Assembly: GCA_018817425.1 (NCBI GenBank)
Contig: JAHITX010000079.1
Coordinates: forward strand, 1 to 64,000
Reading direction: 5' to 3'
DNA: 64,000 bases
DNA from: Pseudomonadota bacterium
GTDB lineage: Bacteria; Desulfobacterota; Desulfobacteria; Desulfobacterales; RPRI01
In this document: piece after piece, positions 1 to 64,000 of the stretch
Numbering within the stretch: position 1 is the stretch's first letter
How the letters are laid out: every line of letters starts with the position of its first letter
The notes under the pieces: model-generated
What the model saw: the letters and a program-made list of their open reading frames with translations, nothing else
What the model was told of the DNA's origin: nothing
The model's database searches: none
Made by a program: the position numbers and the translations under genes

Positions 1-138
1 CAGTTTCAAAACGCCCCATTTTGGCCGATCTCTGCGTTGGGCTCAAATTTCAATCCTCGAAATACTAAATGTATTCCTGTGGTTGAAATTTTCTCCCGCC
101 TTGAGCTTGACCAAACTGAAACGTTTTGAAAGTGGCTC
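1..138 (+). repeat. MITE-like 142-bp repeat, copy 1 (cut by window edge)
   Basis: This is the first of five copies of a short element with terminal inverted repeats. The left end starts at CAGTTTCAAAACG, so the first four bases of the element (GAGC) lie outside the window, and the right end is CGTTTTGAAAGTGGCTC. The two ends are inverted repeats of about 17 bp with one mismatch. The inside is also a loose palindrome (TTTCAA...AATAC...GTATT...TTGAAA), so the whole element could fold into one long hairpin. It contains no ORF. Other copies are near 16,345, 18,246 (reverse), 18,822 and 45,959. Confidence 0.85.
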
Positions 139-213
139 ATTTATTAAACTTATTTTAAGTTTATGAGCCCATAAAATAAAAATCAATATAAAAGGTAGTT
201 GGTAATATAAAAA

Positions 214-999
214 ATGATAGGAATTTTTGATTCAGGAATTGGCGGGTTAACAGTAGTTAAAGCAGTAATGGAAAAAATTCCAAGTTATGATATTATATAT
301 TTTGGCGATACCGCCCGAACACCATACGGTAGCAAGAGTTCCGAAACTGTAATTCAATATGCTATAGAAGATACTAAGTTTTTATTAAACAATGGGGCTA
401 AAGTAATTGTTGTGGCTTGCAATACAGCTTCAAGTGTTGCAACCGAGACTATAGTGAATAATTTTGACGTTCCGGTTTTTGAGGTTATTACTCCTGCTGT
501 GGAGCTTGCTATTGAATCTTCCGGAAAAATGTCTATAGGTGTTATCGGAACAAGAGCAACAATCAAAAGCAGTATATATGAGAAAAAAATTAAGGCTGTA
601 AATACTGCGGCCAGAGTTTATTCGGTTGCTTGTCCTCTTCTTGTGCCACTGGTTGAAGAAGGCTGGATAAATAAGCCTGAAACGGCAATGATAGTAAAAA
701 AATATCTTCATTCCCTTAAAGTAAAACAGATAGATACTCTGATTCTTGGATGTACGCATTATCCGCTTTTAAAACATATTATTTCCCGAAAAATCGGAAA
801 GAGAGTAAATATAATTGATTCTTCTATAGGAGTTGCAAATAAACTGGAAATTTATCTCAAAGAACATCCTGATGTTGACAACCGTTTGGGCAAAAACGGA
901 AAAACAAAAATATTCGTATCTGATATAACTGAACAGTTTGGAAAAACGGCAAAAGCAACACTAAGAAACAGTGTTGTGCTTGAGCAGATCAAGATATAA
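214..999 (+). CDS. murI: glutamate racemase MurI
   Basis: Cytoplasmic racemase that makes D-glutamate for peptidoglycan precursors. The 261 residues are normal for the family. The N-terminus has the FDSGIGG motif (residues 5-11). The two catalytic cysteines of the family are present: Cys69 in ACNTAS and Cys180 in GCTHYP. The ATG follows a purine-rich leader (AAAGGTAGTTGG) about 12-20 bases upstream. The gene lies just right of a MITE-like repeat. It converges with the heptosyltransferase gene on the other strand, and the last 39 bases of the two genes overlap. Identification is by motif and length and is secure. Confidence 0.95.
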   Translation: MIGIFDSGIGGLTVVKAVMEKIPSYDIIYFGDTARTPYGSKSSETVIQYAIEDTKFLLNNGAKVIVVACNTASSVATETIVNNFDVPVFEVITPAVELAIESSGKMSIGVIGTRATIKSSIYEKKIKAVNTAARVYSVACPLLVPLVEEGWINKPETAMIVKKYLHSLKVKQIDTLILGCTHYPLLKHIISRKIGKRVNIIDSSIGVANKLEIYLKEHPDVDNRLGKNGKTKIFVSDITEQFGKTAKATLRNSVVLEQIKI

Positions 1000-1941
1000 T
1001 GTGTCTATAACAGTTTCAGGTGTTATATCGCTTAGGCATTTAATTTCTTTGCAGTCTGATTTTCCGGTTTCAAAGCATGGCACGCAGTCAGTTTGAGATT
1101 GGATAACTTTAACAAAGCGACCAAACGGCTTCCACCTTTTTGGGTCTGAAGGCCCGAATATCACAATTGCAGGAATCCCCATAAATGCTGCAAGATGGCT
1201 TATCCCTGAATCATTTCCGATAAATCCGCTGCTTTGTTTCAATAATGGTAAAAGTTCCAACAGTTTTGCAGGAGTGTGAATTATGCTGTTTGAAGGAAGA
1301 TGTTTCTTGAAATATTTTCCAAGATCATATTCCGCCGGGCCAATTATAATTTCAGAACATATTTTTTTTGATTCAAGATTTCTGCAAACCTTTATAAAAT
1401 TTGAAGCCGGCCAGTTTTTTCTTGTGCTTCCTGATCCCGGATGCATTATTATTTTAGAGCCGTTTTCTTGTGCTTTTGTATTTCCAATCTCTTTTTTCAG
1501 ATAATCATGATATTCTTTTTCAGGCAGATTCTCATTATCTATCAGGTTGTATTGCGCAAGAAGTTTTAAGATGTAGTTTAAAATATGAATTTGCTGATTT
1601 GCATCAGGACGTGGAGGTATACGGTATATTCTTTTTTGAATAATACTGCTTATGGTTTTTCCTAGTTCATTGGAATAAGAAAAAAGAATAATTTCATCGT
1701 ATGAGCTAAGGATTTTTGATGCAACCGGGTTAACATTATCTGAAAATAATGAAGAAAAGAATGTGGCTTGAACCGGATAGGTTTTATCTGTTAATTTAAG
1801 TAAGCAGGCTAATTCTCCTATGCTTTTATTGCAGATTGCATCAATTTGTTTAAAATTTTCTTTAAGTTTTATTATTGCAGGAAACAGAGAAACGATATCT
1901 CCAATTGCTCCCTGGTGGATGAATAAAAGATTTTTTTGCAT
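961..1941 (-). CDS. glycosyltransferase family 9 (heptosyltransferase-like)
   Basis: A GT-B fold ADP-heptose transferase of the WaaC/WaaF/RfaQ group, expected to add heptose to the LPS core at the cytoplasmic face of the inner membrane. The 326 residues show the N-terminal GAIGD loop (about 12-16), the HPGSGS...KNWP segment near residue 168, and the nucleotide-sugar site GNDSGISHLAA followed by GIP...FGPSDP. Which heptosyltransferase it is cannot be told from sequence alone. Its 3' end overlaps the end of murI on the other strand by 39 bp. There is no obvious partner next to it, since the upstream minus-strand gene is the unrelated Gly-rich protein about 100 bp away. Confidence 0.88.
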   Translation of the reverse strand: MQKNLLFIHQGAIGDIVSLFPAIIKLKENFKQIDAICNKSIGELACLLKLTDKTYPVQATFFSSLFSDNVNPVASKILSSYDEIILFSYSNELGKTISSIIQKRIYRIPPRPDANQQIHILNYILKLLAQYNLIDNENLPEKEYHDYLKKEIGNTKAQENGSKIIMHPGSGSTRKNWPASNFIKVCRNLESKKICSEIIIGPAEYDLGKYFKKHLPSNSIIHTPAKLLELLPLLKQSSGFIGNDSGISHLAAFMGIPAIVIFGPSDPKRWKPFGRFVKVIQSQTDCVPCFETGKSDCKEIKCLSDITPETVIDTLYLDLLKHNTVS

Positions 1942-2044
1942 AATTTATTATAAATAAAAAGCAGTGCATGTCCAAACAATTAATTTTATAGCTTTTGGGT
2001 GGTTAGATATATAATTAGAGAAAGGGTTTTTAACTTGATGTTTT

Positions 2045-3013
2045 TCAGCGGCCTCTTCCTCCGCCTCCACCACTGCGTCCGCCACCAAAACTACCGCCAC
2101 CAAAACTACCGCCACCAAAACTACCGCCACCGGAACTACCGCCACCGGAACTACCACTGCCGGAACTTTCAAAACGGCTGTCATTGTTTCGCATTCCCAT
2201 AGGCTGCATATTATTATTCGGAAAATCATCATATACACGGCTTGGGTTGGGGTGTAATTCGCGGATACCCATTTTGCTGTGAGCTTGCTGAACCGTTTGC
2301 TTGCCGTTTATTACTTTAAGTGCTTCAGAAGTAATTTTAGGATTTTCAATTTTATTTGCTTTGGCAGCTTTGATCATCATGGATAGCTCAAGAGGAAAGC
2401 TGTGAAAATGATTATGTTCAATACCTGAAGAAGCGATATGGCCGGCCTCTTCGGGGTTCAGACCGGACTGTTTTGCAACTGCATAAAAGGTCATTGCTTC
2501 AAGTTTTTGTTTGGAAGAAGCTGACTTCCAGGATGTATAAAGACTGTTCATTTCAGTTTCAGTTAATCCGGCAGATAGCAATTCGCTAATCCTGGCATTT
2601 ATCCGGTTTCTTTCCGGGGGTGTAGAGGTTTCGCGGTTATGAGGTTCACCTTCGGTCAGTTTGTTGACAAAGCGCAATTGATGTAAAGTCTTGCCTAAGG
2701 CTGCATCAATTCTTTGTGCATCAACATTTTTAGCCACTCCTTCTTCAATTTTGTTAACCATTACCGATGCAGGAAGTTCTTCCTGAGTGGCTGTGCGTAT
2801 CTGTTTAATCCAGCGTATTTTATTTTCATTACGTAATTTATGCCTGTTGGCGGCAGACAATATTCGGCCCAGGCTTTCATCATCTACACCCGCAGACTTT
2901 GCCAGGCGAATCTCGTTATCAAGCATAGTATTATCTTCGGCACATACGTACCAGGGTACGATGAGCAAAAACAGGATAAACAGTAATAAACTATATCTAA
3001 GTTTGGTTTTCAT
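2045..3013 (-). CDS. secreted protein with Gly/Ser/Phe-rich repeat tail
   Basis: Function unknown. The 322-residue product starts with a signal peptide (Lys-rich start, hydrophobic stretch to about residue 25, VCA/E cleavage-like site). The middle is charged and helical, and the last ~45 residues are low-complexity Gly-Ser-Phe repeats (GGGSFGGGSFGGG) ending in a Gly/Arg-rich tip. It is the last gene of an apparent operon with the ECF sigma factor and the CBM48 anti-sigma: its ATG overlaps the end of the anti-sigma gene by 17 bp. This suggests it is an envelope protein made under the same control. A proline-free middle and Gly-rich tail resemble surface or adhesive proteins only loosely. Confidence 0.75.
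   Translation of the reverse strand: MKTKLRYSLLLFILFLLIVPWYVCAEDNTMLDNEIRLAKSAGVDDESLGRILSAANRHKLRNENKIRWIKQIRTATQEELPASVMVNKIEEGVAKNVDAQRIDAALGKTLHQLRFVNKLTEGEPHNRETSTPPERNRINARISELLSAGLTETEMNSLYTSWKSASSKQKLEAMTFYAVAKQSGLNPEEAGHIASSGIEHNHFHSFPLELSMMIKAAKANKIENPKITSEALKVINGKQTVQQAHSKMGIRELHPNPSRVYDDFPNNNMQPMGMRNNDSRFESSGSGSSGGGSSGGGSFGGGSFGGGSFGGGRSGGGGGRGR
2081..2155 (-). repeat. 15-bp tandem repeat, five units, inside the Gly-rich tail
   Basis: Five head-to-tail copies of a 15-bp unit (plus strand GCCACCAAAACTACC). Three units are identical and two carry the change AAA to GGA. Each unit encodes five residues of the GGSFG/GGSSG type, so copy-number change keeps the reading frame. Confidence 0.9.
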
Positions 3014-3593
3014 CTGAATATCCGTTACTAATTGTTAGGATGGAGTTTCGGGTTCCAAAACCGTCATCCTGCTCCCACAATGCGCGGGGGTCAGCAATGA
3101 TTTTATTATCGTCAACAACAAAAGCATAAGTGTGGCGACCGGGTTGTATCTTAACGGAAAGTTGCCATGTGCCATCTGTCGGGTTTTTTTGCATATGATA
3201 ATGTTCCGGTTGCCAGTGATTAAATGACCCAATAACTGCCACTGTTGTGGCTGATGGGTAATCTAAAATAAAGTTAACAGTTTTGATGTTGGCCGTTTTT
3301 GAGTTTGCAGTAAGAGGATAATCTGTGTGAGATATCCAAATTGTTTTATACACAAATAGAAGACCTACTATTAATATTATAGTACCGGCTGCATGAAGTG
3401 GGCGAATGGAAATAACTGTGAAAGGAGCTATTAGAAGACGTAAAATTTTTTGCCATAAGCTAACCTGTTTAGGCGAAATTCGCTGCATAACCGCTTGCGT
3501 AAAGTTACCTGGCGGTTCTTCATCCGGCAGGCCGGCAATCATGCCGGTTAGATAATTTATGTCAGAATTTTTATTTAAATCTATGTCTTTCAT
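2997..3593 (-). CDS. membrane anti-sigma-like protein with C-terminal CBM48-like domain
   Basis: Likely regulator of the ECF sigma factor encoded directly upstream. About 90 N-terminal residues are cytoplasmic, with a short acidic segment and a PPGNF...VMQRI stretch like that of zinc-free anti-sigma factors. One transmembrane helix follows (around residues 70-90, IILIVGLLFVY). The periplasmic part is an AMPK/CBM48-like beta-sandwich: VAVIGSFNHW, then GTWQLSV, GRHTYAFVVDD, and ADP...DDGFGTRNS. The family binds alpha-glucans. I place the start at the ATG at 3593, because the TTG at 3602 sits only three bases from the AGGA. The start is just inside the sigma operon (6 bp from the sigma stop). 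Anti-sigma function is inferred from position and topology. Confidence 0.75.
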   Translation of the reverse strand: MKDIDLNKNSDINYLTGMIAGLPDEEPPGNFTQAVMQRISPKQVSLWQKILRLLIAPFTVISIRPLHAAGTIILIVGLLFVYKTIWISHTDYPLTANSKTANIKTVNFILDYPSATTVAVIGSFNHWQPEHYHMQKNPTDGTWQLSVKIQPGRHTYAFVVDDNKIIADPRALWEQDDGFGTRNSILTISNGYSDENQT

Positions 3594-3598
3594 ATTTT

Positions 3599-4183
3599 TC
3601 AATTGTCCTGTTTTCCTTTGGATACCTGCTTAATGGCAGAAAAAGACGATTGAAACAGATCACGCAGCTTTTCTAACCCTCTGCTTATACGCATTTTTGC
3701 ACCACTTGTAGAAACCCCGAGAGCCTTGCCGATATCTCCCATCGGCAAACCTTCATGGTACCTCAATATCAATGCTTCCCTGTAATTATGGGGCAATTGA
3801 TTCAGACAGTTTTTCAAACGCCTTGTATCCATTGAGACTATAATCCGATCTTCTGCATAAGTCTTTTCTTCCGGACAGTTTTCCATCAACCGGCCGACTT
3901 CTTCCGCATGTTTTGTGGCGTGTTTTTGTTTGCGCCAGCTGTCCCGGGCTAAATTTAACGCAATTGCGTACAGCCAGGGGAAAAAACTTTCACTTAGTCT
4001 GAATTTTTCAAGATTTTTATATGCTTTTAAAAATGTTTCCTGAGCCAGGTCTGCAGCATCTTCCCTGCTGCCTGTCATGCGAAACAAAAGGTTGAAAATC
4101 GGGCGCTTATACCGGTTTACCAGAATAGCGTATTCTTGTGCATTTCCATCCAGTATGGATTTTATCAGCAGGGTTTCTTTCAA
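3599..4183 (-). CDS. ECF-type RNA polymerase sigma factor
   Basis: A sigma-70 family factor of the extracytoplasmic-function group, 194 residues, the normal length. Region 2 contains DAADLAQETFLKAYKNLEKF with the core-binding and -10 recognition helices. Region 4 contains LPHNYREALILRYHEGL and a helix-turn-helix (IGKALGVSTSGAKMRISRGLEKL). It is the first gene of a three-gene minus-strand run with the CBM48 anti-sigma and the Gly-rich secreted protein. A lipoprotein that repeats the CBM48 domain lies just upstream on the same strand. The regulon is unknown; autoregulation is likely but no promoter was recognised. Confidence 0.93.
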   Translation of the reverse strand: MKETLLIKSILDGNAQEYAILVNRYKRPIFNLLFRMTGSREDAADLAQETFLKAYKNLEKFRLSESFFPWLYAIALNLARDSWRKQKHATKHAEEVGRLMENCPEEKTYAEDRIIVSMDTRRLKNCLNQLPHNYREALILRYHEGLPMGDIGKALGVSTSGAKMRISRGLEKLRDLFQSSFSAIKQVSKGKQDN

Positions 4184-4304
4184 ATTCAGTACTCACGCCA
4201 GAGAAAAACATTTCACAGTTTAAAATTATTTTACACTCCACAATATATACGTTGTTTAATGAATATTGGTCACATTCAGGTTTTTTGATAATGAGCGATA
4301 ATTC

Positions 4305-4655
4305 TTAATTAACTATAATCACTGAATTTTGTCTGTCGAAACCGTCAGTTTCTGTAAAAAGAGCATTTGGATCAAGCACCCATTGCCGGCTGTTAATGAT
4401 AAATGCATAGCGATGGGTTCCGTGTGGGAGAATCAATTGGATTGACCATACCCCGTTTTGCTTATCAAGGCAGTGAGTATTTTGTGACCATTTATTAAAA
4501 TCACCGGCAAGACAAACCGATTGAGCCTGACCTTCATATTTAAACAGCATAGTATGGGTATGATATTTCGCGACAAGAAATGCGATACTGCTGCAACCGC
4601 TAATCGTCATTATAATAATAAGTATAAAGATCCTTAAACAGATAGATCCAGTCAT
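4305..4655 (-). CDS. lipoprotein made of one CBM48-like domain
   Basis: A 116-residue lipoprotein: hydrophobic signal followed by the lipobox TISGC (Cys near residue 21), so the mature protein is lipid-anchored. The rest is a single glycogen-binding-like E-set domain: VCLAGDFNKWS, NGVWSIQL, GTHRYAFIIN, then DPNA...TDGFDRQNSV. These segments line up with the periplasmic domain of the anti-sigma protein at 2997-3593, including the final DGF(D/G)xxNSxI. It lies 122 bp upstream of the sigma gene on the same strand. A role in sensing a glucan, or in competing for it, is inference. Confidence 0.8.
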   Translation of the reverse strand: MTGSICLRIFILIIIMTISGCSSIAFLVAKYHTHTMLFKYEGQAQSVCLAGDFNKWSQNTHCLDKQNGVWSIQLILPHGTHRYAFIINSRQWVLDPNALFTETDGFDRQNSVIIVN

Positions 4656-4684
4656 AATTTTCCATTATTTGTTGATAACAAAGA

Positions 4685-6820
4685 TCACAGCCGATTTGCA
4701 AGTACTTCTCTGGGTTTAACGCCGTCTGAAGGTCCTACGACGCCTTCTTTTTCCATGACTTCGATTATACGGGCCGCCCTGTTATAACCTATGCGCAAAT
4801 GCCTTTGTACCATTGATATCGACGCATGGCCGGTTTTTGTAACAAGTGCCACTGCGTCGTCATATCTTTCGTCGTATTCGGTTTCCTCATCACCGGATTC
4901 GTCAGCTGTTCGTGCTTCCGTAATTTTTTCGTCATACTCCGGCTTTTTTTGTTTCTTTAAAAATTCTGTTATTTTTGTTATTTCAGCCTCGGATATATAT
5001 GCTCCGTGTATTCTCTGAATCCTTGAAGTTCCGGGTGGCATAAAAAGCATATCGCCGTTACCTAAAAGATTTTCAGCACCATTGGCATCTAATATGGTTC
5101 TCGAATCCGTTTTAGAAGAGACCTGAAAGGAAAGACGGGTAGGAAAATTTGCCTTTATTATGCCGGTTAATACGTTTACAGAAGGTCTTTGAGTGGCAAG
5201 AATCAGGTGAATTCCCGCAGCTCTTGCCATTTGGGCGATGCGGGTTAAAGAAACTTCCACATCACGCGAAGCTACCATCATCATATCAGCAAGTTCGTCA
5301 ATAATAATAACGATGAGAGGGAGTTTTTCAAGATCTTCCCCTTTTTCATTTTTTTCTCCTTTGGCAACTTTATGCTGATACTGATTTATATTTCTTGCAT
5401 GACTTTCCGAAAGAATAATATATCTTCTTTCCATTTCATTAACAGCCCAGAATAGGGCATTTGTAGCTTTTTTGATATCTGTAACAACCGGAGTAATAAG
5501 ATGAGGAATACCATCATACATGGAAAGCTCAATTCTTTTAGGATCGACCATAAGAAGTTTAATCTCATCGGGAGTAGATTTATACAAAAGACTGCATATC
5601 ATGGTGTTTAAAGCAACACTTTTCCCCGAACCTGTTGCACCTGCAATCAGCAGATGGGGCATTTTGTCAAGCTCTGCTACAACGGGGTTTCCTATTTTAT
5701 CTTTTCCCAAGCAAATTGTAAGTTTTGATTTGGATTTATCAAAAGCGCTTGAAACTACTACTTCCTTGAATTTAACTATTTCTCTGTCAGCATTTGGTAT
5801 TTCAATACCGACTACTGCCTTTCCTGGAATCGGTGCTTCTATTCTTATGCTTGTAGCCCGAAGCGCAAGAGATAGATCGTCTGTAAGATTTACGATTTTA
5901 TTTATCTTTACACCCGGAGCCGGTTCATATTCAAAAGTTGTAATTACAGGACCCGGAGTAACCGCTACAACTTTACCGTTTACACCAAAATCTTCCAGTT
6001 TCTTTTCCAAAAGCTTTGACTGCATTTTAAGGTTTTCAGCATTAATACCAGCCGATCTTGCCAAAGGATTGTCCAGAAAACTTACGGAAGGCAGTGCAAA
6101 TTCATTGGCATCACGCATGAAATCAAACACATCTTGTTTTGGAACAGGAATTTGTTTAACGGGTTTTCTCTTTATAGACTTTATCTCTATTTCATGCTCG
6201 TTTTCACCGCTTTGTTCGGCTTTTATTCTTAAACGTTTTTTAGTTTTTTCCTTTCGTTCTTTGCGTAATACTGCCTGTGTTTTTAAGCGTTCTGCAGCAA
6301 TTAAACATATATTCCATGATCGTTTCAAAGTACTTATTATTGAAAGGCCGGTGGCAAAAATAAAGCCTATCGCCAGAGAAAGAACAAGGATAATAACTGA
6401 TCCGGTGATATTGGAGTATTTTACAAGAAAGGATTTTAAAAAAATTCCTATTATCCCGCCTGATGGGAATTCACTCCCTAATATTAAAAAACTGTTTTCA
6501 TGAAATGATAGCAGACTGGCTGATGCTATTGTAAGAATGAGTCCGCCTGCAATTATGTAGATAATTATCTGCTTTGTATAAGCGCTGAAAAATCTTATGC
6601 TGACAAGAAGAATAGTTACGGGAATAAAAAATGAAGCTATTCCAAAAAGAGTAATAAAAGCATCAGCGATATAGGAACCTATAACACCAAATAGATTATG
6701 TACTTCACCGACGGTTTTTAAATTATTAACAGACGGATCATAAGGGCTGTATGACAAAAGACTTATTAAAGTAAAAATGACAAGAAAAAACAGAAAGATT
6801 CCTATTAGTTCCTTCCTCAT
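4685..6820 (-). CDS. ftsK: DNA translocase FtsK
   Basis: Septal DNA pump that segregates chromosome termini. The 711 residues comprise an N-terminal membrane domain with about four transmembrane helices (residues 5-180), a short charged linker, and the motor. The motor has Walker A GATGSGKS (near residue 400), Walker B LIVIIIDELADMMM, and the FPTRLSFQVSSKTDSRTILD segment typical of the family. The C-terminal ~60 residues form the winged-helix gamma domain (VQRHLRIGYNRAARI) that reads KOPS-like sites. It starts 16 bp after the rnj stop on the same strand, so the two are probably cotranscribed. Confidence 0.95.
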   Translation of the reverse strand: MRKELIGIFLFFLVIFTLISLLSYSPYDPSVNNLKTVGEVHNLFGVIGSYIADAFITLFGIASFFIPVTILLVSIRFFSAYTKQIIIYIIAGGLILTIASASLLSFHENSFLILGSEFPSGGIIGIFLKSFLVKYSNITGSVIILVLSLAIGFIFATGLSIISTLKRSWNICLIAAERLKTQAVLRKERKEKTKKRLRIKAEQSGENEHEIEIKSIKRKPVKQIPVPKQDVFDFMRDANEFALPSVSFLDNPLARSAGINAENLKMQSKLLEKKLEDFGVNGKVVAVTPGPVITTFEYEPAPGVKINKIVNLTDDLSLALRATSIRIEAPIPGKAVVGIEIPNADREIVKFKEVVVSSAFDKSKSKLTICLGKDKIGNPVVAELDKMPHLLIAGATGSGKSVALNTMICSLLYKSTPDEIKLLMVDPKRIELSMYDGIPHLITPVVTDIKKATNALFWAVNEMERRYIILSESHARNINQYQHKVAKGEKNEKGEDLEKLPLIVIIIDELADMMMVASRDVEVSLTRIAQMARAAGIHLILATQRPSVNVLTGIIKANFPTRLSFQVSSKTDSRTILDANGAENLLGNGDMLFMPPGTSRIQRIHGAYISEAEITKITEFLKKQKKPEYDEKITEARTADESGDEETEYDERYDDAVALVTKTGHASISMVQRHLRIGYNRAARIIEVMEKEGVVGPSDGVKPREVLANRL

Positions 6821-6836
6821 ATTTGTTGTCCTATTT

Positions 6837-8483
6837 TTATAGTTCTATAATAAAGAGAAGTATAACAGGCCTGCGTTTAATTGCAAAATTAAAATATTTT
6901 CTTAATGCGCTCTGAACGCCGGATTTTATTTTACTGATCCTGTCATCTACGCCGGGCGTTATGTCATCAACTATTTCAAGAATAACGCATTTAGCGTCTT
7001 CAAGCAGGTGTCCTGTTTCAGTTTCAAAAACAAACCCTTTTGAAACTATTTCAGGCCCGTATATAATAATGCCTGTTTCTTCGTCAAAGGCCATATTAAC
7101 AACTACAAGCCCTTCTTCAGAAAGCAATCTTCTTTCTTTGAGAACACTTCTTCCGACATCACCAATGCCTTTTCCATCGATAAGAATTCGACCGGTTGTA
7201 ATAGATTCTTTAATCTTTCCGCCTTTTTCATCAAACTCAATTACCTGACCATTTTCTGCAAGCAAAATATTTTCCCTCTTTATTCCTACTTCTGCTGCAA
7301 GGCGGGCATGAAGAGACATGTGCCTGTATTCGCCATGTATCGGAATAAAATATTTTGGTTTTGTAAGTGTTATCATTAATTTCAGTTCTTCTTTGAAAGC
7401 ATGACCGGATACATGGATATTCGATATTTTTTCATATATTACATCCGCTCCGCGTTTATAAAGCTTGTTTATGATATTAGTAATTGCTCTTTCATTGCCG
7501 GGGATAAACTTGGAAGAAAGAATCATGGTATCGTTCTTTTTTACACTTATCTGCTTGTGCGCACCGGTAGCCATACGTGCAAGGGCAGACAGGGGCTCAC
7601 CCTGGCTGCCTGTAGTAATCATAATTATTTCATCGTCCGGAAAATCGTTTATCTGGTTTATATCGATTTCAATCCCATCTTTAACTTTAAGAAAGCCGAG
7701 CTTTTTTGCTATGCTGACGCTGATTTCTATACTTCTGCCATTAAAAATAATCTTTTTATCCCTTGCTTCTGCAATATGAACAATCTGCTGGATTCTTGCG
7801 ATATTGGAGGCAAAAAGAGCGATTATTATTCTACCCGTGCATCCTGCTGTTATCCTGGCAATTGTTTCGCCTATCTCTTTTGCGGAAATAGTATAGCCTT
7901 CTTTTTCAATATTTGTTGAATCTGAAAGCAGACATAAAACTCCTTCATTTCCGCAGCGTGCAAAACTATGCACATCTGTTATCATTCCTTCCATTGTATA
8001 ACTGATTTTAAAATCGCCAGTATGAACAATAAGGCCCAAAGGAGTTCTGATTGCAAGCCCAACACCATCAACTACACTGTGGCCTACTTTAATAAATTCA
8101 ATTTCAAATGGTCCAAGTTTTAGTTTTTCTTGGGATGAGATTTCGTACAACAATGCGGAAGAAAGCAGAGAATGCTCCTCAAGCCTGTGCCGGACAAGGC
8201 CTAAAGTAAACGAGGTTCCAAAAACAGGCACATTTATATCTTTGAGCAAATAAGGAAGTGCCCCGATATGGTCTTCATGAGCGTGAGTCAAAACTACTCC
8301 AAGTATCCTGGATTTATTTTGTCTAAGATAGGATATATCAGGAATTACAAAATCGACTCCAAGCATGTAATCTTCAGGGAACATGAGGCCGGCATCGACT
8401 ACAAATATTGAATCACCATATTCAAAGGCCATCATGTTTAGGCCGATTTCCCCCAACCCTCCAAGAGGAATAATTTTTAGCAT
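6837..8483 (-). CDS. rnj: ribonuclease J family metallo-beta-lactamase
   Basis: Cytoplasmic RNase of the beta-CASP branch of metallo-beta-lactamases, with 5'-3' exo- and endonuclease activity in the family. The metal site motif HAHEDHIGALP lies near residue 72, followed by the later His/Asp ligands (VGHSVVDG, HTGDFKIS). The beta-CASP region follows (FASNIARIQQI, TTGSQGEP, SSKFIPGNE) and the HVSGHA motif. The 548 residues match the usual 550-560. Product starts LKIIPLGGLGEIGLNM, as in RNase J. The short distance to ftsK suggests one transcript. Confidence 0.94.
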   Translation of the reverse strand: MLKIIPLGGLGEIGLNMMAFEYGDSIFVVDAGLMFPEDYMLGVDFVIPDISYLRQNKSRILGVVLTHAHEDHIGALPYLLKDINVPVFGTSFTLGLVRHRLEEHSLLSSALLYEISSQEKLKLGPFEIEFIKVGHSVVDGVGLAIRTPLGLIVHTGDFKISYTMEGMITDVHSFARCGNEGVLCLLSDSTNIEKEGYTISAKEIGETIARITAGCTGRIIIALFASNIARIQQIVHIAEARDKKIIFNGRSIEISVSIAKKLGFLKVKDGIEIDINQINDFPDDEIIMITTGSQGEPLSALARMATGAHKQISVKKNDTMILSSKFIPGNERAITNIINKLYKRGADVIYEKISNIHVSGHAFKEELKLMITLTKPKYFIPIHGEYRHMSLHARLAAEVGIKRENILLAENGQVIEFDEKGGKIKESITTGRILIDGKGIGDVGRSVLKERRLLSEEGLVVVNMAFDEETGIIIYGPEIVSKGFVFETETGHLLEDAKCVILEIVDDITPGVDDRISKIKSGVQSALRKYFNFAIKRRPVILLFIIEL

Positions 8484-8537
8484 TTTAATATTTCCTGTGG
8501 GTAGTCTTTTTTTGAGTCCATCATAGTTAAATTTATA

Positions 8538-8873
8538 TTAAACTGAGATTTCAAGCTTATTTAACATATCATCTATATACCCGATAAGCCAGTTTCTCTG
8601 CTTCTCAGTGGCATAATCGATACAACTACATGAAATTCTGATTCTTGTACGCACCAGAAGCTCAATTGATATCAGTTTATCTTCAAGGCTGATAATAAAA
8701 AAAAACGGTTGACAATTAATATGCGCTGCCTGTTCTTTGGCTAAAAATTTCTCATCAATAGGCAGCCAGTAAATTCCCAAAATATCAGAAGCCTCAAGGT
8801 TTTCATCAAGATATGTCTTTATCTTTTCATAGTCACTGTGTCTTAGTTCATCAATTACATATTGTTTCATCAA
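8538..8873 (-). CDS. conserved small hypothetical protein
   Basis: A 111-residue soluble protein with no signal or membrane segment that I can see. It begins with an acidic helical part (LRHSDYEKIKTYLDENLEASDILGIYWLPI) and has two or three cysteines in the middle (INCQPF, SCSCID). I do not recognise a family. It is encoded upstream of rnj on the same strand with a 54-bp gap and could belong to the same operon. Coding is supported by length, codon use like its neighbours and the absence of a better frame. Confidence 0.6.
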   Translation of the reverse strand: MMKQYVIDELRHSDYEKIKTYLDENLEASDILGIYWLPIDEKFLAKEQAAHINCQPFFFIISLEDKLISIELLVRTRIRISCSCIDYATEKQRNWLIGYIDDMLNKLEISV

Positions 8874-9088
8874 TAGTTCCAGATTTTGCTAATCGATTTG
8901 CCCAGCATATTTTTCAACCTGACAGGGTATTTATTTTATCGAAGTTAAATACACTAATATAGCATAAAAGGTCAATACAGAAATTATTATGTAATAACGG
9001 CTAATAAATTGATATATATTATTATACGAACAATGAAGTTATTATATGAAATGCAGGCTGTTTTTTTAATTGATGAGCTGTATTGGTG

Positions 9089-9976
9089 TTATTGATTTGA
9101 AATCGGCAGGTGGGTTTCTTCTTGTCCCTCATGTCTCATTTGGCATATTTGTTCGGATACAAGTCCCATCATGAAGATAATGATTGAACTCATTAAAAGA
9201 AGAGCGCTCATATTCGTAAACCTATTATGAACCGATAAAGTATATATGGAATTTGACAATCCAAGCAGAAAAATAACAAAACTTACAGGAAGAAAAATTC
9301 TTAACGGAGAATAAAGAGTGCAAATTTTTGCTATGATCATAAAAAACCTGACCCCGTCTTTATAAAACTTAATACTGCTTTTACCTGTTTTTCTTTCCTT
9401 TATTTCTATAGGAACATATTTAACCGCCCAGCCGCTTCTTAAAACGCTTAAGGTAAGAGTTGTCGGATACGAGTAGGTATTTGGAATAAGATTTAAAAAG
9501 TTTCTTGCTATCTTTGATTTTATAGCCCGGAACCCTGATGTGAGATCTTTAATATAAAATTTTGCTACATAAGAGGCCAGCCAGTTATAAAAACTGTTTC
9601 CTATAGCTCTTCCAAAAGATGCATGATTTTTTATGTTTCTTGCACCAACCACCATGTCATAATCCGGCATATATTTTACTAAGACTGCTATATCCGCCGG
9701 GTCATGCTGTCCGTCACCATCCATAAATACTAATATATCTCCTGATGCTACCCTCATTCCGCTTTTGATGGCTGCACCATTGCCAATATTATAAGGATGG
9801 CTGTAAACAATAGCACCGGCTTTTTCGGCAAGTTGTGCGCTATTATCAGTTGAACCATCATTAATAACGATAACTTCATAATCAGGATAAAGATCTTGTA
9901 TCTTATTGATAAGACCTACTATTATTTCCGCTTCATTAAAAACCGGTACTATGACTGAAACTTTGTTTGGGTGCAT
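9089..9976 (-). CDS. family 2 glycosyltransferase (DPM1/ArnC-like)
   Basis: Inner-membrane polyisoprenyl-phosphate sugar transferase. The N-terminal GT-A domain has VIVPVFNEAE near residue 8, VINDGSTDNS near residue 37, and the metal-binding DGDGQHDP near residue 86. The C-terminus has two transmembrane helices (about residues 225-280). The family moves a sugar from a nucleotide donor to a polyprenyl phosphate, which then feeds GT-C enzymes. Such an enzyme (10162-11883) is the next gene upstream on the same strand, so the pair plausibly supplies lipid-linked sugar for surface or pilin glycosylation. Substrate is not deducible. Confidence 0.88.
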   Translation of the reverse strand: MHPNKVSVIVPVFNEAEIIVGLINKIQDLYPDYEVIVINDGSTDNSAQLAEKAGAIVYSHPYNIGNGAAIKSGMRVASGDILVFMDGDGQHDPADIAVLVKYMPDYDMVVGARNIKNHASFGRAIGNSFYNWLASYVAKFYIKDLTSGFRAIKSKIARNFLNLIPNTYSYPTTLTLSVLRSGWAVKYVPIEIKERKTGKSSIKFYKDGVRFFMIIAKICTLYSPLRIFLPVSFVIFLLGLSNSIYTLSVHNRFTNMSALLLMSSIIIFMMGLVSEQICQMRHEGQEETHLPISNQ

Positions 9977-10161
9977 TATTTTATATCCTGTAAAAGTTTA
10001 GTAAGTAGCTTGAATTTGAATATAATGCCTTAAATTTATGAAAATATCAAATACTTTACCATACTTATTACAGCAAACCAACTTAAAGGAAATAAACGTA
10101 CAAGGTGGTAATTTGTAAATTTGGACAATAGGGCAGATAAACAGAGAGATCTATTGTACGA

Positions 10162-11883
10162 TTAAGGTGTTAACTCAAACAGCCCATACCCGCTTTTAGA
10201 AAATACAAGCGCTGTGTTTTCATTAAAAAACTTTTCTATCAATACCTTTTCTCTATCACTAAAATTGTTATTTAACCACCAGTTAAAAAGATTGTACCCT
10301 ATAAGAAGATGGGTTATTCTTTTTTTCTTCATATCATATATTATCCCATCCGAAGATTTGACAGAACTTTTTAAAAGATTCTCACCAAATATTACATTCT
10401 TGTTGCTGTAATAGCGGCGATTACCTAAAAACAGGCATAGAATTTTTGCGTTATTTGGAAGATTATTGTTTGCGTATTTAAATGCCGGATATTCCGAACA
10501 GTAACGTTCAATATATTCATCCCGGCTTACTTTTCCGCTTAAATATCCAAATGGTTTTACATAATCAAACTGTTTGATGATATATAGTACATTGCTGAAA
10601 ACAATTACACCTATAAAGACAATAAGGCAATATTGGTATATTCTTCTTGAGAAAAAAGAGAAACGGGTGCTTAAAGATAAAAATATATTATGAAGTCCCA
10701 TGGCTGATAGTATAATAAGAGGCGGAATAACAGGAGCAATATATCTTATTCTCATGTCGATTTTAAAAAAAGCAAACAGAATATATAAAATTGAAAAAGA
10801 AAGAAGCATTGTTTTTTCAATTTTTATTGATTTATCGTCTTTCTTAAAAGCTATGAATGCAAAAAAAGGTAATATCAATAAAAACGGAGATAATTTTCCA
10901 TCAAAATGTATTGGCTCTCCGTCTTCTCCTTCAAAAAATATTCTTAAAGGAATAAGAAGTATTTTTGTTAATGATTCATGATATATTACTTTCCTTGTTG
11001 CAAAATGGCTCCATTTCTTGCTTTTGATTTTATTTTTTTCTTTATTAAGTAAATTATTATTATATGGTTTTTGTATAATTGGTTTTGTATCAAGCTTTTT
11101 AAAAAAATTATTATAAAGCGGATATACAGGATTTTTTGTCCAGATGTAATTTCTTGCCATCCAGGGTGAAAAAACCAGAAGAGAAACAATAATAAATATA
11201 ATGCCAAAATACATTACTTTAAAGGATTTGGCTGATTCCGGTTTGTTTTCACCGTGATCGTAAGTTCTTATATATGCAAAGACAACAAATACGGATAAGA
11301 GGAAAAAAACAATAATGGCATTATATTTTGTACCAAGAGCAAGTCCGCAAAAAAGCGCTGAAACAATGAGATGTTTAATCCTGAAATCAGATTCAATCCA
11401 CTTAAATAGAAATATTATTGATGCTGTTGAAAAAAAGATAAGTCCTAAATCAACATAAGCAGTTATTGAAAGCTTTACAATTACAGGAATAGATAAAAAG
11501 AAGATAGCTCCAAAAAGCGCATAGGTCTTATTAATGCGTTTTTTTAAATATCTGTAAATAAGTAATGCCGTAAGCAATCCGAAGATAAAATGGATATATT
11601 TTGGAGCGATATCATTTCCAAAATAAAGAGGGATAAGATATAAGAGATCAAGATTCATTGGATAATATGAAAATTTCAGTGATGGAATTTCATATATACT
11701 GCCATGATTTAAATAAAGTTTTGGAACAGCGAGATGATGAGTCAGAGCATCTCTGCTCACGGGTGGAACCGATGAAAGTATTAATATAGCGATAATAATA
11801 GCAGCCGCAAATACTGCAAGTATGATATTTGCAGTTAAGAATGAAGGTGCAATTTCTTTATTATGTAATTCGCTATAATGCAT
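10162..11883 (-). CDS. GT-C membrane glycosyltransferase (ArnT/PMT-like)
   Basis: A 573-residue polytopic membrane protein with about ten or more hydrophobic helices and a C-terminal non-membrane domain of ~120 residues. The first periplasmic loop has the acidic SRDALTHHLAVPKLY segment (about residues 43-57) in the place where ArnT and PMT enzymes carry their catalytic Asp. These enzymes use lipid-linked sugars and modify proteins or lipid A on the outer side of the inner membrane. It follows the VKOR-DsbA gene by 32 bp on the same strand. Substrate and acceptor are unknown. Confidence 0.75.
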   Translation of the reverse strand: MHYSELHNKEIAPSFLTANIILAVFAAAIIIAILILSSVPPVSRDALTHHLAVPKLYLNHGSIYEIPSLKFSYYPMNLDLLYLIPLYFGNDIAPKYIHFIFGLLTALLIYRYLKKRINKTYALFGAIFFLSIPVIVKLSITAYVDLGLIFFSTASIIFLFKWIESDFRIKHLIVSALFCGLALGTKYNAIIVFFLLSVFVVFAYIRTYDHGENKPESAKSFKVMYFGIIFIIVSLLVFSPWMARNYIWTKNPVYPLYNNFFKKLDTKPIIQKPYNNNLLNKEKNKIKSKKWSHFATRKVIYHESLTKILLIPLRIFFEGEDGEPIHFDGKLSPFLLILPFFAFIAFKKDDKSIKIEKTMLLSFSILYILFAFFKIDMRIRYIAPVIPPLIILSAMGLHNIFLSLSTRFSFFSRRIYQYCLIVFIGVIVFSNVLYIIKQFDYVKPFGYLSGKVSRDEYIERYCSEYPAFKYANNNLPNNAKILCLFLGNRRYYSNKNVIFGENLLKSSVKSSDGIIYDMKKKRITHLLIGYNLFNWWLNNNFSDREKVLIEKFFNENTALVFSKSGYGLFELTP

Positions 11884-11914
11884 AACAGTCCATCATTTAA
11901 GTACCTTATTTGGT

Positions 11915-13126
11915 TTACTTTATATATTTTACTAAAATATCCGCCGGAATCTCGCCAAGATATAGTTTGCCGTTAATGACATATGCCGGAGTTCCTGTAA
12001 TTCCAAGCTTTAAACCATCTTTGATATCAAGCCAGAGAGTACGCCTTATTTGATTATCATATTTTGCTGCTGCAAGCTCTTTTGAATCCAGACCGGTTGT
12101 TTCGGCAAGTTTATAAAGATCAATTTGCTTTTCTTTCTTATTGACATTGAACAACGCATCATTCATTTCCCAGAAATTTCCTTTTGATGCTGCATATATT
12201 GAAAGAATAGCCATGTCACCTGACCCTATATGAAAAGGTTCTTTTACCAGTGGATTGTAGTTGTTGTCCATCGGATAGTTTTTATGGATGAGTCTTATTT
12301 TATCCGAATTTTTTTCTACGATACGACGAAGGAAAAAATGCATTTTATTGCATTGGAAACACAGATAATCAGTGTACTCTGTTATTATAAGTTCCGGGTT
12401 TTGTGAGGCTCCGATCCATGGGTGACCGTCTTTTGTTATTCCTTTTGAAACATTTGCAGAAAGAGGAGGGGGAATAAGATTCCAGTAAGTTGGGAAAAAC
12501 ATATAAACTGAAACAACAAGTGCTGTAAAAGGAACAAATAAAGATAAAAATATTTTTTTCTTTTTTGCAATTAACAGAAAATCCCGCTTAATCCCGTTAA
12601 CAATTCTTTCTTTTTTCCCGAACCTTCTGATTATAAGCCACGAATAATAAACTAGTAAAAAATTTATTCCATAGCTTATTATACACATTATGCAATAGCT
12701 ATGAATATAGACTGTCGAAATCACAGCAAGGATAATACTAATAATACTATACAAAATAGATACAGCAAAAAACAGATGCCAGATACGCTTTTTTTCTGCA
12801 TCAAAATGATGTGCAAAGGGCAAAAGTAATATGCAAAAGCAATAACTGAAGATTCCCCATACGGCAACAGGCATGCCTAGTAATACTGAATAAGGACTCT
12901 GTGAAACAGTATCACAATTAATTGCTTTAGATATTGCACAAAAACTTTCATATCCTATATCCGTATAAACAAGATAATGATGCCACGCAAGATAAACGGA
13001 ATCGAAAATACCTGCAAGTAATAAAAAAGCTATAATCCAGAAGTAAATGTAAAATGGTAAAGATTTTATTTCGGGTGTTTTTGAAAAATCAGAGTTTTGA
13101 GGATGTCTGTTTTTTGTGAGATACAT
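11915..13126 (-). CDS. VKOR-DsbA fusion (disulfide bond formation protein)
   Basis: A single-chain oxidase plus carrier for periplasmic disulfide bonds. The N-terminal ~180 residues are a four-helix VKOR domain with the loop cysteines (ESFCAISKAINCD) and the quinone-side CxxC in YCIMC. After a linker and a further transmembrane helix (about residues 190-215) comes a DsbA-type thioredoxin domain with active site CFQC and the cis-Pro loop GITGTPAYVI. The 403 residues fit such fusions. It would replace separate DsbA and DsbB, and pilin or other cysteine-bearing exported proteins nearby could be clients (the adjacent pilin has two cysteines). Confidence 0.9.
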   Translation of the reverse strand: MYLTKNRHPQNSDFSKTPEIKSLPFYIYFWIIAFLLLAGIFDSVYLAWHHYLVYTDIGYESFCAISKAINCDTVSQSPYSVLLGMPVAVWGIFSYCFCILLLPFAHHFDAEKKRIWHLFFAVSILYSIISIILAVISTVYIHSYCIMCIISYGINFLLVYYSWLIIRRFGKKERIVNGIKRDFLLIAKKKKIFLSLFVPFTALVVSVYMFFPTYWNLIPPPLSANVSKGITKDGHPWIGASQNPELIITEYTDYLCFQCNKMHFFLRRIVEKNSDKIRLIHKNYPMDNNYNPLVKEPFHIGSGDMAILSIYAASKGNFWEMNDALFNVNKKEKQIDLYKLAETTGLDSKELAAAKYDNQIRRTLWLDIKDGLKLGITGTPAYVINGKLYLGEIPADILVKYIK

Positions 13127-13210
13127 TTTAATAACCTACACTAAATTAAAATCTACAGTTGAAGATTACATTAATCTATAATCCTGACTTAATATATATA
13201 AAATTTAATT

Positions 13211-15139
13211 TTATTGGGATTGGTTTGTTTTTCGGTTCAAAAGCAAGTCAAGATTAGTTTTTGCAGCCTCGTCATCAGGATTTATGCGCAAAGCTTCTTT
13301 GAAAAGAATGGCCGCTTCATCAAATTTGCCAATTTTTGTAAGCACAGAGCCAAGTCCATTGAATGCCTTTGTATGCTGAGAATCCAGTTGAATGGCTTTT
13401 TGATAATATTCGGCGGCTTTTTTAAAGTCTCCTCTTATTAAAAATAAGTTGCCCATATTGTTATATACATCGGCCGATTTAGGATTTGACGCCAATGCTT
13501 TGCTATAATGCTCTGCTGCCTCTTCATACTTTCCTAATAAAATCAGGGCTCGGCCTAAATAGAAATGCGCATAAAAATGATCAGGTTTAATAGAAAGAAC
13601 TTTCTTGTAATGGGCGATTGCCTCATTAGCTTTACCAAGACTAAACAATTCATAACCCAAATTCATACGAGCTGAAACATAATTTGGGTTTATGGCCAAT
13701 GCCATTTGATATTGTGTAATTGCTTCAAAAGGCTGGCCCTTCTCAGCAAGTGCAATACCTAAATTATTGTGCGGTCGCGACTTGTTGGGTGATTTGCTGG
13801 TGCTGTCCTGCCAAAACGTAATTGCATCTTTCCAGACATTATTTCTTTGATGTGACCAGACCGAAAAAATCAGCACTACACTCACTAAAAAAATATATGC
13901 CAGGCGTCCTGATTTCATTGCTCTGAATATCAAATATACCACTGCCAAGCTTATAAACATAGATGAGAGGTACAGGCGGTGTTCAAATATAATCTCAAGG
14001 CCAATAACAGAAGACTCAATCAACAAGTTTCCTATAAACCAAAATATGCCAAAAGAGAGAATTTTTTCTTTTTTGGCATATTTAATAGATAATAATAATA
14101 CACTCATAATCAATCCCATGGACAATAGGGTGGATATGGGATCAAGCAGCGATGACGAAATTGGGAAATCATGTTCCAGGCTGAGCCTGGAAGGATGGGG
14201 ATAGATCAGCAGGCCAACATAAAAAATCACAACCCTGAACTGAGTATATATTCGCTGTGTCATGGTAAAATCACGTTTGGCGTAAAAAGATAATATACGA
14301 TGAATCGGATTTTCACCTAAGTAAATAAAACTCAGCAATCCAATAAACAGAATAACTATTATAAATATCACTATATTGCGCCTTAGCCATGCAAAGCTAA
14401 GGTTTTGGAAAAAATACCACTCATAAAGCAAAATAAAAACCGGCAGCATGGCTGCAATCTCCTTTGACCCCATGGCCAAAAGTCCTGAAATCAGGCAGCC
14501 TGCAAAAAAGAGCCGGCAGTCTTTTTTATTGATTTGAGCTATACGCCCTTTTGCATAAAAGAAAACAGACAGTATGAAAAACATGGCAGCCAAGCTGGTC
14601 ATGCGCTGAACAATATATGTCACAGCCTGAGTGTGAACCGGGTGAACCATCCATAAAAGCGAAGCCATAAACGGAACCCAGTTTATTGAAACGGAACCGG
14701 TTTGTCCGGGATTATAAATGTGATTGCTCACTTGTTGTTTTGTCAGGACAGAATCTGTATTTGACTTCATGCATTCTATAGGATCTTCTCTTGCAGAAAG
14801 GATTATGGTAATTCTGAATAGATAGAACAGAACAATTGCTGTCATCAAATGAATGGAAATATTAACTAAGTGATATCCCCATACCTGATAACCTCCCAAA
14901 TAATAATTAAGGGCAAAACTGATATTGGCTACAGGACGCGTGGGAAGGTTGCTCTTGAACGCTGCATCTGATAGGTTTTGAAAAGATAGTTCATTTAAGC
15001 GAATAAAGGAATTATTGACGATATTATCTTTATCATCAAAAACAAAAGGAGAATGAAGAGTGTTCGAATACACAATCGTGTTAATGACCAGTAAGCCCAG
15101 GCATACAATCCAACTGTGCCAATATTTATTTCTTCGCAT
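13211..15139 (-). CDS. GT-C-like membrane protein with C-terminal TPR repeats
   Basis: A 642-residue protein with about 10-12 transmembrane helices in the first 440 residues and five to six tetratricopeptide repeats after residue 465 (AEKGQPFEAITQYQMALAI, then SLGKANEAIAHYKK, LLGKYEEAAEHYSK, IRGDFKKAAEYYQK, KIGKFDEAAILFKE). The first loop has the FVFDDKDNIVNN acidic motif that is typical of TMTC-like O-mannosyltransferase relatives. It lies 167 bp downstream of pilA on the same strand. Bacterial proteins of this layout often sit with pilin genes and may glycosylate pilin, but that is inference here. Confidence 0.8.
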   Translation of the reverse strand: MRRNKYWHSWIVCLGLLVINTIVYSNTLHSPFVFDDKDNIVNNSFIRLNELSFQNLSDAAFKSNLPTRPVANISFALNYYLGGYQVWGYHLVNISIHLMTAIVLFYLFRITIILSAREDPIECMKSNTDSVLTKQQVSNHIYNPGQTGSVSINWVPFMASLLWMVHPVHTQAVTYIVQRMTSLAAMFFILSVFFYAKGRIAQINKKDCRLFFAGCLISGLLAMGSKEIAAMLPVFILLYEWYFFQNLSFAWLRRNIVIFIIVILFIGLLSFIYLGENPIHRILSFYAKRDFTMTQRIYTQFRVVIFYVGLLIYPHPSRLSLEHDFPISSSLLDPISTLLSMGLIMSVLLLSIKYAKKEKILSFGIFWFIGNLLIESSVIGLEIIFEHRLYLSSMFISLAVVYLIFRAMKSGRLAYIFLVSVVLIFSVWSHQRNNVWKDAITFWQDSTSKSPNKSRPHNNLGIALAEKGQPFEAITQYQMALAINPNYVSARMNLGYELFSLGKANEAIAHYKKVLSIKPDHFYAHFYLGRALILLGKYEEAAEHYSKALASNPKSADVYNNMGNLFLIRGDFKKAAEYYQKAIQLDSQHTKAFNGLGSVLTKIGKFDEAAILFKEALRINPDDEAAKTNLDLLLNRKTNQSQ

Positions 15140-15248
15140 CTTTGTTCATCTGTCCTGAAAATCGGGCTGGGGCTACTTCAGCAAAGGGGATTTGCTTTAA
15201 TTTCGGTTTAATGTTCCACGTAATAGTCTTCTCCCTTTTTTGTTAGCC

Positions 15249-15281
15249 AAAAAAAAGGGAGAAGACCTCTGATCTTCTCCC
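15249..15281 (-). terminator. rho-independent terminator of pilA
   Basis: On the minus strand, GGGAGAAGA, a 7-base loop, TCTTCTCCC, then a run of eight T. It starts 26 bp after the pilin stop. A third arm of the same sequence (GTCTTCTCCC, about 15,223-15,232 on the plus strand) follows, so an alternative hairpin can also form. Confidence 0.85.
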
Positions 15282-15306
15282 TCCGGGGAATTTTTGAAAA
15301 ACAAAT

Positions 15307-15663
15307 TTATAAGGTCTTAGAAGTAGTATCAAATCTCGGGCATCTGCCAGATGTGTCTGTTACCGTAACTTTATAAGAGTTGGTTCCAACTGTTGAAATA
15401 TCAAAAGTGTTACTATTGCTCAATGTAAGAGTAACTATCCCAACAGAGGAGTTACTAACAGTCTGATTGTCCGGGTTAGAGAAGTAATCGGCAATTGCGC
15501 CCATGACGGTCTGAACATCAGACTCGGCTCCGGAGCAGTATGCTTTGTCCCTGTATGAGATAAAGTTAGGGATGGCTATTGCTGCCAGAATACCGATAAT
15601 TGCGATAACGATCATAAGTTCGATAAGTGTAAAACCTTTTTTGCCTCTTAATTTTTGAATCAT
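15307..15663 (-). CDS. pilA: type IV pilin major subunit, short form
   Basis: Structural subunit of type IV pili. The short leader ([10 protein letters not shown]) is cut by prepilin peptidase before [22 protein letters not shown], with the conserved Glu5 of the mature chain. The product is only 118 residues, and the globular domain has two cysteines (CSGAESD and GRCPRF) in position for a C-terminal disulfide loop. A strong AGGAGA ribosome site precedes the ATG. Upstream is a sigma-54 promoter (15,828-15,844), as expected for PilS/PilR control, and downstream is a strong terminator, so it is a single-gene unit. The exact role (twitching, DNA uptake, electron transfer) cannot be read from the sequence. 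Confidence 0.92.
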
Positions 15664-15827
15664 TTTTCTGTCTCCTTTTTATTATGTTTTTAATTAAACT
15701 GACGTTGTTAATTTTTTAGAGTATAAAACCATTTTAATATTTTGATCTGCATACCCCCTTTATGTTTTTGTTAAAATAATTGAACCGAATGGTTTATTTA
15801 AATGATAAATATCTTGAATATGTGTAA

Positions 15828-15844
15828 AGCAAAGAACATACCAT
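15828..15844 (-). promoter_or_regulatory. sigma-54 promoter of pilA
   Basis: Read on the minus strand: TGGTATGTTCTTTGCTT. GG and GC are separated by exactly ten bases, and the flanks match TGGYAYR-N4-TTGCW. It lies about 165 bp upstream of the pilin ATG, giving a long 5' leader. Confidence 0.8.
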
Positions 15845-16205
15845 TGCTGTTGTTTTTTTCCTGGAAATTATAATAAGCTAATATTACTATAGAAATAATA
15901 CAATATTTAAGGATGAGATTTATTAGTTATAAGAATATTTGACAATTTTTGTTAAAATCAAAACAAAAATTGTCAGCAAGTGTATAGTACCTGAGAAGAA
16001 ATCACAAAAAAATAAAATATCAATTTATTGAGCCACTTTCAAGTTATAAACCCAGGAACTTATGAGCTGTTTTGACCGTAAACCGAAAACCGAAAACTGT
16101 CAACCGCTTTTCCTCCAGTGTAACCGCATTTAGGATTTATCTAACACTACAAAAGTAAACCAAGGGTAATCGATATTGGTATATATATCAGGAATACCAA
16201 TAGAT

Positions 16206-16328
16206 TCCCCCTTAGAAAAGGGGGATTAAGGGGGTTGTGTGTGCAACTATAACCCGCAAATAAACGCTTTATATAACAGCTTTAGGACAAAACAACCCCC
16301 TGGCCCCCTTTTAAGGGGAAATTTTGAG
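16206..16328. repeat. ~120-bp element with C/G-tract inverted ends
   Basis: The left end (TTCCCCCTTAGAAAAGG...AAGGGGGTTG) and the right end (CAACCCCCTGG...CTTTTAAGGGG) are inverted versions of each other around an AT-rich centre. It has no ORF and looks like a short dispersed palindromic repeat. Confidence 0.6.
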
Positions 16329-16344
16329 TAAGGGGCTTTCTTTA

Positions 16345-16486
16345 GAGCCAGTTTCAAAACGCCCCATTTTGGCCGATCTCTGCGTTGGGTTCAAATTTCA
16401 ATCCTCGAAATACTTAATGTATTCCTGTGGTTGAAATTTTCTCCCGCCTTGAGCTTGACCAAACTGAAACGTTTTGAAAGTGGCTC
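16345..16486 (+). repeat. MITE-like 142-bp repeat, copy 2
   Basis: Full-length copy running from GAGCCAGTTTCAAAACG to CGTTTTGAAAGTGGCTC. It is flanked by a direct repeat TTTA on both sides (16,341-16,344 and 16,487-16,490), which looks like a 4-bp target duplication. Confidence 0.88.
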
Positions 16487-16655
16487 TTTATTAAAAGAGA
16501 ATTTTTTGAGTGATGGAGGGTTTCACCATAAAAAGAGAATTCATGAGCAGTGGGCGCTCTTTATTTAGGAAAAAATTACAAGGATTTAACTTTATTAAAT
16601 TGGACTGAATATATTAATCCAAATGCGTTTACCCTGGCTTTTCTCCGCTTTTCCC

Positions 16656-16706
16656 CGTCAACCGTCAACCGTGAACCGTAAACCGCTTTTCCCCGTCAAC
16701 CGCTTT
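16656..16706. repeat. heptamer array (GTNAACC type)
   Basis: Degenerate tandem 7-mers of the form GTCAACC / GTGAACC / GTAAACC, broken by CGCTTTTCCCC. The same units recur at least ten times in the island, in this orientation upstream of PEP-CTERM units and in the opposite orientation (GGTTNAC) downstream of them. Confidence 0.8.
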
Positions 16707-17041
16707 TATGTCGGATTTCTTTACAATTTCAAAGCCACGTAATTCATGCTATAACTATTTAATTTATAATGAATAATGCTATACTTAATACCATCAAATT
16801 CCTTTTTAAGCCCAAAAAGCGTCGGGTTTCTTTACAAAAACAGCTAAAATACTATCTAACATATTATTATATATACAGTTCATGGTTTTTATGGTGCCTA
16901 TTACTTATAATACCTGAATATTGAACTTTTTCCATTTTCAACTTATAAGCTTTTTTAGTTTAACCTAAAACCGTGACCCCTTAAGACCCATATTCAATAT
17001 TCATTTATTTCAATAAACTTAAAAAGATATGAACTCATTTT

Positions 17042-17125
17042 AACCGTCAACTGTAAACCGTGAACCGCTTTTTAACCGTGAACCATGAACCTTTTTTAAC
17101 CGTAAACCGTGAACCGTAAACCGTT
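17042..17125. repeat. heptamer array upstream of PEP-CTERM gene 1
   Basis: Runs of ACCGTGA / ACCGTAA / ACCGTCA units broken by short T-rich spacers. It ends immediately before the upstream box at 17,134. Confidence 0.8.
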
Positions 17126-17133
17126 TTATTACC

Positions 17134-17154
17134 GTCGCTTTTCTTTACAATTTT
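17134..17154 (+). promoter_or_regulatory. conserved upstream box of PEP-CTERM unit 1
   Basis: GTCGCTTTTCTTTACAA, one of eight near-identical boxes in the island. It is about 160 bp upstream of the sigma-54 promoter, a fitting place for an enhancer-binding protein. I infer an activator site; the binding protein is not known from this window. Confidence 0.55.
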
Positions 17155-17290
17155 ATATCCCGAAAAATATTTAATTATATTTGCCCTACATAGCGATACA
17201 GGTACCGATATATTTATAAATTTATAATATATAGTATATTTAGTAAGATATAACAAATTATAAAAGTATATTAATTTCAAAATTATGAAT

Positions 17291-17308
17291 CAGGCACATT
17301 CTTTGCTT
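17291..17308 (+). promoter_or_regulatory. sigma-54 promoter of PEP-CTERM gene 1
   Basis: CAGGCACATTCTTTGCTT: GG and GC ten bases apart with good flanks (GGCAC and TTGCT). It lies about 55 bp upstream of the start codon. Confidence 0.82.
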
Positions 17309-17361
17309 ACAATGTATTACAAAAACGAAATCAATATAATTTCAACGATGGGGAGGAATAA

Positions 17362-18120
17362 ATGAAAAATCTGAAAATAATTTTAATTTTAGCAGTATTT
17401 TTGATTGTATCTATTTCAAGTGCATTTGCCGAAAACATTACTATTTTTGATAGCAACGTATATGGTAGTGCAAGTAGCTGGTATAATCGTGGAGATAACC
17501 CAGGTGAAGATCAGGAAGTAGAGTATTATTGTATTGGAACTCAGGCTTGGGATTTAGAAGGATTTTTTTTAAATGGTAATACCTTAAGTATGGTAGGTGG
17601 CTTTAATTTTGATGATGGAGTTTACGCAGGTGGTCGTACTTATAAGTCAGGCGATATCTTTATTGATATAAATGGATTAGATAATGGATATGAATATGCT
17701 ATTAAGTTAAACTTGGATAATAACTCTTCGGACTATTTGAAATATTATGTTTATACAATTGTTGCTGGAACTTTAAACGATGTTACGTATGTAACGACAT
17801 CCAATCCATGGACTTATACTCCAGTTGTGGGTGAATTAGTAACTGGGGCTGGGGGTGATTTCACTCTTGGCAAGAATACTAATTACACTATGGTCTACGA
17901 TTATTCAACGCTTACCGGTGGTACACACTATATATTAGACGGAATTGATTTATCTTTCCTTGGTGGGGGAACAACTTTTACATCACATTTTACTATGGAG
18001 TGCGGTAACGATAATCTTATGGGAAGTGGTACTACAGTTCCCGAACCAGCCACACTTCTCCTTCTCGGCTTCGGTCTGGTAGGACTTGCAGGTGCAGGCA
18101 GAAAGTTTAAGAAAGAGTAG
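17362..18120 (+). CDS. PEP-CTERM sorting domain protein 1
   Basis: Exported protein of 252 residues. The signal peptide covers residues 1-23 (AFA/E cut). The passenger is rich in Asp, Asn, Gly and Tyr and has no family I recognise. The C-terminus is a classic exosortase signal: VPEPATLLLL, a hydrophobic helix, and a basic end (RKFKKE). A strong ribosome site (GGGGAGGAA) precedes the ATG. The gene has its own sigma-54 promoter and upstream box, and is followed by a heptamer array and the shared terminator. The exosortase that would process it is not in the window. Confidence 0.92.
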   Translation: MKNLKIILILAVFLIVSISSAFAENITIFDSNVYGSASSWYNRGDNPGEDQEVEYYCIGTQAWDLEGFFLNGNTLSMVGGFNFDDGVYAGGRTYKSGDIFIDINGLDNGYEYAIKLNLDNNSSDYLKYYVYTIVAGTLNDVTYVTTSNPWTYTPVVGELVTGAGGDFTLGKNTNYTMVYDYSTLTGGTHYILDGIDLSFLGGGTTFTSHFTMECGNDNLMGSGTTVPEPATLLLLGFGLVGLAGAGRKFKKE

Positions 18121-18123
18121 AAA

Positions 18124-18172
18124 AGCGGTTCACGGTTCACGGTTCACGGTTGAAAAGCGGTTGACAGTTGAC
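18124..18172. repeat. heptamer array downstream of PEP-CTERM gene 1
   Basis: GGTTCAC three times, then GGTTGAA and GGTTGAC units. It starts within five bases of the stop codon and is in inverted orientation relative to the array upstream of the gene. Confidence 0.85.
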
Positions 18173-18204
18173 GATAAAAGAAAGCTAAGAAAATAATTTA
18201 ATAA

Positions 18205-18240
18205 CAAAAAGGCAGGGTCTAAACCGGCTCTGCTTTTTTT
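18205..18240 (+). terminator. cassette terminator, copy 1
   Basis: AAAAAGGCAGGGTC / GGCTCTGC hairpin followed by a T run. One base is missing in the 3' arm compared with the other copies. The same terminator and its AT-rich lead-in recur after each PEP-CTERM tail. Confidence 0.8.
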
Positions 18241-18245
18241 ATTTC

Positions 18246-18386
18246 TCAGGCAAGGCAGGAGAAATTTCAACCAGGAATACATTAAGTATTTCGAGGTTAG
18301 CGCTTATGCTTCACTACGTGTCACTTCATGCGAAATTTGAGCCCAACGCAGAGGTCGGCCAAAATGGGGTGTTTTGAAACTGGCTC
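18246..18386 (-). repeat. MITE-like repeat, copy 3 (reverse, rearranged)
   Basis: Reverse-oriented copy that ends in GTTTTGAAACTGGCTC at 18,386. The left end is degenerate, and about 35 bp (TTAGCGCTTATGC...) replace three central bases. It directly follows the terminator of PEP-CTERM unit 1 and stands where the promoter of the micro-gene at 18,429 would be expected. Confidence 0.75.
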
Positions 18387-18428
18387 AGTATGATTTAGAA
18401 TTTCAACAAACAACGGAGAATATAATCT

Positions 18429-18593
18429 ATGAAAACCTTAAAAATAATTTTAATTTTGGCAGTATTTTTGATTATTTCCACATCAACTGCATTAGCCATG
18501 CCTAGTATTACTGTTCCTGAACCTGCAAGTATTATACTGCTTGGTGTCGGGCTGGTAGGGTTAATTATCTCCGGGAATAAATTCAAGAAATAG
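18429..18593 (+). CDS. micro PEP-CTERM protein A (signal peptide plus sorting tail only)
   Basis: A 54-residue ORF. Residues 1-23 are a signal peptide (MKTLKIILILAVFLIIS...ALA), and after five residues (MPSIT) the sorting signal begins: VPEPASIILL, hydrophobic helix, then GNKFKK at the end. Nothing remains that could be a passenger domain. The ribosome site GGAG lies 10 bases before the ATG, as in micro-gene B. The upstream leader matches micro-gene B for about 40 bp and then runs into MITE copy 3, so no sigma-54 promoter is left. It is followed by heptamers and the cassette terminator. It could be a real tiny substrate or a deletion product; both start and tail are intact in frame. Confidence 0.75.
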   Translation: MKTLKIILILAVFLIISTSTALAMPSITVPEPASIILLGVGLVGLIISGNKFKK

Positions 18594-18599
18594 ATTTAA

Positions 18600-18657
18600 A
18601 GCGGTTCTCCATTGACGTTTGAAAACGGTTGCCGGTTGACAGTTCACGGTTGACGGT
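18600..18657. repeat. heptamer array after micro-gene A
   Basis: GGTTGCC, GGTTGAC, AGTTCAC, GGTTGAC, GGTAACG units starting within ten bases of the stop codon. Confidence 0.75.
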
Positions 18658-18693
18658 AACGGTAAAGGAAAATTAAAAAAATAATTCAACAAC

Positions 18694-18728
18694 AAAAAGG
18701 CAGAGTCTAAACCGGCTCTGCCTTTTTT
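18694..18728 (+). terminator. cassette terminator, copy 2
   Basis: AAAAAGGCAGAGTC, loop TAAACC, GGCTCTGCC and a T run. A near-perfect hairpin with T tract. Confidence 0.85.
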
Positions 18729-18821
18729 TATTTTAATTAATATTTATCTCTCACAGAGTACACTGAGATCTCAGGGTTTGTATTATAACCATTGCCACCT
18801 GCAAATAGTCTTTTAACTATC

Positions 18822-18963
18822 GAGCCAGTTTCAAAACGCCCCATTTTGGCCGATCTCTGCGTTGGGCTCAAATTTCAATCCTCGAAATACTCAATGTATT
18901 CCTGTGGTTGAAATTTGCTCCCGCCTTGAGCTTAACCAAACTGAAACGTTTTGAAAGTGGCTC
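18822..18963 (+). repeat. MITE-like 142-bp repeat, copy 4
   Basis: Full-length copy with both inverted ends. It is flanked by direct repeat TATC on each side (18,818-18,821 and 18,964-18,967), a second clear case of a 4-bp target duplication. Confidence 0.88.
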
Positions 18964-19041
18964 TATCAATTTTATATATTATGCGCTTTCGGTTGGGTTC
19001 CGGTATCTTTTTAAGCGCTTTTGATTTTGATAAAGAAACAC

Positions 19042-19061
19042 GGGCGTATTGCAATACGCCC
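19042..19061. repeat. 20-bp perfect palindrome
   Basis: GGGCGTATTG followed by its exact complement CAATACGCCC, then CCTAC. A short dispersed palindrome of the REP type. Confidence 0.7.
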
Positions 19062-19116
19062 CTACGCTATAAACCGTTTTTCTTCATGAAATGCAAACCA
19101 GCAACTGTTTTTCACC

Positions 19117-19137
19117 GTCGGTTTTCTTTACAATTTT
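19117..19137 (+). promoter_or_regulatory. conserved upstream box of micro-gene B
   Basis: GTCGGTTTTCTTTACAA, same box as at 17,134 and 25,090, about 155 bp upstream of the sigma-54 site. Confidence 0.55.
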
Positions 19138-19269
19138 AATTTATAAAAAAACATATTGATCTTTTCTCTGCATAGCGATATAAATATCAAGATAACTGTA
19201 TTTATTTATAATCAATATGTTTAATTGGTTAGTTATAGTATCAAATTTTTAACCCCCAACACTCCATAT

Positions 19270-19287
19270 TTGGTATATTTATTGCTT
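19270..19287 (+). promoter_or_regulatory. sigma-54 promoter of micro-gene B
   Basis: TTGGTATATTTATTGCTT: GG and GC exactly ten bases apart with TTGCT at -12. It lies about 70 bp upstream of the ATG. Confidence 0.8.
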
Positions 19288-19355
19288 ATATTAATTATGA
19301 TGGTAAGGTTAGCGTTACGAATTATAATTTCAACACATAATGGAGAATATAATCT

Positions 19356-19526
19356 ATGAAAACCTTAAAAGTAATTTTATTTTTAGCTGTATCTTTGATT
19401 ATTTCCACATCATCTGCATTAGCCGATTTTGGGCTTCCTACTCCTGTTCCTGAACCTGCAAGCATTATACTTCTTGGTGTCGGCATCGTAGGGTTAATTG
19501 TCTCAGGTAAAAAATTCAAGAAATAG
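19356..19526 (+). CDS. micro PEP-CTERM protein B (signal peptide plus sorting tail only)
   Basis: A 56-residue ORF, sister of micro-gene A (about 75-80 % identical by eye). Residues 1-23 are a signal peptide (SALA/D cut). Eight residues later (DFGLPTPV) the PEP-CTERM begins: PEPASIILLGVG, helix, and basic end SGKKFKK. This copy keeps the full set of signals: upstream box, sigma-54 promoter, GGAG ribosome site, heptamer remnant and terminator. That argues for an expressed gene. No exosortase substrate of this size is known to me; after processing almost nothing would remain. Confidence 0.8.
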   Translation: MKTLKVILFLAVSLIISTSSALADFGLPTPVPEPASIILLGVGIVGLIVSGKKFKK

Positions 19527-19582
19527 TATAAAAACGGTTGCCGGTTGACAGTAAAAGAAAATTAAAAAAATAATTCAACAAC

Positions 19583-19617
19583 AAAAAGGCAGGGCCTAAA
19601 CCGGCTCTGCCTTTTTT
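19583..19617 (+). terminator. cassette terminator, copy 3
   Basis: AAAAAGGCAGGGCC, loop, GGCTCTGCC, then T run. Same family as the copies at 18,205 and 18,694. Confidence 0.85.
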
Positions 19618-19770
19618 ATCTCCCTGAAACTGATGCCTTCATGGACTTAAAAACTTATGAGCTTTTTCTTTTTTGCAGCTATCTGCGAACCCTTTTAATA
19701 CCTGGATATTTTCCCCAGGGTAACCACATTTAGCTTTTTCATACAAACTGTTTAGCTTTATATACTGTTT

Positions 19771-20136
19771 TCAGACAGGATTAACAGGATGGACAGGATT
19801 TTTACCTGCCGGCCGGAAGCCGGACAGGCAATAAGCCATTGCCTGAAGCTATAGAAAAAAGAAGCAAAAATGCCTGACCCGCAAAATCACCTATGCACTT
19901 ACCACCAGACTCCGCGAAGCGGATGCATGCTTCGGGCCGCTCTTTCCGGAGCGGTCTGAAATACTTCCTGTTAATCCTGTAAATCCTGTCCGATATTTTT
20001 TTTACGGCTATTTTTATCTTCCGGATTTCGGAATATCTTTGTGATCTCTGAGTACTCTGTGAGTGATTTCCTCGTAAACCTCTTTTCCCCATTAACTGTG
20101 AACCGCAAACCGACAACGGCTTTTAACCGTCAACTG
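19771..20136 (+). repeat. composite ~350-bp repeat R, copy 1
   Basis: The repeat starts with CAGACAGGATTAACAGGA and continues through CGGCCGGAAGCCGG, CATTGCCTGAAGC, CCGCGAAGCGG and TTCCGGAGCGG. The next part is an inverted version of its start (CCTGTTAATCCTGTAAATC), then a TCTCTGNGTACTCTGTGAG segment and heptamers. Five copies occur, all in the same orientation, between toxin-antitoxin modules. Short ORFs within it on the minus strand are artefacts of the repeat. Confidence 0.85.
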
Positions 20137-20272
20137 TTTTCAACTTATGCATTATTCTTTCCCTGTACAGGTTAAAGTAATGCAGGTTAAAGAAATTTGC
20201 CTTTAACCTGAAATCCTGATACCATAAATTTAAACTTTTTGTTAATAACGTTGACTGTATTCCGAGGAGTCA

Positions 20273-20557
20273 ATGAAACTCATATTTGAATGGGACGAAG
20301 TTAAGGCGAAAATCAATCTTAAAAAGCACAAAATTAGTTTTGAAGAGGGTAAAACTGTTTTCAATGATCCCTTACTCTTCACTTTCCCTGATGATGTGCA
20401 TTCTTCGACAGAGGAGCGTTTTATTAGTATTGGCCTTTCTGCAAATGGACTCGTTTTGGTTTTGATACATACTCCAAAACAGAATAAAATACGTATTATC
20501 AGTTGCAGAAAAGCTACAACACGGGAAAGGAAATTCTATGAAGAAAGCAGTCTCTAA
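20273..20557 (+). CDS. brnT: BrnT-like ribonuclease toxin
   Basis: A 94-residue protein of the BrnT family, RelE-fold mRNA-cleaving toxins. Family features: FEWDEVKAKINLKKHKISFEEG at the N-terminus, then ERFISIGLS, and the C-terminal IRIISCRKATTRER motif that carries the basic active-site residues. The gene partner overlaps by 20 bp downstream. The module is bounded by repeat R copies 1 and 2. All the expected motifs are intact, so it may be functional. Confidence 0.88.
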   Translation: MKLIFEWDEVKAKINLKKHKISFEEGKTVFNDPLLFTFPDDVHSSTEERFISIGLSANGLVLVLIHTPKQNKIRIISCRKATTRERKFYEESSL

Positions 20558-20843
20558 AACAAAACCGGATAAGGAAGAAATGAAATCAGAATATGATTTT
20601 TCAAGCATGAAGGGCGCTGTACGCGGAAAATACTATAAAGCATATCGTGCCGGTCACAAAGTAGTTATTCAAAAAGAGGACGGCACTACCGCAGTCCAAT
20701 ATTTTAAACTCGAAGACGGTGCAGTTATGTTAGAGCCGGATGTTAGAAAGTATTTTTCAGATTCGGAATCGGTTAACAAGGCGCTTAGATCTTTAATAGC
20801 AAGCATTTCGTCCAAAAGACAACCATCTGATTATACAAAATAA
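20538..20843 (+). CDS. BrnA-type antitoxin candidate
   Basis: A 101-residue protein encoded with a 20-bp overlap behind brnT, the place of the antitoxin. The sequence EYDFSSMKGAVRGKYYKAYRAG, then DVRKYFSDSESVNKALRSLI, matches the small family often paired with BrnT-like toxins. The DSESVNKALRSLI end resembles a ribbon-helix-helix dimer region. DNA binding and autoregulation would be normal for the family but are not shown here. Confidence 0.75.
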   Translation: MKKAVSKTKPDKEEMKSEYDFSSMKGAVRGKYYKAYRAGHKVVIQKEDGTTAVQYFKLEDGAVMLEPDVRKYFSDSESVNKALRSLIASISSKRQPSDYTK

Positions 20844-20908
20844 GCTGTTGTGCGGATAAACAGTTGCTGCAAGTGTTCTACATAACATATTGGTTCATAA
20901 AGATTTTT

Positions 20909-21246
20909 CAGACAGGATTAACAGGATGGACAGGATTTTTACCTTCCGGCCGGAAGCCGGGCAGCAATAAACCATTGCCTGAAGCTATGGAGACAACAGG
21001 CAAAAACGCCTGAACCGCAAAATCACCTATAGCACTTACCACCAGATTCCGCAAAGCGGATACATGCTTCGGGCCGCTCTTCCGGAGCGGTCTGAAAAAT
21101 ATCCTGTTTATCCTGTAAATCCTGTCCGATATTTTCTTTAAGGCTATTTCTTATTTTCCAAAATCCTGGTAGATCTTCGTGCTCTCTGTGAACTCTGTAA
21201 GTGATTTCTTTACAAACCTCTTTTACCGTCAACCGTAAACTGAAAA
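20909..21246 (+). repeat. composite ~350-bp repeat R, copy 2
   Basis: Same order of blocks as copy 1: ACAGGATTAACAGGATGG, CGGCCGGAAGCCGG, CGCAAAGCGG, CCTGTTTATCCTG, GTGCTCTCTGTGAACTCTG, heptamers. An upstream-box-like sequence (GTCGGTTTCCTTGA) follows at 21,275. Confidence 0.85.
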
Positions 21247-21398
21247 GCTCCAATTGCTTTTTTCCGTCGGTTTCCTTGATAATTTTATATTATAGGAATT
21301 TATAGAGTATCACGCTGTTTTTCCCATTGACTTATAAAACTAATCTCTCTATTATTTAGCCGTGTTTATTAATAAAATTATAGCGTTGTAAAAAATCT

Positions 21399-21793
21399 AT
21401 GGATAATGTTGCAAAAAATTGGATCGCCACATCCAACTATGATATCGAAACTGCGAAGCCATGTATGAGACAGGCAGATATATCTATGTTGTATTCATGT
21501 GCCACCTTGCTATGGAAAAAATGCTTAAAGCTATATTGGCAATTAAATATCCCGACAACATACCTCCTAAAATTCATAACCTGATTAATCTTGCACAAAG
21601 AGCCGAAATAACACCCCCTGCTAATCTGAAGGATTTTTTTCAAAGAATAGATAATGTCAGTATAGTCACGCGTTATCCTGAAGATTTAAAAACACTAACA
21701 AAAGAGTTTGATAAAGATACAGCCAAACTTATTCTGGCCGATACAAAAAGGATGATAAAATGGCTAAAACTTCAGTTAAAATACGCCGTATAA
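21399..21793 (+). pseudogene. HEPN-domain toxin, split by a one-base frameshift
   Basis: The N-terminal part starts at 21,399 (MDNVAKNWIATSNYDIETA) and reads out of frame after about 21,454. The rest continues in the next frame from 21,461 (MYETGRYIYVVFMCHLAMEK...) to 21,793. Joined, they give a normal HEPN protein of about 130 residues. One missing G in the run GCGAAGCC (expected GCGGAAGCC) explains the break. HEPN proteins of this kind are RNases or partners of the MNT nucleotidyltransferase encoded next. If the frameshift is real, the toxin lacks its first helix unless translation restarts at 21,461. A sequencing error is the alternative. Confidence 0.75.
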
Positions 21794-22089
21794 TCAAACT
21801 GTATATAGAAAATTTACAGGAAATAGGCGTACCTGTTCAGAAGGTGTATTTGTTCGGCTCCCAGACCGGCCTTAATGCAAGCATTGAAAGCGATATAGAT
21901 CTGGTTGTTGTATCACCTCTTTTTGAAAAGAAGAGTCTCTGGGACAGAGCAGGATATCTGGGAAGGGCTGCATGGAATATACAATACCCACTTGATATCC
22001 TCGGCTTTGCACCATCACAGGTTAGAAAAGCAAAACCAGGAACATTGCTGAATCACATAATTAAAAACGGTATTGAAATTACAAACTGA
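21760..22089 (+). CDS. MNT-type nucleotidyltransferase antitoxin
   Basis: A 109-residue minimal nucleotidyltransferase. It has the GS-x10-DxD signature (LFGSQTGLNASIESDIDLVVV) that binds metal and nucleotide. In HEPN/MNT systems it inactivates the HEPN toxin, in studied cases by adding AMP residues. It overlaps the HEPN gene by 34 bp in the usual order. The ORF is intact although the HEPN gene is broken. Confidence 0.85.
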   Translation: MAKTSVKIRRIIKLYIENLQEIGVPVQKVYLFGSQTGLNASIESDIDLVVVSPLFEKKSLWDRAGYLGRAAWNIQYPLDILGFAPSQVRKAKPGTLLNHIIKNGIEITN

Positions 22090-22237
22090 TTAACATGCTC
22101 TTTATTTCCGCACACAGGCAAGGCTGGTTATGAATCAGCTCCTGCTCTTCTTGTTCTTCTGATTTATGATCTCCTTTCTATTTCCAGCATAGCACACAGA
22201 GGTCTCAGGGTTTTTGCTTTGTCGTTAGTAAAGTTTT

Positions 22238-22580
22238 TAGACAGGATTAACAGGATGGACAGGATTTTTACCTTCCGGCCGGAAGCCGGGCAGCAATAAA
22301 CCATTGCCTGAAGCTATGGAGAAAAGAGGCAAAAATACCTGACCTACAAAACCACCTCTGTACTTACCACCAGATTCCGCAAAGCGGATGCATGCTTCAG
22401 GCCGCTCTACCGGAGCGGTCTGAAAAACATCCTGTTAATCCTGTTAATCCTGTCCGATATTTTTTTTAAGGCTATCCTTTATTTTCCAAAATTCTGGTAG
22501 ATCTTCCTGCTCTCTGTGTACTCTGTGAATGATTTCTTCGCAAACCGCTTTCACCGTCAACCGTAAACTGTAAACTGATA
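22238..22580 (+). repeat. composite ~350-bp repeat R, copy 3
   Basis: Same blocks and order as copies 1 and 2, beginning AGACAGGATTAACAGGATGG and ending in GTNAACC heptamers. Confidence 0.85.
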
Positions 22581-22639
22581 TCTGCTTTTCCCCGTCAATT
22601 GTTAAATGTCTTCTCCCTTGCGGCCAGTTACACCATATT

Positions 22640-23086
22640 TCAAGGCAGGTTTTCAAAATCGTCTAAATCTTTATGCCTTCCACTCGATTTCTTATTAATC
22701 TTCAATTGTTTCAAATTAATGATATTTACTTCAATTCCATCTATTTCATCGACAATCTTTTGCTTAAAGCACTCCTCAAAATTAACACCGGAAATCGTTG
22801 TTAATATTTCAATCCGTATAGGAGCAATACCCATGCGTATAATACTGTTCTTTTTAAGGAACAGTTCTTTTGATAATTGGGGTGTATCAAAACCGAATTC
22901 TTTTAAAGCCAAAACCATTTGCTCCGCAGTTTCAGGATCTATCGCTATCCAAATATCCATATCATTTGTTGCTCGTGGATATCCATGATAGCCAACAGCA
23001 TATCCACCAATCAACAAGTATCTGATATGTTTAATCTTGAGTATATTCAAGAACTCTTTGAAGTCTGGAGGTAGCAGCATGTCCAT
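22640..23086 (-). CDS. nucleotidyltransferase-fold protein (TA-type)
   Basis: A 148-residue protein with a nucleotidyltransferase signature: LLIGGYAVGYHGYPRATNDMDIWI (residues about 24-47), then RIEILTTISGV and a C-terminal DLDDFENL. The family is widespread in TA-like pairs (AbiEii/DUF6036-like). It is encoded on the minus strand, the opposite orientation to the other modules in the array. It overlaps the end of the upstream small gene by 56 bp. Toxic activity is inferred from the pairing only. Confidence 0.7.
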   Translation of the reverse strand: MDMLLPPDFKEFLNILKIKHIRYLLIGGYAVGYHGYPRATNDMDIWIAIDPETAEQMVLALKEFGFDTPQLSKELFLKKNSIIRMGIAPIRIEILTTISGVNFEECFKQKIVDEIDGIEVNIINLKQLKINKKSSGRHKDLDDFENLP

Positions 23087-23279
23087 AATTAATCCTTCTT
23101 AATACTTCAATATGTCGCATTCTTTCAATTGGAGTCCTGGCAAACCAATAGTTCTTGTCATCCGATTGATCTGATAATGACACAACTGAGAAGAAACTTT
23201 TGTCTAATTTTATATCAACCAATTCTTTATCCATATCTTTCACTTTCGTCATAATATCATCATTTATATTTATTCTCAT
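23031..23279 (-). CDS. partner of the nucleotidyltransferase (antitoxin-like)
   Basis: An 82-residue protein. Its C-terminal half (YWFARTPIERMRHIEVLRRINYG...TSRLQRVLE) matches the short proteins that commonly precede this kind of nucleotidyltransferase gene. The 56-bp overlap with the next gene suggests translational coupling. No DNA-binding motif is obvious. Confidence 0.65.
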   Translation of the reverse strand: MRININDDIMTKVKDMDKELVDIKLDKSFFSVVSLSDQSDDKNYWFARTPIERMRHIEVLRRINYGHAATSRLQRVLEYTQD

Positions 23280-23359
23280 GTTATCATTACTATCTATTAT
23301 TAATGCTTATATGTCAAGCCATCTTCCTTTTATCCACCAGGTAACCGCATTTAAATTTT

Positions 23360-23704
23360 CAGACAGGATTAACCGGATGGACAGGATTTTTACCTGCCGG
23401 CCGGAAGCCGGACAGGCAATAAGCCATTGCCTGAAGCTATAGAGAAAAGAAGCCAAAACGCCTGACCCGCAAAATTTTGTACTTACCACCAAACACCGCG
23501 AAGCGGATGCATGCTTCAGACCGCTCTTCCGGAGCGGTCTGAAAAATAATCCTGCTAATCCTGTAAATCCTGTCTGATAATTTTTTTTCTTAAGGGCTAT
23601 CCTCATTTTCCGGCTTCCCGGAAGATCTTCGTGATCTCTGTGTACTCTGTGAGTGATTTCTTAGCAAACCGCTTTTACCGTCAACTGTAAACTGACAACC
23701 GATT
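23360..23704 (+). repeat. composite ~350-bp repeat R, copy 4
   Basis: CAGACAGGATTAACCGGATGG start, CCGGCCGGAAGCCGG, CCGCGAAGCGG, CCTGCTAATCCTGTAAATC, GATCTCTGTGTACTCTGTG and GTCAACTGTAAAC heptamers. Confidence 0.85.
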
Positions 23705-23816
23705 TTCCCCGTTGGAATAAAATACCTACTTATTACCTACTTATTATGTTGATGAAAATTAAATAAATAGATATGATCCATTCATCAAATAAATAAAATA
23801 ACATGGAGGTGTCTCA

Positions 23817-24020
23817 ATGAAATTAAAAATTATATTGGAACCAAGCGATGAAGGGGGTTTTACAGCTATAGTACCATCTTTGCCCGGTTGTATAAGTGAA
23901 GGAGATTCAAAAGAAGAGGCTTTAACCAATATTCAGGAAGCTATAAAGCTTTTTTTAGAGCCGGTTGAAGATGATTTCGATTTTGCACCTAACGCAGAAC
24001 TTTTGGAAATAGCTGTATGA
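23817..24020 (+). CDS. hicB: HicB-like antitoxin
   Basis: A 67-residue HicB fold: KIILEPSDEGGFTAIVPSLPGCISEGDSKEEALTNIQEAI is the degenerate RNase-H-like core typical of the family. A GGAGG ribosome site precedes the ATG (ATGGAGGTGTCTC). The C-terminal DNA-binding part is very short. It overlaps hicA by 4 bp, the usual arrangement when hicB comes first. Confidence 0.88.
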   Translation: MKLKIILEPSDEGGFTAIVPSLPGCISEGDSKEEALTNIQEAIKLFLEPVEDDFDFAPNAELLEIAV

Positions 24021-24244
24021 CAAAAGTACCAAGCCTTCATTATGAAAAAGTTATAAAGGCATTACGTCGAGACGGATGGGTAGTAGTTAGGCAAAAAGGA
24101 AGTCATATTCGATTACAGAAACATACTTCTACTGAAACTTTTAAAATTATTATTCCAGCCCATCGTCCTATAAAAAGATCGACACTCTCATATATTTTAA
24201 AACAGGCTCAAATGACTGTAGATAAATTTATAAATCTTTTATAA
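24017..24244 (+). CDS. hicA: HicA-like mRNA interferase toxin
   Basis: A 75-residue dsRBD-fold toxin. The catalytic His of the family is in GSHIRL (residue about 31), after RDGWVVVRQK. The C-terminus (KRSTLSYILKQAQMTVDKFINLL) is typical. Reading frame and active site are intact. The module lies between repeat R copies 4 and 5. Confidence 0.9.
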   Translation: MTKVPSLHYEKVIKALRRDGWVVVRQKGSHIRLQKHTSTETFKIIIPAHRPIKRSTLSYILKQAQMTVDKFINLL

Positions 24245-24286
24245 TAAAGCATATTATAACCTTACTAATTTTTTTGCCTTTTCCTT

Positions 24287-24552
24287 AAACCATTGCCGGA
24301 GGCTATGGAAAAAAGAGGCAAAAACGCCTGACCCGCAAAATTGCTGTATTTACCACCAGACTCCGCAAAGCGGATACATGCTTCAGGCCGCTCTTTTCCG
24401 GAGCGGTCTGAAATATTTCCTGTTTATTCTGTAAATCCTGTCCGATATTTTTTTAAAGGCTATTTCATATTTTCCATAATTCCGGAAGATCTTCGTGATC
24501 TCTGTGTACTCTGTGAGAGATTTCTTCGCAAACCGCTTTTACTGTCGGAATT
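24287..24552 (+). repeat. composite repeat R, copy 5 (5' truncated)
   Basis: It starts inside the unit at AACCATTGCCGGAGGC and lacks the ACAGGATTAACAGG block and the GGCCGGAAGCC palindrome. The rest follows the same order, and it ends at the upstream box near 24,544. Confidence 0.8.
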
Positions 24553-24671
24553 CTTTACAATTTCCAAATCAATCATTTCTATATAACATACTTATTTTAT
24601 AATAGATTACTCTTGTATTATCATTTCCCACTGTTTTTCGGTAAAAAAACTGTCGGGATACTTTACAATTA
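24544..24671 (+). promoter_or_regulatory. two upstream boxes without a downstream PEP-CTERM gene
   Basis: GTCGGAATTCTTTACAA at 24,544 and GTCGGGATACTTTACAA at 24,652. No GG-N10-GC promoter follows either of them within 250 bp, so they look like orphan copies. Confidence 0.45.
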
Positions 24672-24937
24672 CCAATTAAAATACTGTATTTACATTAAAT
24701 TTATTTCAATCTTCCGGATATCGCTTTATAACACCTGATATCCAGAACCCTTCCCAAATTGCAGTCTCTCACAGAGCACACAGAGGTCTCAGAGTTTTTT
24801 GCAAGAATTTTTGAGAGGAAAATTCTTGCAAAGCCGGAATCTTCCTGCTGCCGCAGGAAAGTCAATCTTGCTTAATTTATTTATATTCTAATCAGTTATA
24901 ATCTATTCTTGCCTTATCAACTAATCAAACAACTGTG

Positions 24938-25088
24938 CACCGTAAACCGTAAACTGACAACCGTTTTTCCCCGTCAACCGTGAACCGTAAACCGCCAACT
25001 GCTTTTTCCCGTCAACTGTGAACCGTGAACCGTCAACTGCTTTTAAACCGTCAACTGTAAACTGCTTTTTCCCGTCAACCGCTTTCAC
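24938..25088. repeat. longest heptamer array, upstream of PEP-CTERM gene 2
   Basis: About 150 bp of GTNAACC units (GTAAACC, GTCAACC, GTGAACC) with TTTTCCCC spacers, ending just before the upstream box at 25,090. Confidence 0.85.
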
Positions 25089-25089
25089 T

Positions 25090-25109
25090 GTCGGTTTCCT
25101 TTACAATTT
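25090..25109 (+). promoter_or_regulatory. conserved upstream box of PEP-CTERM gene 2
   Basis: GTCGGTTTCCTTTACAA, about 120 bp upstream of the sigma-54 promoter. Confidence 0.55.
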
Positions 25110-25210
25110 CACAGCAGCAAGTAAATTAGCGCGATTTATCTAAACCGTCATATCTTTATAATATAATACATATCTATATGTTATAGACATGGTGCAAGCT
25201 TTATTTGCCA

Positions 25211-25228
25211 TTGGCATAACCATTGCTT
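25211..25228 (+). promoter_or_regulatory. sigma-54 promoter of PEP-CTERM gene 2
   Basis: TTGGCATAACCATTGCTT: GG and GC ten bases apart, with TTGGCAT and TTGCT boxes that match the consensus well. It is about 85 bp upstream of the ATG. Confidence 0.85.
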
Positions 25229-25310
25229 AAGTATATTACAAAAAAGAAAATTAATTACTAAGTTCAATTAGAATCAAAAATATAATAATTAAAACAAAGG
25301 AGGAAACAAC

Positions 25311-26087
25311 ATGAAAAAAGCATTAAAACTTTTGGCCATTTCAATTGCGGTGGTTTTTTTGTTCGCTGGAATTTCTATGGCTGATACGATCAACACTAGG
25401 CCGGTATACACTTCAGGGGGCACTCTTGATTCATTACAAGGTATTATGACTGGTATTGGATCCTCAATTGATGTTCGCGCTGATCAAGAAGACTATGCTA
25501 TTTTTACGAATCAATCTGCTGGCTCCAATGCTGCTTATGTTGCAAGCTTGAGTTGGAACGCAACTGGATTTCCATTTGAATTTGGTATATATGAATATGG
25601 CAATATAACTAATCAAGTAGCTGTATTCAAAGATTCAACTGATGGAACTGGTGCATCAAATCCTGGAGACTATACAACAATTAATTTTGATGCTGGTTCA
25701 GGTACTATTTATTCCGAATTTCATGATGCAGGAACAATAGGGAGTACCGTAATTGGCTCAACAACTGACTGGATGGATTCTTTCGGGTTTTATTTTTCTT
25801 GGGATGCTGGCAACAATATATATTATTCCGAAGATTCCCTTAATGGTACTGGAGCATCCTTTTTAAGCTTTTTAGGAAAAGGTGAAGATGTTACTATCGG
25901 TGGATTAACAGCTAATGACGCTAATCACAGATATGTAGCAATGGAAGGTTGGGGCGGAACTCTTGATTTTAATGATATTGTAGTTCAATTAGAATCGGTA
26001 GTTCCGGTTCCTGAACCGGCTACTCTGCTCCTTCTTGGCTTCGGTCTTGTAGGTCTTGCAGGCGCAAGTAGAAAGTTTAAGAAATAG
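25311..26087 (+). CDS. PEP-CTERM sorting domain protein 2
   Basis: Exported protein of 258 residues. The signal peptide is residues 1-24 (SMA/D cut). The passenger has DUF4114-like features (Gly/Asp-rich beta protein; WGGTLDFNDIVVQLE before the tail, as in proteins with that domain). The tail has VPVPEPATLLLL, a hydrophobic helix, and the basic RKFKK end. Ribosome site AGGAGG is seven bases upstream of ATG. It has its own sigma-54 promoter and upstream box, with heptamers and a terminator after it. The mature protein should be outside the cell or bound to the surface matrix. Confidence 0.92.
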   Translation: MKKALKLLAISIAVVFLFAGISMADTINTRPVYTSGGTLDSLQGIMTGIGSSIDVRADQEDYAIFTNQSAGSNAAYVASLSWNATGFPFEFGIYEYGNITNQVAVFKDSTDGTGASNPGDYTTINFDAGSGTIYSEFHDAGTIGSTVIGSTTDWMDSFGFYFSWDAGNNIYYSEDSLNGTGASFLSFLGKGEDVTIGGLTANDANHRYVAMEGWGGTLDFNDIVVQLESVVPVPEPATLLLLGFGLVGLAGASRKFKK

Positions 26088-26157
26088 ATTAAAAGCAGTT
26101 GCCGGTTGACAGTTTACGGTTAACAGTAAAATAAAGTAAAAACAATAATTCAATAAC

Positions 26158-26193
26158 ATAAAGGCAGGGCTGAAATCGGCTCTGCCTTTTTTG
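26158..26193 (+). terminator. cassette terminator, copy 4
   Basis: AAAGGCAGGGCTGAAATCGGCTCTGCC hairpin given in parts: arm GGCAGGGC, arm GGCTCTGCC, then TTTTTT. It follows a heptamer array that starts right after the PEP-CTERM stop. Confidence 0.82.
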
Positions 26194-26506
26194 TTTCAAA
26201 TATATTTTATCTCTCGCAGAGTTCTCAGAGTCACAGAGTTATTTTAATATTTCCATTTATCTTCGTGATCTCTGTGTGCTCTGTGAGAGAAGGAATAAAG
26301 CTTTTCCGTAAACTGTGAACTGTAAACCGACAACCGGAAATGTCCCTGCCTTTTTTAATTTCTGTTGTTATCTCTCGTACATATTTTGTTTTTTTACCAT
26401 CAACTATAATTTTTTAATCTGGTTCCGTATATTAATGTTTTATTTTATTTAATTATAATTTATAATATTTAACATTATAATTCTATAAAATCCTGGGAAG
26501 TTAACT

Positions 26507-26955
26507 ATGCTGGTAATGACTGTTTATCTTGATGTTTGCGCTTTGTGCAGGTCCTTTGACGACCAATCATTTTTACGTGTCAGACTGGAAACTGAGGCGG
26601 TGAACTCATAATGTCGAAGATTCAGGATGGACAATTGATTATGGCTATATCACCGGTTCATTATGCCGAAATCAATGCAATACCAGACCAATTGGAACGT
26701 TTGGAGTTACTTAGTGTTTTAGAACAGTTCGGTGAATTATTAAATATCAATAAAGCTACTGCACGAAAAAGAGCAGAGGAGTTATTCGCCTTGGGATTTG
26801 GTCTTGCCGATTCAGCACATATTGCATTTGCCGAGGCTGGAAAGGCAAAATTTATCACTTGTGACGACAAGCTGATGAAAAAATGTCGTAAGCATGCGAT
26901 TAATACATGGTGTGGCAACCCTGTTCAATTTTGCGCGGAGGAGGATTTAAGATGA
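26507..26955 (+). pseudogene. PIN-domain toxin, split at an overlapping TAATG
   Basis: The first 34 residues start at 26,507 ([17 protein letters not shown]...) and hold the first acidic residue of a PIN domain. They end at TAA 26,609-26,611. The second ORF starts at ATG 26,611 and runs to 26,955 (114 residues) with the rest of the PIN fold (ADSAHIAFAEAG, FITCDDKLMKKCRK). One missing base near 26,605 would explain the split. The TAATG overlap could also allow restart, giving two chains. If intact it would be a Mg-dependent RNase. The neighbour gene overlaps by ATGA. Confidence 0.72.
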
Positions 26956-27149
26956 AAGCGGAGCGTTATCTTACTGAGGAAATAACGATAAAAAAAGGTA
27001 TTGATGCCCTTGTTAAGGAATTGGGACCGGTTGAGACAATGCGGTTTATAAATTTACCCCGTAAAAGACGTCAGGAAAGCGTAAAACGTCATCGTGAGTG
27101 GCAGAGGATGCTTGTTAAAACGGATTTTTTTGATAAAGTGTTTGAATAG
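26952..27149 (+). CDS. small partner of the PIN protein
   Basis: A 65-residue basic/acidic helical protein (ERYLTEEITIKKGIDALVKEL...RKRRQESVKRHREWQ). The ATG overlaps the PIN stop (ATGA), and a GGAGGAGG ribosome site precedes it, so I prefer this start over an upstream one at 26,907. It sits in the antitoxin place, though behind rather than before the toxin. The family is not recognised with certainty. Confidence 0.65.
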   Translation: MKAERYLTEEITIKKGIDALVKELGPVETMRFINLPRKRRQESVKRHREWQRMLVKTDFFDKVFE

Positions 27150-27161
27150 AGTATTTTTACT

Positions 27162-27218
27162 ACATCTCTCTTCGGTCTTGTAAGCATTGCAGGCGCAAGC
27201 AGAAAGTTTAAGAAATAG
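27162..27218 (+). pseudogene. orphan PEP-CTERM tail 1
   Basis: Reads LFGLVSIAGASRKFKK-stop, the last part of a PEP-CTERM signal, without the PEP motif, passenger or start. It begins 12 bp after the stop of the PIN partner gene, and is followed by heptamers and a full cassette terminator. Only the end of the old PEP-CTERM gene remains. Confidence 0.78.
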
Positions 27219-27288
27219 AGATAAAGCAGTTTACGTTTGACAGTTCACAGTTGACTGTAAAAGAAAGATAAAATAATAATTCAATATC

Positions 27289-27325
27289 AAAAAAGGCAGA
27301 GTCGAAATCGGCTCTGCCTTTTTTG
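27289..27325 (+). terminator. cassette terminator, copy 5
   Basis: AAAAAAGGCAGAGTC, loop GAAAT, CGGCTCTGCC and TTTTTT. It sits after an orphan PEP-CTERM tail. Confidence 0.85.
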
Positions 27326-27408
27326 TTCTCGTTATTAAATCTCAAATTTTTCAACCGGAAACTGGAAACCATAAACTGTCAACTGTAAACCGACAACCGT
27401 CAACCGCT

Positions 27409-27651
27409 GTTAAAGCCGAATATGACCAGCTTGATGAGGAGTTTTCTCTTTTCGATCAGTTTCTGAAAGCTCGCGCGGTTGCCGGTATTACTCAGGCAGA
27501 AGTTGCCAAACGAATCGGGACAACCCAGTCCGTGATAGCTCGCCTTGAATCAGGGAGCGGTAAACATTCACCATCAATTGCCACATTGAAAAAATATGCT
27601 CATGCACTTGGGTGTCGTCTAGAAATGAAACTGGTTAAAGTAAAGTCTTAG
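27409..27651 (+). pseudogene. XRE-type antitoxin, 5' truncated
   Basis: An 80-codon open frame from GTT 27,409 to TAG 27,651. It encodes VKAEYDQLDEEFSLFDQFLK and a helix-turn-helix (GITQAEVAKRIGTTQSVIARLESG), like HigA-type antitoxins. The usual ~10 N-terminal residues and start codon are missing: the frame joins directly to a heptamer array (GTCAACCGCT). No toxin gene is next to it. It is best read as a fragment left by recombination at the heptamers, unless a non-standard start is used. Confidence 0.78.
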
Positions 27652-27750
27652 AAACAAAAAATCACCATGTTTTTTGCTTTTCTGCAAACTGTTAACTGTA
27701 AACCTACAACCGGAAATGTCTCTGCCTTTTTTATTTCCATTGTTAAACCT

Positions 27751-27778
27751 GTAGAGACGCAAAATATTGCGTCTCTAC
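27751..27778. repeat. perfect 12-bp inverted repeat
   Basis: GTAGAGACGCAA, four bases, TTGCGTCTCTAC. A degenerate second copy lies at 29,377-29,403. It could act as a hairpin, but there is no T run beside it. Confidence 0.7.
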
Positions 27779-27872
27779 TCTCAAAGAGCGCCTATAATCA
27801 AAGAGTTTTTTAAATTTTAAACAGTTTCCGTTTTACACTCAACAAACAGCCATAAGCTGTTAAGCGACAAAC

Positions 27873-28076
27873 TTATTTATCAAAAGGAACATTGTGATCC
27901 TGGCCAACTGCACCTCGTTGCTCGGTGATTATATCCGGAACCTCATATTCTATGCGTCCATTTATCCAAATTGGAATTTTGCAATTATTCTTCCTTGCTT
28001 CCTCAGCAACTTTTGCGGCTGCCCTTTGCAAGGCTTTCAATCCAATTACGGCATACTTATTATGTGTTTTCATCAT
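27873..28076 (-). CDS. small protein paired with the zeta-like kinase
   Basis: A 67-residue protein: an Ala/Glu/Lys-rich helix (LKALQRAAAKVAEEARKNN) followed by KIPIWINGRIEYEVPD. It directly follows the kinase stop on the same strand (adjacent bases), so it is probably translated with it. This arrangement fits an antitoxin or accessory, but it does not look like epsilon. The family is unnamed to me. Confidence 0.65.
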   Translation of the reverse strand: MMKTHNKYAVIGLKALQRAAAKVAEEARKNNCKIPIWINGRIEYEVPDIITEQRGAVGQDHNVPFDK

Positions 28077-28589
28077 TTACTCCGATTCATCTATGATAAT
28101 AGGCATTTTACCGGAAGTATCAAAAACAATCCACGAATCCGCCAATTGCTTATAAAACATATTGAAATTCGCCCAACCTCTCTGGAAACGCCGCATAATA
28201 TCTCGTTCAGGGATATTATGGCCCCCTTGTGCAACTCTTAGCTTCACACGTTCTATTGCAAATTCGACTGAAGGAAGCTGTAAAAAATAGATTACAATTT
28301 CATAACCTTTATTCTTCCAATCAATTACATTTTTCATATACCCTTTGCCGCTCAATGTTGTCTCAAAAGCAAACGATTCATTTCTCCTGACACATTCAAT
28401 AATACGTCCTATCATTATTCTACCTGCTGCAATTGCCATTTTTTCAGGTTGGAAAGGAGAAAGACCCTGAGCAATCAGATCTGCATTGATAAAATTAAGG
28501 CATTCCGCTTCAATGGGTAGAAATTCATTTGCAAAACTTGTTTTTCCAGCCCCATTTGGCCCGGCCAATATGTAACACTTTTTTTCCAT
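28077..28589 (-). CDS. zeta-toxin-like P-loop kinase
   Basis: A 170-residue P-loop protein with Walker A AGPNGAGKTS at residues 8-17, FINADLIAQGLSP near residue 33, and FAFETTLSG near residue 73. This is the pattern of zeta-like kinases (small ATPases that, in PezT/zeta, phosphorylate UDP-N-acetylglucosamine). R-rich segments (IERVKLRVAQGGHNIPERDIMRRF) are typical of the stand-alone branch. The gene is intact. Target and toxicity are unproven. Confidence 0.82.
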   Translation of the reverse strand: MEKKCYILAGPNGAGKTSFANEFLPIEAECLNFINADLIAQGLSPFQPEKMAIAAGRIMIGRIIECVRRNESFAFETTLSGKGYMKNVIDWKNKGYEIVIYFLQLPSVEFAIERVKLRVAQGGHNIPERDIMRRFQRGWANFNMFYKQLADSWIVFDTSGKMPIIIDESE

Positions 28590-28624
28590 ATTTACCTATA
28601 ATTCCTGCTCGTAGGTTATAGAAA

Positions 28625-28753
28625 TCAGTACAGATTGTCAAGGAACAATTGGTTATGTGTTTCGTTAAAGGCTTGCTGGATTTCATTGGGCATGGCATTA
28701 TATTGCTTTTTGAATTTTTTACTAAAACGGTAAGAATCTATTCTTTTAACCAT
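28625..28753 (-). pseudogene. RelE/ParE-like toxin, C-terminally truncated
   Basis: A 42-residue ORF: MVKRIDSYRFSKKFKKQY, then MPNEIQQAFNETHNQLFL, and a stop after DNLY. It matches only the N-terminal helices of RelE/ParE toxins, which have about 85-100 residues. The active-site region is missing. The ATG lies inside the end of the AbrB-like antitoxin gene (16-bp overlap), the normal place for the toxin partner. So the toxin is very likely dead. Confidence 0.7.
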
Positions 28754-29016
28754 TTCAGACCTTCCTCTGCTGTATGAAAGGTCGGCGAAAGCTTTTCATT
28801 AGCAATCTCATCATCTACTTCATTTTTCGTTTTCTGCCATTCTTTGTCCCAGTACAACTCCTGTGAAGGATCAATAAGTTTGCGTGGTTTTAAAACAGCC
28901 TGTCCTCTTTCCACATCCACTTCAATATAGTCACCAGGAACTATCTTAAGCGCTGCAAGAACTTTTTTGGGTATCCGGATTTGCCCTTGAGGGCTGATCT
29001 TCATAACTGTTGGCAT
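28738..29016 (-). CDS. AbrB/SpoVT-fold antitoxin
   Basis: A 92-residue protein with a swapped-hairpin AbrB domain at the N-terminus (MKISPQGQIRIPKKVLAAL, then GDYIEVDVERGQAVLKP) and a C-terminal toxin-binding extension (residues 50-92). This is the usual DNA-binding antitoxin of RelE- or PIN-type modules. Its own toxin partner is truncated, so the antitoxin outlives the toxin here. Confidence 0.85.
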   Translation of the reverse strand: MPTVMKISPQGQIRIPKKVLAALKIVPGDYIEVDVERGQAVLKPRKLIDPSQELYWDKEWQKTKNEVDDEIANEKLSPTFHTAEEGLKWLKE

Positions 29017-29138
29017 AATTTACTCCTGTAACAATTAAACTTTTAAACAAAGAATGATAGTTTATGACATTAAAGTCAAGACGGCAAAAACAAGAGGACT
29101 GGTTTAAGTATAGAATAATGCCAATTCTCGAAAATGAA

Positions 29139-29180
29139 GTTCCATGCCTTGCTGGCGCAAGCGGAAAGTTTGGAAAATAG
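29139..29180 (+). pseudogene. orphan PEP-CTERM tail 2
   Basis: Reads CLAGASGKFGK-stop, a degenerate form of the LAGASRKFKK end. No passenger or start. It is followed by the long heptamer array and a terminator, as in the full cassettes. Confidence 0.6.
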
Positions 29181-29183
29181 ATT

Positions 29184-29292
29184 AAAATCGGTTGCCGGTT
29201 GTCGGTTAACAGTTCACGGTTTTAAAAACGGTTTACGGTTGACAGTTTACGGTTTAAAAGTGGTTGCCGGTTTACAGTTCACGGTTAACGGT
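29184..29292. repeat. heptamer array after orphan tail 2
   Basis: GGTTGCC, GGTTGTC, GGTTAAC, AGTTCAC, GGTTTAC and related units over about 110 bp, starting at the orphan tail stop. Confidence 0.8.
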
Positions 29293-29320
29293 AAAAGAAA
29301 GTAAAAAAAATAATACAATA

Positions 29321-29357
29321 AAAAATGGCAGGGTCGAAATTGGCCCTGCCATTTTTT
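29321..29357 (+). terminator. cassette terminator, copy 6
   Basis: AAAAATGGCAGGGTC, loop GAAATT, GGCCCTGCCA and TTTTTTATT. Both arms have changed together (GGG with CCC), which keeps pairing. Confidence 0.85.
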
Positions 29358-29529
29358 ATTTCCATTGTTCAACCTACAGAGTCGCAAAATCTTGCGTCTC
29401 TATTTTATTGTCCCACATCACCATGAATCTTTCTTTGATCTATTTAATAAATGTGCATATAATAAATCCAAATTGCACAAAAAAAACATGAACATATTTA
29501 ATCTGGAAGATAATTTATGCCGGAAGTAA

Positions 29530-29955
29530 GTACAAAGGAATCGCAGACTCTTTGCAGGGCTTGCCATGGGCACTGAGCAATGGTGAGATTCCTGAGGGAC
29601 TGTCGGGGTCCAAGAGCGTGGCATGCAGTGAGAGAAGTACCAGGAACTTGGGAGATCCTTTCGGCCTCCTTGAACTTAAAGGTAGGATGTTTCAACCAAA
29701 AGAAGGGCATCGAGTCAGATTATCTCATAGTACTCTGAGACGGTAACGCTGATTACATGGGGAAGGGGATGACGGTATTGTGCAGCCCGCAAAGGAAACA
29801 TATGCAGATAAGACAGGCTGATAAACATATGCAAACCTCACTGTGGGGAATAGCAATTTTTGTACGAAGCGAACAATACTGAGGAGCCTTGTGCGGAAAA
29901 ACCGCATGCAGGGATCTGTAAGAGGGCGGTCGGGTAACTGGCCGTTCTATCTCAA
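29530..29955 (+). mobile_element. group II intron remnant with internally deleted reverse transcriptase
   Basis: The left part resembles the sequence that precedes the reverse transcriptase ORF of group II introns. At 29,802-29,882 a 26-residue ORF (MQIRQADKHMQTSLWGIA...) matches the start of an intron-encoded reverse transcriptase. Then, with the rest of the ORF gone, comes a domain-V-like hairpin (29,884-29,916: GAGCC...GCGGAAAAACCGC...GGATC, including the AGC triad) and a domain-VI-like stem ending near 29,952. The 5' end (GTGYG) was not found, so the boundaries are approximate. It cannot move by itself. Confidence 0.68.
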
Positions 29956-29992
29956 TGATGTCGGCTAAAAAAGCAAAGTTGGATAAATAATC

Positions 29993-30763
29993 TCATTCCT
30001 TATTATCCGTATCCATCCATGCAGGAAATGAATTGCGGTATTCCTGTAAAACCGAATATGAAAGTGCTGTTGTATGTATGCATTCTTCATTTTGTTTTCT
30101 AAACATGATGTTTCCTGTAGGATCTACTACCGAAGATTGCCCGATGTAGTTGTAGCCGTTCCCGTCTTTTCCAACCCGGTTTACTCCCACAACATAACAT
30201 TGATTTTCGATTGCTCTGGCAAGAAGTAACGTTTCCCAGTGATATGAGCGAGCTTCCGGCCAGTTTGCAACAAACACTGCTACATCATAGGATTTGCTGA
30301 AATTTCTTGTCCAGCAAGGAAATCTCAGATCATAACAAACAAAAGGTCTGATTTTCCAACCATTTAATTCAACTGTTAATTTGTTCTTTCCATCACTGTA
30401 TACTTTTTCTTCTCCGGTCATGCGAAACAAATGCTTTTTATCATAACAATGTAATGTCCCGTCAGGTTTTGCCCATAACAGCCGGTTAAAATACTTCCTA
30501 TCTTCTTTTATTATAATGCTTCCTGCGATATCCACCTGCATGTGGCATGATTTATTTTTAAGCCAGTCTACGGATATGCCATTCATTTCCTGGGCAAGTT
30601 TTGCTGCGTTCATGCTGAAGCCGGTTGTAAACATTTCAGGAAGTACTATAAGATCTGTTTTTTCCCTAATGCCGTCTATTTTTTTATCAAAAACAGACAG
30701 GTTTGCTTTGATATCTTCCCATATGAGCTTTGTCTGTATGATTGTTATATTTAAATCCTGCAT
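29993..30763 (-). CDS. nitrilase-superfamily omega-amidase (YafV/Nit2-like)
   Basis: C-N hydrolase of 256 residues with the Glu-Lys-Cys triad: Glu43 in LPEMF, Lys108 in YDKKHLF, Cys142 in VCYDLRFP. The sequence pattern is that of YafV/Nit2 omega-amidases, which open 2-oxoglutaramate or 2-oxosuccinamate to the oxo-acid and ammonia. It overlaps by 13 bp with the aminotransferase gene upstream, whose product makes such omega-amide oxo acids from glutamine when it transaminates. The two therefore form a salvage pair, probably for methionine or another oxo acid. Confidence 0.88.
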   Translation of the reverse strand: MQDLNITIIQTKLIWEDIKANLSVFDKKIDGIREKTDLIVLPEMFTTGFSMNAAKLAQEMNGISVDWLKNKSCHMQVDIAGSIIIKEDRKYFNRLLWAKPDGTLHCYDKKHLFRMTGEEKVYSDGKNKLTVELNGWKIRPFVCYDLRFPCWTRNFSKSYDVAVFVANWPEARSYHWETLLLARAIENQCYVVGVNRVGKDGNGYNYIGQSSVVDPTGNIMFRKQNEECIHTTALSYSVLQEYRNSFPAWMDTDNKE

Positions 30764-31893
30764 AAATTTTCCGCTGCCTTTTCAAGTGTTTCGTCTTTTT
30801 TTGCAAAACAGAAGCGAAGCATCTTGTGATCGTCATGTTGATTGTAGAATGCAGAAGGAGGAACAGAAGCAACCCCTTGTTCAATCGTCAAACGTTTTGC
30901 AAAATCCATATCCGGTTCATCAGAGATGGATGAATAGTCAAGCATTTGAAAATAAGTACCTTTGCATGGTATTGCTTTGAAACGGGAGTTTTTTAAAAGT
31001 GATAAAAACTTGTCTCTCTTTTTTTGGTAAAAACAGGATAAGCCAAGATAAGCTTCTTCATTTTCCAAAAATTCGGCATATGCGTGCTGTATAGGAGTAT
31101 TAGTTGCAAATGTCAAAAACTGGTGTACTTTTTGAAATTCTGCGGAAAGCGCTTTAGGTGCTAAGCAATAGCCTATTTTCCATCCTGTAGTATGATATGT
31201 TTTTCCAAAAGAACTTATAACAAAACTGCGATCAGCAAGCTCTTTGTATTTTGACATGCTTTCGTTTTTAAGACCATCAAAAATAATGTGTTCATAAACC
31301 TCATCGCTTAAAATAAAAATCCCGGTTTTTTGTATAATATTATAAAGAGCCGTAATATCTTCTTTTAAAAGAACGGAACCTGTCGGATTATGCGGTGAGT
31401 TTAAAATAATAAGCTTTGTTTTTTTTGATACGGTATTTTTAACTTCTTCCCAGTCTATGTTGTAGTATGGAGGTTTCAGTTTGATAAATTTTGGGATGCC
31501 GCCGCTTAAATTAATAGCAGGTACATAGGAATCAAAGGCCGGCTCAAATACTATTACTTCATCTCCTTTTTTTACAACTGCTATTATAGCTGCAAACAAA
31601 GCCTCGGTTGCTCCGGAAGTAACGGTAATTTCGGTGGTTGGATCATACGAGGCATTATATAGCTTTAATGTTTTCTCAGCTATCCTTTCTCTAAGAAGCA
31701 TAACTCCTTGCATAGGAGCATACTGGTTAAAGCCGTTTTTCATATATTTATGCACAAGATCTATCAATTTGGGGTCTGTATCAAAATCAGGAAATCCCTG
31801 CGAAAGATTGATGGCATTATAATCATTTGCAAGATTTGTCATTATTGTAAATATTGTTACCCCGATATTTGGCAGTTTGGATTTAAATTTCAT
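30751..31893 (-). CDS. PLP aminotransferase (YbdL / kynurenine-glutamine transaminase type)
   Basis: Fold-type I class I/II aminotransferase of 380 residues. Features: N-terminal INLSQGFPDFD, the TSGATEALFAA segment, NSPHNPTG, LSDEVYEHIIFD, and the PLP-binding Lys in SSFGKTYHTTGWKIGY. The C-terminus has MLRFCFAKKDETLEKA. Close to methionine aminotransferase YbdL and glutamine transaminase K. It is cotranscribed with the omega-amidase, whose start lies inside its last codons, so glutamine is the likely amino donor. Confidence 0.9.
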   Translation of the reverse strand: MKFKSKLPNIGVTIFTIMTNLANDYNAINLSQGFPDFDTDPKLIDLVHKYMKNGFNQYAPMQGVMLLRERIAEKTLKLYNASYDPTTEITVTSGATEALFAAIIAVVKKGDEVIVFEPAFDSYVPAINLSGGIPKFIKLKPPYYNIDWEEVKNTVSKKTKLIILNSPHNPTGSVLLKEDITALYNIIQKTGIFILSDEVYEHIIFDGLKNESMSKYKELADRSFVISSFGKTYHTTGWKIGYCLAPKALSAEFQKVHQFLTFATNTPIQHAYAEFLENEEAYLGLSCFYQKKRDKFLSLLKNSRFKAIPCKGTYFQMLDYSSISDEPDMDFAKRLTIEQGVASVPPSAFYNQHDDHKMLRFCFAKKDETLEKAAENLCRI

Positions 31894-31995
31894 TTGCTTG
31901 CCTTAATTTTATCTTCCTTCTGTTTTTAACACAGCAACTTTGGGAAAAAGCAAAACAGTGCCGGACTGCTTTTCCCGACACACTGTTTTTTGCTT

Positions 31996-34665
31996 TCAAT
32001 CTATTGTAAAAAACACTTTTGCAATTTTCAATTTCCCTACAAAAAAATCAACTGTATATGAGCCGACATCCCATTTTCCAGGTTCACCAAAACCGCAACC
32101 ATAATCATTTAGAGTACTTTCAGTGCCTGCGGTTAGCAGTAATTTATGCTGCTGTTTGCTGAAGATAGAACCATTAGGATCATACCAGACAATGGTTATA
32201 GGCAGTTCGATGTCTTTAAGAATCCTGGAATGGCTGATTTCCATATGCCATATAACATACCGGGAGCTGTCTTTTGAAAAAAGCATTCCATAGACAGATT
32301 CATTGGCGTTTGTAGCACCGCCACTTTCATAAAAAAGGATCAAAGGAGGTTTAACTTCAACTGTTTCTTTGCCAATAGCACAGTTAAACCCCCAACGCTG
32401 ACCATTTTGGGCAGCAGCTTTTTTTTCCCACTCAATGCTTCCTGCTCCTGACATGGAGTTGCTAAAATCGTCGAGAATCCTTTTCGCACCACAATGCCCT
32501 TGAGCGGCCGCGGCGCTTAGCCAGATATAAGCCTCTGAATAATAATCATCTGCGGAACTAAATATAAAAAATTTGTGCCAATTTGGGATATATGATTTAG
32601 AATTTGGTAAATCTTTTATAAGATGATTGCCTAACCAGAACTGGGCGGTGGCCATTCCCATTTCTGCGGCTTTACGGTACCATAGTATTGCCTGGTCTTC
32701 ATCTGCCGCTATGCCTTTCCCTGTTTTAGTCCATTCGCCCATACAGTAGCAGGCTTCAGGGCAACCGGTAATTGCAGCCGAGTGCATAAGCCCCACCGCC
32801 ATAGAAACATTTCCGGAAATGTCCGGACTGGCCATCATAGTAAAGGCACTACGAAAATTTTCATCTGCCACGTCTGATATAACAGAGTTCATAACATTGT
32901 TGCTATAGGCTAAACGAATTACCTGATGTTTATTTTCTGATACGTCAGATACGTTTTCATCCTGCTTTTGCTCCATTTTTGCTAAAAACGATACCACATC
33001 TTTTGACTTGCCAAAGTAACGGGCAAACTCTATGGGAGTCATTCCGTTGTGATCCTTGACATAAAGTTTAGCTCCATTTGCGATCAGCAACTTTGCCGTT
33101 TGCGGGTCATTAACAAAATGCAAGGGGGTATAACCTTGTTTTGTTTTCTGCATAATATCAACATTTTTATCCAGCAAAGCCTGTACTACCTCAAGCCTTC
33201 CGTCAGCCACAGCAAAATGCAGGGCTGAAGCATTATTTTGGTCCAAAGCATTTAGTTGGGCTCCATTAGCTATCAGGAATTCCAGCATGGCTTTGCTGGC
33301 TGCATAGTGAATGGCTGACTGTCCCTCTTTATTGCGATAATTGACGTTTTGACCTTTGGCCAGCATCAGTTTAACGATGTCTTGCAGGTCTTTGCTTGTT
33401 GCCAGGATAAAAAGATGCATACCATCTTTTCTGTCCGTCTTCCAGTTTGCCTCTCTTTCAATAAGCCTGATCGCTGCCGCAGCTTGGCTGTTTGCAATAG
33501 CCATGTATAAAGGAGTTATCTCTTCTATGCCGTTGCTGGTTGCCATAGCATTGATATTTGCGCCTCTATCGACTAAAAGATCAATAACATCTTGCCGGCC
33601 ATTGCAGGCCGCTTTGTGCAATGGTGTTATTCCATCATTTGTAGATGCATTAAGATCTGCACTCTGTGTCAATAAATATTTTGCCACTTCCCTGCTGCCT
33701 GCATTATGGAGCGGGGTTTCTTTGGCAAAGTTTTGTATATTAACCGGAAGGTCACCCGGCAATAATAGAGCTACACACTCTTTGTTTCCGCTATTGGCGG
33801 CATAATGAAGTGAGCTGTTGCCATTGGCAATGGCTGTGTGTGTTGCTCCTTTGCTGAGTAAAAATGACGCTGCTTCCGTTTGGCCTGACGCCAATGCTGA
33901 TAAAAGAGGCGTCAAACCTTCGTGGTTAGTTTCCTCCAAATTGACTTTGTGCTTTAATAATAGCGCCACAGCTTCAATATTTCCATTTTCGGCTGCAAGA
34001 TGTAGTAAAGTATTGCCATTCTCATCTCTTTCATCTGTCTTCTTAACTTTGTTCATGATTATTGCAAGCACACCAACGTTTCCTGCCATGGCTGAAAGCA
34101 ACAGTGGTGATTCGCCATCTTGTGCTTTAATCTGAAGTTCTGCTCCTTTTTTAATTAAAAGCAATGAATTTTCAGGAGAGCTGTATTTAATAGATAACAT
34201 CAAGGGGCTCCAACCGTTTTTATTCAGAACATTAATTTCCGCATCTTTTTCAATCATCAATCCGGCACAGTCAGTATTTTCATTGCTCAAGGCTATCATT
34301 AAAGGTGTCCAGCCATCTGAATCGGCTATATTTAGTTGTGATCCTTTCTCTATAAGCAGGCGGGCAATTTCTTCTTCTTTAAGCCTTAATGCCACCATAA
34401 GTGGACTTTCGCCCTGCTCATTTTTGACTTTTAAGTCTACGCCACTGGAAATGAGCGACTGCACTTTTTCCAAAGAGTTTTCATGAACGGCATTAAATAG
34501 AAGTTTTGGGTCAAGCGCTGTATCTGGTTTGACAGATGTTGAGAGGTCTTTATCATGATGTGTTGCAGCATTAATCTGTAAATCTATGCCTTGAGCTATA
34601 GCTACAGGAAAAATAACCATCCCAAAAAAAAGAATAAAGGTGAAAAAAGATTTCTTAGTTATCAT
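31996..34665 (-). CDS. secreted ankyrin-repeat protein with Sel1-like repeats
   Basis: An 889-residue protein with a signal peptide (residues 1-25, VAIAQG). Ankyrin repeats of about 33 residues run from about residue 50 to 570 (about 16 units, e.g. NGNTLLHLAAENGNIEAVALLL). Then come Sel1-type repeats (ACYCMGEWTKTGKGIAADEDQAILWYRKAAEMGMATAQFWLG) and a C-terminal beta-rich domain of ~170 residues. No enzyme motif is seen. The signal suggests periplasmic or envelope binding of proteins. It is in a single-gene setting, 37 bp from comM on the same strand. Confidence 0.85.
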   Translation of the reverse strand: MITKKSFFTFILFFGMVIFPVAIAQGIDLQINAATHHDKDLSTSVKPDTALDPKLLFNAVHENSLEKVQSLISSGVDLKVKNEQGESPLMVALRLKEEEIARLLIEKGSQLNIADSDGWTPLMIALSNENTDCAGLMIEKDAEINVLNKNGWSPLMLSIKYSSPENSLLLIKKGAELQIKAQDGESPLLLSAMAGNVGVLAIIMNKVKKTDERDENGNTLLHLAAENGNIEAVALLLKHKVNLEETNHEGLTPLLSALASGQTEAASFLLSKGATHTAIANGNSSLHYAANSGNKECVALLLPGDLPVNIQNFAKETPLHNAGSREVAKYLLTQSADLNASTNDGITPLHKAACNGRQDVIDLLVDRGANINAMATSNGIEEITPLYMAIANSQAAAAIRLIEREANWKTDRKDGMHLFILATSKDLQDIVKLMLAKGQNVNYRNKEGQSAIHYAASKAMLEFLIANGAQLNALDQNNASALHFAVADGRLEVVQALLDKNVDIMQKTKQGYTPLHFVNDPQTAKLLIANGAKLYVKDHNGMTPIEFARYFGKSKDVVSFLAKMEQKQDENVSDVSENKHQVIRLAYSNNVMNSVISDVADENFRSAFTMMASPDISGNVSMAVGLMHSAAITGCPEACYCMGEWTKTGKGIAADEDQAILWYRKAAEMGMATAQFWLGNHLIKDLPNSKSYIPNWHKFFIFSSADDYYSEAYIWLSAAAAQGHCGAKRILDDFSNSMSGAGSIEWEKKAAAQNGQRWGFNCAIGKETVEVKPPLILFYESGGATNANESVYGMLFSKDSSRYVIWHMEISHSRILKDIELPITIVWYDPNGSIFSKQQHKLLLTAGTESTLNDYGCGFGEPGKWDVGSYTVDFFVGKLKIAKVFFTID

Positions 34666-34702
34666 AATGTTTCTTTTCCTTTTATTTTCTTAAGATAGCC
34701 AG

Positions 34703-36232
34703 TTACAGTTTTGCTCTGTCAAGATTGCGGTATTGAATGGCTTCTGAAACATGATCAACTTTAATATCGTCATCTCCTGCAAGATCCGCTATTGTTCTGG
34801 AAATTTTTAAGATTCGGTTAAAAGCCCTTGCGGAAAGCCCGAGTTTATCAATGGCAGATTCGATAAGAGCGCATGCGGCGTCATCAATTTTACAGTATTT
34901 TTTAATATGGCGGCTATTCATTTGAGCATTGCAGTATATTTTGGTTCTGGCAAACCTTTCGGCCTGAACAAGCCGTGCCTTGGAAACGCGCTTTTTTATA
35001 TCTTTCGAATACTCGGAAACAGAATCTGTCATAAGATCTCTGTATGCTACTGCCGGAACTTCAACGTGAATATCAATTCTATCCATTAAAGGCCCTGATA
35101 TCTTTGATCTGTATCTGTGTATTTGCTGATATGAACATCGGCATTCATGCTTGGGATCGGAAAAAAAACCGCATGGGCATGGATTCATGGCTGATACAAG
35201 CATAAAGCTTGCAGGATATGTTATTGATGATAATGCCCTGGAGATTGTAACCTTCATGTCTTCAAGCGGCTGGCGAAGTACTTCAAGTACATGTTTTTTG
35301 AATTCTGATAGCTCGTCTAGAAAAAGAACTCCGTTATGTGCAAGACTTACTTCCCCTGGTCTTGGCACATGACCTCCTCCTATTAGACCTGCATCTGAAA
35401 TCGTATGATGAGGAGATCGGAAAGGCCTTTTTACTATCATAGCATTTCCCTTTTCAAGCATGCCGACAACGCTGTATATTTTTGTTGTTTCCAGCGCTTC
35501 ATCAAAAGATATGGGGGGTAAAATTGAAGGGAGCCTTTTGGCCAGCATGGTCTTTCCCGAACCTGGCGGACCTATCATTATAATATTATGACCTCCGGCT
35601 GCAGCAACTTCAAGTGCCCGTTTTGCGTGTTCCTGTCCTTTTACTTCTGAAAAATCTACTTCAAATTCGCTGTTTTTGTCAAATTGCAGGCTTATATCGG
35701 TTTTTGCCGCTTTGAGATTTTCTGTGCCGCGAAAAAAATCAACAACCTGAGACAGTGTTTTGACCGGAAAAACCGAAATTCCATTAACAACTGAAGCTTC
35801 CTTTCCGTTTTCAAAAGGAACTATAATGCCTTCATAGCCGGCAGCTTTGGCAGCAAGGGCCATGGGAAGAGATCCGTTTACAGGCTTTATTCGGCCATCT
35901 AAAGAAAGTTCTCCGAGCACAAAATATCCCGCAAGCATTTTTTGCATAATAAGCCCGGTTGCGGCAAGAATTCCTATTGCAATAGGCAGATCAAATCCGG
36001 TTCCTTCTTTCTTTATATTGGCAGGTGCAAGGTTAACGGTTATCCTGTCATCTGGGAAAAAATACCCGGAATTTGTAATAGCGGATTTAACTCGTTCCCG
36101 GCTTTCCTTGACCGCTGCTTCCGGAAGTCCAACCGTAGTAAATGAAGGAAGCCCCTTGGCAATATCAACTTCCACTTCCACAAGATAAGCATCAATACCT
36201 ATAACAGCACTGCTTAGAATTCTGGCAAGCAT
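34703..36232 (-). CDS. comM: ComM/YifB-type Mg-chelatase-like AAA+ ATPase
   Basis: A 509-residue hexameric-helicase-type protein. The N-terminal Lon-protease-like fold has DIAKGLPSFTTVGLPEAAVKESRERVKSAI. The AAA+ core has Walker A GPPGSGKTM and the Mg-chelatase segments FRSPHHTISDAGLIGGG and NGVLFLDELSEF. A Cys-rich insertion (PCPCGFFSDPKHECRC) follows, as in the family. In naturally competent bacteria ComM promotes branch migration of incoming DNA. Confidence 0.93.
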   Translation of the reverse strand: MLARILSSAVIGIDAYLVEVEVDIAKGLPSFTTVGLPEAAVKESRERVKSAITNSGYFFPDDRITVNLAPANIKKEGTGFDLPIAIGILAATGLIMQKMLAGYFVLGELSLDGRIKPVNGSLPMALAAKAAGYEGIIVPFENGKEASVVNGISVFPVKTLSQVVDFFRGTENLKAAKTDISLQFDKNSEFEVDFSEVKGQEHAKRALEVAAAGGHNIIMIGPPGSGKTMLAKRLPSILPPISFDEALETTKIYSVVGMLEKGNAMIVKRPFRSPHHTISDAGLIGGGHVPRPGEVSLAHNGVLFLDELSEFKKHVLEVLRQPLEDMKVTISRALSSITYPASFMLVSAMNPCPCGFFSDPKHECRCSYQQIHRYRSKISGPLMDRIDIHVEVPAVAYRDLMTDSVSEYSKDIKKRVSKARLVQAERFARTKIYCNAQMNSRHIKKYCKIDDAACALIESAIDKLGLSARAFNRILKISRTIADLAGDDDIKVDHVSEAIQYRNLDRAKL

Positions 36233-36500
36233 GTTTCCTCCTTCTCATAATAATAACATATGCACTGTAGTTTGCATATATATATGATATTATTATTAAC
36301 ATCAAGAATTTGTTGACAATCTGAAAACAGTTAAGATAAGTTAATTCCAAGATAAGATATAGTTGCATCCTTAGAATATATAAGCTATACTGCAACCATC
36401 TGTTTTGAAAATAGATAATAACTATTTGTTATTTAATATGTTATTTGTTTTATGTGCTCATCAATTTTACCAATAATAGAATTTATATATTTAAATTATA

Positions 36501-37367
36501 ATGGCTTGTTATTTTAACCAAAGAACTATTAAAAAGACGGTTTGTTGTTCAGGGATCGGCGTTCATTCGGGGAAAAAAGTAAATCTTAGTATCAAACCTG
36601 CACCTGATAATTATGGTATAAAGTTTATCAGAACCGATCTTTTGGATAAACCCAGTATACCTGCACGCTTCAGTATGGTTGTCGATACAAGTCTTGCTAC
36701 GGTAATAGGTCACAACGGCTTTATAGTATCTACCATCGAACATATTATGGCTGCTTTTGCCGGTCTTTCAATTGATAACGTAGCCGTTGAACTTGATTCA
36801 TATGAAATGCCGATAATGGATGGAAGTGCTGCACCTTTTACGTGTATGTTGAAAGAAGCCGGGATAATTGCACAAAACAGTCCAAGATATTATTTTGTTG
36901 TTACTGAACCAATTGAGCTTAACAAAGATGGTAAATCCGTTGGGGTATATCCTTCATCTGATTTTAAAATCACCTGCAATATTGAGTTTGATCATCCTGT
37001 TATTAAAAAACAAACTTTTTCCTCAAGCATCAGCGATGAAATATTTGAGCAAGAAATATCTGCTGCAAGGACTTTTGGTTTTTTGCATGAGATAGAATAT
37101 CTCAAGCAGTACGGTTTCGCTAAAGGTGGTTCTCTTGATAATGCGGTTGTGATTGATAAAAATACCATTTTAAACAATGATGGCCTGCGCTTTCCAGACG
37201 AGTTTGTAAGACATAAAACTTTAGATTCAATAGGTGATTTTTCACTCCTTGGTTTACCTGTGATGGGGCATTTTAAGCTTAATAAATCCGGCCATGCGTT
37301 TAACCATGCTTTTATTGAAATGTTTTTTTCCAGTAAAGAATCCTGGGAGACCAGAACTCTTTCGTGA
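36501..37367 (+). CDS. lpxC: UDP-3-O-acyl-N-acetylglucosamine deacetylase LpxC
   Basis: Zn-dependent deacetylase that commits lipid A synthesis, in the cytoplasm. Motifs: SGIGVHSGKKV near the N-terminus, VSTIEHIMAAFAGLSIDN (first Zn His) near residue 75, DGSAAPF, GSLDNAVV, RHKTLDSIGDFSLLG (second Zn site), and GHAFNHAF with the catalytic His near residue 270. The 288 residues are slightly below the usual ~300. The presence of lpxC means the cell has LPS. It starts a plus-strand run with DUF4390, ntrY, ntrX, rsmD and coaD. Confidence 0.95.
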   Translation: MACYFNQRTIKKTVCCSGIGVHSGKKVNLSIKPAPDNYGIKFIRTDLLDKPSIPARFSMVVDTSLATVIGHNGFIVSTIEHIMAAFAGLSIDNVAVELDSYEMPIMDGSAAPFTCMLKEAGIIAQNSPRYYFVVTEPIELNKDGKSVGVYPSSDFKITCNIEFDHPVIKKQTFSSSISDEIFEQEISAARTFGFLHEIEYLKQYGFAKGGSLDNAVVIDKNTILNNDGLRFPDEFVRHKTLDSIGDFSLLGLPVMGHFKLNKSGHAFNHAFIEMFFSSKESWETRTLS

Positions 37368-37466
37368 CAGCAGCTTAATTTACACAGAAACAACTTGAAG
37401 AAATATAAGATTACGTATTCATTATTATGATAATAAATTTGATACTGCAAAAAGATAAATATTGAT

Positions 37467-38036
37467 ATGCGAACACTAAGAAAACACAAAATTTACTTGC
37501 TTTTACTTTGCTTTTTAATTGTCATACCTCAAACATCCTTTGCTCAGGTAGCAAAGCTTACTAATATTGCAATTACCAGACATAATAAAGAGCTTCTTTT
37601 CAAGATGCATTTAGATGGTGCTTTTACAGAGGACATGAAAAAGGCGATTACAAGTGGTATAGCCACTTCTTTTACTTTTTATGTCAAACTTTATAAAGAT
37701 AACGACCTCTTCTTCAATAATAAAATTACAGAAATATTGTTAACTAATACAATAAAATACGATAATCTGAAAAATACATATACAATATCAAGATCCTGGA
37801 AGAGCACAGGTCCGGATAAAACAGAGTCATTCAAAGAAGCACAGGAACTTATGACCCAGATTGAAGGATTAAAAATAGTCGACCTTGATCAACTGGAAAA
37901 AAATGCCCGTTACCACATTGAAGCAAAAGCAGAAGTAAGCAAATTCACCCTGCCTTTTTATCTACATTATATATTTGTTTTCGTTTCATTATGGGATTTT
38001 GAAACTGATTTGTATCAAATAGATTTTGTCTATTAA
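37467..38036 (+). CDS. DUF4390 exported protein
   Basis: A 189-residue protein with a signal peptide or N-terminal membrane anchor (residues 10-26, IYLLLLCFLIVIPQ) and a globular extracytoplasmic domain that ends FLHYIFVFVSLWDFETDLYQIDFVY. DUF4390 proteins are regularly encoded just before NtrY-like kinases, as here (30-bp gap). So it may be a periplasmic partner or input of the kinase; that is inference. Confidence 0.82.
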   Translation: MRTLRKHKIYLLLLCFLIVIPQTSFAQVAKLTNIAITRHNKELLFKMHLDGAFTEDMKKAITSGIATSFTFYVKLYKDNDLFFNNKITEILLTNTIKYDNLKNTYTISRSWKSTGPDKTESFKEAQELMTQIEGLKIVDLDQLEKNARYHIEAKAEVSKFTLPFYLHYIFVFVSLWDFETDLYQIDFVY

Positions 38037-38066
38037 TTAATGCATTCATAATATTTTAACACTAAT

Positions 38067-40304
38067 ATGGATAATAATTCATCAATAGTCCCGCCACAGA
38101 CTAATTCCTCACAGGAACGTTCGAGACGTAAAAGAGAAGGCATTATAATTATTGCAATTATATTTGTTGTCGGCTTTTTAACATTTCTTGAAACCAGAAT
38201 AATTAAATTTGGAGCAGGGATTCCGGTATCAAATACCGTTTTGATGTTTATTCTGATCAACGTTAATTTGTTATTACTCATTCTGCTGATATTTCTGGTA
38301 TTCAGAAATCTGTTCAAGCTTCTTTATGATAGAAAGAAAAACGCCATCGGCGCGAAGCTTCGCACGAAACTCGTCATAGCTTTTGGCGCTCTAACTCTTT
38401 TACCAACAATAATTTTGTTCTTTTTTTCCATAAGTTTTATAACAACAAGCACTGAATTCTGGTTTAAAGTTCCCATTGAACAGGCCCTTGATCATTCATT
38501 GGATGTCGGAAGATACTATTATGGGCAGGTTCAGGAAAATAACAGATTTTATATAGAAAGAATTGCATACCAGATTAATAATAAGAACTTGCTTGACCCT
38601 GCCAGGAAAAAATCACTTTTTCACTATCTACAGGTTGTGCAGAGGTCGTTCAATATCCAGGCAATAGAACTTTATGACAGCAATTACAAACGTATGACTT
38701 TCATCCTTCCGCTTGGCATGGAAGATATGCCATTGAGAGTTCTTGATCCGGATAACTTTAAAAAGGATATACCCCCGTATGGTGTAAGAACCATAACTGA
38801 AATAGTGGAAGACAGAGAACTCGTCAGAACTATAGGGACAGTTCCATTTGGAGTTCAGCCTTCCGAAGCTAACTGTTATATCGTATTATCAACCAAACTT
38901 TCTCATCGGCTTTCCAAGAAGATGAAGTCTATTTCTCTTGGCTTTGAGGAATATCAGCAAACAAAGCTTTTAAAAAAGCCCATTCAAATCTCATATTATA
39001 TATTACTATCCATAGTAGCATTACTTGTGCTTTTTTGCGCTATCTGGTTCGGATTTTATCTTGCCAAATCCATCACGATTCCCATCATGGAACTTGTAGA
39101 AGGTACCAGGCGTGTTGCAGAAGGAGACTTAGGTTTTACGTTAGATGTAGCTTCTGATGATGAAATAGGAAGTCTTGTGGATTCATTTAATAAAATGACA
39201 AAAGACTTGAGAAACGGCAGGGACCAGCTTGAGCTTTCCGCTAAAAAGCTTGAACTGCAAAACATCGAGATAGAAGAAAAACGCCAATATATGGAAATCG
39301 TCTTAAAAAATGTTTCAACCGGTGTTATTACTCTTGATTCAAAGGGGATGGTTACTACCATTAATAAATCAGCTGAAAAAATGTTAAATCTTAAACAGGA
39401 TGAAACTCTGGGCAAAAGCTATAAAGATTTGTTGCCTGATCAGAATGTTAACATAGCCGAAGAAATAAAAGAAAATCTGTTTATAGCACAGGATAATGCT
39501 TTGGAAGTTCCTTTAAATCTTTTTGTAGGGGGAAGACGCCGTAGCTTTCTTATGAATGTAAATGCCTTAAAAGATGATACAGGTCAACATATGGGCGTTG
39601 TGATGGTTTTTGATGACTTAACCGAGCTTGAAAAAATTCAGAGGATGGCTGCATGGCGTGAGGTTGCACGCCGGATAGCGCATGAAGTAAAAAATCCTCT
39701 AACGCCTATAAAGCTTTCCGCCCAAAGGCTTCAGCGTAAATATTCAGATCAGTTGAAAGAGCCGGTATTTGAAGAATGCACACAAATGATAATTGACCAT
39801 GTAGAATTAATAAGAAATATTGTAGATGCATTTTCAACCTTTGCAAGATTTCCATCGGCAAATCCCATTCCTTGTGATTTGGCTCCTATAATCAGGGAAA
39901 CCGTTGCACTGTATAGGGAAGGGCATCAGAATGTAATTTTTGATACAATAATTTCGGATAACATTCCACAGCTTAATCTTGACAGGCAGCAAATAAAACA
40001 GGCAATGATAAACCTGGTCGATAATGCTGTTACCGCAATTAAAGAACATGGGAATATTGCAATTTCACTTGAGCATAATAAGGAAGCAAAAGTAATCAAA
40101 ATTGAAATTGCTGATGATGGTGCAGGAATATCGGAAGAAGATAAGGCACGTATTTTTGAGCCCAATTTTTCAACAAAAAAAGCCGGATCAGGTTTGGGGC
40201 TTGCTATCGTAAATACAATTATATCAGATCATAAAGGCGTTATTAGAGTACAGGATAATTACCCTAAAGGAGCAAAGTTTATTATTGAGTTGCCAATAAT
40301 ATGA
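38067..40304 (+). CDS. NtrY-like sensor histidine kinase
   Basis: A 745-residue membrane kinase. It has two transmembrane helices near residues 25-45 and 55-80, a third near 105-125, an extracytoplasmic domain (about 125-300) and a fourth near 310-330. HAMP follows (about 330-385), then PAS (about 400-510), the phospho-acceptor in ARRIAHEVKNPLTPIKLSAQRL (His near residue 540), and an ATPase with the N, G1 and G2 boxes (NLVDNAVTAI, IADDGAGISEED, SGLGLAIVNTI). It pairs with the response regulator downstream. NtrY types sense redox or nitrogen status in studied species. Confidence 0.9.
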   Translation: MDNNSSIVPPQTNSSQERSRRKREGIIIIAIIFVVGFLTFLETRIIKFGAGIPVSNTVLMFILINVNLLLLILLIFLVFRNLFKLLYDRKKNAIGAKLRTKLVIAFGALTLLPTIILFFFSISFITTSTEFWFKVPIEQALDHSLDVGRYYYGQVQENNRFYIERIAYQINNKNLLDPARKKSLFHYLQVVQRSFNIQAIELYDSNYKRMTFILPLGMEDMPLRVLDPDNFKKDIPPYGVRTITEIVEDRELVRTIGTVPFGVQPSEANCYIVLSTKLSHRLSKKMKSISLGFEEYQQTKLLKKPIQISYYILLSIVALLVLFCAIWFGFYLAKSITIPIMELVEGTRRVAEGDLGFTLDVASDDEIGSLVDSFNKMTKDLRNGRDQLELSAKKLELQNIEIEEKRQYMEIVLKNVSTGVITLDSKGMVTTINKSAEKMLNLKQDETLGKSYKDLLPDQNVNIAEEIKENLFIAQDNALEVPLNLFVGGRRRSFLMNVNALKDDTGQHMGVVMVFDDLTELEKIQRMAAWREVARRIAHEVKNPLTPIKLSAQRLQRKYSDQLKEPVFEECTQMIIDHVELIRNIVDAFSTFARFPSANPIPCDLAPIIRETVALYREGHQNVIFDTIISDNIPQLNLDRQQIKQAMINLVDNAVTAIKEHGNIAISLEHNKEAKVIKIEIADDGAGISEEDKARIFEPNFSTKKAGSGLGLAIVNTIISDHKGVIRVQDNYPKGAKFIIELPII

Positions 40305-40378
40305 TGGGCTTGATAAAAGTAGATTAATACGTTCTTAGGGTATAAACCACAGTCTGGGGGAGGAAGGGATAAAAACCA

Positions 40379-41731
40379 ATGTTTCCATCGATACTAATAG
40401 TAGATGATAACCCGTCAATTCTTCAATCTTTAAAAGGTCTTCTTGCAGATGAAGGTTTTGAAGTAATGTTGGCTTCAAACGGATATGAAGGTTTAAAGAC
40501 TATAGATAAGAAATCGCCTGATCTTGTTCTTTTAGATATATGGATGCCGGGTATTGACGGAATAGAAACTTTAAAACAAATTAAAAAAAACAATCCCCAT
40601 ATACAAGTCATTATAATAACGGGACATGGCAATATTGAGACTGCAGTTAAAGCCATTAAGCTTGGCGCATACGATTTGATTGAAAAACCCCTTTCGATTG
40701 ATAAGATAATAGTTACAATAAATAATGCGTTAAATTTTAGAAGACTGGAAGAAGAAAACAGATATCTTCGAAAGAAAACAATAGAAAAAAATTCTGTGTC
40801 CGGAAACAGCGAGGCAATTGTTTATCTTAAGAAAAAAGTAGCCGCTGTTGCTCCATCCGATGCATGGGTTTTAATTACTGGTGAAAACGGAACAGGAAAA
40901 GAACTTGTTGCGCGAACAATTTTTCAGCTTAGTCCCCGTGTAGATGGGTCTTTTATTACCGTTGATTGTGTTACTATTCCGGAAGAGTTGATAGAAAGCG
41001 AACTTTTCGGACATGAAAAGGGAGCATTTGAAGGAGCAATTTCAAAAAAGATAGGCAAATTTGAATTGGCCGGCAGCGGAACTATCTTTCTTGACAATAT
41101 CGGTGAGATGCGCCTGAAAACCCAGGCTAAAATACTTAGAGCACTTCAGGAAAAAAAGTTTCAGAGGGTAGGTGGGAGCAGGATTATAAATATAAATGCA
41201 AGGTTAATTGCTGCCAGCAATAAACCTCTTGAAATAGAAATTGAAAAAGGGAATTTCAGAGAAGACCTGTATCATCGCCTTAATGTTGTTCCGATTGAGG
41301 TTCCTGCATTAAGAAATCGCAAAGATGATATTCCTGTTTTAATCGATACTTTTTTAGCTGAATTTGCGATGCAGAGCAATAATGAAAAGAAAACACTTTC
41401 CCCGAAAGCAATCGAATTATTATCCAACTATTTGTGGCCCGGCAATGTAAGGGAGTTAAAGAATCTTGTTAATCAGCTTGCCATAATGACCAGGGAAAAT
41501 ATTATTGATGTTTCCGATATCCCCGATCAATATAAACCGGCTGTTGAAGAAGTTCCTGAACCGGTCAAATCCGAGTTGTTTTTAATTGATCGGCTAAAAG
41601 ATGCTAAGCGGGCTTTTGAAAAAGAATTTATTAAAATAAAGTTGTCGGAAAATGATAAAAATATTGCCAAAACCGCAAAAGAAATTGATGTTGGTCGAAG
41701 TTATCTTTATAAAATAATAAAGAGTTTGTAA
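40379..41731 (+). CDS. NtrX-like response regulator with altered GAFTGA loop
   Basis: A 450-residue NtrC-family regulator. The receiver domain has Asp53 as phospho site (LLDIWMPGIDG). The AAA+ domain has Walker A GENGTGKE (168-175) and Walker B GTIFLDNIGEM (234-244). The C-terminus is a Fis-type helix-turn-helix (NIAKTAKEIDVGRSYLYKI). Residues 215-220 read GAFEGA instead of GAFTGA, the loop that contacts sigma-54. Such a change often goes with a regulator that does not open sigma-54 promoters. It follows ntrY by 74 bp and is followed two bases later by rsmD. Confidence 0.9.
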   Translation: MFPSILIVDDNPSILQSLKGLLADEGFEVMLASNGYEGLKTIDKKSPDLVLLDIWMPGIDGIETLKQIKKNNPHIQVIIITGHGNIETAVKAIKLGAYDLIEKPLSIDKIIVTINNALNFRRLEEENRYLRKKTIEKNSVSGNSEAIVYLKKKVAAVAPSDAWVLITGENGTGKELVARTIFQLSPRVDGSFITVDCVTIPEELIESELFGHEKGAFEGAISKKIGKFELAGSGTIFLDNIGEMRLKTQAKILRALQEKKFQRVGGSRIININARLIAASNKPLEIEIEKGNFREDLYHRLNVVPIEVPALRNRKDDIPVLIDTFLAEFAMQSNNEKKTLSPKAIELLSNYLWPGNVRELKNLVNQLAIMTRENIIDVSDIPDQYKPAVEEVPEPVKSELFLIDRLKDAKRAFEKEFIKIKLSENDKNIAKTAKEIDVGRSYLYKIIKSL

Positions 41732-41732
41732 A

Positions 41733-42296
41733 TTGACCGGTCTTAAGGTAATAAGCGGAGAATTGAAAGGCAAAAAACTATTTTCTGCAAAAGGTTTGAA
41801 AATAAGACCGACATCAGGACGCCTAAGAGAGAGTATCTTTAATATTCTTTCCAATAAGGTTGTTGATTCTGTAGTACTTGATCTTTTTGCAGGAACAGGA
41901 GCAATGGGAATAGAAGCATTAAGCAGGGGAGCATCCTATGCAACATTTATAGATAACGATAAAGAGGCTGTTTCAACTATCAGCAAAAATATTAAAGCCT
42001 GCGGACTCACAGAAAGAATTGCAATTGCAAGATTTGACATTTCAAAAAAAATTATTGAATATACTCATACGCTTCATGCTGTTAGTCTTGTGTTTATGGA
42101 TCCTCCTTATAACAAGGATCTTATAACACCTGCTTTAATTAATCTTTCTAAAAGTCGAATTCTTGAAAATAACGCTTCTATAGTAATTGAACATGATTTG
42201 CGGGAAACACTTCCTGAAAATATTTCTGTTTACAAGATAACGGATCAGAGAAAATATGGAAAAACCTTTGTTTCATTTTTAAAATACATGGTATAA
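41733..42296 (+). CDS. rsmD: 16S rRNA (guanine-N2-)-methyltransferase RsmD
   Basis: SAM-dependent methyltransferase for G966 of 16S rRNA. Features: KVISGELKGKKLFSAKG...IRPTSGRLRESIFNIL, SAM motif I VLDLFAGTGAMGIEALSRGA, and the catalytic motif FMDPPYNKDL. The 187 residues are typical. The start is a TTG at 41,733 that begins two bases after the ntrX stop; no ATG lies further upstream in frame, and the N-terminal sequence is right for the family from there. Confidence 0.92.
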   Translation: MTGLKVISGELKGKKLFSAKGLKIRPTSGRLRESIFNILSNKVVDSVVLDLFAGTGAMGIEALSRGASYATFIDNDKEAVSTISKNIKACGLTERIAIARFDISKKIIEYTHTLHAVSLVFMDPPYNKDLITPALINLSKSRILENNASIVIEHDLRETLPENISVYKITDQRKYGKTFVSFLKYMV

Positions 42297-42371
42297 TAAA
42301 CAAACATAGAGTATAGAAACAAGTTGTGCAGTAAAAATAATAAAACAGAAAAATACGGATTATATTAATTT

Positions 42372-42869
42372 ATGCGAAGAATTGCTATTTATCCCGGTTC
42401 CTTTGACCCTGTCACAAACGGTCATATTGATATCATTGAAAGAGGTCTTAAGCTTTTTGATAAGATAATTGTTGCTATTTTGCATAACCCGAATAAAAAA
42501 TGCCTGTTTACAATTGATGAACGGATTGAAATGCTTGAACAAAGCTTGAAAAAAATAAAGAATACCGAAATAGATACATTCGATGGACTTCTTGTTGATT
42601 ACGCGCTGAAGAAGAAAAGTCATGCCATACTTAGGGGAATGAGGGCCTTGTCGGATTTTGATTATGAATTTCAGATGGCGCTTATGAACAGACGGCTTAA
42701 CAGGGATATACAGACTGTGTTCCTTATGACCGGTTTGAGGTGGATTTTTACAAGCTCCTCAATAATTAAACAAGCTGCAGAATTTGACGGCAATGTTGTC
42801 GGAATGGTTCCTCCTGTAGTTAATCAAAAATTAAAAGAAAAATTTGGATTTAATTCCAATTCTAAATAA
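42372..42869 (+). CDS. coaD: phosphopantetheine adenylyltransferase
   Basis: Fourth step of coenzyme A synthesis. The N-terminal PGSFDPVTNGHIDI carries the T/HxGH nucleotidyltransferase signature (residues 8-21). FDGLLVDYA, ILRGMRALSDFDYEFQMA and the WIFTSSSIIKQAA loop follow. The 165 residues are normal. It lies 75 bp behind rsmD, a frequent pairing in bacteria. Confidence 0.95.
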   Translation: MRRIAIYPGSFDPVTNGHIDIIERGLKLFDKIIVAILHNPNKKCLFTIDERIEMLEQSLKKIKNTEIDTFDGLLVDYALKKKSHAILRGMRALSDFDYEFQMALMNRRLNRDIQTVFLMTGLRWIFTSSSIIKQAAEFDGNVVGMVPPVVNQKLKEKFGFNSNSK

Positions 42870-42870
42870 T

Positions 42871-43776
42871 ATGGACCTTTGGCATCTTAAAATATTCTGT
42901 AAAGTAGTTGAGCAAAAAAGCTTTTCAAAGGCAGGGGAAGCTGTTTATATTTCTCAGCCTACCGTTAGCAGCCATATGAGAGATCTGGAAGCACATTTAG
43001 GCTGTCGTCTTGTAGATCGATTATCAAGAGAGGCAATCCCTACAAAGGCAGGAATATTACTTTATTCTTACGCAAAAAAACTTATAGCGCTATACGATGA
43101 AATGGAAAGTGCTCTTTCAGGTTTTCAGGGTAATATAAAAGGAAATCTTGTGATAGGCGGCAGCACAATCCCCGGCGAGTATATTCTTCCTATAATCGCC
43201 GGAAGTTTCACCAAAACTTATCCTGATATAAAGCTTTCGCTTATCATTGGTGATACTGAAAAAATAATTAATGATACTCTTTCCGGATTTATTGAACTCG
43301 GAGTCGTAGGAGCAGCAAAAAAAGATAAAAGAATTCAGCAGGAAATTCTTATCGATGATCAGATGCGTCTTATTGTTCCATCTGCTCATAAATGGGGAAA
43401 GAAAAAAAGCGTTACCATGAAAATGCTTATGGAAGAACCATTTATAATAAGGGAAAGAGGATCAGGAACATTAAAATCCATTGAACAGAATTTAAATAAA
43501 GCCGGATACGATATTAATGACTTTAATATTGCTGCTCAGATGGGAAGTACGGAAGCAGTGAGGCAAGGAATAAAAAATCAAGTAGGAATATCAATCCTTT
43601 CAACAATAGCGGTTAAGGAAGATTTAAAAGCAGGGTCATTAAAAGCGCTTGCTATAGAAGGTCTTGATCTTAAGCGCAGCTTTTATCTGACCTTAAGCAA
43701 GCAAAGGAGTCTATCTCCTTTAAGCAATGCATTCATCACACATATGAAAACCGAGTTGAAAACAAATCGGCTATGA
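42871..43776 (+). CDS. LysR-family regulator (selenium-metabolism-associated type)
   Basis: A 301-residue LysR regulator: winged helix-turn-helix at residues 1-60 (MDLWHLKIFCKVVEQKSFSKAGEAVYISQPTVSSHMRDLEAHLGC), and a substrate-binding domain like CysB after residue 90 (LVIGGSTIPGEYILP). I set the start at ATG 42,871, not at the TTG 42,844, because family members begin MDLW. The closest family I know is the LysR regulator described as associated with selenium metabolism in Desulfobacterota. Its end overlaps nrdJ by 4 bp (ATGA). Neighbours give no selenium gene, so this label is uncertain. Confidence 0.82.
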   Translation: MDLWHLKIFCKVVEQKSFSKAGEAVYISQPTVSSHMRDLEAHLGCRLVDRLSREAIPTKAGILLYSYAKKLIALYDEMESALSGFQGNIKGNLVIGGSTIPGEYILPIIAGSFTKTYPDIKLSLIIGDTEKIINDTLSGFIELGVVGAAKKDKRIQQEILIDDQMRLIVPSAHKWGKKKSVTMKMLMEEPFIIRERGSGTLKSIEQNLNKAGYDINDFNIAAQMGSTEAVRQGIKNQVGISILSTIAVKEDLKAGSLKALAIEGLDLKRSFYLTLSKQRSLSPLSNAFITHMKTELKTNRL

Positions 43777-45953
43777 GTATGCCCCTTTCAAATAATGCCT
43801 TGATAGTGCTTGAAAAACGCTATCTGAAAAAAAACAAAGAAGGAATTGCGATAGAAACGCCGGAGGATATGTTTGCGAGGGTCGCAAAACATATTGCGTC
43901 TGCCGATTCTTTGTTTGCAAAACCAGTTGATATTGAAAAAACGGAAAAAAAGTTTTTAAAGCTTTTGACCAACCTGTGGTTTCTGCCTAACTCGCCAACT
44001 CTTATGAATGCCGGCCGCCGCCTCGGCCAGCTTGCCGCGTGTTTTGTCTTGCCTATTGAAGATTCAATGGACAGCATATTTGAAACATTAAAACATACGG
44101 CTATGATACATAAAAGCGGAGGAGGTACGGGTTTTTCTTTTTCCAGGATACGTCCTGAACAAGATATCGTGCTTTCAACTGCCGGAGTATCAAGCGGGCC
44201 TATTTCTTTCATGACTGTTTTCGATGTGGCAACAGAAACCGTAAAGCAGGGCGGTACCCGCAGAGGGGCAAACATGGGGATCTTGCGGGTGGATCATCCC
44301 GATATAGAATCTTTCATTGAGCTCAAAAATGATACAAGAAGGCTTAATAATTTTAATATCTCAGTTGCCCTTACGCAAGATTTCATGGATGCGTTAAATA
44401 GTGAATCCGGAAAAGAGTCTGAATTTGATCTGATAAATCCCAGGACAGGTAAGACTGTAAAACGGGTTTTTGCGAAAAATATTTTTGACTTAATAGTGCA
44501 TTCCGCATGGTTAAACGGTGAACCGGGTATAATATTTATAGACAGGATTAACCAGGACAATCCGGTCCCTCATCTTGGAAACATTGAAGCAACAAATCCT
44601 TGCGGTGAACAACCTCTTCTTCCTTATGAATCATGTACATTAGGTTCTGTAAACCTGTCTGCGATGTTATCGGGAAAAGCAATAAATTATAACCGCCTGA
44701 AAAAAACCGTTCATGATGCGGTTCATTTTTTAGATAATGTGATTGAGATCAACAAGTATCCTCTTGTTCACATTGAAAAAATGAGCAAAGGAACCAGGAA
44801 AATAGGCATAGGCGTTATGGGTTTTGCAGATATGCTTATTAAACTGGGGATACCATATGATTCACAAGAAGCTGTTGCGTTGGCTGAAAAAATAATGTCT
44901 TTTATTTTGGAAGAATCAAAAAGCGCATCTGCTGCACTGGCAAAAAAACGGGGAAATTTTCCGGATTATAAAAAAAGTATTTATGATAACCCCGATACAC
45001 CATATATGCGAAATGCCACTACAACAACAATCGCTCCTACAGGCACGATAAGTATTATTGCTGGAACATCAAGCGGCATTGAACCCATATTCGGCATAGT
45101 TCAAACAAGAAGAGTTCTTGATGATAAAATACTTTCCGATATTAATCCGTTATTTGTAGAAATTGCAAAAGCAGAAGGATTTTACAGCAAAAATCTGATA
45201 GAAACAATAACAAGTGGAACATCAATTCAAAACCTTGAAGAAATACCTGATAAATCCAAAGATCTTTTTAAAACAGCTCATGATATAGCACCGGAGCAGC
45301 ATATAAACATTCAGGCGGCATTTCAGAAATATACTGATAATGCGGTTTCAAAAACCATTAACTTTGGCCCTGATGCTTTAAGAAGTGATATAGCAAAAGC
45401 ATATATGCTTGCCCATGAAAAAGGTTGTAAAGGAATTACAATCTACCGTTACGGCAGTCGTGACCATCAGGTTTTAAGCATTGGTGCTGAAAAAAAAGAT
45501 TCCGTTAAAATTGCCCCAAGGCCAAGGCCTGAATGTACGGTCGGAATCACTGAACGCACAAAAACAGGGTGCGGAAACTTATATGTAACAATAAATTCTG
45601 ATGACAAGGGTATGTGTGAGGTCTTTGCGCAGATGGGAAAGACAGGCGGATGTGCATCATCCCAGATTGAAGCGGCAGGCCGTCTTATATCGCTTGCCTT
45701 GCGTTCAGGGGTTAGCCTTGAAGCTATAGTAAAACAGCTAACTGGAATCAGATGCCCTTCTCCTGCATGGCAAAATGGAGAAATGGTGCTTTCATGCCCC
45801 GATGCAATAGCAAAAGCGCTTAAACACAGGACGGATCTTTCTTTTATCGAAAACGAAGCTATGATGGGAGTTTGTCCGGAATGCAGCGGAGTTATTACGC
45901 ATCAGGAAGGCTGTCTTGTTTGCCATTCATGCGGATACTCAAAATGCAGTTAA
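43773..45953 (+). CDS. nrdJ: adenosylcobalamin-dependent ribonucleotide reductase (class II)
   Basis: Makes deoxyribonucleotides from ribonucleoside diphosphates without oxygen, using B12. The 726-residue chain has SGGGTGFSFSRIRP, GTRRGANMGIL, the NPCGEQPLLPYESCTLGSVN active-site cluster, TTTIAPTGTISIIAGTSSGIEPIF, and a C-terminal Cys-rich end (CPECSGVITHQEGCLVCHSCGYSKC) that resembles a zinc ribbon and holds the shuttle cysteines. No cobalamin riboswitch is visible since the gene overlaps the LysR gene. The downstream side is occupied by MITE copy 5. Confidence 0.94.
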   Translation: MSMPLSNNALIVLEKRYLKKNKEGIAIETPEDMFARVAKHIASADSLFAKPVDIEKTEKKFLKLLTNLWFLPNSPTLMNAGRRLGQLAACFVLPIEDSMDSIFETLKHTAMIHKSGGGTGFSFSRIRPEQDIVLSTAGVSSGPISFMTVFDVATETVKQGGTRRGANMGILRVDHPDIESFIELKNDTRRLNNFNISVALTQDFMDALNSESGKESEFDLINPRTGKTVKRVFAKNIFDLIVHSAWLNGEPGIIFIDRINQDNPVPHLGNIEATNPCGEQPLLPYESCTLGSVNLSAMLSGKAINYNRLKKTVHDAVHFLDNVIEINKYPLVHIEKMSKGTRKIGIGVMGFADMLIKLGIPYDSQEAVALAEKIMSFILEESKSASAALAKKRGNFPDYKKSIYDNPDTPYMRNATTTTIAPTGTISIIAGTSSGIEPIFGIVQTRRVLDDKILSDINPLFVEIAKAEGFYSKNLIETITSGTSIQNLEEIPDKSKDLFKTAHDIAPEQHINIQAAFQKYTDNAVSKTINFGPDALRSDIAKAYMLAHEKGCKGITIYRYGSRDHQVLSIGAEKKDSVKIAPRPRPECTVGITERTKTGCGNLYVTINSDDKGMCEVFAQMGKTGGCASSQIEAAGRLISLALRSGVSLEAIVKQLTGIRCPSPAWQNGEMVLSCPDAIAKALKHRTDLSFIENEAMMGVCPECSGVITHQEGCLVCHSCGYSKCS

Positions 45954-45958
45954 TCTTA

Positions 45959-46100
45959 GAGCCAGTTTCAAAACGCCCCATTTTGGCCGATATCTGCGTT
46001 GGGTGAAAATTTTAATCCTCAAAATACTCCTTGTATTCCTGCGGTTAAAATTTTCATCCGCCTTGATCTTGGCCAAACTGAAACGTTTTGAAAGTGGCTC
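45959..46100 (+). repeat. MITE-like 142-bp repeat, copy 5, between convergent genes
   Basis: Full copy from GAGCC to GGCTC, with several base changes compared with the other copies (for example TATCTGCG, AAAATTTTAATC). It is placed between the stop of nrdJ (5 bp away) and the stop of the YqaA-like gene (1 bp away). Flanks are CTTA and ATTA. It may serve both genes as terminator through its hairpin. Confidence 0.88.
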
Positions 46101-46101
46101 A

Positions 46102-46683
46102 TTATAACAAGTATTTTATAACTATAAAGCCTGCAATAAGAAGTACTGTAAATCCCACTGCAAGAGCATCAAAGTACTTATCGATAAAATCCTTGATTTT
46201 AGGGCCAAAATAATAAATAAGGCCTCCAACAAGAAAAAACCTGGCAGACCGGGAAATCAAAGAAGCGATAAAAAAAACAATAAAATTGATATTAAATGCG
46301 CCGGCCGAAATAGTAAAGACCTTATAGGGTATAGGCGTGAAACCGGCAACACCTATGGCCCACGCATCATATTTAGTAAAAAGCTCCCGTACATAATTGA
46401 ATTGATCGGCAAAACCGTAAAAGTTTATTATTTTGCCCCCGATTGCTTCCATAAACTGCCACCCTACAAGATAGCCGAAACAGCCTCCCAAAATGGAACC
46501 TGCAGAACATACCAGGGCATATTTAAAAGATTTTTTTGGAATAGCGATAGCAAGTGCGATAAGAAGAACATCGGGAGGAATAGGGAAAAAAGAAGATTCG
46601 GCAAAAGCTAAAATGAATAATGCCCAAGGTCCATAAGGAGTATTGGCCCAACTTAGAACCCAGTCATACACTCTTCTTAGCAT
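46102..46683 (-). CDS. YqaA/DedA-family membrane protein
   Basis: A 193-residue membrane protein of the SNARE-associated (VTT/DedA-like) family, with about five hydrophobic helices. Family features: YGPWALFILAFAESSFFPIPPDVLLIALAIA and FTPIPYKVFTISAGAFNINFIVFFIAS...RFFLVGG. I start at ATG 46,683 because an AAGGA site lies just upstream and the pcm stop is 4 bp away; the longer frame would overlap pcm. In other bacteria these proteins help in lipid or undecaprenyl phosphate turnover, or membrane integrity. A MITE copy ends at its stop codon. Confidence 0.85.
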   Translation of the reverse strand: MLRRVYDWVLSWANTPYGPWALFILAFAESSFFPIPPDVLLIALAIAIPKKSFKYALVCSAGSILGGCFGYLVGWQFMEAIGGKIINFYGFADQFNYVRELFTKYDAWAIGVAGFTPIPYKVFTISAGAFNINFIVFFIASLISRSARFFLVGGLIYYFGPKIKDFIDKYFDALAVGFTVLLIAGFIVIKYLL

Positions 46684-46687
46684 ATTA

Positions 46688-47344
46688 TTATTCCTTCCAG
46701 CCCTGTTCCCCGATAAGTTTGACAAATCTGCAACCACCAAGAGTTGTTTGATGAAGACCTTTTCCATCTTTGTATATTTTGGTTAATTCCTGGGTATTTT
46801 GATCTCCTACAGGAATAACCAATCGTCCCCCTTTTGCAAGCTGGCTTATAAGGATTTCCGGAATAACAGGAGCGCCTGCGGTAACTATTATTGCATCAAA
46901 AGGGCTTTCAACCGGCCACCCGAGAGTTCCGTCGGAATATTTGGTTACTATATTGAAATACTGCAACTTATCAAAAAGCGCCCTGGTTTTGACATAAAGT
47001 GAATGAATTCTTTCTATAGTATAAACCCGATAAACAATTTCTGCAATAACCGCTGCCTGATAACCGGATCCTGTGCCGATTTCAAGCACCCTGTCTTCTT
47101 CATTCAGATTAAGGGCTTGAGTCATTTCCGCAACAATATAGGGCTGTGATATCGTTTGCTGCTCACCAATCGGAAGGGGATAATCACCATAAGCCTGGTC
47201 CATCAAAGCATCATTTACAAACAGATGGCGGGGAACTCTCAGCATTGCGGCAAGTACTTTAGGGTCAGTTATACCCCGTGATATAACCTGCTTTTCCACC
47301 ATATCTTCGCGTGATTTCTCGTATTTTAGTGCTGTTTTATGCAT
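46688..47344 (-). CDS. pcm: protein-L-isoaspartate O-methyltransferase
   Basis: Repairs isomerised aspartate in old proteins using SAM. It has DRVLEIGTGSGYQAAVIAE (SAM motif I), the PLPIGEQQTISQPYIVA segment, DGTLGWP, and the AGGRLVIPVG-type strand (KGGRLVIPVG). I prefer ATG 47,344 (start MHKTALKYEKSREDM); a longer frame to 47,434 adds 30 residues unlike the family. A methyltransferase next to a YqaA-like gene on the same strand, with a 4-bp gap, suggests an operon. Confidence 0.9.
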   Translation of the reverse strand: MHKTALKYEKSREDMVEKQVISRGITDPKVLAAMLRVPRHLFVNDALMDQAYGDYPLPIGEQQTISQPYIVAEMTQALNLNEEDRVLEIGTGSGYQAAVIAEIVYRVYTIERIHSLYVKTRALFDKLQYFNIVTKYSDGTLGWPVESPFDAIIVTAGAPVIPEILISQLAKGGRLVIPVGDQNTQELTKIYKDGKGLHQTTLGGCRFVKLIGEQGWKE

Positions 47345-47563
47345 ATTCGTTTTTTTGCCAAATAAAATAAATTCAGTTGATAAATCTATTCTTGAAAGAT
47401 TTGTCTGTTTAGCATATAAATAACAAAAATGCAAAAAATCATTAACTATCCGATAGGAACTTTCTCCTGTTCCGGATATAAAGCCGCTTGAATAATAAGA
47501 GCAAATAGATATCTTCTAGCTGATTGACTTATGATTAACATTTAATGAATACTATATACTTAT

Positions 47564-48565
47564 ATGAATAGCACAAAGCATCTTATACTATCAGTCCTGC
47601 TAACTCTTCTTGTTTGTATTATTGGTACTGTAGGCTACATGATGATAGAAGGCTGGGCTTTATTCGATTCTATATATATGACCATAACTACGATTTCCAC
47701 AGTAGGGTATAGTGAAGTTCATAAACTAAGTGAGCCGGGAAGAGTCTTCACGGCCCTGCTTATCTTTTTTGGTGTCGGTTTTTGCTTTTATATGGCAGGC
47801 GCCATGGTTCAATTCATGGTTGAGGGCAGAATAAGAGCTATTTTAGGGAGGCGAAGATTGGAAAAAAAAATAAGCAAACTCAAAAACCACTATATTATCT
47901 GTGGATATGGAAGAATAGGTAAAGTGCTGTGCAGCAATCTGATGATCAAGAAAAATTTTGACCTTGTTGTTGTCGAAAGCGAAAAGGATCTTATTCCCGT
48001 TATGGAAGAGGATCGTGTTTTATTTTTATCCAGAGATGCAATTGAAGAAAATACCCTAATAAAAGCCGGAATAAAAACAGCAAAAGGACTTGTTGCAGTT
48101 CTTGCTTCGGATGCGGACAATGTTTTTCTTGTTTTAACCGCAAGACAACTTAATCCCGATCTTTATATAACAGCCAGAGCAACCCGAAATGAAGCAAAAT
48201 CCAAACTTATTGCGGCAGGAGCAAATACTGTTGTATCACCATATGAACTTGGGGCCATAAGCATGTCTCAGCGAATTTTACGGCCTGCCGTTACAAATTT
48301 TTTGGAACTTGCTTACAATGAGCAGGGCAATGATATTAGAATGGAAGAAATTCCTGTAAGCGCGTCTTCAAAAATTATAAATATAATGTTGAAAGACTCA
48401 GGGATAAGACAGAAATATAACCTGATTATAATAGCGATAAAAAAACACGATGGCAGTATGACCTTTAATCCTTCCTCTGAAACCAGGATTCAGGCTGGTG
48501 ATACAGTAATTGTTGTGGGGCAGGATGAAAATCTTCAAAAACTTGAAAAAGTACTGCAAGCATAG
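47564..48565 (+). CDS. two-transmembrane K+ channel with RCK (TrkA-N and TrkA-C) domains
   Basis: A 333-residue channel subunit of the MthK/Kch kind. The two membrane helices (about 5-28 and 65-85) flank a pore loop with filter TTISTVGYSEV. The cytosolic part has a Rossmann RCK domain (IICGYGRIGKVLCSNL near residue 110) and a TrkA-C domain near residue 250-330 (NIMLKDSGIRQKYNLIII). The filter has Ser where canonical channels have Gly-Asp (GYGD). Confidence 0.9.
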   Translation: MNSTKHLILSVLLTLLVCIIGTVGYMMIEGWALFDSIYMTITTISTVGYSEVHKLSEPGRVFTALLIFFGVGFCFYMAGAMVQFMVEGRIRAILGRRRLEKKISKLKNHYIICGYGRIGKVLCSNLMIKKNFDLVVVESEKDLIPVMEEDRVLFLSRDAIEENTLIKAGIKTAKGLVAVLASDADNVFLVLTARQLNPDLYITARATRNEAKSKLIAAGANTVVSPYELGAISMSQRILRPAVTNFLELAYNEQGNDIRMEEIPVSASSKIINIMLKDSGIRQKYNLIIIAIKKHDGSMTFNPSSETRIQAGDTVIVVGQDENLQKLEKVLQA

Positions 48566-48654
48566 ATTGGCAGACTCGTGAAAATATCTTTTCATAATGT
48601 ATTGATTCAGTGCCACCGGCTTAGTCGTAAGTTTTGCAAAGGAGTTAACCGCTT

Positions 48655-49968
48655 TTATTTAGATAACAGCAAGAAATTATTTATGGTAAAAAAACCCGGG
48701 TCCATTTTTGTAGCAGGTATATATATGAATGATTCAGGATGCGCAGATCGGCTTCCGTATGTAGCATGACGCGCTTTTTCATCAATAAAGGGTGTAGCAT
48801 CATAATCTCCTGTGTTGTTTTTACCGCTTGGGCACTCACTGTAATGCGCCAGTAAAGAGCACCATATCCGGGGTGAACCTCCGGATTTTTCATATACCTC
48901 CTTGTACCATATGGTATAAGTTTCCTGATCAACATAATTGACGTGCAACCCCCATTTGTAATCCGGATCTTTAGGCATCTGTTCCACAATCCATACTTTT
49001 CTTGGAATATAGGTAATATTAAGAGGGGTCCATGATGCGCCCTTCCAGTTTGGATCTTCATAACCGAATTTGATATGAATACCGTTATAGGGAAATACTC
49101 TGGTCATTCTTCCATCAGACAATTCTTTTGCCGGCAATATATCGGGACTTGTAAAAGAAACAAGGATTGTCTTTTCTCCCACGTATTTCCATTTCATGGT
49201 ACGGTCTTTTCCAGCCCACATATAATTTGTATCCAACCATGCATCAGAACCCAAATAGGGATCAGACCTTGCTGATGAGCTAGCTCGCCGAATCCTGCGA
49301 ATAGTGGGAATATAGGCCCAAATCGAATTTTCCCTGGGGTCTTCATAAATGTAAGACATTGTATTGGTTCCTCTTGCAAACATCGGCTCCAAAACTCTTT
49401 GAAAGTCATAGGCCAGAACCTTATCAGGATTTATTATTTCCTGACTGGGCGGTCTGCCATTCATGTAAAGGTAATGGTCAATGCCATGATAAAAACGTTC
49501 CTCCCCTTTTGCGTCTATCAAGATAAGACGGGTATTATTTTTTGAGGCCATAAAACGATAAATCTGGAACTTGAAGTTATAAATGATCTTTGATCCGGCT
49601 TTGGGATCTTTGAGATCAATGTTTGGAAAAGGAAAACCGTAAATGTTTTCCGGGTATTTACCGGTGCGTTTATCGATCAAATCGCCTTTGGGGCTTACGT
49701 CGAATTTTCCTTTATTTTTGGCACTTGCTGCAAGAAAACTGTCAGCAAGTTTGTATTTGAAGTTTATTTTACCCGGTGTAATAACATAGTCACCCCTTTG
49801 AACAGCATAGTACATAGCCGGAATAAAAAGGTCTTTGTATTGACTACAGTTGCTCTTATCAATTACCTTTGGCAAATCCATAGATTGCCCGATACCGCAA
49901 TATAAAAACAAAACAAACAACAAACAAAGTGATAATTCACAATACTGTAAAATTTTCATTCGTTTCAT
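48655..49968 (-). CDS. DUF1329 outer-membrane-type protein
   Basis: A 437-residue exported protein. It begins with a signal peptide (residues 5-28, LCLLFVLFLYCG...S) and has the DUF1329 features: DPKAGSKIIYNF, repeated Trp-rich strands (WAYIPTIRRIRRASSSARSDPYLGSDAW, DYKWGLHVNYVDQETYTIWYKEVYEKSG). The family shares the LolA/LolB-type fold and is found with efflux or lipid genes in other bacteria, but no partner is here. Role unknown. Confidence 0.85.
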   Translation of the reverse strand: MKRMKILQYCELSLCLLFVLFLYCGIGQSMDLPKVIDKSNCSQYKDLFIPAMYYAVQRGDYVITPGKINFKYKLADSFLAASAKNKGKFDVSPKGDLIDKRTGKYPENIYGFPFPNIDLKDPKAGSKIIYNFKFQIYRFMASKNNTRLILIDAKGEERFYHGIDHYLYMNGRPPSQEIINPDKVLAYDFQRVLEPMFARGTNTMSYIYEDPRENSIWAYIPTIRRIRRASSSARSDPYLGSDAWLDTNYMWAGKDRTMKWKYVGEKTILVSFTSPDILPAKELSDGRMTRVFPYNGIHIKFGYEDPNWKGASWTPLNITYIPRKVWIVEQMPKDPDYKWGLHVNYVDQETYTIWYKEVYEKSGGSPRIWCSLLAHYSECPSGKNNTGDYDATPFIDEKARHATYGSRSAHPESFIYIPATKMDPGFFTINNFLLLSK

Positions 49969-49984
49969 TTTATTCTTTTTCTCC

Positions 49985-50370
49985 CTTCAGTTTTATTATT
50001 GCTGCAATCGGTACATTATTTTAATAACCGCTATATAAAGATAAAATATTATCTCATAGAAAACACAAAAAACACAGAGATAAATAATTTGATCTAATAT
50101 TTATGGTGGAAAATCAAGTTAATGCAAAAAGCTGGGTTAAGAAAACTATGAATTTTCAGTTAACTTTATCAGAGATTAATCTATAAGAAAAAGCTAATCG
50201 AAGTTGCCCTGCCGCTGCATGCCATAAACAAGGCAAGTACAAGAGCAAAATCCTGCATGATATTCTTCTTATCAAAGGTTTGAGAGAAACTGTGATATGT
50301 ATTAGGTATCTCAAGTGGAGTAACAAATCGGAACTTTATGACCTCAATTTCTCAATCTGTTACAATAAAA
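49985..50370. other. gap between DUF1329 gene and the defence island
   Basis: About 390 bp without an intact gene. The only recognisable piece is a short fragment (50,185-50,262) of a DUF1156-type DNA methylase. A repeat-like CACAGAGATAAAT stretch lies near 50,075. Confidence 0.55.
50185..50262 (+). pseudogene. fragment of a DUF1156-type adenine DNA methylase
   Basis: About 26 codons reading KKKLIEVALPLHAINKAS, then TRAKSCMIF. This matches the conserved start of DUF1156 DNA methylases (KLIEVALPLEAIN...). There is no upstream start codon in frame and the frame soon departs from the family. It is next to a type I restriction system, so it is probably a remnant of a larger defence region. Confidence 0.5.
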
Positions 50371-53300
50371 TCATTCACCTTGCATAATTTCTTCCGCAAT
50401 CATTTCAGCCTGCTTTAAAACCGTCTCAGTTGCAAGTTTCTGCATGTCCGGCGGATAGCCATACTGTCGCAGGGTTCTTTTAACTATGACTTTAAGTTTT
50501 GCCTTAACACTTTCCTTGATAGTCCAATCAATTGAAGCATTCTGCCTCACTTTTTCAAAAAGCACTACGGCAAGTTCCCTTAATTTGTCTTTTCCCATTA
50601 CCTCAAGGGCACTTTTATTATTGGCGATAGCAGTATAGAAGGCATACTCGAAATCAGAAAGCCCCATTTCTTTAGGTTCTTTATCCTTTTCTTGAATGTC
50701 TTTGCCTAAAGCGATAAGTTCTTCAATGACTTCAGCAGCGGTAATAATTTTGTTGTGATATCTTTTTATGGAATTTTCCAGCATTTCCATTAAAGATTTG
50801 CCCTGAATCAGGTTCTTTTTAATTCTTGCTTTTATCTCGTCATTTAATAGTTTCTTCAGGACTTCCAGAGCAATGTTCTTATGCTCCATATTCTTGACTT
50901 CCAGAAGAAATTCTTCAGAAAGAATGGAAATATCCGGCTTTTTAATCCCGGCTGCATCAAAAACATCAATTACCTTTTCACTCACCAAGGCTTTATCAAT
51001 AACTTGTCTTATTGCTGTTTCAATGTCTTCATCTGTCCTGCCTGTGCCGGTACTATCGAATTTAGCCAGGCGCGCTTTGACTGCCTGAAAAAATGCAACC
51101 TCCTCTTTTACATCCATTGCCTGTTCATGGGGAATGGCAATAGCGAATCCCTGGGATAATGCGATAACCTCATTGATATATCTTTTCTTCCCGTTTTCCA
51201 GGCCAAGTATATGTTCTTCCGCCGCCAGAATTAACGAAAGCTTTGTCCTCGTATCCGACTCAAAATAATTCTCATAAGAAAAGCCATAAAACATCTGTGA
51301 AACGATCTCCAGTTTCTCCAGCATCATCTGTACCGCTTTTTCCTGAGTAATGGCCGGGTCACCCTTGCCTCCACTGTCCGAGTAAAAAGACAATGCCTTC
51401 TTCAAATCCGAAGCAATGCCAAGATAATCCACCACTAACCCGCCGGGTTTGTCCTTATAAACCCTGTTTACACGGGCGATGGCCTGCATAAGGTTATGGC
51501 CTTTCATGGGTTTGTCAATGTAAAGCGTATGCATGGACGGTACATCAAAACCGGTAAGCCACATATCACGCACAATAACCAGCCTGAGATTATCTTCCGG
51601 GTCTTTCATCCGGTCTGCCAACACCCTCCGCTGTTCTTTTGTCGTATGATGTTTAGCTATTTTAGGGCCGTCGGAGGATGCTGATGTCATGACCACTTTT
51701 ATAGCGCCTTTTTTCAGATCGTCACTATGCCAAGCAGGCCTTATGTCGATTATTTGCTTATATAAATCGGCTGCAATACGGCGGGACATGGCAACAACCA
51801 TTGCCTTGCCTTCAGGAAATATTTCCTGCCGCTGTTCAAAATGATCAATAATATCCTGTGCAATCTGTTTTATCCGGTTTTCACTGCCTACAAGCGCTTC
51901 CAGTTGCGTCCATTTTGCCTTCGCTTTTTGCGTATCGGTAAGGTCTTCCTGGTCAAGCTCAGTATCAAGTTCGGCAACAAGCTTTTTGCCTTCTTCGCTC
52001 AGATTTATTTTAGCCAGTCTGCTTTCATAATATATTTTGACCGTTGCACCGTCTTCTACTGCCTGTAAAATATCATAAACATCAACATAATTTCCAAAAA
52101 CTGCCGGGGTGTTTACATCATCGCTTTCAATAGGCGTTCCGGTGAAACCAAGATAGGTTGCTTGGGGCAGGGCATCCCGCAAATACTTTGCAAACCCGTA
52201 CACTACCTTTTTACCGATAACATTTCCGTTCTTGTCCTTGTCATCTATTGTTTTGGCCTTAAAGCCGTACTGTGTCCTATGGGCTTCATCAGCAATGACA
52301 ATGATATTTTCCCGTTCAGATAGTGTTTCGTAAACATTGCCTTCCTCAGGCTGAAATTTCTGAATGGTAGTAAAAATCACTCCGCCGGAGGTAACCTTAA
52401 GTACCTTTTTCAAATGCCCCCGGTCTTCAGCCTGAACCGGCTCCTGCCGGAGTAGTTGCTTTGATGCGGCAAAGGTATCAAACAGTTGGTCGTCCAGATC
52501 GTTTCTGTCGGTAATAACTACGACCGTTGGATTATCCATGACAAGAACAATTTTACCGGTATAAAAAACCATAGACAGTGATTTGCCGCTTCCCTGTGTG
52601 TGCCAGACCACCCCGCCTTTTCTGTCGTTCACGGGTTGAGAGCCCACTCCCACAAGTCCATAACTTGCGGGTGATTCCTTTATCTCAAGCCTGTCCGATA
52701 TTTCTTTTTTGGTTCTATGGTAACCGGATGCCCGAAGAGTTGATTCCACAGCCCTGTTGACAGCATAATACTGGTGATACGAAGCAAGCTTCTTCACAGT
52801 TTGAATGGCGATAATCCCGGTTTCTCTATCTTCTTTTTTGGTTTTTTCAAAAACAATGAAATGGCGGATAAGATCCAGCAGCGTTTTCTTATCAAGCATT
52901 CCCTTGATCAGGGTTTCCAACTGGCCTATTAATGGTGAGGCTTCAACCTTTCCATCAGCTGTCTTCCAGGACATAAAACGAGTGAATCCTGCGGAAACAG
53001 AACCGGCTTTGGCTTCCAGACCATCGGAAATAACCATAATGCCGTTATATGTAAATAGGCTGGGGATTGCCTGTTTGTATGTTTGGAACTGCCTGAAGGC
53101 CGATTTGACCGTTGCGTTTTCATCAGCAGGGTTTTTTAGTTCGATAACAACAAGTGGCAAGCCGTTTACAAACAGAACCACATCAGGACGTTTGTTGACA
53201 TTGTTTTCAATTACCGTGAACTGGTTAGCTACAAGAAAATCATTGTTTTCCGGATTTTCGAAATCAACAAGCCAGACAAGATCACCCCGACTGTGGCCGC

Positions 53301-53610
53301 CTTTTCTAATGGTTACATTGATGCCCTCAGTCAGCAGTCGATGGAAAGCTTCATTATTTGCTATAAGTTCGGGGGAATGAATCCGTTGGATCTGCTTGAT
53401 AGCATCTTCTCTGATATCTGCCGGTATTGATGGGTTGATTCTGCCGATGGCTGTCCGAAGCCGCTCCAAAAGCAGTACTTCTTCAAAGGATTCACGTTCC
53501 GGGGTTTCGCTGTCAGGGGCGATAGACGGAGCGTAGATATATTGATAGCCGGATTTTTCCAGCAGTTCGATGGCGAATTTTTCGATTTCAGATTCGGTAA
53601 TTTTATTCAT
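50371..53610 (-). CDS. hsdR: type I restriction enzyme, R subunit HsdR
   Basis: ATP-driven DNA translocase and nuclease of a type I restriction-modification system, 1079 residues. The N-terminal nuclease domain (HSDR_N) has RPDVVLFVNGLPLVVIELK, a PD-(D/E)xK site. The SF2 motor has Walker A HTQGSGKS near residue 338, the DEAH box (VIADEAHRTQYG), and GFTGTPIE. A DUF3387-type C-terminal domain is present. The start ATG has an N-terminal helix typical of HsdR. Between hsdR and hsdS in the transcript order are ietS, ietA and the Abi_C gene, so the hsd genes are split but all in one direction. Confidence 0.95.
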   Translation of the reverse strand: MNKITESEIEKFAIELLEKSGYQYIYAPSIAPDSETPERESFEEVLLLERLRTAIGRINPSIPADIREDAIKQIQRIHSPELIANNEAFHRLLTEGINVTIRKGGHSRGDLVWLVDFENPENNDFLVANQFTVIENNVNKRPDVVLFVNGLPLVVIELKNPADENATVKSAFRQFQTYKQAIPSLFTYNGIMVISDGLEAKAGSVSAGFTRFMSWKTADGKVEASPLIGQLETLIKGMLDKKTLLDLIRHFIVFEKTKKEDRETGIIAIQTVKKLASYHQYYAVNRAVESTLRASGYHRTKKEISDRLEIKESPASYGLVGVGSQPVNDRKGGVVWHTQGSGKSLSMVFYTGKIVLVMDNPTVVVITDRNDLDDQLFDTFAASKQLLRQEPVQAEDRGHLKKVLKVTSGGVIFTTIQKFQPEEGNVYETLSERENIIVIADEAHRTQYGFKAKTIDDKDKNGNVIGKKVVYGFAKYLRDALPQATYLGFTGTPIESDDVNTPAVFGNYVDVYDILQAVEDGATVKIYYESRLAKINLSEEGKKLVAELDTELDQEDLTDTQKAKAKWTQLEALVGSENRIKQIAQDIIDHFEQRQEIFPEGKAMVVAMSRRIAADLYKQIIDIRPAWHSDDLKKGAIKVVMTSASSDGPKIAKHHTTKEQRRVLADRMKDPEDNLRLVIVRDMWLTGFDVPSMHTLYIDKPMKGHNLMQAIARVNRVYKDKPGGLVVDYLGIASDLKKALSFYSDSGGKGDPAITQEKAVQMMLEKLEIVSQMFYGFSYENYFESDTRTKLSLILAAEEHILGLENGKKRYINEVIALSQGFAIAIPHEQAMDVKEEVAFFQAVKARLAKFDSTGTGRTDEDIETAIRQVIDKALVSEKVIDVFDAAGIKKPDISILSEEFLLEVKNMEHKNIALEVLKKLLNDEIKARIKKNLIQGKSLMEMLENSIKRYHNKIITAAEVIEELIALGKDIQEKDKEPKEMGLSDFEYAFYTAIANNKSALEVMGKDKLRELAVVLFEKVRQNASIDWTIKESVKAKLKVIVKRTLRQYGYPPDMQKLATETVLKQAEMIAEEIMQGE

Positions 53611-53633
53611 AATGATAAATACCTCGTTATGTA

Positions 53634-56054
53634 CTAAACCCGAACCCTTGTTTGAATATTTGTCCTTATTTCATTATAAAGTGCTATTTCCTTCTCATGT
53701 TCAAATACTACAGAAATACAGTAGTCCTGCATCCTGTTCTCATCAGTAATCCATTTATTAAAATTAAGCAGGACTAGTGAAATTGGAGTTGCAGGAATAC
53801 TCTTGGGTTGTCGCTTGTATTCCTTCCATGCTTTTTGATGGCAACCGGCCTTTCTTGTGTTTCCGCCAGGGAAGAAATCGATTTCAAATTTTTTTAATGC
53901 TTCCGGTACCCCAAGTTCCTCTGCTTGTTCAGTGAGTATGCCGTATTTTTCCATTAATATTTGAGGATTGATCGAATGGAAAAGATGAAATTCCATTCGG
54001 TTCCCCAGATAGCTGTCTCCACGAGTAAGGCGGGTTTCAGGATTGAAGGTAAGGGCAACCATTATTTTCTTTTTTCCTTCTTCGGAAAAGAAGATATCGG
54101 GAAGCTGGAGGGAATAAATCTTCATCTGATTTAATCCGATTTGTCCTTCATCCCAGAGAACCACCCTGTTGCTAAATGAAAACATAGCTCTTTCAAAGCT
54201 ACTCAACCCATAACCGCAAATAGATAGATGAGCTGCTTCAGCAGTTTTTTTATTAGCAGTTTGATAAAAGTTTTTACTTGGACTGTAAGGATAATCCGCA
54301 CCAATAAGTAGCATATTTTTAATGAAATTACCTGACCTTTGTGGAAAATTATTTATAATCTTCCCAGCAAGATGAGCCACTTTAGGAGCTGAAAAACTGG
54401 TCCAGCAATCATATTGAATAATGTCTTCGGTTGTTCGATTATTTAATAGAGCAATTTTTCCACCTCTATCCTCGTCAATTCTTCCATGGTTATCAAATAA
54501 GATGAGATTGCCGCCATATTCGACAAGTTCAGGTTTTATCATGCCATTAATACCAAATCCTGTTCTTGTGAAAGGTGAAGGCTGATCTTCACTCGCAACA
54601 GCCGTTTTTATCTGTTCAGCGCCATATCGTTCTTGCTCGATCCGCGCCTCTCCCGCTATTGAGCCTACTGTCAAAGCAAGTGATGATGTAGCTGGATTTA
54701 TAATGTTGAAATCGGGATTTTCTGTTAAATAAACAGGATAGTTTGAGGTAATCTCTTCGATGGTGGAATAGATATCCGAGGGTCTCTGATTGCCGGCTGA
54801 AACAACAAAAACGACATTTGGAAATTGAAAAGCCAGTTCATCAATTAAAGCGGCAAGCGGTAATTGCCTGTCATAATTTTTATGCCAGACTTCATTGCTA
54901 TTTCCAAGTGAAATATTGACCACTCTTATGTGATATTCCGCATTAGATAAAAAACTCTCGACAGCATCTTTTAATTGATGCTCAACAAGTTTCTCCGGAT
55001 CATATATTGCTGAAACCGTACCTCTCATTTCGTTTCTTTCCGCATACATTACTTTGGCGGAAAAAATCCAGTTGGATGGTGTAAAGTTGTTTATATCAAG
55101 ACAATTTTCAACATCACCATATGCGGCACAACCCGCCACAGCAGTGCCATGTCCGACGGTGTCTTGAATTTGGGGTTCTCCCGTTTGAAAATTTTCTTCC
55201 CCGCCGATGCATTTTTCAAGCATCGGGTGATTTGAGATAATGCCGGAATCAATAATCAAAATACCATGTGCAGCCTCATCAGGTTCATGAAATTCTATGT
55301 TGGAGATATCCGGTCGCGTATATTCAAATGGGTTGAATCGGAGAACAGAAGGCCGATCAGCTCTGGATATTTCCTTGAGATCTATGATTTCATCAAATAT
55401 AGCCGCTGATAGTTTAGCCCTCACAAGTACAAATGTTTTTGATATTAGGGTGTCGGTAATACGGAATTGACTCAAGTCGGAATAAGTCTGTTTTAGTTCA
55501 TTGATAAATCTTTCGTTTTTCTGTGGATCAGTCATCCGCCATAATTCTATGTCAATAAATTCCGGGGTTTCACCTAATGGCTTTTCACTTAACCCTTTTC
55601 CGATCTTTTTTCCCCTGGGGATATCCTGGAAGGAATCAATAGCATTAAAAAAATCATATTTAAGTCCCTCCTCACTGCCATATGTTGCAAGATTGGACTT
55701 GAATTGGCTCAACGTATCGTCATCGCTGAAAACAACCCAATACCCCTTCCTGTTTTCAGCAACCGAAAGTACGTGGATTCCCATGGATAAAAGTATTTTC
55801 TCAAAAGCATCAGGTGATACGCTCTGATTTATTTCAATTTCATAGATTAAGGATGGGCTAATTCTGCCGGAAAATTTATTCTTTAACGCAGAAAATGATT
55901 GAACAATTTCTTCTGCTTTTTGTTTTGACTCTTGTGAGAAGGCTGCTTTTGTTCTCCCACCTGGAATATTATAACCACCACCTCCGCCCCTTTTCTGCCG
56001 TTCTAAATTGCCACTATAAATTGGAAGTTTCAAATGGTCATATTTTTCCATCAA
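53634..56054 (-). CDS. subtilisin-like serine protease (IetS-like)
   Basis: An 806-residue S8 peptidase without a signal peptide, so cytoplasmic. The triad is visible: Asp in ILIIDSGI, His in VGHGTAVAG, Ser in SFSAPKVAH. The N-terminal ~250 residues and the C-terminal ~200 residues are unlike secreted subtilisins. The ATG overlaps the stop of the AAA-ATPase gene by 4 bp. This pairing is that of IetA/IetS, described as a plasmid-stability toxin-antitoxin pair in Agrobacterium and later counted among anti-phage genes. Homology to IetS itself cannot be confirmed without search. Confidence 0.88.
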   Translation of the reverse strand: MMEKYDHLKLPIYSGNLERQKRGGGGGYNIPGGRTKAAFSQESKQKAEEIVQSFSALKNKFSGRISPSLIYEIEINQSVSPDAFEKILLSMGIHVLSVAENRKGYWVVFSDDDTLSQFKSNLATYGSEEGLKYDFFNAIDSFQDIPRGKKIGKGLSEKPLGETPEFIDIELWRMTDPQKNERFINELKQTYSDLSQFRITDTLISKTFVLVRAKLSAAIFDEIIDLKEISRADRPSVLRFNPFEYTRPDISNIEFHEPDEAAHGILIIDSGIISNHPMLEKCIGGEENFQTGEPQIQDTVGHGTAVAGCAAYGDVENCLDINNFTPSNWIFSAKVMYAERNEMRGTVSAIYDPEKLVEHQLKDAVESFLSNAEYHIRVVNISLGNSNEVWHKNYDRQLPLAALIDELAFQFPNVVFVVSAGNQRPSDIYSTIEEITSNYPVYLTENPDFNIINPATSSLALTVGSIAGEARIEQERYGAEQIKTAVASEDQPSPFTRTGFGINGMIKPELVEYGGNLILFDNHGRIDEDRGGKIALLNNRTTEDIIQYDCWTSFSAPKVAHLAGKIINNFPQRSGNFIKNMLLIGADYPYSPSKNFYQTANKKTAEAAHLSICGYGLSSFERAMFSFSNRVVLWDEGQIGLNQMKIYSLQLPDIFFSEEGKKKIMVALTFNPETRLTRGDSYLGNRMEFHLFHSINPQILMEKYGILTEQAEELGVPEALKKFEIDFFPGGNTRKAGCHQKAWKEYKRQPKSIPATPISLVLLNFNKWITDENRMQDYCISVVFEHEKEIALYNEIRTNIQTRVRV

Positions 56055-57067
56055 TTATCCCCCATTTGATTATTTTTCACCTTTTCTCTGCGGCTGAATT
56101 TATTGATTGCTTTTTCAATGTCGTTTTGTCCAAGACAATTTCTTGAATCAAGAATTGATAATTTCATAGCTTCTTCAGTAATCATCTTGATATCGGCAGG
56201 AGAAAGCCCCTGAGTCATATTGACTGCTTTTGGCAAATTAATATCAGGATCTTTTTTAATTGGTCTCAGATAGAGTTCAAATAATGCTTTCCTTATATTT
56301 TCATCGGGAAGTTCGTAGTAAATGACATCATCAAAACGCCGCCATATTGCCGGATCAAGCATGTATTGATGATTGGTTGCGGCCAGTATTATGCTGTCAC
56401 CCTTGATATTATCGAGCATTTGAAGAAAGTTATTGACAACCCTCTTTATTTCTCCGTGTTCGTGCTTGTCGTCTCTGTTTTTACCAATGATGTCAAACTC
56501 ATCAAAAAGAGTTATCCACGTTCCACTTTCAACAAAATCGAAAACCCTCCTTAGATTTGAAGCCGTTTCGCCAAGATACGATGAAATAATTGCGTCAAAC
56601 CTGATATACACCAGTGGGATTTGCAGAACGGAACTGATTATACGTGCCGAAAAGGTTTTTCCCGTACCAGGCTTGCCGCAAAGAAGAATCTTCCTTTTAT
56701 TCTGAAGATTATAGGTCGCGAAAATATCCGCGTCTTTAAATTCCCTGATAATTTGCTCCAACTGTTGTTTTGTTTCCGGCGAGATTAACAGGCTGGCCAT
56801 ACTGATATCAAAATGTTGTATTTCGAGTAACGGAAAACCTTTTTCCGTATCCCTCGGAATTGGCTGCGTGTTCTTAAACCGTTTTTCTCTTTCCGAAGAA
56901 CTGTTTGCAGCGTAAAGAGCCTTTTCCAGCTCTTTTGCTACCATAGTGTGCTTTTTCCTTTTTTCGTGTTCGATATATTCCCGTGCCGCCTGAATAAAAG
57001 CCTCGTTATCTTTATCGTTAAAGGATAAAAACAATTTTTTTATTAAATCAGAGGTGGTCATCAACAT
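56051..57067 (-). CDS. AAA-ATPase partner of the subtilase (IetA-like)
   Basis: A 338-residue AAA protein of the spastin/FtsH-like type: Walker A GKPGTGKT, Walker B SGTWITLFDEFD, sensor I LAATNHQYMLDPAIWRRFDD with the second arginine motif. A C-terminal helical region (LSPADIKMITEEAMKLSI) follows, plus an N-terminal ~90-residue charged domain. It probably acts on the protease encoded next (4-bp overlap), in the IetA role. Start choice between MLM and MTT is open and makes no change to the domains. Confidence 0.88.
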   Translation of the reverse strand: MLMTTSDLIKKLFLSFNDKDNEAFIQAAREYIEHEKRKKHTMVAKELEKALYAANSSSEREKRFKNTQPIPRDTEKGFPLLEIQHFDISMASLLISPETKQQLEQIIREFKDADIFATYNLQNKRKILLCGKPGTGKTFSARIISSVLQIPLVYIRFDAIISSYLGETASNLRRVFDFVESGTWITLFDEFDIIGKNRDDKHEHGEIKRVVNNFLQMLDNIKGDSIILAATNHQYMLDPAIWRRFDDVIYYELPDENIRKALFELYLRPIKKDPDINLPKAVNMTQGLSPADIKMITEEAMKLSILDSRNCLGQNDIEKAINKFSRREKVKNNQMGDN

Positions 57068-57110
57068 TCCTCCTTGAGTGCAAATTTAATTATTGCCCCT
57101 TTTGTTTTAC

Positions 57111-57755
57111 TCATTCTACATCACCTGAAAAACTTTTGTTTTCAGCTACATAAGCCAGATAATCGACACTAAAGAGAACTTCACTTGCCGGAAAAGAATA
57201 ATTACCCATTATAAATTCACCGTATAAATCATCCCAGAAGTCATTGAATGATTCATTATCGGTATAAAGTATTTCCGCTTCTACATGCTCTGTTGTTGCA
57301 CGAGGGTTTTCATTTTCAAAGGCTCTAATTAAAAATGCAGCAACAATAACCGTTGTATCAATCAGAAATTCTTTCGTTAGTTCATCAACTTTATTGTTTC
57401 TTTCTTTTAACTCTTCCAAGGATTTACCGTGAGAGGTTGTGCCAATTTCATTTCTGAGATTTCCCATCTGCTGTCCGATGGTCGCCAGTGCTGTAGAAAT
57501 CCGCATAACCAGATTATCGCTTGAATAGCCAATAGCGGTAAACGCTTTTTTCATCACGACGTTAATGCTCGTAACCTCCCCAAGCACAATACTTTTGGAA
57601 TTACAAATTTCCTTGCCAATTGTTTCCAAAAGAGCTTTTGCATTTTCTACGGCATGACTGAAATCAGTATTTGTATGAGCTTCGATGCGGTCTGTGTAGG
57701 TGGTCAATTCCGACCACCTGCCGTATTGCCCGATTATTTTTTTCAGCCGTTCCAT
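57111..57755 (-). CDS. Abi_C-like (abortive infection) protein
   Basis: A 214-residue protein. The middle reads NAKALLETIGKEIC...VLGEVTSINVVMKKAF, then LATIGQQMGNLRNEIGTTSHGK and IVAAFLIRAFE, which is the pattern of the abortive-infection C-terminal (Abi_C) domain with its LRNxxGxxHG motif. It is encoded between hsdS and ietA on the same strand, with gaps of 12 and 43 bp. A defence role is supported by place and domain only. Confidence 0.72.
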   Translation of the reverse strand: MERLKKIIGQYGRWSELTTYTDRIEAHTNTDFSHAVENAKALLETIGKEICNSKSIVLGEVTSINVVMKKAFTAIGYSSDNLVMRISTALATIGQQMGNLRNEIGTTSHGKSLEELKERNNKVDELTKEFLIDTTVIVAAFLIRAFENENPRATTEHVEAEILYTDNESFNDFWDDLYGEFIMGNYSFPASEVLFSVDYLAYVAENKSFSGDVE

Positions 57756-57767
57756 TATTATGCCGCC

Positions 57768-58916
57768 TTAACTTTCATAATATGCAACCCTTATTTCCCC
57801 ACTCATCAGTCGGGGTAGTAGTGTGTCGAGGAGTTTTTTAAGGGTGAGAATTTGAGCTTGGTTTTTATTTATTTTTTTGAAAAATGAACCCATTTGTTTA
57901 TTAAACGCTGTAACCAAATCTTCAGGAAATTTTGGAAAACCTAATGATTTTAAATTTCCTTGGTTGATTTTAGGTTGGACAGCACCTGTAACAATCTCAT
58001 CAATATTTTTTTTCCTAAGATAATTCCAGAGAAAAAAATTACTATAAGGTGTTTTCGCTTTGATAACGTGGGTATGATTATTTACCCAAAACTTTCCAGT
58101 TGTATATTGTAAAATTGGATACCCCTCATTTGTCCTGACCGTTCCATCTTCGCCAAGTAGGATATACTCACCGTCAAAAATATAATCATTAATATAGTCC
58201 ATAACGCTAGCAGCCCCATAGTAAGGAAATAATTGCCCATCTTTTTTCTTGTCTCTTTCCATTTTTGATAAAGGAATTCTTAAATGGTCAAATATTTCGA
58301 TAACATCACCTAATACTCCCTCTTCCCAATCCTCTTTTGCTTCCTCCACAAACCACTGTCTGAAAAGGGTTTCAGCCATAGCTTCGAAGGTTTTGTTCTG
58401 GCGGTGGAGCAGGTCTATTTTGTCATCGAGGCTGGAAAGGACGGAGGCAATGGCTTTTTGTTCGGGAAGAGAGGGAATAGGGAAAAGAACGTTCTGGAAT
58501 GTACCGAGGTTAATATTATCTTGCACAGAACCTTCGCCAACGTGCTTCAACTCCTTCTGAAAAAAAATGAGCGTATAATAAATAAAGTTTAAATCAGCTA
58601 ATTGATCATTGGGAATAAACCCCAACACACTGTCAGGAAAACAAGCATCAAATGAAAGAATAGCAAGTTCTGCAATATTTGCAGCGATAGTAATACAAAG
58701 GGTACCTTTGGGCCACAGCTTGCTCTGCTCTAAACCTTCCTCATTATAAGTCTGTTCAAACTTAGTAATATATTTTCTAGCCTCTCGTATTTCACCTGTT
58801 TGAATGAAAGGATATCTTCCACCATAAAGGTGAAAGGCGTACCTTGGTCTATGCCTTGAACGACCTCTTTGTAGTAACCCTAACTCTTCTAATTTGTATT
58901 CCTGCCACTTACCCAC
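57768..58916 (-). CDS. hsdS: type I restriction-modification specificity subunit HsdS
   Basis: Target-recognition subunit shared by HsdM and HsdR, 382 residues. Two target-recognition domains are separated by the conserved helix of the family: PIPSLPEQKAIASVLSSLDDKIDLLHRQNKTFEAMAE, and the second half ends with KINKNQAQILTLKKLLDTLLPRLMSGEIRV. The start is GTG (58,916), overlapping the end of a short ORF. Target sequence cannot be told. Confidence 0.92.
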   Translation of the reverse strand: MGKWQEYKLEELGLLQRGRSRHRPRYAFHLYGGRYPFIQTGEIREARKYITKFEQTYNEEGLEQSKLWPKGTLCITIAANIAELAILSFDACFPDSVLGFIPNDQLADLNFIYYTLIFFQKELKHVGEGSVQDNINLGTFQNVLFPIPSLPEQKAIASVLSSLDDKIDLLHRQNKTFEAMAETLFRQWFVEEAKEDWEEGVLGDVIEIFDHLRIPLSKMERDKKKDGQLFPYYGAASVMDYINDYIFDGEYILLGEDGTVRTNEGYPILQYTTGKFWVNNHTHVIKAKTPYSNFFLWNYLRKKNIDEIVTGAVQPKINQGNLKSLGFPKFPEDLVTAFNKQMGSFFKKINKNQAQILTLKKLLDTLLPRLMSGEIRVAYYES

Positions 58917-59004
58917 TAACTTTTACCTTCTTTAAATTTTCAGCAAGCAAAGCTTTTAATTGCTTATAAAACCCAGCCTGTCTGCTATATATCTGTTTAT
59001 CCAT
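58909..59004 (-). CDS. 31-residue ORF, possible leftover of an HsdM C-terminus
   Basis: ATG 59,004 to TAA 58,909. It encodes MDKQIYSRQAGFYKQ, then LKALLAENLKKVKVSG. The end LLAENLKKVKV resembles the last residues of the HsdM in this window (LIKENLKKIEI). It ends inside the start of hsdS (8-bp overlap), the place where an hsdM gene normally ends. A GAGGG lies four bases before the ATG. It may be the trace of an older hsdM-hsdS junction that the Fic gene later separated. Coding is unproven. Confidence 0.4.
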   Translation of the reverse strand: MDKQIYSRQAGFYKQLKALLAENLKKVKVSG

Positions 59005-59060
59005 ATACCCTCTTCATCCCCGAATAATCCGTCAATATCCACATCTGGTGGCTTAACCTG

Positions 59061-59104
59061 CCCTGTTTTTAATTATGGAAAATTCACCATAATTAAAAAC
59101 AGGG
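59061..59104. repeat. perfect 18-bp inverted repeat between fic and hsdS
   Basis: CCCTGTTTTTAATTATGG, eight bases, then its exact complement. The arms match 18 of 18. It lies just after the Fic stop and about 145 bp before hsdS on the minus strand. It can form a strong hairpin or serve as a binding site for a dimeric repressor. Confidence 0.75.
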
Positions 59105-59125
59105 GCTGTATATGTGCATTGGATC

Positions 59126-60256
59126 TTAAAACATCTTAACATATTCGTCGAAAGCAAAAACACGGTTGCGTTGATATCCAGTTATTTCTTTAAGAATTCC
59201 AATTGTTATAAATATCTTTACTATGTCGTTCGCAGCTTTAGGTGATAGGTTTGTCAAAGTCTGGACGTCTTTTATCGTAACCACCGGCTTAGAAAAGAGG
59301 GCATTCAGGAATGCCGAAGCCTGTTTTGTTCTTTTTCCAAGCGCAAGTATTTTCTCACTCTCAAGGGAAGCTTTCAAATCAGTAATTTTTTTAAGCGTAG
59401 TCATTGCGTTTTCTGCTGTTTGGATAACACCGGTCAGAAAGAACTTTATCCATTGACCAAGATCATTTTTTGTGCGGACAAAAGTCAAATTGTCATAATA
59501 CTGTGTCTTATTCTTTTCAAAAAAATCTGAGAGATACAAAAGCGGTTTTTCAAGAATACCACTGCTGACAAGATATAAAGTAATGAGCAGCCTCCCGATT
59601 CTGCCATTACCATCCAAAAAGGGATGTATTGTTTCGAATTGATAATGGACAATAGCGATGCGGATAAGATGAGGAATTTTAATATCGGTATTATGAAGAA
59701 ACAATTCCAGGTCGGACAACAATTCAGGTAATTCCGTATGAGCCGGAGGAATAAATACTGCATCAGATAGACTTGCCCCGCCAATCCAGTTTTGAGACTG
59801 CCTGAATTCACCTGGGCTTCTACGTTCACCTCTTCCACTTGAAAGAAGAATCTTATGGGTGTTTTTGATAAGTCGGTTTGATAAAGGCAGTGTCTTTAAC
59901 TCTTCTATAGCTGTGTTCATAGCCAAAACATAATTGTTTACTTCCTTCCAATCATCCCGTTTTTCCGGTTTTATCTCTTTTTCTTCAATGAGAGCGTCTT
60001 CTAAGTTAGTTTGTGTTCCTTCTATTCGACTCGATAAAACCGCTTCTTTAAAAATATGCATCATGATGAACATATCAGTGTTAGGAACAAATCGGGAAAA
60101 GGAGTTTAATCCTCCGAGTTGTAACGAGGCTTTTTCGAGAAGCTCGTTAATTACTTCATCTGTCCAGAAAAAGGTATGGTTAATCTTTTCCGGTAAAAAA
60201 TATTTGTATTGATAGCCTTTTCTTTGTATTCCTGACCTAAAATCTTTAATGTTCAT
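59126..60256 (-). CDS. Fic-domain AMP-transferase-like protein 1
   Basis: A 376-residue Fic protein. The active-site loop HPFLDGNGRIGR is at 211-222. The inhibitory helix of class II Fic proteins, SSRIEGT (75-81), lies before the Fic core, so the enzyme is self-inhibited. A C-terminal winged helix (TIKDVQTLTNLSPKAANDIVKIF) suggests DNA binding. I start at ATG 60,256 because a GGAG site lies seven bases upstream; the longer frame has none. It sits between hsdM and hsdS, on the same strand, in the middle of the restriction operon. Confidence 0.9.
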   Translation of the reverse strand: MNIKDFRSGIQRKGYQYKYFLPEKINHTFFWTDEVINELLEKASLQLGGLNSFSRFVPNTDMFIMMHIFKEAVLSSRIEGTQTNLEDALIEEKEIKPEKRDDWKEVNNYVLAMNTAIEELKTLPLSNRLIKNTHKILLSSGRGERRSPGEFRQSQNWIGGASLSDAVFIPPAHTELPELLSDLELFLHNTDIKIPHLIRIAIVHYQFETIHPFLDGNGRIGRLLITLYLVSSGILEKPLLYLSDFFEKNKTQYYDNLTFVRTKNDLGQWIKFFLTGVIQTAENAMTTLKKITDLKASLESEKILALGKRTKQASAFLNALFSKPVVTIKDVQTLTNLSPKAANDIVKIFITIGILKEITGYQRNRVFAFDEYVKMF

Positions 60257-60340
60257 TTTAGACTCCAAGGTAAAATAAAACATTTCTTATTTTACTTTAA
60301 GCCATTAAGATAAAATAAGAGAAAATTTACCATTACCTTT

Positions 60341-61894
60341 TCATGTTTTGATTTCTATCTTTTTCAAATTTTCTTTAATCAAAGCATTCAATCTTTCTTC
60401 TTCCTTCAACTGCTCCTCAAACTCGGCTTTGAGCCTGGCAAATCTCTCATTGAAATCAAAATCATCTTCATCATCGGCCAAACCTACATACCGGCCGGGT
60501 GTCAGCACATAATCCAGTTCTTTCACCCGTTCAATGGAAGTGGAATTGCAGAAGCCCTTTATATCCTCATAATCGCCGTTCGGATTGCGCCAGTTATGAT
60601 ATGTTCCGGTGATATTTTCGATATCTTCTTCCGAAAGTTCTCGTGTTCTGCGGTTGATCAGATGGCCCATATTCCGGGCATCGATAAATAGTATTTCATT
60701 GGTGCGGTTGCGGAACTTGCCGTTTGCCCTGTTGCGGCTCAAAAACCATAAACAGGCCGGAATCTGTGTGTTTAAGAACAACTTGGCGGGAAGATTAACT
60801 ATACAGTCCACCAACCGATCTTCAATCAGTGCTTTGCGGATATCTCCTTCACCGGAAGTCTTGGATGTCAGAGAACCTTTTGCCAGAACAAAACCGGCCT
60901 GACCGCTTGGGCTCAGATGGTAGAAAAAGTGCAGTATCCATGCGTAGTTGGCATTTCCAGGAGGAGGAGTTCCGTAATTTTTCCATCTGCCGTCATTCTT
61001 GAGCAATTCACCGCTCCAGTCGCTGTCGTTAAAGGGCGGATTGGCAATCACATAGTCGGCCTTCAGGTCTTTATGGCAGTCATTTAAAAAAGATCCCTCA
61101 TTGTTCCATTTTACCTGGGAGCTGTCGATGCCTCGGATTGCAAGATTCATCCTGGCCAGCCGCCATGTCGTGTGATTACTCTCCTGTCCGTAAATAGAGA
61201 TATCACTAAATTTGCCCTGATGGTCGGCTATAAATTTTTCAGACTGCACAAACATGCCGCCGGAGCCGCAGCATGGATCAAAAACCCTACCCTTATAGGG
61301 CTCCAGCATTTCCACCAGCAATTCAACAACACTTCGCGGAGTATAAAACTGGCCTCCCTTTTTGCCTTCAGCCAGTGCGAATTCGCCGAGAAAGTATTCA
61401 AAAACATGGCCTAAGATATCGGCACTGCGAGCTTTGGCGGCACCCATGGCAATGTTGCCAACCAGGTCTATCAAACCGCCAAGATTGGTGGGATCAAGAT
61501 TGCTCCTTGCAAATACTTTGGGTAACACATCCTTAAGAGAAGGGTTATCCTTTTCAATGGCATCCATAGCCTCGTCGACTACCTTGCCGATTTCAGGAAG
61601 TTTGGCTTTTGCCAGCAGATATGACCAGCGTGCTTTTTCAGGCACAAAGAAGACATTTTCCGCCTTGTATTCATCCTTATCTTCGGGGTCTGCCCCGGCA
61701 TAATCGCCATCACCACTTTTCAGCTTGTTGTATAAATCTTCAAAAGCATCGGAGATATATCTAAGAAACATCAACCCTAAAACGATGTGTTTATATTCCG
61801 CCGCATCAATGTTTTTCCTGAGCTTATCCGCAGCTTTCCAGAGTTGTTTTTCTATAGGCTCTTCTTTGTTATTGTTTTTCTCGGCTTTTGCCAT
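60341..61894 (-). CDS. hsdM: type I restriction-modification methyltransferase HsdM
   Basis: Adenine N6 methyltransferase, 517 residues. The N-terminal HsdM_N helices (EKQLWKAADKLRKNIDAAEYKHIVLGLMFLRYISDAF) are followed by motif I FDPCCGSGGMF and the catalytic NPPFNDSDW. The end is an acidic-basic coiled-coil (EEQLKEEERLNALIKENLKK). Start ATG 61,894 is preceded by CGGAGC. First gene of the restriction operon in this part, followed by fic, hsdS, abi, ietA, ietS and hsdR on the same strand. Confidence 0.94.
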   Translation of the reverse strand: MAKAEKNNNKEEPIEKQLWKAADKLRKNIDAAEYKHIVLGLMFLRYISDAFEDLYNKLKSGDGDYAGADPEDKDEYKAENVFFVPEKARWSYLLAKAKLPEIGKVVDEAMDAIEKDNPSLKDVLPKVFARSNLDPTNLGGLIDLVGNIAMGAAKARSADILGHVFEYFLGEFALAEGKKGGQFYTPRSVVELLVEMLEPYKGRVFDPCCGSGGMFVQSEKFIADHQGKFSDISIYGQESNHTTWRLARMNLAIRGIDSSQVKWNNEGSFLNDCHKDLKADYVIANPPFNDSDWSGELLKNDGRWKNYGTPPPGNANYAWILHFFYHLSPSGQAGFVLAKGSLTSKTSGEGDIRKALIEDRLVDCIVNLPAKLFLNTQIPACLWFLSRNRANGKFRNRTNEILFIDARNMGHLINRRTRELSEEDIENITGTYHNWRNPNGDYEDIKGFCNSTSIERVKELDYVLTPGRYVGLADDEDDFDFNERFARLKAEFEEQLKEEERLNALIKENLKKIEIKT

Positions 61895-62343
61895 TTATTG
61901 CTCCGGTTCTTAATTCACACTTTATGGCTGTTAAGGAAGGCAAACGCTACCCTGTTTCCTGGCAATCTGTTTGTCTTGTAAGGTTAAGAAAAGTAATTAT
62001 ATATTCTAAATATCTCTGTATCCAGGAAGATATTCAGAAAGGATTATTAAATTATTTTGAAGATTTAATAGATATCAGAATAAATTTCAACAAAAATTAT
62101 AATTAAAATAAGATTTATAAGAAAGCGTATTCGGTTTGTAAATCTACAACGAATTATCTTTACAGATATCAATAATCACAAACTATCAGCTGACCAGAAA
62201 ACCTTTGATAAGTCTGTAATATTTCTATCACGATAAGGGTGATTATATAAAAAGCTATAATCAAAAATCTGTTTTCCAGCAAGATTGATAACAGTTGTTA
62301 AAATACTGCAATGATGGCAAGAGATTTTCAAAAGAAAATACTT
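61895..62343. other. gap between the two restriction loci
   Basis: About 450 bp of AT-rich DNA. A 72-codon plus-strand frame (61,888-62,106) ends in a plausible-looking helix but has no recognised family or ribosome site and overlaps hsdM. I see no promoter or terminator that I would defend. Confidence 0.5.
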
Positions 62344-62877
62344 CTATGGATAGGGTTCCGCCACATCTTTATCTTTGCACTCGATAACCACAAAAGGCAA
62401 ACCGTTCACAAAAAGAACAATATCAGGAATGATAGCGCTGCGGCTTGCCCCCGGAGTGTCAATTCGGAACTGATTGACAGCTATAAAACTGTTTCTCTCA
62501 GGATGGTGAAAATCTATCAAACGCACCAACGGGCTTTGTTCGCCGGTCAGCTCGTTTACATTGGTTGTTGTGTTTTTGGTGAGCAGTTCAAAAATGGTTT
62601 TATTGGCTTCGAGCAAACCCACGCCGGGCTGGGTGGTCACTTCACGCAAAACATCATCAATCTGTTTTCCGGTAAGCCAGGAGCGGCCGTCATCGGTAAG
62701 ATTGATGCGCTTGAGCGAATCGCAGAATTCTTTGGTAAGAATAGTTTCCTTGAAATGCTCACGCCTGCTTAATGCCGGGTTTTGAGGGATAAAGCCTGCG
62801 CCTTGGTCGATGACTTCCCAGCCGATTTGACGTAGTTTGTCGGGAAAAGGGCGTTCGACATTGGTGTATTCGGACAT
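62344..62877 (-). pseudogene. truncated second HsdR (nuclease domain only)
   Basis: A 177-residue frame with an HSDR_N-type domain: ALSRREHFKETILTKEFCDSL and IIPDIVLFVNGLPFVVIECKDKDVAEPYP before the stop. This is the PD-(D/E)xK half-site of HsdR. A full HsdR has about 1000 residues, so the motor is missing. It lacks the continuing CK(S/D)P...AI sequence after the active site and stops right there. The start ATG is 1 bp from the second Fic gene's stop. It is a remnant of a second type I system, unless a short nuclease acts by itself. Confidence 0.78.
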
Positions 62878-63896
62878 TATTTTTGCTCCTTGAGATAAGC
62901 GATCCCCTTGGAAGTAATTCTATATTTCTGGAACCTGCTGTTAGGCTTATCAGGTATAGTCATTTCAATAAAGCCTTGGGCTACTGCCGGTTGCTGATAA
63001 GCTTCGCGGAAATGTTTTTCATCTTTAAGCCCAAGTTTTTCCTGAATTTGTTTTCGCGTCATTTCCCCATCTATTATCGACAGTATCTTTTTGACTTCGG
63101 GGGTAACTTCAGGGGCGTCTTCGGGGGTTGATAAAGATTTAACTGCATCAAGTATCATCCTCAGCATAAAGGCAATAAACACAGAAGATTCCCCATCTGC
63201 TGTACTTTTGTTCAGCGCTGCATAATATTCGGACTGATGCTCGTAGATGATATTTTCGACAGGAACATAGGAAAACAAAGGTTTCCATCTTGAAAGAATC
63301 AATGTCTGCCAGAGCCTACCCATTCTGCCGTTGCCGTCATCAAAAGGATGAATAAGCTCAAACTCATAATGGAAAACCGAGCCGGCAATTAACGGGTGCT
63401 GATCGGTTGTCTTTATCCATTCAAAAAGGTCGCCCATTAAAAACGGTACACGGTCTGGCGGCGGCGCCAGATGGATAACTGTTTTCCCGGCCATTACACC
63501 CACTCCCCCGGTTCTGAATGTTCCGGGAAAATCAAGCAAACCGGTCATCAAAATGCGGTGAGCAGACAACAAATCATCTTTTGAATATGGCATCCATTTT
63601 TCAAAAACATCATAAGCTTTTATGGCATTATGCACTTCCTGAATCTCACGGGGCGTGGCAATCACCCTTTTGCCTTCCAGTATGGCAGTGATCTGCTCTT
63701 CAGTGAGAGTATTGCCTTCTATCGCCAGCGAGCCTTGAATTGTGCGGATACGGTTGATTCTTCGCAGCCGCAGATTATTCGTCACAGCATCAACAACCGA
63801 TAGGCGACCTAATAATTCTGAAATTTCAGATATCAGCGTGACAATTGCTGAGGAAATGGTAAATGGTGGAATGTAGCCTGTTTTCTTTTTTGCCAT
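62877..63896 (-). CDS. Fic-domain AMP-transferase-like protein 2
   Basis: A 339-residue Fic protein with DUF4172-like N-terminus. The inhibitory motif GSLAIEGN is at about 55-62 (class II, N-terminal), and the active-site loop HPFDDGNGRMGR is at 183-194. A C-terminal winged-helix region is present (MTRKQIQEKLGLKDEKHFREAYQQPAV). It is joined to the hsdS end on one side (TAATG overlap) and to the truncated hsdR on the other (1-bp overlap). Unlike its neighbours it is intact. It differs from Fic 1 over most of its length. Confidence 0.9.
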   Translation of the reverse strand: MAKKKTGYIPPFTISSAIVTLISEISELLGRLSVVDAVTNNLRLRRINRIRTIQGSLAIEGNTLTEEQITAILEGKRVIATPREIQEVHNAIKAYDVFEKWMPYSKDDLLSAHRILMTGLLDFPGTFRTGGVGVMAGKTVIHLAPPPDRVPFLMGDLFEWIKTTDQHPLIAGSVFHYEFELIHPFDDGNGRMGRLWQTLILSRWKPLFSYVPVENIIYEHQSEYYAALNKSTADGESSVFIAFMLRMILDAVKSLSTPEDAPEVTPEVKKILSIIDGEMTRKQIQEKLGLKDEKHFREAYQQPAVAQGFIEMTIPDKPNSRFQKYRITSKGIAYLKEQK

Positions 63897-64000
63897 TACA
63901 TTGCCTCCGTTTTTACTTCTTCATACTTCACCCGGACCTTGCCCGTGAGAAGGTCGGACATCAGGGGTTTTTTGAGTTGTTGGTGTTTATAAAAAGATTT
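63896..64000 (-). CDS. hsdS: HsdS C-terminal end (partial, runs off the window)
   Basis: Last 34 codons of an HsdS: KSFYKHQQLKKPLMSDLLTGKVRV, then the stop at 63,896-63,898. The LMSDLLTGKVRV end is characteristic of type I specificity subunits. The rest is beyond the right edge. The stop overlaps the Fic 2 start by one base (TAATG), so the two are coupled. Confidence 0.8.
   Translation of the reverse strand, partial: KSFYKHQQLKKPLMSDLLTGKVRVKYEEVKTEAM

Follow-up and report, generated by a model that had tools for sequence, protein, structure and literature searches.

The window, by which we mean the whole stretch of 64,000 nucleotides analysed here, belongs to a draft genome of 147 contigs and 5,123,197 bases. 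It contains a module of four genes on the minus strand, transcribed in the order lipoprotein (P0001), sigma factor (P0003), predicted anti-sigma factor (P0002) and secreted protein (P0004). Upstream there is an ftsK gene, recognized by eye, and downstream a gene of glycosyltransferase family 9. The lipoprotein gene (4655-4305, 116 aa) begins 29 bases past the ftsK stop. Its product has a hydrophobic N-terminus with a lipobox, ISG-C at residues 18-21 as judged by eye, and a CBM48 domain at about residues 35-114 which matches the Pfam families AMPK1_CBM (45.8 bits) and CBM_48 (35.4 bits), both above the cut-off. It is probably located in the outer membrane. The sigma gene (4183-3599, 194 aa) has a TTG start and codes for little more than sigma-70 regions 2 and 4, which is the layout of ECF (group 4) factors. 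The protein matches Sigma70_r2 (68 bits) and r4_2 (47.5 bits) in Pfam, both above the cut-off, and the sigma70-ECF model TIGR02937 with 99.2 bits, the cut-off being 42.9. It may belong to an ECF group which has already been numbered.

Only 5 bases separate the sigma stop from the ATG of the anti-sigma gene (3593-2997). Its product has a putative cytoplasmic part (about residues 1-65, including the motif DEEPPGNFTQAVMQRI), a membrane segment (about 67-87) and a putative periplasmic CBM48 domain (about 105-190), with 40.2 bits for AMPK1_CBM and 38.1 bits for CBM_48, again above the cut-off. The membrane segment is the one hydrophobic segment found ahead of the CBM48 domain by eye and by hydropathy. 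The start of the secreted gene (3013-2045, 322 aa) overlaps the end of the anti-sigma gene by 17 bases. The secreted protein has a hydrophobic segment at its N-terminus and a Gly/Ser-rich C-terminal tail which ends in RGR, with 24 Gly among the last 50 residues; no Pfam family was found above the cut-off. All these elements had been proposed in a previous sequence-only reading of this DNA: a CBM48 lipoprotein ahead of an ECF sigma gene, a single-pass membrane protein with CBM48 after it and then a Gly-rich secreted protein. The open reading frames, the Pfam matches, the hydropathy and the lipobox agree with it at each point. A predicted ECF promoter, TGTGACC-N16-CGTATA, is found at 4274-4246 on the same strand, 62 bases 5' of the sigma start; it reads TGTGACCAATATTCATTAAACAACGTATA.

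Without its signal and tail, the secreted protein is modelled as an all-helical repeat of 13 helices (pLDDT 82.7, pTM 0.70). A Foldseek search with this model gave no match at E <= 0.001. VIA-align returned mostly designed helical repeats, with a best Z of 8.7, below what is common for helical models, and a comparison of the sequence profile with the PDB gave nothing convincing (best E 0.015). As neither fold nor sequence has a close relative in these searches, we describe the protein as a generic helical repeat.

The nearest copy of the module is found in another genome of the same genus (G006, contig JAHIFE010000125.1). It has all four genes, with 66-81% identity, and it is the one close relative found in a scan of genome contigs. 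More distant copies were searched with a profile of the secreted protein minus its tail, built from five seed rows from the same kind of locus. With this profile the secreted helical family is detected in 36 of the 296 phylum genomes searched and, at the level of the order, in 46 of 194. We have inspected all 36 phylum loci with local profile searches: an ECF sigma adjoins the secreted family in 34 of them and a membrane CBM48 protein in 35, although the loci in these and later counts are related and are not independent rows. Three partners are missing. Two of these absences are due to contig ends (L131, L137) and one is real: in L139 a membrane CBM48 protein devoid of the anti-sigma part adjoins the secreted family, after an aminotransferase-like gene, and no sigma was found nearby. 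Since the four genes recur in a genome of the same genus and, diverged, in dozens of others, the set is not due to chance; the module is a recurrent system across the phylum.

The loci can be grouped by gene order. In type I the order is lipoprotein, sigma, anti-sigma and secreted protein (the window, L034, L113-L115; L035 and L116 have no lipoprotein). In type II it is sigma, anti-sigma, lipoprotein and a secreted protein with a Gly-rich tail (L038, L039, L041, L042, L044, L047, L117-L128; L036 has no lipoprotein and L149 is cut). Type III has sigma, a short secreted protein and the CBM48 protein. Type IV has sigma, the CBM48 protein and a short secreted protein; L140 and L145 keep this order with wider spacing. 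L139, L141 and L148 are left as other loci. A tree of 44 sigmas agrees with this grouping: types I and II each form one group with strong support and type III forms one group with less support. Type IV needs two changes, so that type labels change four times in all, which is the minimum possible.

The anti-sigma nature of P0002 is supported by its relatives. In L129, L132 and L140, which belong to types III and IV, the zinc-finger family zf-HC2 is found above the cut-off ahead of the membrane helix; in L143 it is just below the cut-off and in L144 it is not listed. The window protein has no zf-HC2 match in Pfam, but its motif DEEPPGNFTQAVMQRI ahead of the membrane resembles by eye EAPPFLKARIMARL of L132. 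The presence of zf-HC2 before the membrane segment of relatives makes the anti-sigma assignment of P0002 well supported, by descent and layout, as a zinc-less form; by sequence, the window protein appears to have lost a zinc finger which its relatives keep. The relatives do carry zf-HC2 or a conserved cytoplasmic segment before their membrane part, as expected if the membrane protein is an anti-sigma factor. The layout is also that of class I anti-sigma factors, which are treated in general in parts of PMC7406223: P0002 adjoins the sigma gene and has a cytoplasmic N-terminus, one membrane segment and a periplasmic C-terminus, in the orientation that we infer.

RpoE/RseA-RseB is a system formed by an ECF sigma, a single-pass anti-sigma and an envelope accessory protein. 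Our module is similar to it, and to other pairs of ECF sigma and class I anti-sigma, in these features. It differs by the CBM48 sensor domain, by the use of a CBM48 lipoprotein as accessory and by the lack of a zinc finger in the window anti-sigma. The sequence-only reading did not know this arrangement from described anti-sigma groups, and neither have we found a description of a CBM48 anti-sigma factor in the open-access literature searched, including parts of PMC7406223 and PMC8103513. CBM48 would thus be a type of sensor which we have not found described for anti-sigma factors, and in this case it comes with a predicted promoter and a probable two-gene regulon.

The promoter also recurs. 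A two-part site is found 5' of the sigma genes, TGTGAC[CT]-N15/16-CGTA in type I and GTAAC-N16-CGTT in type II. In the 280 bases scanned at the sigma start it is present in 5 of 7 type I loci and in all 20 type II loci, where 0.03-0.06 are expected per stretch of 280 bases; the 15 loci of types III and IV with a sigma have no such site in the 280 bases scanned. Further loci which we examined show the same picture. In the complete 5,123,197 bases of the genome TGTGACY-N16-CGTATA has a single exact match, the sigma promoter itself. As far as sequence can tell, the sigma operon shows the autoregulation typical of ECF factors. At least eight type II genomes (G150, G172, G173, G355, G469, G476, L221, L225) have a second copy of the promoter just 5' of the secreted gene. 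The lipoprotein gene lies inside the operon in type II; in the window it is outside the sigma promoter. Since it precedes this promoter and follows closely behind ftsK, its product is probably made all the time in the window species.

We also considered a wide regulon and rejected it, as sites with one mismatch in the same genome are at the level of chance and of the controls; for this reason only exact sites have been used. Counts of promoter-like sites do not exceed those of the reversed control either, 2 versus 8 for GTGACY-N15/16-CGTAHA and 7 versus 14 in the genome scan which gave the single exact match of TGTGACY-N16-CGTATA. Isolated type II sites were found in eight loci (L196-L203). 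In three of them (L197, L198, L203) the site starts 73-124 bases ahead of a gene with a signal-like N-terminus. No such gene was seen in the remaining five, which were discarded; in L196 the site itself is absent under a stricter pattern.

A second secreted protein is associated with these promoters. It is a small protein with repeats like AADQTRDRDRKRDGSCK, which we call DGSC and which was met near several modules in the type II promoter scan. It has no Pfam or NCBIfam match above the cut-off. In the genome of the window its gene lies on a distant contig (C7:108650-109096) and its product is 68% identical to the copy in G006. The pattern GTGACY-N15/16-CGTAHA, which was fixed after the DGSC site had been seen, matches twice in the whole genome, once at the sigma promoter and once about 100 bases 5' of the DGSC gene. 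Since the reversed control gives 8 matches, it is not the count but the position of the two sites that is informative. Their positions suggest a two-site regulon which, in this genome, probably consists of the sigma operon plus the DGSC gene. In the order DGSC is found in 13 of 194 genomes, and 10 of these 13 also have the secreted helical family (Fisher 4e-5, with kinship ignored); it is missing from many genomes with the module, as is apparent from the 46 of 194 which have the secreted family.

Nine of the 14 DGSC genes scanned have a promoter-like site, and its form follows that of the sigma. The five type I genomes among them (G000, G006, G395, G411, G468) have GTGAC..CGTA and the four type II genomes (G025, G236, G274, G364) have GTAAC..CGTT, so that promoter type tracks sigma type in all nine (Fisher 0.008, with kinship ignored). 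The strict site is absent from three DGSC genes in genomes with the module (L113, L115, L223) and from two (L224, L227) in genomes without a match to the secreted family; a fifteenth DGSC gene (L225) has no site. Other sites are found just 3' of the secreted gene. The gene which follows them, named by eye, codes for a small secreted Gly-rich protein in three loci (L190, L191, L207), and in L208 and L209 it is TPR-like. These results provide handles on two protein families for which curated models are lacking, that of the secreted helical repeat and that of DGSC.

Two observations go beyond the sequence-only reading: the Gly-rich protein is the strictest companion in the module, and the promoter ties the sigma to a distant second secreted protein.

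Taken with the gene order, these features argue for a probable switch: an autoregulated ECF sigma and a membrane anti-sigma which together would control very few exported products. The anti-sigma factor is predicted to sequester the sigma and would keep it at the inner membrane. A signal from the envelope would be received by its periplasmic CBM48 domain, aided by the CBM48 domain of the lipoprotein. The sigma, once released, would turn on its own operon (sigma, anti-sigma and secreted protein) and the separate DGSC gene, and the products would be exported from the cell.

The nature of the signal depends on the CBM48 domain. In the beta1 subunit of AMPK residues W100, K126, W133, L146 and T148 are reported to contact the sugar, and changing them to lower glycogen binding (parts of PMC2642990 and PMC6274970). 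Our domains share with the AMPK beta glycogen-binding domain described there the family PF16561, the first tryptophan and an asparagine; they differ by being periplasmic and placed on an anti-sigma factor, and by the loss of the equivalents of K126 and W133. We have aligned 81 CBM48 domains, 46 from membrane proteins of the module loci (L139 included), 23 from lipoproteins and 12 from stand-alone controls of the same phylum. The window anti-sigma has W, A, I, F and T at the five positions. The lipoprotein of the window keeps the equivalents of W100 and W133. We also compared N150, which we take to be one of the positions of the sugar face.

The sequence-only reading had proposed that the cell may sense a glucan in its envelope. 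In this case the CBM48 domains would bind an envelope alpha-glucan and the sigma would be released, as is thought for RsgI proteins with carbohydrate-binding modules and plant polysaccharides. The domains do match CBM48 families above the cut-off, tryptophan at W100 is found in 46 of 46 membrane proteins and in 12 of 12 controls, and the N150 asparagine in 44 of 46. Tryptophan at W133 is kept in 9 of 9 type III membrane proteins, 3 of 3 of the other loci, 2 of 7 of type IV and 4 of 5 type I lipoproteins, to be compared with 8 of 12 controls. However the lysine at K126, present in 9 of 12 controls, is gone from all 46 membrane proteins and all 23 lipoproteins (0 of 69 module domains). W133 is gone from all 27 anti-sigmas of types I and II, and W100 from all 18 type II lipoproteins, where it is mostly replaced by Tyr (13) or Phe (4, with one gap). 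Besides, no recurrent glucan enzyme is found among the listed conserved neighbours. We consider this explanation unlikely. The sugar face thus seems degenerate rather than absent, altered lineage by lineage: the window anti-sigma keeps W100 and T148, has F in place of L146 and has lost K126 (A) and W133 (I). An altered face makes plain binding of the glycogen type less likely for the window type, where another ligand or a protein ligand could be bound instead.

The nearest working analogue appears to be SigI/RsgI of Clostridium thermocellum. According to PMC6056542, there too an alternative sigma regulates its own operon, which also codes for a membrane anti-sigma; RsgI consists of an intracellular part, a single membrane segment and a sensory module outside the cytoplasm, often a carbohydrate-binding module. 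The differences, by the same source, are that SigI is not an ECF factor, that the modules of RsgI belong to other families such as CBM3 and that its targets are saccharolytic genes, instead of the secreted low-complexity proteins found here. Moreover RsgI_N is not found among the Pfam matches of the window proteins down to E 1. With an ECF partner, another module family and no RsgI_N, the module is not a member of RsgI/SigI.

A protein ligand would fit a feedback on export or assembly, in which CBM48 binds the secreted helical protein or the DGSC protein, not a sugar, and the switch would monitor the presence or loss of its own product in the envelope. No other gene accompanies the CBM48 membrane protein as strictly as the secreted helical family, and in L139 the two are paired with no sigma found nearby. 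Distances between anti-sigmas and between secreted proteins correlate in type II (Spearman 0.52; 3 of 999 permutations as high), a value for which co-inheritance in an operon could suffice. Yet L139 is the single locus of its kind, and the AlphaFold2 model of the anti-sigma is poor (pLDDT 46.9 on an alignment of two rows) and useless for its binding face. Such a feedback is a possibility, on the whole a rather doubtful one. The same pair in L139, together with the degenerate face, could also correspond to a surface complex of CBM48 and secreted proteins in which CBM48 is structural and senses nothing, the sigma being merely a local regulator. This is quite improbable, as the CBM48 proteins of types III and IV also carry a zinc-finger anti-sigma part, and such a fusion is the usual build of a sensor. 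Sensing of metals (CnrX-like) or of the lysozyme type was dropped, since we noticed nothing in the sequences that points to either.

Coming back to the switch of sigma and anti-sigma, its most likely signal would be a change in a cell-surface layer built with these secreted proteins and perceived through the altered CBM48 face, rather than a canonical alpha-glucan of the glycogen type, which is less likely.

In types III and IV the gene which follows the module is a multiheme cytochrome, with 3 to 22 CxxCH motifs, in all 15 loci whose contig continues. None was found in the flanks examined of 27 loci of types I and II. As a tentative generalization, the modules might be a phylum-wide set of envelope switches in which CBM48, a domain known for its binding of glucans, has been remade as a two-membrane sensor, with an inner anti-sigma and an outer lipoprotein, controlling the construction of a layer of secreted proteins. 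In one branch this layer would be made of helical-repeat proteins with Gly-rich tails, DGSC proteins and Gly/Pro-rich proteins, and in the other of multiheme cytochromes. If the regulation holds, types III and IV would connect envelope sensing with extracellular electron transfer. A multiheme cytochrome is also present in L138, on another contig of the genome of L137, and for two of the multiheme cytochromes family matches were obtained.

Multiheme cytochrome genes are found directly downstream of the modules of types III and IV (sigma factor, CBM48 protein, short secreted protein) at loci L129-L136, L138, L140 and L142-L147. These cytochromes have up to 22 CxxCH motifs, and at some of the loci additional CxxCH genes come next.

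A membrane CBM48 protein without the anti-sigma part (L139:4249-5668) adjoins a member of the secreted helical family; no sigma gene was found near this pair. The third CBM48 protein of the window's genome (L001:1438-1728) has 96 aa and no signal peptide recognizable by eye. A PfkB-like sugar kinase gene lies immediately downstream.

The secreted DGSC protein, encoded on contig C7 of the same genome (L220:2651-3097), is built of repeated DQDRLKDGSC-like units, each with one cysteine, and matches no curated family. It is present in 13 of the 194 genomes of the order. In two genomes its gene is adjoined by that of a secreted Gly/Pro-rich peptide of 54 aa, which is conserved from one to the other (L119:3340-3504 and L125:6983-7147).

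Isolated predicted promoter sites of type II precede, by 73–124 bases, genes for secreted proteins which we named by eye as EF-hand-like, acidic-tail and DUF2202-like (L197, L198, L203). Predicted type I sites on the minus strand (L208:2789 and L209:2411), just 3' of the secreted gene, lead into a TPR-like gene.

Follow-up and report, generated by a model that had tools for sequence, protein, structure and literature searches.

Two PEP-CTERM micro-genes beside a full-length paralogue: candidate payload-free exosortase substrates in a desulfobacterial genome

Most of what is known about exosortase systems comes from sequence, and genes of very small size are easily overlooked in annotation. In the window (the whole stretch of 64,000 nucleotides that was analysed), two micro-genes, A and B, encode little more than a secretion signal and a surface-sorting signal. 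The question raised by this locus is whether such products are genuine substrates, remnants of a larger gene, or empty expression cassettes into which passengers are gained or lost.

Anatomy and control of the micro-genes

Micro-gene A (18429..18593, + strand, 54 aa) is composed of MKTLKIILILAVFLIISTSTALA, the spacer MPSIT and VPEPASIILLGVGLVGLIISGNKFKK, and micro-gene B (19356..19526, + strand, 56 aa) of MKTLKVILFLAVSLIISTSSALA, the spacer DFGLPTP and VPEPASIILLGVGIVGLIVSGKKFKK. Both ORFs are complete and had been correctly placed and read in the initial annotation as signal peptide, short spacer and PEP-CTERM tail. The predicted signal peptides have a basic start, a hydrophobic core and an ALA cut site following the A-X-A rule; the spacer from the predicted signal-peptidase site to VPEP is 5 residues long in A and 7 in B, and the tails consist of VPEPAS, a helix and a basic end (NKFKK or KKFKK). 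Both proteins exceed the cut-offs of PF07589 (A 27.5 and B 26.7 bits, cut-off 20.7) and TIGR02595 (A 23.8 and B 24.4 bits, cut-off 16). Moreover, the ribosome site and terminator ascribed to each gene are found in both: GGAG lies 10 nt 5' of the ATG, and strong T-tailed hairpins follow A (18694..18727, + strand, folding z -6.8) and B (19583..19616, + strand, z -6.4, with one G-U pair in the stem). The source genome has 43 PEP-CTERM matches; no complete micro-gene other than A and B was found in it, and candidates on contigs C127 (a 67-aa frame), C62 and C63 were rejected because they had no start, no signal peptide, or ran into a contig end. A plasmid search with B as query gave no match.

The two genes share with the PEP-CTERM/exosortase system (TIGR02595, PF07589; Haft 2006, PMC1569441) the predicted signal peptide, the PEP-CTERM tail and the presence of exosortase in the genome, and in the case of B also the PrsR box and sigma-54 promoter; they differ in having only 5-7 residues before VPEP, whereas ordinary members sampled are mostly of about 140-360 aa. 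The initial annotation's premise that substrates carry a passenger of tens to hundreds of residues applies to most PEP-CTERM proteins, but not to TIGR04200 (NCBIfam, PExPT-CTERM targets of XrtJ), whose full model has 57 positions. Tiny exosortase targets are, then, already known, and by profile score A and B fall outside that family: B aligns along most of the model but reaches 12.8 bits against a cut-off of 40, A is not among the listed matches, and neither is a member. A search of the open library for literature on XrtJ or very small PEP-CTERM proteins found none. The flocculation protein PepA (NF033554), whose transcription is RpoN-dependent (PMC9850573), matches the tail of B and most of the neighbouring gene P weakly, but all scores are far below the 80-bit cut-off, and neither A nor B contains a passenger.

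PEP-CTERM genes of proteobacteria have been described with an upstream 17-nt motif that ends in TTTACA and precedes a -24/-12 sigma-54 site; PrsR is the likely activator of the genes bearing it (Haft 2006, PMC1569441). By motif search, B has both elements on the + strand, as annotated earlier: an exact PrsR-type box (19117..19132, GTCGGTTTTCTTTACA) and a sigma-54 (-24/-12) site (19271..19286, TGGTATATTTATTGCT) of a kind expected by chance about 0.006 times per 250 nt. The gap between them, about 138 nt, is longer than the 32-92 nt of Haft 2006 (PMC1569441). In the PEP-CTERM genes of the source genome the box reads GTCGG-N5-TTTACA, a pattern occurring 53 times genome-wide versus 3 times for the reversed control; of these 53, 33 stand 5' of a PEP-CTERM gene (15 genes in all), against about 1% expected in such positions. 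PrsR itself is encoded on contig C20 (TIGR02915, 642 bits, cut-off 502.6). A kinase and sigma-54 regulator in the window (38067-41731) were rejected as PrsK/PrsR, their best match being NtrX and the TIGR02915 score (400.8 bits) lying below the cut-off. The genome also encodes exosortases, with two full PF09721 matches (234.5 and 160.9 bits), both above the TIGR02602 cut-off, and one partial match. As judged from these motifs and profiles, B has the box, the -24/-12 promoter and the PrsR in the same genome that mark a member of the PrsR/sigma-54 regulon. The Rfam scan of the window gave 0 matches above gathering scores, and B is therefore taken to have no known riboswitch. Upstream of A, the motif search found neither PrsR box nor sigma-54 site.

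Gene P, MITEs and the origin of A and B

Sequence comparison identified gene P (17362..18120, + strand), encoding a 252-aa PEP-CTERM protein, as the full-length paralogue of A and B. P has its own PrsR-type box (17134..17149, + strand, GTCGCTTTTCTTTACA; cf. motif 1 of Haft 2006, PMC1569441) and sigma-54 site (17292..17307, + strand, AGGCACATTCTTTGCT), each found by motif search with one mismatch, and a terminator identified by folding (18206..18239, + strand). Two more exact PrsR-type boxes lie 0.5-0.65 kb upstream of P (16710-16725 and 16821-16836), and an exact sigma-54-like site on the minus strand (15828-15843, TGGTATGTTCTTTGCT) is found about 165 nt upstream of a pilin-like gene (15307-15663).

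The predicted signal peptide, the tail and the terminator are common to P, A and B. Furthermore, the control region, 5' end and terminator of B are homologous to those of P, and the whole P control region is present at B. An orthologue of P occurs in a genome of the same genus (G001:C148:16117-16854, minus strand; 68% identity by the search's own count, 56-59% by BLASTP), and P, B and this orthologue have in common the predicted signal peptide, the ribosome site and both control elements (box and sigma-54 site). From these alignments, A and B are diverged paralogues of P minus its passenger. Since the G001 gene has P's control region and also P's passenger, the full-length form has relatives; the best reading of A and B is as copies from which the passenger was lost, and loss is the better-supported direction. 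The spacer of A, MPSIT, resembles the end of the P passenger before VPEP (MGSGTT), as would be expected of a deletion, a likeness too short to serve as proof. A homology of P to the passenger gene beside a micro-gene of another order (in G539) was weak once signal peptide and tail were excluded, and was set aside.

The initial annotation had argued from the near-identity of the two copies against independent deletions. That near-identity was overstated: the proteins are about 80% and the DNA cassettes 77% identical, and the spacers are unrelated, so one deletion is indistinguishable from two and the argument, resting on copies that have diverged, is weak. A single shared deletion would still be the more economical account, though not a proven one.

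The homology of A to the upstream region of B ends at a variant, inverted MITE-like copy (18246..18386, - strand, left edge approximate) that stands in place of A's promoter region. A has thus lost its box and sigma-54 promoter to an abundant MITE; the gene is now probably silent, in decay or transcribed by read-through. The edge of the element creates a sigma-70-like pattern (18374-18401), of a kind no commoner than chance here. In a genome-wide comparison, the MITE family (about 142 bp) has 40 scored copies out of 301 candidates, most of them 97-98% identical; they lie in the window at 16340-16487 and, downstream of A, at 18817..18964 (+ strand), and at 38 more places in the genome. Copies are often found at contig ends, and the MITE therefore probably breaks the assembly. 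The window also holds, at 19767-24540, 4-5 direct copies of a repeat of roughly 250-370 nt, with about 85% identity and a spacing of 0.9-1.3 kb; between them stand small ORFs resembling toxin-antitoxin or nucleotidyltransferase/HEPN pairs.

Micro-genes in relatives and selection on the tail

Relatives were searched with a profile built from the micro-proteins. No micro-gene was found in nine genomes of the same genus, and A and B are thus local and could be short-lived. Elsewhere, at least 13 further micro-genes of 55-66 aa were recovered, spread over several families of this order and reaching a second order of the phylum. Within the order these are found in G014 (60 aa), G026 (62 aa), G151 (60 aa), G155 (62 aa) and G158 (58 aa, with PES replacing PEP), and in family f21 in G174 (59 aa), G215 (57 aa), G265 (55 aa), G224 (62 aa), G277 (62 aa), G259 (66 aa) and G294 (63 aa). 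The representative of the other order (G539) is a 57-aa micro-gene whose spacer reads VPVNE; it has a terminator and a sigma-54 site of its own (TGGCATACCCGTTGCT) and adjoins two full PEP-CTERM genes and sigma-54 regulators. In all micro-proteins the predicted cut lies about 6-14 residues from PEP, with strict A-X-A sites only in part of them. The best PEP-CTERM matches in 59 genomes are nearly all frames of about 140-360 aa, so that micro-genes are rare and distinct in length from ordinary PEP-CTERM genes. Relatives also hold broken PEP-CTERM tails that have no start; five loci (L109, L110, L111, L116 and L121) were rejected as micro-genes for want of a start or signal peptide, or for lying at a contig end.

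In two genera of f21 (g105 and g129) the micro-gene is followed by the same Arg-rich ORF of 49-53 aa, which suggests that the f21 copies are orthologous. This ORF (RRxGxDRRqFSY..hIPERRSGkeRR) had no match in Pfam or NCBIfam, and related ORFs lie near the G539 and G024 micro-genes (loci of the whole set: L087, L107, L090, L086, L091, L222 and L220). A c-di-GMP-I riboswitch precedes the micro-genes of G174 and G215 (f21, g105) and of G151 (family f10), with the aptamers directly 5' of the genes (L086 1316-1391, L091 1770-1845 and L080 1753-1830). A motif GCATG-N4-TTGCAT, sigma-54-like with the usual GG absent, is found 42-271 nt 5' of micro-genes in two families (L086, L091, L100, L087, L107, L152, L090 and L106). 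Genus g129 further contains short lipoprotein PEP-CTERM proteins (about 70-84 aa, several copies per genome; L154, L162, L163, L169, L170, L174 and L175), laid out as MKKLFM..GIxGC, a low-complexity spacer and a PEP-CTERM tail.

Among the f21 micro-genes of G224, G277, G294 and G259, dN/dS is 0.08-0.35 (p 0.0096 to 3e-8), and for the G174/G215 pair 0.37 (p 0.013), values that indicate purifying selection and are rough where dS is saturated. Recurrence in relatives, together with this selection on orthologous micro-genes, bears out the earlier suggestion of a real class of tiny substrates. For A versus B the whole-gene value is 0.43 (p 0.067), and that of the tail alone 0.18; selection on this pair taken alone is only suggestive. 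The spacers of orthologues are about as alike as shuffled ones, whereas 22-27 of the 27 tail residues are retained, and selection therefore appears to act on the sorting signal rather than on a payload. A conserved tail is expected in any PEP-CTERM protein, and for that reason the occupancy role considered below rests mainly on the unconserved spacer.

Possible roles of a substrate with no payload

That the micro-proteins are exosortase substrates is well supported by their anatomy and, in relatives, by selection. An origin by passenger loss is likewise supported, by the alignments with P, and was followed, in other lineages at least, by persistence. To the combined reading, that A and B are payload-free substrates derived from a tandem copy of P that lost its passenger, with a role as sorting signals occupying the exosortase, we assign about an even chance. 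According to it, a tandem copy of P would have lost its passenger and given rise to A and B, and PrsR and sigma-54 would switch on B alongside the other PEP-CTERM genes. Export by Sec and cleavage by signal peptidase I after ALA would yield a peptide of about 31-33 residues held in the membrane by a single helix, with PEP at the membrane face, 6-8 residues projecting outside and the basic end inside; the exosortase would bind this peptide and probably cut it. Because the spacer is unconserved and the tail conserved, function most likely resides in the sorting signal and not in a specific displayed peptide; the signal would occupy or buffer the exosortase during induction of the surface-protein regulon. 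A broader version, in which such substrates form a dedicated class that has arisen repeatedly, is induced together with the PEP-CTERM regulon or else by c-di-GMP, and sets sorting flux through exosortase occupancy, is put forward tentatively and seems unlikely as it stands.

The strongest rival for A, and a possible one for B, is that the micro-genes are functionless vestiges of a duplicated PEP-CTERM gene, left in frame by chance after deletion of the passenger, the rearrangements being supplied by frequent MITE activity and the repeats around the locus. Overall we regard this as somewhat improbable. The micro-genes are confined to this genome among ten of the genus searched, A's promoter has gone to a MITE, start-less broken tails occur in relatives, and the simulated neutral survival of both frames (0.01-0.18, by the rates assumed) is not negligible; however, in B the frame, the ribosome site, the terminator and both control elements (box and sigma-54 site) are kept, the dN/dS of the A/B tail is low, and in f21 purifying selection on genes of this architecture is clear. 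It is unlikely, to a greater degree, that the exosortase transfers a minimal N-terminal peptide of 6-14 residues to lipid or exopolysaccharide, its presence and not its sequence modifying the surface. The predicted secretion signal and the sorting tail are intact in all examples, and the c-di-GMP riboswitches 5' of two f21 copies and one f10 copy would suit such a role, riboswitch-controlled PEP-CTERM genes having been reported in a biofilm bacterium (PMC12530212), but the near-chance identity of orthologous spacers counts against it. Finally, an empty cassette that repeatedly gains passengers, with the micro-genes as its intermediate state, might be read from PEP-CTERM genes in which conserved, cassette-like ends flank a variable middle, P and B having both ends in common; yet the f21 micro-genes remain micro even where dS exceeds 1.7, and no copy that had regained a passenger was seen, which makes this reading very improbable. 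Of the initial annotation's cassette proposal it is thus the loss of passengers, favoured by the P/B homology and the G001 control region, that stands, and not their gain.

Recurrent in relatives and in places maintained by selection, payload-free genes of this kind look like a genuine class of minimal substrates for surface sorting that has been overlooked. A natural substrate that is nearly passenger-free, governed by the normal regulon and under selection in other species would offer a minimal handle for an exosortase assay, and would let one ask whether competition among substrates regulates sorting in cells.
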